Of a stretch of 15,912 nt of DNA, positions 1 to 15,912 are shown one piece after another. The position numbers were made by a program, and so were the translations under genes. Source of the DNA: Enteropsectra breve (Eukaryota; Microsporidia); contig JALPMN010000551.1 of the NCBI GenBank assembly GCA_024243835.1, positions 1,908 to 17,819 of the forward strand, in the 5' to 3' direction. The notes under the pieces are model-generated. The model was given only the letters and a program-made list of their open reading frames with translations, was not told the origin of the DNA and did no database searches. Each line of letters opens with the position of its first letter. The stretch's first letter is position 1.

Positions 1-13
1 TATAGCTTTGACT

Positions 14-40
14 GTAATAAGTATAGACCGGAAAATAATC
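14..40. repeat. Left TSD (14-21) and TIR (22-40) of the hAT element
   Basis: The 8-bp target-site duplication GTAATAAG lies directly before the terminal inverted repeat that starts TATAGACCGG. The partner lies at 3796-3822. Confidence 0.93.
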
Positions 41-60
41 TGCAATTTTCTAAAAAAACA

Positions 61-128
61 CCCGATTAATCGGGTCCATAATCGGAAAAAACTGCATTAT
101 TTTTTACATAAAATTTGAAAATAATCGG
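61..128. repeat. Subterminal CCGATTA/TAATCGG heptamers, left end of hAT
   Basis: The heptamer CCGATTA or its complement TAATCGG occurs at 62-68, 67-73, 79-85 and 122-128. The first two form the perfect palindrome CCCGATTAATCGGG (61-74). The same heptamer recurs at 3776-3782, 3784-3790 and 3794-3800 near the right end. hAT transposases are known to bind short subterminal repeats, so these are candidate binding sites (inference). Confidence 0.6.
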
Positions 129-561
129 CAAAATTTTTCAAAATAAAAACAAGTTTAAAAGACCAATTTGACTAAATTCTTTATTGTAGTATAAAATTAG
201 AAGTTTTTTAAAGTTTTCTATCATTAAATTTAATCTTTTATCATTAAGCATCATTTTATAGTTGCTAAAACCTCTTTCAACTGATACTGTGGTGAGAGGA
301 ATATATCTAAATATATGTTCCGAAGTAACTGATTTCAACATATCAAATTCTACGAAAAAATCAAGATCTGGATTACCCAACAAAATGCCTTCAAAACGGT
401 CGGTATATCCGTTCCCTGCGATAACTATATTTTTTGCTTCTTTCAGTATAGCTATTTGCTCAGTAGTACTTAAATTATCGTATTCAAGCTTCTTTACTAG
501 TGCTGGAAATCTTTTATAGAAAAAAACTTTCTTGAGCTGATCCTCGATTTCCTGTAAAGTT

Positions 562-596
562 AGAATTGTCATGCGACATTCTGAATAAGGCATTTT
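562..596. repeat. Left TSD (562-566) and 30-bp TIR (567-596) of the Ginger-like element
   Basis: AGAAT is followed by a TIR beginning TGTCATGCG and ending GGCATTTT. Relative to the right copy it differs at TIR positions 5, 10 and 19. Confidence 0.88.
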
Positions 597-913
597 CGCC
601 CATTGTTTGAAAATTTTGTGAATTTTTCTTAACAAAATAAAAATGCTCGGTCGCCATCTTGATTATGGAGGTTTAAAGATTTTATTAAGGAAAAATAAAA
701 AATTTACAAAGCCAAAACTGACTCTTTGGCCCTTATGATTAAGCCAAAAAATAAGTAAAAAATCTAGCAAGAGAAAAACTAAAAAATGGCAATAAAAAAT
801 TCAAATAAAAATAAAAAAAATATTTTGATAGCAACTGTTTAAAAAAGTGTTATATCTTTAAAAATGATATAAAATTTTCAAAACAAGTTGTCCCAAATGC
901 CTAGGTCGAAAAA
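597..913. other. Non-coding 5' region of the Ginger-like element
   Basis: This AT-rich stretch lies between the left TIR and the first ATG (914) of the integrase gene. I see no ORF, hairpin or repeat of note in it. A promoter is presumably here, but no motif can be claimed. Confidence 0.5.
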
Positions 914-2077
914 ATGAATTCGGCTGAGGAGAAAGCAGAAATAGTGGCATATTGCCTGTATTAAATCGTCCCCGATAGCAAAAAAACGGGTCAAAATATA
1001 ATTTTATGCGATTTGCTGCTGATTTACAGTGGAGAATGAAATTCTATACCTGAGAAAATAGGACAAAAAAATCCGGGTATTTTGCGGTTTTGAGGGTGCG
1101 GATAAACTCCTCTTCATCAAAACTGCTCATGGTTTAAGCTATATTGGCTCTAGAAAGATGGAGGAGTTTATTTTTGAAAACTCGTCTGGGATTTGCCGAA
1201 CTGAGATCCGTGATTTCGTTTCGGCATGTCCACAGTGCCAGGTTTCAACACCGTATACCACACTCCCACAAGTTAGGCCCATCATTGAAAATGCTAAGCT
1301 TGACAGGTTTATAGCTGATTCGATTGATATGCGTAAGTACGCAGATCAAAATGATGGATTTAAGTGGATTTTGAATATAGTAGACTCATATTTAAAGTTT
1401 GCCTGGAGTGTGGCCCTCAAAGAAAAGTCAGCAAGTGCTTACTTAGAAGCATTTAAAGCCATCTTTTTAATTGAAGGCACGCCTAAAATTTACACTGTGA
1501 CAACGGCACAGAGTTTAAAAATGCCGCTCTAAATTAAGTTTGTTCTGACATGAAAATATGCAGAATTTATGGCCGCGCGAGGCATCCACAGAGCCAGATT
1601 GAATGATTCAATCAGACCCTTAAAAGAAGGCTTTCGAAGGCAACTGACTCTGAAAAAAGATGGATTGATCTTCACTAGCAAACAGTCTATGATTATAATG
1701 TTTCTTCTCATAGGGCTAATGGAAAATCGCCTTTTATGCATTTCAGAGGGGTTTCAGGAATGCGAGCTGCAATACATGTTGAAGATTTCGAACAGCCTAT
1801 TTTGGATGAAAATGATCCAATTACACTGCATAGGGCCATGTATATTGAGGAGCTTACACGAAATTCCAACTATAATCGAAAAAATATCATAGTTGGCTCG
1901 GTTGTTTTGCTAAAAAAAGAGTTCGATAACAACCCTAAAATCAAAAAGAATCAGCTTGACTCTTTTTACGAAGCTGAAAGATACACGGTTACAGAGATCA
2001 ATGCAAGAATTGTAGCCATTAAATTCGGCGATTCTCAAAAGAGAATTGACATATCGAGACTCAAAAAACTTGATTAA
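914..2077 (+). pseudogene. Integrase-type transposase pseudogene, copy A (H2C2 finger and rve core)
   Basis: The likely start is ATG 914 (MNSAEEKAEIVAYCLY), with a stop at 962. From about 1083 the frame reads CGFEGADKLLFIKTAHGLSYIG then SACPQCQ: an H2C2 integrase finger whose second His is Tyr. The catalytic core follows: FIADSIDMRKY (first D), NIVDSYLKFAW, then a one-base frameshift near 1490 that restores HCDNGTEFKN (second D), and ARHPQSQIE (catalytic E) followed by TGA where Arg (CGA) is expected. The C-terminal part has YDYNVSSHRANGKSPF, VGSVVLLKKEFDNN and LDSFYEAERYTV, ending at 2077. Damage is at least one early stop, one clear frameshift and three later stops (TAA, TGA, TAG). Related proteins are Ty3-type, Ginger and KRBA2-like integrases. 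It is the only gene between the TIRs, so it is probably the element's transposase. Confidence 0.85.
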
Positions 2078-2716
2078 AATTCTCTATTCTTATTTATTTT
2101 ATTTTGTTGCTTTTGAAAAATTTTGTGTATATTGCTAAATTTGTAATGGCTTTTAAACCTGTGCAAGAGCTATTGTACTCTTAGGCACTAAATAGAAGCC
2201 TATGCGGTATTTGACTCCTTGATGCATTGAAGAAATACATTAATACGCAAATAGGCTACAAGTGCCAAACTTTCGCATATAAATTTATTTTCAGTATGAA
2301 CTCTTAATACATTAACACTAGTCAGCTTTGTCTTTATCATTTGCATAAAATTGTACTATAAATATGCAAAACTCTCTTAATCAACACTTTATGATTTAGT
2401 TTTAAGGCTAAGGAAAATACAAAAATTAACTAATGGTTTGAATAAATTTAGCATTTGTTTATTAAGACATTTCTTTCTTTTTTAAATGTTTTTAGCCGAT
2501 GATAAATGTTTTATAGTTATTTGATTGTAAATATGCGTTTTCTCGAAAAAAATGATAATTATATATAATTTTTACAATATTTTTAACTTCATCTGGCTGA
2601 TGGTTAGCACCACTAAATTGATGCATTGCTAATTTTCATGTAATGAGTGTTCAACCTTCGGGATTAACTTTTAATGAAAAAATAACTTCAAAAAGTTATC
2701 GCAAAACCGCAAAGAA
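2078..2716. other. Non-coding 3' region of the Ginger-like element
   Basis: About 640 bases with no coding sequence on either strand. The only structure I see is the imperfect hairpin at 2184-2266. Its length suggests either a long 3' trailer or loss of a second gene. Confidence 0.5.
2184..2266. repeat. Imperfect inverted repeat (hairpin) in the Ginger-like 3' region
   Basis: The arm at 2184-2211 begins GGCACTAAATAGAAGCCTAT. It pairs with 2242-2266, whose complement begins GGCACTTGTAGCCTAT, with a few gaps. The 30-nt loop is AT-rich. It could be a small inserted MITE or an RNA hairpin. Confidence 0.45.
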
Positions 2717-2751
2717 AAAATGCCTTAATCAGAATGGCGCACGACAAGAAT
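2717..2751. repeat. Right TIR (2717-2746) and TSD (2747-2751) of the Ginger-like element
   Basis: On the plus strand the element ends GCGCACGACA, followed by AGAAT, identical to 562-566. Confidence 0.88.
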
Positions 2752-3774
2752 TGACTTTATTTCTGCAAGACCAGAGGTAATAGAGGACAAGTTACTGATA
2801 AATCTAGAAATATCCGCAAAGTTATCTAAAATATGGATTGCACACTTCAGCCACGTTCCCCATCTCATAATAATAGGGAATTTTGGGAATTTTTTGCCGA
2901 AAATATCAAAGTATAAATCTTGATTGACCCGGGTTTTCACAAGTACTCTTTTTATAAAAAGAGACATTGTATTTATTTTGTCACAATCATTTCTCACAGT
3001 TTCACAGAAGTTGTGAAACACGTGGCAAATGCCCGTAACATGTTTCATGGTCGGGATCAACTCTTTAAGCATTCTACCTGCTTTTAAAGCATATTTTGCC
3101 CCATCGCTAAGAAGAAGTTTAATGTTAACAAATTTGCTAATATCGCTATCAAACAAGTCATTTAAAAGCTTTAGACTTTGCCTGTTAATATTCTCTGAAT
3201 TGGTGGCCACCAGCTCCATTACCTTTCATAGTGAGGTCTTCTTTCTTTCATCCTTAGAACATTGTCAAATGAAAATATTCAAAATATACCTACCTCAAGC
3301 ATCGGTAGTTTCATCAAAGCATAGAAATAGTGGCTTTTTGCAGTAAAAAACTTTTATTTTTATCAGTTCTTCATCATAAAGATCTTCTAAAATATTTTTT
3401 CCAGAAAAGCTTTTATCTTTAATTTTTCTTTGCATGCCAACTTCAAGAAAATTCCTAAAATGCTCGTGATTGATTTTGTGGATTGGAATATCCACCTTTA
3501 TAAACGCCTTAAGTAAATTATGATGAAATCAATCACTAGTACCTGAAAATTTATCCTTGTTTGTATTTGCATTTCTGCTCGTTATTTAAGTGATTAGCCG
3601 AATTTAAATGATTTTTCAATGTCTTGACTCCTTCTGCAGGGTTAATTTCTTAACTTCATCGCAAAAGTCACATGATAATGTGTCATTGACAATTGTAAAG
3701 CAAGGGAAATTTGCATGAATTCTTTTAATGCTTTATACTCAACCAGCTTTTTCATTTTATAATGATAAAAATTT

Positions 3775-3800
3775 GCCGATTAATAATCGGCACCCGATTA
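3775..3800. repeat. Subterminal heptamers and palindrome, right end of hAT
   Basis: GCCGATTAATAATCGGC (3775-3791) is a perfect inverted repeat around one central base. It is followed by CCCGATTA. It mirrors the heptamers at 61-128. Confidence 0.6.
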
Positions 3801-3822
3801 TTTTTCGGTCTCTAGTAATAAG
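3796..3822. repeat. Right TIR (3796-3814) and TSD (3815-3822) of the hAT element
   Basis: On the plus strand the element ends CGGTCTCTA, followed directly by GTAATAAG, identical to 14-21. The terminus matches the left end at 17 of 19 positions when reverse-complemented. Confidence 0.93.
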
Positions 3823-4725
3823 ATTAAAAAAAAGAAATAACTGCTATTCTATGTCAAAATCAATAAAAATAAATACATCAGAGGAAAAGAGCAGAAAATC
3901 GAATACTGCTATACTTCAAGAAACCTCCAAGGCTTTAAAGAAAATGAACTTTGCAGCTTAATCAGGCAGGCTAGCTAAAAACTTTGATTACGAAGAAGCA
4001 CGCTATTTTTGAATAAAAATGGTGTTAAATATGTGTTTTTTTGCGCTTTTGAACTTAAAGCAAAGAAGTTATTCATAGAGGCTGCTCACGGTTAGTCTCA
4101 TATCGACCAGGCATAAACTGAGGCGTTTGTTTTCGAGAGGGCGTGCGGTATTTCGCGTGCAAAAATACGCGAGTATATTAAAAGCTGTAGGAATTACCAG
4201 TTGGTTACAATACCTGCGGCAGTATTACCAAACCGCTCGATTATTGAAAATAAGATAATGGACCGTTTTATCGCAGACTCTATTGATATGAGGGAATACG
4301 AAGCACAGAATGACGGCCATGAATGGATCCATAGCATTATTGATGTATATAGCAAATTCGTTTGGAGTTTTAAAATGTACACTAAGTCAAGCGAAGACTA
4401 TGTAGAGGTTTCTGAAAGCCTATTTTTGACTGAAGAATATCCAGAAATCCTCCACTGCGATAACGGCAGTGAATTCAAAAAAAGTATTGTAGACCTTTGC
4501 GACTCATTAAACATATGCCGTATATATGGAAGGGTGAAATATCCATAAGGCCAAGGGCGGGTGGAGCGATTCAATGGCACCCGAAAAAAGCGTTTAAGAA
4601 AATCACTTGCAGAGTCAACTAATGGATTGATATCCATAAAAGAACAATTTTTTAGTATAACATCCACAGGCATCGAGCTATCAGTAAAACACCATTTAAG
4701 CATCTTCGTAGTTTTTTCTGGTATA

Positions 4726-4771
4726 TAGTATTTTTCACAGTACTTCGTCAATTTAACATTCAATTTCGTCA
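4726..4771. repeat. Left TIR of mariner-like element 1
   Basis: It is preceded by TA (4724-4725) and includes TATTTTTCAC, ACTTCGTCAA and ATTCAATTTCGTCA (4758-4771). It pairs with 6308-6353. Confidence 0.85.
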
Positions 4772-4862
4772 AAAATAAAAAAGCCAATTTTCATGCAAGA
4801 AAGATTATTGTTAAAACTATAAAAATTAAACAGCAAATGCATATAAAAGTTAAGTTATTAAT

Positions 4863-5866
4863 TCAACAATCCAGAATAGTTATTCCCTTGATACTATCCG
4901 GCAAAAATCGCAGCATATACCTAAAGTAGCCGGCACAATCTTCATCAGAAATTAGTCTTCACCATTATCAATTAAATTAAGTAGGCCCTCTTCACTAACT
5001 AGATTGCTAGCCCAATATACTGCTTCCATTTCGAGAAAATATTCTCATTGGATTTAAAAAGGGCGAATATGGCTGAAGTTATGAAATAATATATCCTGCA
5101 GAAGAAGTTTCTTCCCTGACTTTGGTCCTTTTGTGAGAAGGAACATTATCCACAATGCTAACTGCGTTCTGAACCTGCTCTGTATTTAGCTGTGCAATGA
5201 GGCCACGAATAAAATCTAGGTAGAAATCGTATTAAATGCTGTAGTTTGAGCCCTATATTTGGTAATCCATTCTACGACATGGCACAGCAGACTGAAATAT
5301 TGTGTGATCTTATTGCTGTAACTGTATGACAGGCTCGTTGACCTCTTAGTGATCGGTAGCCACGAGTCCGCATTGATTGATTGAAGCCTACTTCATCAAC
5401 GAAATAAAAAAGCTAGGCGTGTCAGGGCATGTATGCAGAATATTAAAATCAAGTCCATATGTTTTGCGCATTTCTAGGGTCCCTGGGCAGTTGCGGTGTT
5501 CTGGAATTAAACTTGTCCGTTTGAAAGAAAAATTGAAAGTTCCAATGGTCCTGTTGATCGTAGCAATCGAAACAGTGATACTATATATGTCGGCACTCTT
5601 TCAGCCAATTCTTTCAGAGTCAATCTAAAATTTTCATCAATCCATTGGCGGATAGAAGCTCGAACTTCGTCAGTAATCTTTTTTATCCTGATTCTGCCCC
5701 GAATCATGGGAGCAACGCGTCCTGTCTTATTGTAGACACTAAGCACAGTACTCACAGTTGTACGCCTAATCCCCATAATGCGTGCTATTTGAGCAGCAGA
5801 ATGCCCATGCAAATATAGGCTTATAATGTGCTGCCGCTCTTCGTTGCTTAATGTCCTATTTACCAT
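4863..5866 (-). pseudogene. IS630/mariner-type (DDE_3) transposase pseudogene of element 1
   Basis: The start is ATG 5866-5864 (MVNRTLSNEERQHIISLYLH), the same start as in the copy at 15803. An N-terminal helix-turn-helix region follows (GHSAAQIARIMGIRRTTVSTV), then IRQWIDENFRLTLKEL. Catalytic blocks are spread over several frames: FVDEVGFNQSMRTRGYRSLR (first D, about 5393-5340), SIVDNVPSHKR (second D, about 5161-5130), LQPYSPFLNP (about 5085-5050) and, after a frameshift, NENIFSKWKQYIG with the E. The C-terminal region ends about 4863. At least two frameshifts and internal stops (for example after CCAMS) make it non-functional. It is related to, but clearly different from, the transposase at 9170-10145. 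Confidence 0.82.
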
Positions 5867-6286
5867 GGTGATATAATAAAAGTTTTTAAGATAATTGGCA
5901 GGAAAATAAAAATATTGCTTTTGCATTAATATTGTCATAGCTGTCACGGTTAACATAAAAAATACACTACAAATGTAAAAATTTGTAAAAAGTTTTACTG
6001 ATGTTTTTAACGGATGATGAACATGAAATAAATAAATTGTTTAAAACCGACAAATATCATATACAATACCATAAAATTTTTATTTGAGTTGATATTGTTA
6101 GAATTTATGCATTTATATTTAGGTTTATGAATAATTTAAAACCAATCCTATTTTTTTCTTAGAACCTAAATAAGGTTCCCGTGGCCTGTTAAGAGATTCC
6201 ACGCTACTCGAACACTATTCTTCTAAATTATGGTGCCAAGTAAACGTGCTGTCGAACTTTGAAGTTTTTTGCAAACTTTTTATTTT
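5867..6286. other. Non-coding 5' leader of mariner-like element 1
   Basis: No gene is seen. The region matches, in reverse complement, the leader of the copy at 15366-15802, including GTGGCCTGTTAAG and the block around AGAACCTAAATAAGGTTCCC (6161-6180), itself a near-palindrome. Confidence 0.7.
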
Positions 6287-6353
6287 TGACGCAATTGAAA
6301 GTTCATGTGACGAAATTGAATGCTAACTTGACTAAGTAGAGTGAAAAATGCTT
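6287..6353. repeat. Right TIR (6308-6353) and subterminal repeat of mariner-like element 1
   Basis: On the minus strand it reads GCATTTTTCACTCTACTTAG, then ATTCAATTTCGTCA (6321-6308), then TTTCAATTGCGTCA (6300-6287). TA follows at 6354-6355. Confidence 0.85.
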
Positions 6354-6591
6354 TATGAGAAACAAAATTTATACTAAACTAAGAAGAGGTAGAGTTTCTT
6401 GCTGATGATCTTACACGTGAGCTCTGCATCAAATATTTGAAAAGTTAGTTGGTGAACCGTTGACCACACCGCTGGATTTTGTTATTGGTGCGAAAGTACT
6501 ATTGAAAAAAGATATTGACAATAATTCCGGAACCAGAATAAGACCTCTTACACTTCCATTTTATGAAAAGGAATGTACAATCATTGATATA

Positions 6592-6617
6592 CAGTAAAAA
6601 CCGGTTATAGTGAACTT
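6592..6617. repeat. Left TIR of the 540-bp Tigger-like element
   Basis: It begins CAGTAAAAACCGG after TA and pairs with 7106-7131 at 24 of 26 positions. Confidence 0.87.
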
Positions 6618-6647
6618 CATTGGGACCGCAACATTTTAGAAAAAATT

Positions 6648-7077
6648 TTATATATGAATAAAATATTCAGTTGTTGTTCTTTGACGTACTTTTCTTTCAT
6701 AATAAATCTTTTTAGGTTTTACATTAATAATGGAGATGGAATTCAGGATATTATCATCATTGATTTTTCCGCATAAAAATGCTTTTAACACCTCTAATGC
6801 TTTAATAGCACTTGTAGCAACAACCTCATTCTCATCGATATCATTTTCTTTATCATAGCTAGATATAGCGCAACTTTCTTCATTAAAAAATCCATCTGTT
6901 TGAACTAAATGAAGTATTTAATATTTCCAATTTATTCTTTTTAATGGCTGAGATGGCAGCTGGGGTGAGAATATAGTGCTTAACAAGCTCAGCTTGCTTA
7001 GTTCCACTGTCCAATGCCTCAATAACATCTATTTTCATTTTGACATTAAGAACATTTCGTTTTTGACTGTTACTCAT
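6648..7077 (-). pseudogene. Tigger-like transposase remnant: CENP-B-type HTH joined to the C-terminal tail
   Basis: From ATG 7077 the frame reads MSNSQKRNVLNVKMKIDVIE, then ALDSGTKQAELVKHY, TPAAISAIKKNK and LEIL. This is the CENP-B/pogo N-terminal helix-turn-helix (about 50 residues), and it runs to a stop at 6883. In another frame the minus strand continues with ENDIDENEVVATSAIKALEV, LKAFLCG and NSISIINV, ending at TAA 6648, which resembles the acidic tail and end of Tigger proteins. The roughly 300-residue DNA-binding/DDE centre is absent. The upstream in-frame ATG at 7113 lies within the TIR-proximal leader, so 7077 is the likelier start. Whether the HTH half is still translated cannot be told. 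Confidence 0.75.
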
Positions 7078-7105
7078 GTTAGACTTTTTAACAAATTTTT
7101 TTAAA

Positions 7106-7131
7106 AAGTTCACTATAATCGGGTTTTACTG
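7106..7131. repeat. Right TIR of the 540-bp Tigger-like element
   Basis: On the plus strand it ends CGGGTTTTACTG, followed by TA (7132-7133). Confidence 0.87.
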
Positions 7132-7139
7132 TAATAGGG

Positions 7140-7563
7140 TAGCAGGGGCAGATTTCCGGTTTAAATTTTCAGGGTTAAAAATGTTTTTGATGCGGCGAGT
7201 AGAATTTTACAGGCGTATTTCAAATAACGAAAATAGTTTAGAATATGCAGCAGAACTGGGACTGCTTAGTTTTGTTCGTCCTCACTGCTATACAACTGGT
7301 TGTAATGGGCTTATGAACCTTGAAACGGGGAAAAGTAGGCACTCTATCGATGCAAGATGGAGATGCAACAAGCGTGCTTGCCGAAAAACCAAAAGCTTTT
7401 TTGCCAATACCATCTTTCACGATTCTAAGATGTCTATTTCCTCGATGCTTGAGGCAATTTATTTTTATTGTGAATTAGGCAGTATTGAGCATAAAGCATC
7501 ACAGCAAGGCGTTACTAAGAAAACTTTGGGCCTACTGTATGAAAAAATTGGCCGCATCATAAT
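7140..7563 (+). pseudogene. Merlin (ISXO2/IS1595-like) transposase N-terminal fragment, copy A
   Basis: The open frame shows SNNENSLEYAAELGLLSFV, then CYTTGC and, after a short insert, RWRCNKRACRKTKSFFA, a C-x4-C ... C-x4-C zinc ribbon (about 7290-7395). It continues with MSISSMLEAIYFYCELGSI and GVTKKTLGLLYEKIG, the helix-turn-helix-like stretch before the catalytic domain. This matches the N-terminal half of Merlin transposases. The catalytic domain (EIDESKF and downstream) is missing because homology ends where the Tigger element begins at 7566. The true N-terminus is uncertain; the boundary with the tail of integrase copy B lies between about 7134 and 7190. Confidence 0.72.
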
Positions 7564-7565
7564 TA

Positions 7566-7639
7566 CCGGTTTTTCTCGAAACCAAGACCACCCAAAAATT
7601 AGACCAGTGTTCTTATTCTTGGGTGGTCTTATTTTCGAG
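7566..7639. repeat. Left end of Tigger element with internal inverted repeat
   Basis: The TIR starts CCGGTTTTT. Within it CTCGAAACCAAGACCACCC (7575-7593) pairs at 17 of 19 positions with the complement of 7621-7639. Confidence 0.75.
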
Positions 7640-7665
7640 TAAAAAAAATAAATTTTTGTGAACCC

Positions 7666-8967
7666 ATGGCAAGAAAATCATATACCGTTAAAGAAAAACT
7701 TTTAGCAATACGAAGATTAAGTGAAGAACACGGCAATATTTCCAAGGTTTCTAGGGAACTTAGAATAACAAATAAAATGCGAAGAGAATGGAGAAATTCA
7801 GAAGAAAAGCATTTAAGCTCGAATTCAAAACATACTACAAGAAGCATCGGCTCGGGGAGAACGACATTATATCGGGATGTAAAGGCCAAGTTGCTATCTT
7901 GGGTACACGAAGAAAGAAGCACGCAGAAAAGAATAGTAACTTTCGATATATTATGCAAAGAAGCCCTTCATTTTGCTGAAGAGTTTAATATTACTTTTTT
8001 TGAAGCGAGCAATAATTGGATTGTTTTATTTATGAAAAGAGACTGCCTATCTTCACGAAAAATAACAAGTGTCGGGCAGGAGGATCATCGCCCTCTAAGT
8101 CTTATTAAAGCAACAGTTATGGATTATTTTGAAACATTATCACATCAGCTGACAAACGTTGATCAGTCAAATAGCATAATGAATATGGATAAAACACCTG
8201 TATATGTCGATATGATGTCGACTAAGACTGTTTCTTTTAAAGGAGAAAAAAATACAGAAGCTCATGGTACTGGGGATAACAAAACTCATCTTACCGTTGT
8301 TCTTTCAATTACCGCACAGGCCAAATATTAAAAACTTTGGTAATTTTAAAGGGCTTTAAAAAGGCACCAAAATGCAATATTCCACGAAATTTAATTGTTA
8401 CAACAAGTAAATCAAACTATGAATAAAGAAATCATGCAATTTTACATAAGAGCCTGCCTTAATATGCATGGCCTATTTGAATGCAGAGACGCAAGGATAT
8501 TACTGCTTGATTCGTTTGTTTTACATAAAGATGATGCTGTCAAAGAATCATTAGTTAGAAAAAGTATTGTGCCCGTGTATATTCCCCCTAAAACTACTTC
8601 TTTTTTGCAGCCGCTTGATATATTAATTAATTCTATATTCAAAGCATCAATGAAACGATATTGGGCTGAATGGGCAAGCGCAAGCCCTCATGAATCAACT
8701 AAATCAGGCTACTAAAAAAGCCTTCATGGAAGTGCATTCTTAATTTTATTTCCAAAAGCATTGAAAGCATTTCTCAGGATGCATGCCAAAGAAGCTTTAG
8801 AATGGCAGGTTTATCGAATTTGGCAATAAACCTTTATGTTGAAAACATAAGTGAGAAACTTTCATTTATACTGCAATCTAAATCAGATTTCAATTCGACT
8901 ACTGTATTAAGTGATATTGACGAAGAAAGTGACAAACATTATTCAGACGAAATTTTATCAAGTTGCT
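7666..8967 (+). pseudogene. pogo/Tigger-type (DDE_1) transposase pseudogene
   Basis: The start is ATG 7666 (MARKSYTVKEKLLAIRRLSE), a psq-like helix-turn-helix (residues about 1-45). A Tc5-type DNA-binding region follows (LLSWVHEERSTQKRIVTFDI, then FFEASNNWIVLFMKR, about residues 70-130). The DDE_1 core shows NMDKTPVYVDM (first D), ILLLDSFVLH (second D) and TSFLQPLDILINSIFKASMK (third D), a DD35D pattern. Frameshifts occur near 8322 (GQILKTLVILKGFKKAPK resumes in another frame), near 8418 (before MNKEIMQFYIRACLN) and near 8690-8745. The C-terminal part (SISQDACQRSFRMAGLS, then DEILSSCL) is cut at TA 8968-8969 by mariner-2. The last codons follow at 10633 and end at a TAA three codons on. Confidence 0.85.
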
Positions 8968-8969
8968 TA

Positions 8970-9047
8970 CAGGGGTTTTCATCTCGTTTTGGCATTGTAC
9001 AGTCTCGTTTTGACACACTTAAAATACTATTAAAGAATGGTGGAGCA
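8970..9047. repeat. Left TIR of mariner-like element 2
   Basis: It starts CAGGGG after TA (8968-8969) and holds two CTCGTTTTG units (8983-8991 and 9004-9012). Confidence 0.87.
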
Positions 9048-9169
9048 TAAAGTTAAGCGAGTAATTTCCCAAAACAACGATAAAACTATGATCTTTATTA
9101 ATAATGTTGATATATTTAAATATATAAAAATAAACTAGTTTAATCCATTATCTCCTCTCGGTCTAAGCA

Positions 9170-10145
9170 TCAAGTTATGTAGGCAAACATATGCCTATAA
9201 TAGTTGTTGCGGTCTTCGGTAGATATATAACTGGCCGCAGTGATTATATTAGCCATTAGCTCTTCTTCAGTTTCACTATTGGCTGATCTAACAGCTTGCT
9301 TCCACATGCTGAAGAGATTCTCAATGGGATTTAAAAAAGGTGAGTATGGTAGTAAAAACACAATATCAAACCCATGTTCTTGTGCATAAGTACCTATTGC
9401 CTCTATCTTGTGAATTAAGGCATTATCCATGACAAACACCCCAGAATACATACCATTACTGATTAAATCATCAATTGGTTCTATTACAAATTCTTTAAAA
9501 CTTTCGCCTTTATTTGCTTTTACATTTGCCTTGTAACCTACGATCTGGTCTTTATTAATTGCAGCACATATTGATATGTTTCTTGATCTGAGCTGCGGAA
9601 CTACGTAAACTGGTGTAGTATCTCGCAAGCTTCTTCCTGATTTAGTCCTCATAGAGACACTAAAACCTACCTCATCGATAAAATATATGCGACTGTCATT
9701 CATTGATGAAAACAGCCGCATATAAAGCTCAGCATATAATCTACGTTGTTCAATGACACCTGGATCATTTCTACGCTGCGGAATTGGATGAATGCGCTTA
9801 AATCTATAGCAGAAACTGCTAATGCATCTGGTTATTGTGCTCACACTTGCATTTATTCCGCAGCGAAGAAAGAACTTTGCGCTGTAGATTTTTTAAAGTG
9901 ATTCCATGGTTTTCGTAGATCCAGCTACGTATAAGCAGCTTACTTGTTTCATTGAGTTTTTTAGTGTGATTGCCGCCAAGCAGTCTTCTTTCTATTTGCT
10001 CTCCTCTCTGATATTTTTTTATAACTGCATAAATAGCCGGCCTTTTCAACTGGAACATTATGGAAATTTCTCTAACAGAGTGGCCATCTATATATGCATT
10101 GATAATGAGTCTTCTTTCATCATTAATTAGTCTGTCTCGTGTCAT
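9170..10145 (-). pseudogene. Nearly intact IS630/mariner-type (DDE_3) transposase, one frameshift
   Basis: ATG 10145 opens MTRDRLINDERRLIINAYID, followed by an HTH region (GHSVREISIMFQLKRPAIYA) and a second N-terminal segment with LIRSWIYENHGITLKNL. A single one-base shift near 9860 moves the frame from LSSLR to GINASVSTITRCISS. The rest is open to TGA 9170. The catalytic triad is complete: YFIDEVGFSVSMR (D), VFVMDNALIHK (D) and PYSPFLNPIENLFSMWK (E), with 34 residues between second D and E (DD34E). The whole is about 325 residues, normal for the family. It would act in the nucleus by cut-and-paste at TA sites. The shift may be a recent mutation or a sequencing error, so an active protein cannot be excluded. 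Confidence 0.9.
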
Positions 10146-10532
10146 TTAGTGTGTCCGGAAAAAAATTTTTTTAGAGAAAAAATTTCTCAAAATTTAACCG
10201 TGAAGTTGAGACTTAATTGCGAAAATATTAATTTTAAAATTTAGACAAAATAAGCATAATGCTAATAAAATACTAAGTCTTTATATTTTAAATTTGATTC
10301 AATGTTTAGCCCATTGGAACTTTTATTAAGCTGTCGGACCAATGCTTGTTCCAATTCTAAATACAAAATACAAAAAAGTATTTTAATTATAACTATTTAT
10401 TTAGTCCGTGAATTCACTCCTATGTATCAACATTAGAATTTAATTTTTATGCTCAAACTTATCTTAATCTAAATTGTAATGTCTATCATAAGTAAAAATA
10501 CATAAGTTATACAATTTTCTTAATTAAAAATG
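10146..10532. other. Non-coding 5' leader of mariner-like element 2
   Basis: AT-rich sequence between the transposase start and the right TIR. I see no ORF or repeat of note in it. Confidence 0.5.
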
Positions 10533-10630
10533 TGCTCCAACATTTTATAATAATATTTTAAGTGTGTCAAAACAAGACTGCACAGTGTAAAACGAGGGTG
10601 TACAATGCCAAAACGAGATGATAAACCCTG
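10533..10630. repeat. Right TIR of mariner-like element 2
   Basis: It is the complement of the left TIR plus about 20 extra bases. On the plus strand it ends AAACCCTG, then TA. Confidence 0.87.
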
Positions 10631-10725
10631 TATCTGATGATTAAGATGCAATCTATTCTTAATAATTTAATTTGGATTTCTTATTGATTTTGATAAAAAG
10701 AAAACTCTCAGAACTTAGACCGGTC

Positions 10726-10803
10726 TTATTTTCAGTCTTTTAAATTTTTGAAAAAGGGGATTTTCTCGAAATAAGACCTGATCTTATTTTCGAAAAAAAC
10801 CGG
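10726..10803. repeat. Right end of Tigger element with repeated CGAAAATAAGAYC motifs
   Basis: Read on the minus strand it begins CCGGTTTTTTTCGAAAATAA and then repeats the motif in inverted form (10765-10795). A further partial copy lies near 10727-10734. Confidence 0.7.
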
Positions 10804-10805
10804 TA

Positions 10806-11092
10806 ATTATTTTTAAGATTTTACAGGTAGCTGCATCGTCCCAATCTGCTATTTTGATTAGGTCTGAAAAGTCTTTAATCCACTTTAAAAGGGGTTGAGG
10901 ATCCTCGGTATTCTTGAAAGTGAAAATTTCCCTTCTTGTTCAGATGGTCATATTGGGAATAATGATTTCGAATTCGTATCGTTGCGAGTGATGTGGTGAT
11001 AGTATGTCTTTTCTTGTGACGAGAGAATTCACGATTTCAGGCGTCTCTCTGAGAGGACTCTGTCTGGACAAACTGTAAATGAGGTAAATTGA
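10806..11092 (-). pseudogene. Gag-like retroelement fragment
   Basis: On the minus strand one frame, with a single TGA, reads LIYSLSRQSPLRETPEIVNS, RYEFEIIIPNMTI, EIFTFKNTEDPQPLLKWIKD and FSDLIKIADWDDAATCKILK. The pattern LLKWIKDFSDLIKIADW resembles the W...F...A..W helix region of Ty3/gypsy Gag. There is no ATG start, protease or reverse transcriptase, and the fragment ends abruptly at the Tigger boundary. It may instead be a different low-complexity protein; I rate the Gag assignment as tentative. Confidence 0.45.
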
Positions 11093-11216
11093 TTATAATG
11101 ATTCGTTTCTTATTACCATAGGTTACATAGTAAAATTTTTACAGCCCATGGGACTGATCTTCGCGTTTTTTGCCATAAAACAAAATTTTGTATTTTTTTG
11201 CCCTTTTTTTACAAAA

Positions 11217-11291
11217 TTTTCACAGAGGTCAGCCCAGCACACCAGGTGAATTGAAAACTCCCCTGGTGTGCTGGCTCGACCTCTGTGAAAA
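11217..11291. repeat. GC-rich hairpin, 30-bp arms and 15-nt loop
   Basis: The arm at 11217-11246 (TTTTCACAGAGGTC, three bases, CCAGCACACCAGG) pairs with 11262-11291. Only the central triplet differs clearly (AGC against GAG). The arms are far richer in G and C than the surrounding sequence. It could be a minimal MITE, a foldback element or the stem of a structured RNA. It is not a tRNA. Confidence 0.8.
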
Positions 11292-11426
11292 AGAAATACT
11301 TAAACTAGTTTTAACAACAATGTCTTTATACTTAGTTAATTTTGAGTCTATCTTTTTCCCAAAAAAAATTTGCAATAAAAACACTTAAAATATAAGAAAA
11401 GTCAAAAATTACACTTTAATAATTAA

Positions 11427-12508
11427 TTAACTTTGATAAGCTTTCGAGAGAACTACCGGAAAAGTATCTTTTTACCATATATCTAATAAGTATAAATCCA
11501 CATACTCTTTGGTCCTATAAGAATTAGATAGTTGCCCTTTTACCCCGGACCAGTTCCCCTCAATTCAATTAGCGTGCACTAATGTTTCAGAATTAACAAA
11601 GTGAAGTGAATGATTCGCTGTACGATGCTCTGCGAATAGAGCACACAATTTGCTGGATGCTTTCCAGCAATCACTATGAATGATTGACTCTGGATGCACA
11701 TATTTGAGTAACAGCGTCTCAAGAGTAGGTCTCGTGCGATCCTCTACCTTCATGAAAATAATCCTCCTTTCGGGTGTTCTCTCGACCATCCCGAAGACCC
11801 AAACACCTTTTACTCAGTGCCCTCTGTGGTACTTGACCTTTTCAAACTTGGATTCATCGATTTCTACCACTACGCCTTGCCCGCCGATCATTGGAATGGA
11901 AGCATAATACCGCCTGATTACCCTCCTATGCATTTTCTTAATGCAGCGTCCGATAGATCTACGATCTACGCCAGTTATCTCTGAAATGGCTGCCAGTTTT
12001 ATTTTTGCTACCCACATCTGCAGAACCTTAGAAGTGTTATTGTAGGTAATTTTGTGTGGGAAAAGGGTGTACCCTCCAGCTGGCTCCATCTTGCCTGGCA
12101 CCACTTTTTGTGGCATCGAAGAATATGGTTGCTTCCCTTGCACAATTTAACCACCTTTCCGCAGCTTGGGCATGCTTTACTGGCAGCATCCAGAGCGCTC
12201 TCATACAACTGCATAAGCTGGTCTTTTCTATAACCCTTTTTAAGGGGAAAAAATAAAAATTTCCCTTTTTTATTAAAAAGATGCGAAAATCTGTCCCATC
12301 CTCCGGCACTGACAAGCACCTTGCCCCTTAAGTGATTCATAATCATGGATTGGTATTCTTCCCTCCATTCTATCTTATAAGGCTCAATTTTTTCTAAAAA
12401 GTCTCCTGCATCATCCTTCTTTTCTCCTGAAAATTTTTTCACTGATTGATGCATTGCAGCTTTTGTATTCAGTGAGAAGATCGTCTCAATAAGACCTTCC
12501 AGACACAT
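11427..12508 (-). pseudogene. Merlin (ISXO2/IS1595-like) transposase pseudogene, copy B, near full length
   Basis: From ATG 12508 an N-terminal segment of about 110 residues precedes a zinc ribbon, ACPSCGKVVKLCKGSNHILR then CHKKWC (C-x2-C ... C-x4-C). GTPFSHTKLP follows, and a frameshift near 12030 leads to VAKIKLAAISEITGVDRRSI, the HTH-like stretch. The catalytic domain keeps VVVEIDESKF (D, about 11870-11840), YVHPESIIHSDCWKA (D) and, after TGA 11565, IEGNWSGVKGQLSN (E). Stops in frame are TGA 11814 (after YHRGH), TGA 11565 and a TAA after LLDIW; the frame ends at TAA 11427. Weak in-frame coding continues upstream past a TAG towards 12583, so the original start may be farther right. No TIRs or TSD were found. 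Confidence 0.85.
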
Positions 12509-12803
12509 TTTCTTCCATGTACGACTTTTCTTCTAATCGTTGTCGCCATCTGTGGTCTGCGGTCCATCCATTGCGTACAGACACGGCGCCGTCGACCGTC
12601 TCTAGAACAACAAGTAAAATTTTTATTATTTAAGAGCATGGGCATTTAGTTAAATGAAATTATAAATTTTGGATTATGAAGCATCCCGGTGCTTCGTCAT
12701 CCAACAAAAGTATTTACTTATATGGCTAGCACAACATCCCCTACTAAACCGTTTGATTAGATTTTTTCTTATTTCTCCTTATTATTTTATTCTAGATTCG
12801 CTC
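12509..12803. other. Intergenic stretch, no assigned gene
   Basis: Its right part is AT-rich. A locally GC-richer patch (about 12540-12605) reads on the minus strand as VSVRNGWTADHRWRQRLEEK, which may be the lost N-terminus of the neighbouring Merlin gene or chance. The hairpin at 12671-12702 is the only structure seen. Confidence 0.4.
12671..12702. repeat. Short hairpin, 13-bp arms
   Basis: GGATTATGAAGCA (12671-12683) pairs at 11 of 13 positions with the complement of TGCTTCGTCATCC (12690-12702) across a TCCCGG loop. It has no T-run typical of a terminator, and its function is unknown. Confidence 0.5.
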
Positions 12804-13305
12804 TTATGCTATTCTTTCTACATGATATAGCAGTTCTTCTATAGTCCTATATGGAGCTAGCTGAAAGTATTCTCATTTGCTTATTGTAATAATCAATGCC
12901 ATCATCCTTATTGCATTTTCTTCTTGTATAATGTATTTTTAAGGATTGAGATTTTGGCGTTTAAAAATTCAACTAAAATTGTTTCAGCATACGCCAAAAA
13001 AAGTTCGCTGGCTATCTCGTTTAACTGTTGTTCGTTTACTTTTGCTATAAAGTGAGATTCTACTGCATACCAGTTTATGATCTCATTTTTATTTATTGTT
13101 CTTAATAGCTCGATATCGCAATTTAAATTAATGTTTTGAATTTTTTTTCTTCAGCTAATAGCTTGTTGTTATTTAGGCCAATTATTTCGTCTTTGTTTGT
13201 ATAACTACCGTGTTTCGCATAATAGAAGCCCTCCTGGTCTTTTTTTAGATTTTAACCTCTGACACAGGAAATACAAGCCCCTCCCCCGAAAAAATCAAAC
13301 TTCAT
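12804..13305 (-). pseudogene. Unrecognised broken coding sequence, possibly gag-like
   Basis: On the minus strand ATG 13305 opens MKFDFFGGGACISCVRG, a TAA, then NLKKDQEGFYYAKHGSYTNK and DEIIGLNNNKLLAEEKK. A frameshift near a poly-T run at 13141-13149 leads to NINLNCDIELLRTINKNEII, NWYAVESHFIAKVNEQQLNE and IASELFLAYAETILVEFLNA, ending at TAA 12908. Farther on, in another frame, EYFQLAPYRTIEELLYHVER (12872-12810) looks like the basic/helical stretch late in some Gag proteins. Codon-like continuity over about 150 residues argues for a real decayed gene. I do not recognise the family; a Ty3/gypsy Gag is one possibility. Confidence 0.45.
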
Positions 13306-13561
13306 TGTTGTAACTAATTATCATCTTGATGATATATAAAATTTGATTTATTAAAAACCCTTGTCTTATAATCATTTTCATAACACCAGCAACAGTCATT
13401 TACAGTTCGCCAATAAAATGAGCCAATGTTTTTTGCGAGCGTGCAGAATTGCTCAGGCAATAAGTAAAATTTAATATTTAACAGTGATGTTTCAGAAACC
13501 CTAAAAACTATTTTGTTTTGTACAAAAGTTGGAAATACAAGAATATTTTCGAGGCAAAAAT
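13306..13561. other. 3' flank of the Tc1 pseudogene, no gene
   Basis: An open frame exists here on the minus strand, but its right half is an out-of-phase reading of the Tc1 C-terminus, so I do not call it. TA then CAGTTCGCCAATAAAATG at 13401 could be the Tc1 TIR, but no partner was found. Confidence 0.4.
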
Positions 13562-14399
13562 TTAATATTTGATGATATCTCCTTTTTGTAAATGAATCAT
13601 CTTTATTTGAGTGCACATTGACCAATACAGCCTTTCTATGTAACTCACAGGAATTCTCTCCCACTCTGCTTTTAAAATTTCCCAGATTTCACCATCTGTT
13701 GAATAGCTTGTTTTTAAGCGTCTTATGTTCTTGTCAAGATAATCTCAAACATTTTCAATAGGATTAAAGTCTGGAGAGCATGCTGGCCAAACCAATGTAT
13801 TAATGTTATGCCTTTTAAGCCATTTTTTAGTTTTAGTAGAAGTGTGGTAAGTTGTATTGTCTTGAACAAGAGTGGTCATGAGGAGAGATGATTTACACTT
13901 TTTGATTGTTCCTATTAAGCCGGCTCTTAATACTTTGCAGTATCTAGTCGAATTCATTGAGTGCATTATTCGCAAAAGTTTTCCAACGTCCCAAGGAGCA
14001 ACAATCTCCCCAACCATAACACTTCCACCCCCAAAGTTCCTGGTGCTTTTGACATTGTGTTGCTTGAATAATTTATCTTTATAGCACTACACCTTTGATT
14101 CTCTGTCGTTGCCATGGATGTTAAATTTAGACTCATCAGAGAATAAAAAAGAAATCCTTTCTGTAAAAGTTAAATTTTTGTGCTTTTTAGCAAACGCCAG
14201 CCTTTTTTTAATATGCTATTTTTTAAAAAAGGGCTTTTATGCTTTGAATGGCATCGGAGGAGCTGGTAAGGGTATTTTGTCCAAAAAAGGGTTGCGTAAA
14301 ATTTTTTTTATTTTACCCCTAAAAATGAATTTCAGAGAGAGCACCTTAGAAGCAATATTTTCAGAAGTGATGGAAGTGAAGTAGTTGAAGTGCTCTAGA
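13562..14399 (-). pseudogene. Tc1-like transposase pseudogene, 5' truncated (DD34E)
   Basis: Read from 14399: ITSENIASKVLSLKF resembles the second HTH of Tc1 proteins. IKKRLAFAKKHKNLTFTERI and FLFSDESKFNIHGND (first D) follow. TAG stands where Trp is normal (ESKV-stop-CYK), then FGGGSVMVGEIVAPWDVGKL. TLVQDNTTYHTSTKTKKWLK gives the second D and WPACSPDFNPIENV the E, 34 residues apart. TGA then replaces Trp (IENV-stop-DYL), and the usual Tc1 C-terminus follows (EIWEILKAEWERIPVSYIER, then KGDIIKY and TAA 13562). The first HTH is missing because Merlin-like DNA starts at about 14385. At least four stops make it inactive. Confidence 0.87.
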
Positions 14400-14640
14400 T
14401 GCCAAAGTAGGGCAGTGCTACAACAAAACCAACCTTTATTTCAGAGATGCACATGGAAAGAGTGTAAGTATCGAGAAAGCGTTCTTAATGATACACCTTT
14501 TTATCATAGTCGCTTACGCGAGCTGATGTATTATAGGTAATATGGCTGTAGAGTGAAGGCGTGAAAAAGAAAACAATCGCCAAAATCGTAGAAGTAAGTC
14601 GTCAAGCAGTATCTCTTGTGATCAAAAAGCGGCTCAAGTA
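14385..14640 (+). pseudogene. Merlin transposase N-terminal fragment, copy C
   Basis: The plus strand reads LKCSRCQSRAVLQQNQPLFQ then RCTWKECKYRESVLNDTPFY, a C-x2-C ... C-x4-C zinc ribbon like that of the other two Merlin copies. HSRLRELMYYR, a TAA and YGCRVKA follow. After a frameshift near 14560, KKKTIAKIVEVSRQAVSLVI and KKRLK form the HTH-like stretch. The catalytic domain is absent. The fragment abuts the truncated end of the Tc1 pseudogene, and a perfect inverted repeat lies just downstream. Confidence 0.72.
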
Positions 14641-14648
14641 TTTAAAAC

Positions 14649-14703
14649 TCGCCAGAATCGATTTTTAAAAAAAACAAAATTTTCAAAAAATCGATTCTGG
14701 CGA
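14649..14703. repeat. Perfect 18-bp inverted repeat
   Basis: TCGCCAGAATCGATTTTT (14649-14666) is exactly repeated in inverted orientation at 14686-14703, separated by a 19-nt A-rich spacer. It lies at the point where Merlin homology stops. Confidence 0.85.
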
Positions 14704-15363
14704 TTATTAAATGTCGCCGGCTGATAACCGTTCAGTCCCAGTAGTTCCGCTAATAGAATAAATAACAATGTCATCTACACTAAAAAGAAACTACAGTCAC
14801 TTAATTGTTCGCGACAACTTAAGGTTCATAAATTTTTTCTCTTTATATGCTTTTTTTTGGCGGGAAATTAATTAAAAATATATTAAAAATATATTAAAAA
14901 TCTTAAAAAGTCTTAAATTTTACATAGTAAGGCTTTAAAATACACTATCATTTTGAATATTCTACTTAAACTATGTTTTATAAATTTTAAGTTGAACCAT
15001 GGCTAATTCAATGACAATCAATTTATTTATTTGATTTTAATATAATGGTAACTTCAAAATGGCGGGAAAATCATTTGAAGTTATAAAAACATGTACAGTA
15101 AAATATTGAGAATAGTAAAAATTTTTATAATGTGCGATATAAAGATGATTGCTCCTAAAAACTTTATTATTTTTGTATTCGATTTTTTTTTTAAATATTA
15201 AATTCAAGCCCTCAAATGAGTTGTGAAATAAAGTAAAACAAGCATGTAAATACTAATAGGCTTAGATCATATCATTTTTGCTAGTTTTACTGTTAGCTTA
15301 TATAAATTTTTCTTGACACTGTGTAAGTTCGCATTAGCAAAATTTTTTAAAAATTTTAAGACT
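14704..15363. other. AT-rich stretch with no gene
   Basis: No coding sequence is recognised on either strand. It holds an 11-bp tandem repeat (14871-14903) and two copies of GGCGGGAAA (about 14859 and 15061). A Tc1-like terminus starting CAGTCACTTAATTG near 14794 was considered but has no partner. Confidence 0.5.
14871..14903. repeat. Short tandem repeat, unit ATTAAAAATAT x3
   Basis: There are two exact 11-bp units followed by a third with one changed base (ATTAAAAATCT). Confidence 0.8.
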
Positions 15364-15365
15364 TA

Positions 15366-15503
15366 CAGCATTTTTCACGCTACTTCGTCAAGTTAACATT
15401 CAATTTCGTCAAAAATAAATTTTTTTTGAAATTCTCACTTTTTTGTCATTCAATTTCGTCAAGTTAACATTCAATTTCATCACATGAACTTTCAATTGCG
15501 TCA
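15366..15503. repeat. TIR and subterminal repeats of mariner-like element 3
   Basis: The motif ATTCAATTTCGTCA occurs at 15398-15411 and 15448-15461. Variants follow at 15469-15482 (ATTCAATTTCATCA) and 15490-15503 (TTTCAATTGCGTCA), and a partial CTTCGTCA lies at 15383-15390. These are candidate transposase-binding sites. The copy at 6287-6353 has fewer units. Confidence 0.75.
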
Positions 15504-15802
15504 AAAATAAAAAGTTTGCTAAAAAGTTCAAAATTCGACATCACGTTTACTTGGCAGCATAATTTAAAAAACTAGTGTTCGAGAAGCGTGGAATCCCTTA
15601 ACAGGCCACGGGAACCTTATTTAGGTTCTAAGAAAAAATTTAGGATTGGTTTTAAATTATTCATAAACCTAAATATAAATGCATATATTCTAACAATATT
15701 AACTCAAATAAAAATCTTATGTTATTGTTTATGATATTAATCCGAAAAGAAATATTTTTATTTTCCCGCCAAATTATCTTAAAATTTTTTTAATATATAA
15801 CC
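15504..15802. other. Non-coding leader of mariner-like element 3
   Basis: It is homologous to 5867-6286 in reverse complement, including AACAGGCCAC, GGAACCTTATTTAGGTTC and TTTTCCCGCC shortly before the gene. No gene is present. Confidence 0.7.
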
Positions 15803-15912
15803 ATGGTAAATAGAACTTTAAGCAACGAAGAACGGCGGCATATTATAAGCTTATATTTACACGGGCAATCTGCTGCTCAAATAGCACGTATTATGGAGAT
15901 TAGGCGCACAAC
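15803..15912 (+). CDS. IS630/mariner-type transposase, N-terminal part (cut by window end)
   Basis: ATG 15803 opens MVNRTLSNEERRHIISLYLH, then GQSAAQIARIMEIRRT, the HTH of the family. Thirty-six codons are visible without a stop. It differs from the same segment of element 1 by only a few residues (Q to R, H to Q, G to E). Whether the full gene is intact cannot be judged here. Confidence 0.85.
   Translation, partial: MVNRTLSNEERRHIISLYLHGQSAAQIARIMEIRRT

Follow-up and report, generated by a model that had tools for sequence, protein, structure and literature searches.

The window analysed here, a 15,912-nt stretch of an Enteropsectra breve contig, harbors a degenerate Ginger-type DNA transposon whose transposase is a retroviral-type integrase; we put the probability of this assignment at about 0.93. 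E. breve is a microsporidian that infects worms. Its reading as a DNA transposon rests on its ends, the flanking duplication and its gene content, on an empty site that restores a reading frame, and on other, related loci whose ends resemble its own. An integrase-type, Ginger-like transposon in a microsporidian had been proposed in a sequence-only reading of this DNA, and our analysis supports that proposal with a reservation about the Ginger subgroup. Integrase genes of microsporidia can thus belong to a DNA transposon, as this element shows.

The window unit has inverted ends, a target duplication and a single gene

The unit spans positions 567-2746 of the window (2,180 bp) and is flanked by exact 5-bp copies of AGAAT (Table 1). 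Read inward from both ends, the terminal inverted repeats (TIRs) agree at 27 of their first 30 bases, beginning with TGTCA on the left and TGTCG on the right; an inverted-repeat search delimited arms of 31 nt. This was the top pair in the window when an exact 5-bp duplication was demanded, the runner-up having 22 matches, and the best end pairs in 12 dinucleotide shuffles of the window reached only 19-21. Both the 27/30 TIRs with a TGTC(A/G) start and the exact AGAAT on either side, as claimed from the sequence alone, are therefore confirmed.

Table 1. Features of the transposon, its carrier element and the second integrase copy, in window coordinates.
Feature	Position	Strand	Evidence
Target site duplication AGAAT, left copy	562-566		Sequence and end-pair scan
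Left TIR, TGTCATGCGACATTCTGAATAAGGCATTTT	567-596	+	27/30 against right end
Integrase/transposase gene, decayed (copy A)	897-2077	+	tblastn with P0003/P0004, ORFs; start codon by reading
Right TIR, inward reading, TGTCGTGCGCCATTCTGATTAAGGCATTTT	2717-2746	-	Inverted-repeat and end-pair scans
Target site duplication AGAAT, right copy	2747-2751		End-pair scan
hAT-like element carrying the insertion	22-3814	-	Weighted TIR scan, score 23.5 (without shuffle control); paralogue in C114
Copy B integrase, N-terminal and core part, with stops	3851-4715	+	tblastn, rve, tree; start codon by reading
Copy B integrase, C-terminal piece	6466-6612	+	tblastn; inverted repeats

ORFs and tblastn agree with the earlier statement that an integrase is the only gene of the 2.18-kb unit. 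Four pieces of 154-197 residues, including 1002-1529 and 1490-2074, are 47-55% identical to E. breve P0003 and P0004. The gene is broken by stops and by a frame change near position 1490, and Pfam gave no match at E 0.001 for its three separate ORFs. There is no reverse transcriptase ORF inside the unit, and the ends are inverted, direct LTRs being absent. This copy (copy A) is dead; relatives with open frames are present in the E. breve genome, among them C93 (ENBRE01_0316).

The unit is inserted in a hAT-like element, which has imperfect inverted ends (TATAGACCGG and TAGAGACCG) and an 8-bp duplication, GTAATAAG, at 14-21 and 3815-3822. When the flanks of the unit are joined over a single AGAAT, the minus strand reads in frame through AEIKSILTLQEIEDQL. 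A paralogue in contig C114, which carries a stop of its own, is 52% identical to the joined peptide and aligns without a gap over query residues 1-229, spanning the insertion point. Of the earlier claim of an interrupted hAT frame, the in-phase rejoining thus stands on both the frame and the paralogue, while Pfam did not bear out the hAT identity: the label was not confirmed on the two separate pieces, and the joined peptide gave only one weak, unrelated match (E 0.023). We call the carrier hAT-like because of its 8-bp duplication and a resemblance to hAT sequences.

Related integrase loci and a second complete unit

Genome counts in this study cover 3.96 Mb of the E. breve assembly, against a published genome size of about 6.0 Mb (PMC10393165). 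A microsporidian SSU rRNA model matches this assembly along the entire model with 882 bits; since the model also finds matches in 9 of 14 control genomes, this match by itself is no proof of the host. A search with the integrase of copy B, the second copy in the window, returned 16 rows that were grouped into 14 loci, and C126 and C154 were added via their ends, giving 16 related integrase loci, several of them fragmentary. The total drops to 15 should C94 and C154 be two parts of a single element; the C94 left and C154 right ends have 23 terminal bases in common, with ATTAT outside both. C126 carries a C-terminal piece of 126 residues, which shows 94% identity to P0003 across 67 residues and 40% identity to P0004; the piece at C154, 74 residues long, shares 36% identity with the C93 protein. 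The integrase ORF of C36 and E. breve ENBRE01_1935 are identical across 92% of the ORF.

Correctly oriented ends, 11 in total, were found at 9 of the 16 loci: both ends at the window unit and C69, and others at C94, C154, C126, C36, C19, C93 and C144 minus. The remaining seven (copy B, C144 plus, two in C75, C137, C146 and C150) have no recognizable end. Nine of the 11 listed ends start with TGTNR, the misfits being C69 left (TGTTC) and C144 (TGCCG). Their flanks, for example AGAAT, ATTAT, ATCAT and AATAA, are AT-rich and do not match RTATAY at these few sites. The C93 end was identified by visual inspection, and a stretch of N occupies its opposite side. The C144 end is located upstream of an LTR retrotransposon (L056:3289-7000 and L079:68-246; LTR match 99.4% over 179 bp), itself just before the integrase start; we assign this end to the integrase because the retrotransposon, as read from the sequence, appears nested between them. 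Repeats occur inside the ends of C36, C19, C144 and C69 and may represent an integrase-binding array.

Several motif matches were not accepted as ends. The match at C144:7480 was taken as a subterminal repeat, the end being placed at 7589, that at C144:14912 sits within integrase coding sequence, and those in C90 and C119 fall in host-like ORFs. Single TGTYGT ends were also seen at C25 (L070:3035), C65 (L071:78), C135 (L077:196) and C108 (L078:383), with no partner or integrase nearby in the surrounding stretch examined; these are perhaps remnants. Separately, an 18-bp repeat array with FYKYFA in its translation lies within a membrane-protein-like ORF of C36 (L054, about 440-800).

Complete units number two, that of the window and that of C69. 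In the C69 unit (1881-7918), the two ends agree at 25 of 30 bases and the 5-bp duplication is ATTAT; its weighted score of 35.8 compares with at most 26.1 in eight shuffles. With a 4-bp duplication instead, the best pair scored 33.7 and lay 15 bp inside, produced by repeats within these ends. The unit contains an integrase ORF with rve and H2C2 domains over the Pfam cut-off and a C-terminal integrase piece (29% identical over 48 residues to the C93 protein), the two being divided by a DDE_3 transposase ORF; no reverse transcriptase was found among the ORFs listed in it. Its ends have only TGTY in common with the window motif. The duplication is 5 bp in both complete units (AGAAT and ATTAT), which answers the earlier call to collect target duplications of 4-5 bp. 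A first TIR scan, covering 12 loci, picked up both the window unit and the hAT-like element, with C69 as the fourth row at its own locus; the weighted scan missed C69, whose right end lies beyond the 2.5-kb range. Neither scan gave a complete unit at any other locus.

The element works like Ginger but fits neither Ginger1 nor Ginger2 fully

Ginger1 and Ginger2 were defined by Bao et al., 2010 (PMC2836005), and Ginger ends are described there as TGTNR. As in the Ginger superfamily, the integrase is the sole gene between TIRs, without reverse transcriptase or LTRs, in the window unit and, bar the nested DDE_3 gene, in C69. Compared by published descriptions of Ginger, the element works like Ginger and matches neither group fully.

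The protein features were read from relatives of the broken window gene. Among five E. breve integrases, rve was over the Pfam cut-off in all five and Integrase_H2C2 in three, with the other two below it. At E 0.01, none of the five, of which three are truncated C-terminally, showed an OTU, Ulp1 or chromo domain. Residues D144, D205 and E241 of the C93 protein are aligned opposite the residues that are catalytic in foamy-virus integrase. The family profile matches the foamy-virus and Ty3 integrases and extends into the Ty3 C-terminal domain, where no G or P stands opposite the Ty3 GPF, and a 10-row alignment has no GPY/F column. Upstream of the zinc finger, a YPYY-like pattern, which we made ourselves from the wording of PMC2836005 and not from its figure, was present in 27 of 56 proteins (4 of 56 when shuffled), compared with 0 of 65 KRBA2-like proteins (8 of 65 when shuffled) and 1 of 14 pol-linked ORFs. 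By eye, its four positions fit 10, 8, 7 and 9 rows of the 10-row alignment. IMG/VR yielded 14 distant matches (21-43% identity), which play no part in the argument.

That the element is a plain, standard member of Ginger2/TDD is a serious possibility, which we hold to be somewhat doubtful. TDD-4 and TDD-5 of Dictyostelium have the same TGTNR ends, 4- or 5-bp duplications and AT-rich targets, and also a single integrase-like transposase with H2C2 and DDE and, as described, no GPY/F (PMC2836005), as read here from the relatives. However, the Ginger2/TDD TIRs of 45-297 bp in table 2 of Bao et al. are longer than the ~30 bp found here, and the Ginger2/TDD target is RTATAY, whereas the E. breve targets, at few sites, are AT-rich without matching it. 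Moreover, Ginger2/TDD is described without the YPYY motif (PMC2836005), while about half of the family carries the YPYY-like pattern in our self-made version. The KRBA2-like proteins also form a separate clade that includes Littorina saxatilis and Branchiostoma, hosts of described Ginger2; we infer that the KRBA2-like proteins of these two hosts are Ginger2.

The element is not Ginger1 by the features tested. Ginger1 has the same TGTNR ends, a Gypsy-like integrase and a YPYY-like region upstream of the zinc finger, the last being matched by our self-made pattern in part of the family. In contrast, its duplication is a 4-bp CCGG/CCGT rather than the 5-bp AGAAT and ATTAT, its GPY/F motif has no counterpart residues in the E. 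breve family profile, its C-terminal OTU or Ulp1 domain is missing from the five E. breve integrases (three C-terminally cut), and its TIRs are about 40-270 bp (PMC2836005). From Ginger2 the element departs in TIR length and target. The nearest named relatives outside microsporidia are the KRBA2-like proteins of Branchiostoma, Littorina, Haliotis, Rotaria and Rhizophagus, in which the integrase is likewise outside a pol ORF, as judged by length; they differ by forming their own clade and by lacking the YPYY-like pattern. Polinton/Maverick elements are large, with 6-bp duplications and polymerase B among other genes, in contrast to 2.18 kb, 5 bp and one gene (PMC10045372, PMC5753468), and IS3EU/GingerRoot has TA..TA ends and a 6-bp duplication instead of TG..CA and 5 bp (PMC10045372).

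A more novel reading, at slightly less than even odds, is that an old third group of Ginger elements, distinct from Ginger1 and Ginger2, exists in Microsporidia and some of their relatives. Its members would have subterminal repeats, short ends starting TGTCR and AT-rich duplications of 5 bp, and a good part of the microsporidian integrase genes annotated as "Pol polyproteins" would be its transposases.

Trees separate the element integrases from those of reverse transcriptase-bearing ORFs in the same genome

Integrase trees of 54 and 48 rows were built from sequences hand-picked from several hundred, and both contain long branches. The phylogeny proposed in the sequence-only reading was realized in part: the KRBA2-like proteins and the reverse transcriptase-linked integrases of the same genome were included and both fell apart from the element integrases, while the rows hold no authenticated Ginger1 or TDD-4. 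In the 54-row tree, 14 pol-linked E. breve integrases split from the element integrases with support of 100/100, and 11 of these 14 split off likewise in the 48-row tree (100/99). An RT-like motif is present in the same ORF piece in 13 of the 14 (not in C101), RVT_1 was found in all six pol-linked pieces scanned, and RNase H is also in the ORF. In the 48-row tree, the seven KRBA2-like rows form a clade (100/100) and window copy A groups with other E. breve rows, seven in all (97/97). The best 48-row tree does not unite the 26 microsporidian-type rows, because chromo-domain integrases fall among them; forcing their monophyly was not rejected (p-AU 0.349).

An origin of this integrase gene as a Ty3/gypsy LTR retrotransposon fragment, the inverted repeats being incidental, is very improbable. 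The match of the family profile to foamy-virus and Ty3 integrases, the many integrase-bearing pol ORFs of the E. breve genome, and the names Gag-Pol or Pro-Pol given to relatives in other microsporidia would fit such an origin. But an LTR retrotransposon has direct LTRs and a reverse transcriptase, whereas the window unit has inverted ends with a duplication outside them, an in-frame empty site and no reverse transcriptase ORF, and C69 is a second unit with inverted ends and a duplication. In the Ty3/gypsy-type pol ORFs of the same genome, a homologous integrase domain is joined to RVT_1 and RNase H in one ORF (direct LTRs were checked in one element, that of C144), and both trees place the chosen pol-linked integrases, 14 and 11 respectively, apart. 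The linkage to reverse transcriptase and LTRs that had been named as a possible refutation is not seen as an ORF in either complete unit, and the alternative to a retrotransposon-fragment label is upheld by the inverted ends, the duplication, the missing reverse transcriptase ORF and the separation in the trees.

End motifs across the genome

With up to three mismatches, the 30-bp window TIR matched the genome at the two window ends only, so this exact family is single-copy in the 3.96 Mb searched. The search of the assembly proposed earlier thus recovered the window pair and no exact-family copy elsewhere, while similar ends were recovered at other integrases. Shorter patterns gave more matches than their reversed-pattern controls: 7 versus 1 for a 12-mer, 13 versus 6 for a 14-mer with one mismatch, 16 versus 2 for an 18-mer and 27 versus 10 for a 20-mer. 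The controls show that the looser patterns, the 20-mer and the 14-mer, also match by chance. The 18-mer, 20-mer and 14-mer patterns were drawn from known ends, and therefore their counts are not independent tests. Four of the six matches to the exact terminal 14-mer are at integrase loci. Of the 27 20-mer matches, eight sit where an end is expected at an integrase locus, including a subterminal repeat in C36; the nested retrotransposon accounts for two at C144, one is in integrase coding sequence and 16 are elsewhere.

That the TIRs belong to an unrelated transposase, the integrase gene having been captured or being there by chance, is just as improbable as the LTR-fragment origin: the 30-bp TIR is found solely at the window and integrase-free ends exist at C25, C65, C135 and C108, but ends of the window motif adjoin related integrases at six other loci (C94, C154, C126, C36, C19 and C144), contrary to the refutation named in the sequence-only reading, and TGTNR ends are those of Ginger (PMC2836005).

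Putative transposition and distribution in microsporidia

The anatomy of this Ginger-type element fits DNA transposition by an integrase. Its single product would be a retroviral-type integrase with an H2C2 zinc finger, a DD35E core and a C-terminal domain, which would bind the TGTCR ends and probably the subterminal repeats. The element would move as DNA without an RNA intermediate: the integrase would join the ends to an AT-rich target with a 5-bp stagger, by a presumed order of strand cuts, and repair of the stagger would leave the AGAAT duplication. Excision of Ginger1 is not understood according to Bao et al. (PMC2836005).

Relatives named Pro-Pol, Pol, Tf2 or Gag-Pol polyprotein occur in Dictyocoela muelleri, Nosema granulosis and Cucumispora dikerogammari, and many unnamed relatives lie on short contigs; outside E. 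breve the relatives were compared at the protein level. A survey of microsporidian transposable elements described gypsy-type LTR elements, Merlin and mariner, some LTR elements being identified from the integrase domain alone (PMC4202319). There was no report of Ginger in microsporidia among the literature matches listed, which cover few subscription papers and not Repbase. The word is absent from the main text of five papers on microsporidian genomes or transposable elements (PMC4202319, PMC10393165, PMC7313128, PMC13174016 and PMC12558613), and in passages of PMC6635534 and of a Merlin survey (PMC8101967) it is an author name. The E. breve element extends the host range of integrase-type transposons to microsporidia, which bears on counts of microsporidian transposable elements. 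It also adds a lineage to the question of Bao et al. whether Ginger-like transposons predate the integrases of LTR retrotransposons or arose later (PMC2836005).

Other features of the window

The hAT-like element lies directly 5′ of copy B, the older integrase copy, giving at least three nested layers. Copy B has tblastn pieces within 3886-4715 and an rve match in 4117-4548, and it is a row in both trees. A mariner-like sequence at 5757-6348 apparently interrupts it, and we infer that this insertion splits the C-terminal piece from the remainder. An inverted mariner-like copy is located at the right edge of the window (15442-15912), with arms 88-93% complementary. Short hairpins at 7570-7644, 11217-11291 and 14640-14712, whose 33-37-nt arms are 84-88% complementary and enclose loops of 1-7 nt, are possibly fold-back or MITE-like.
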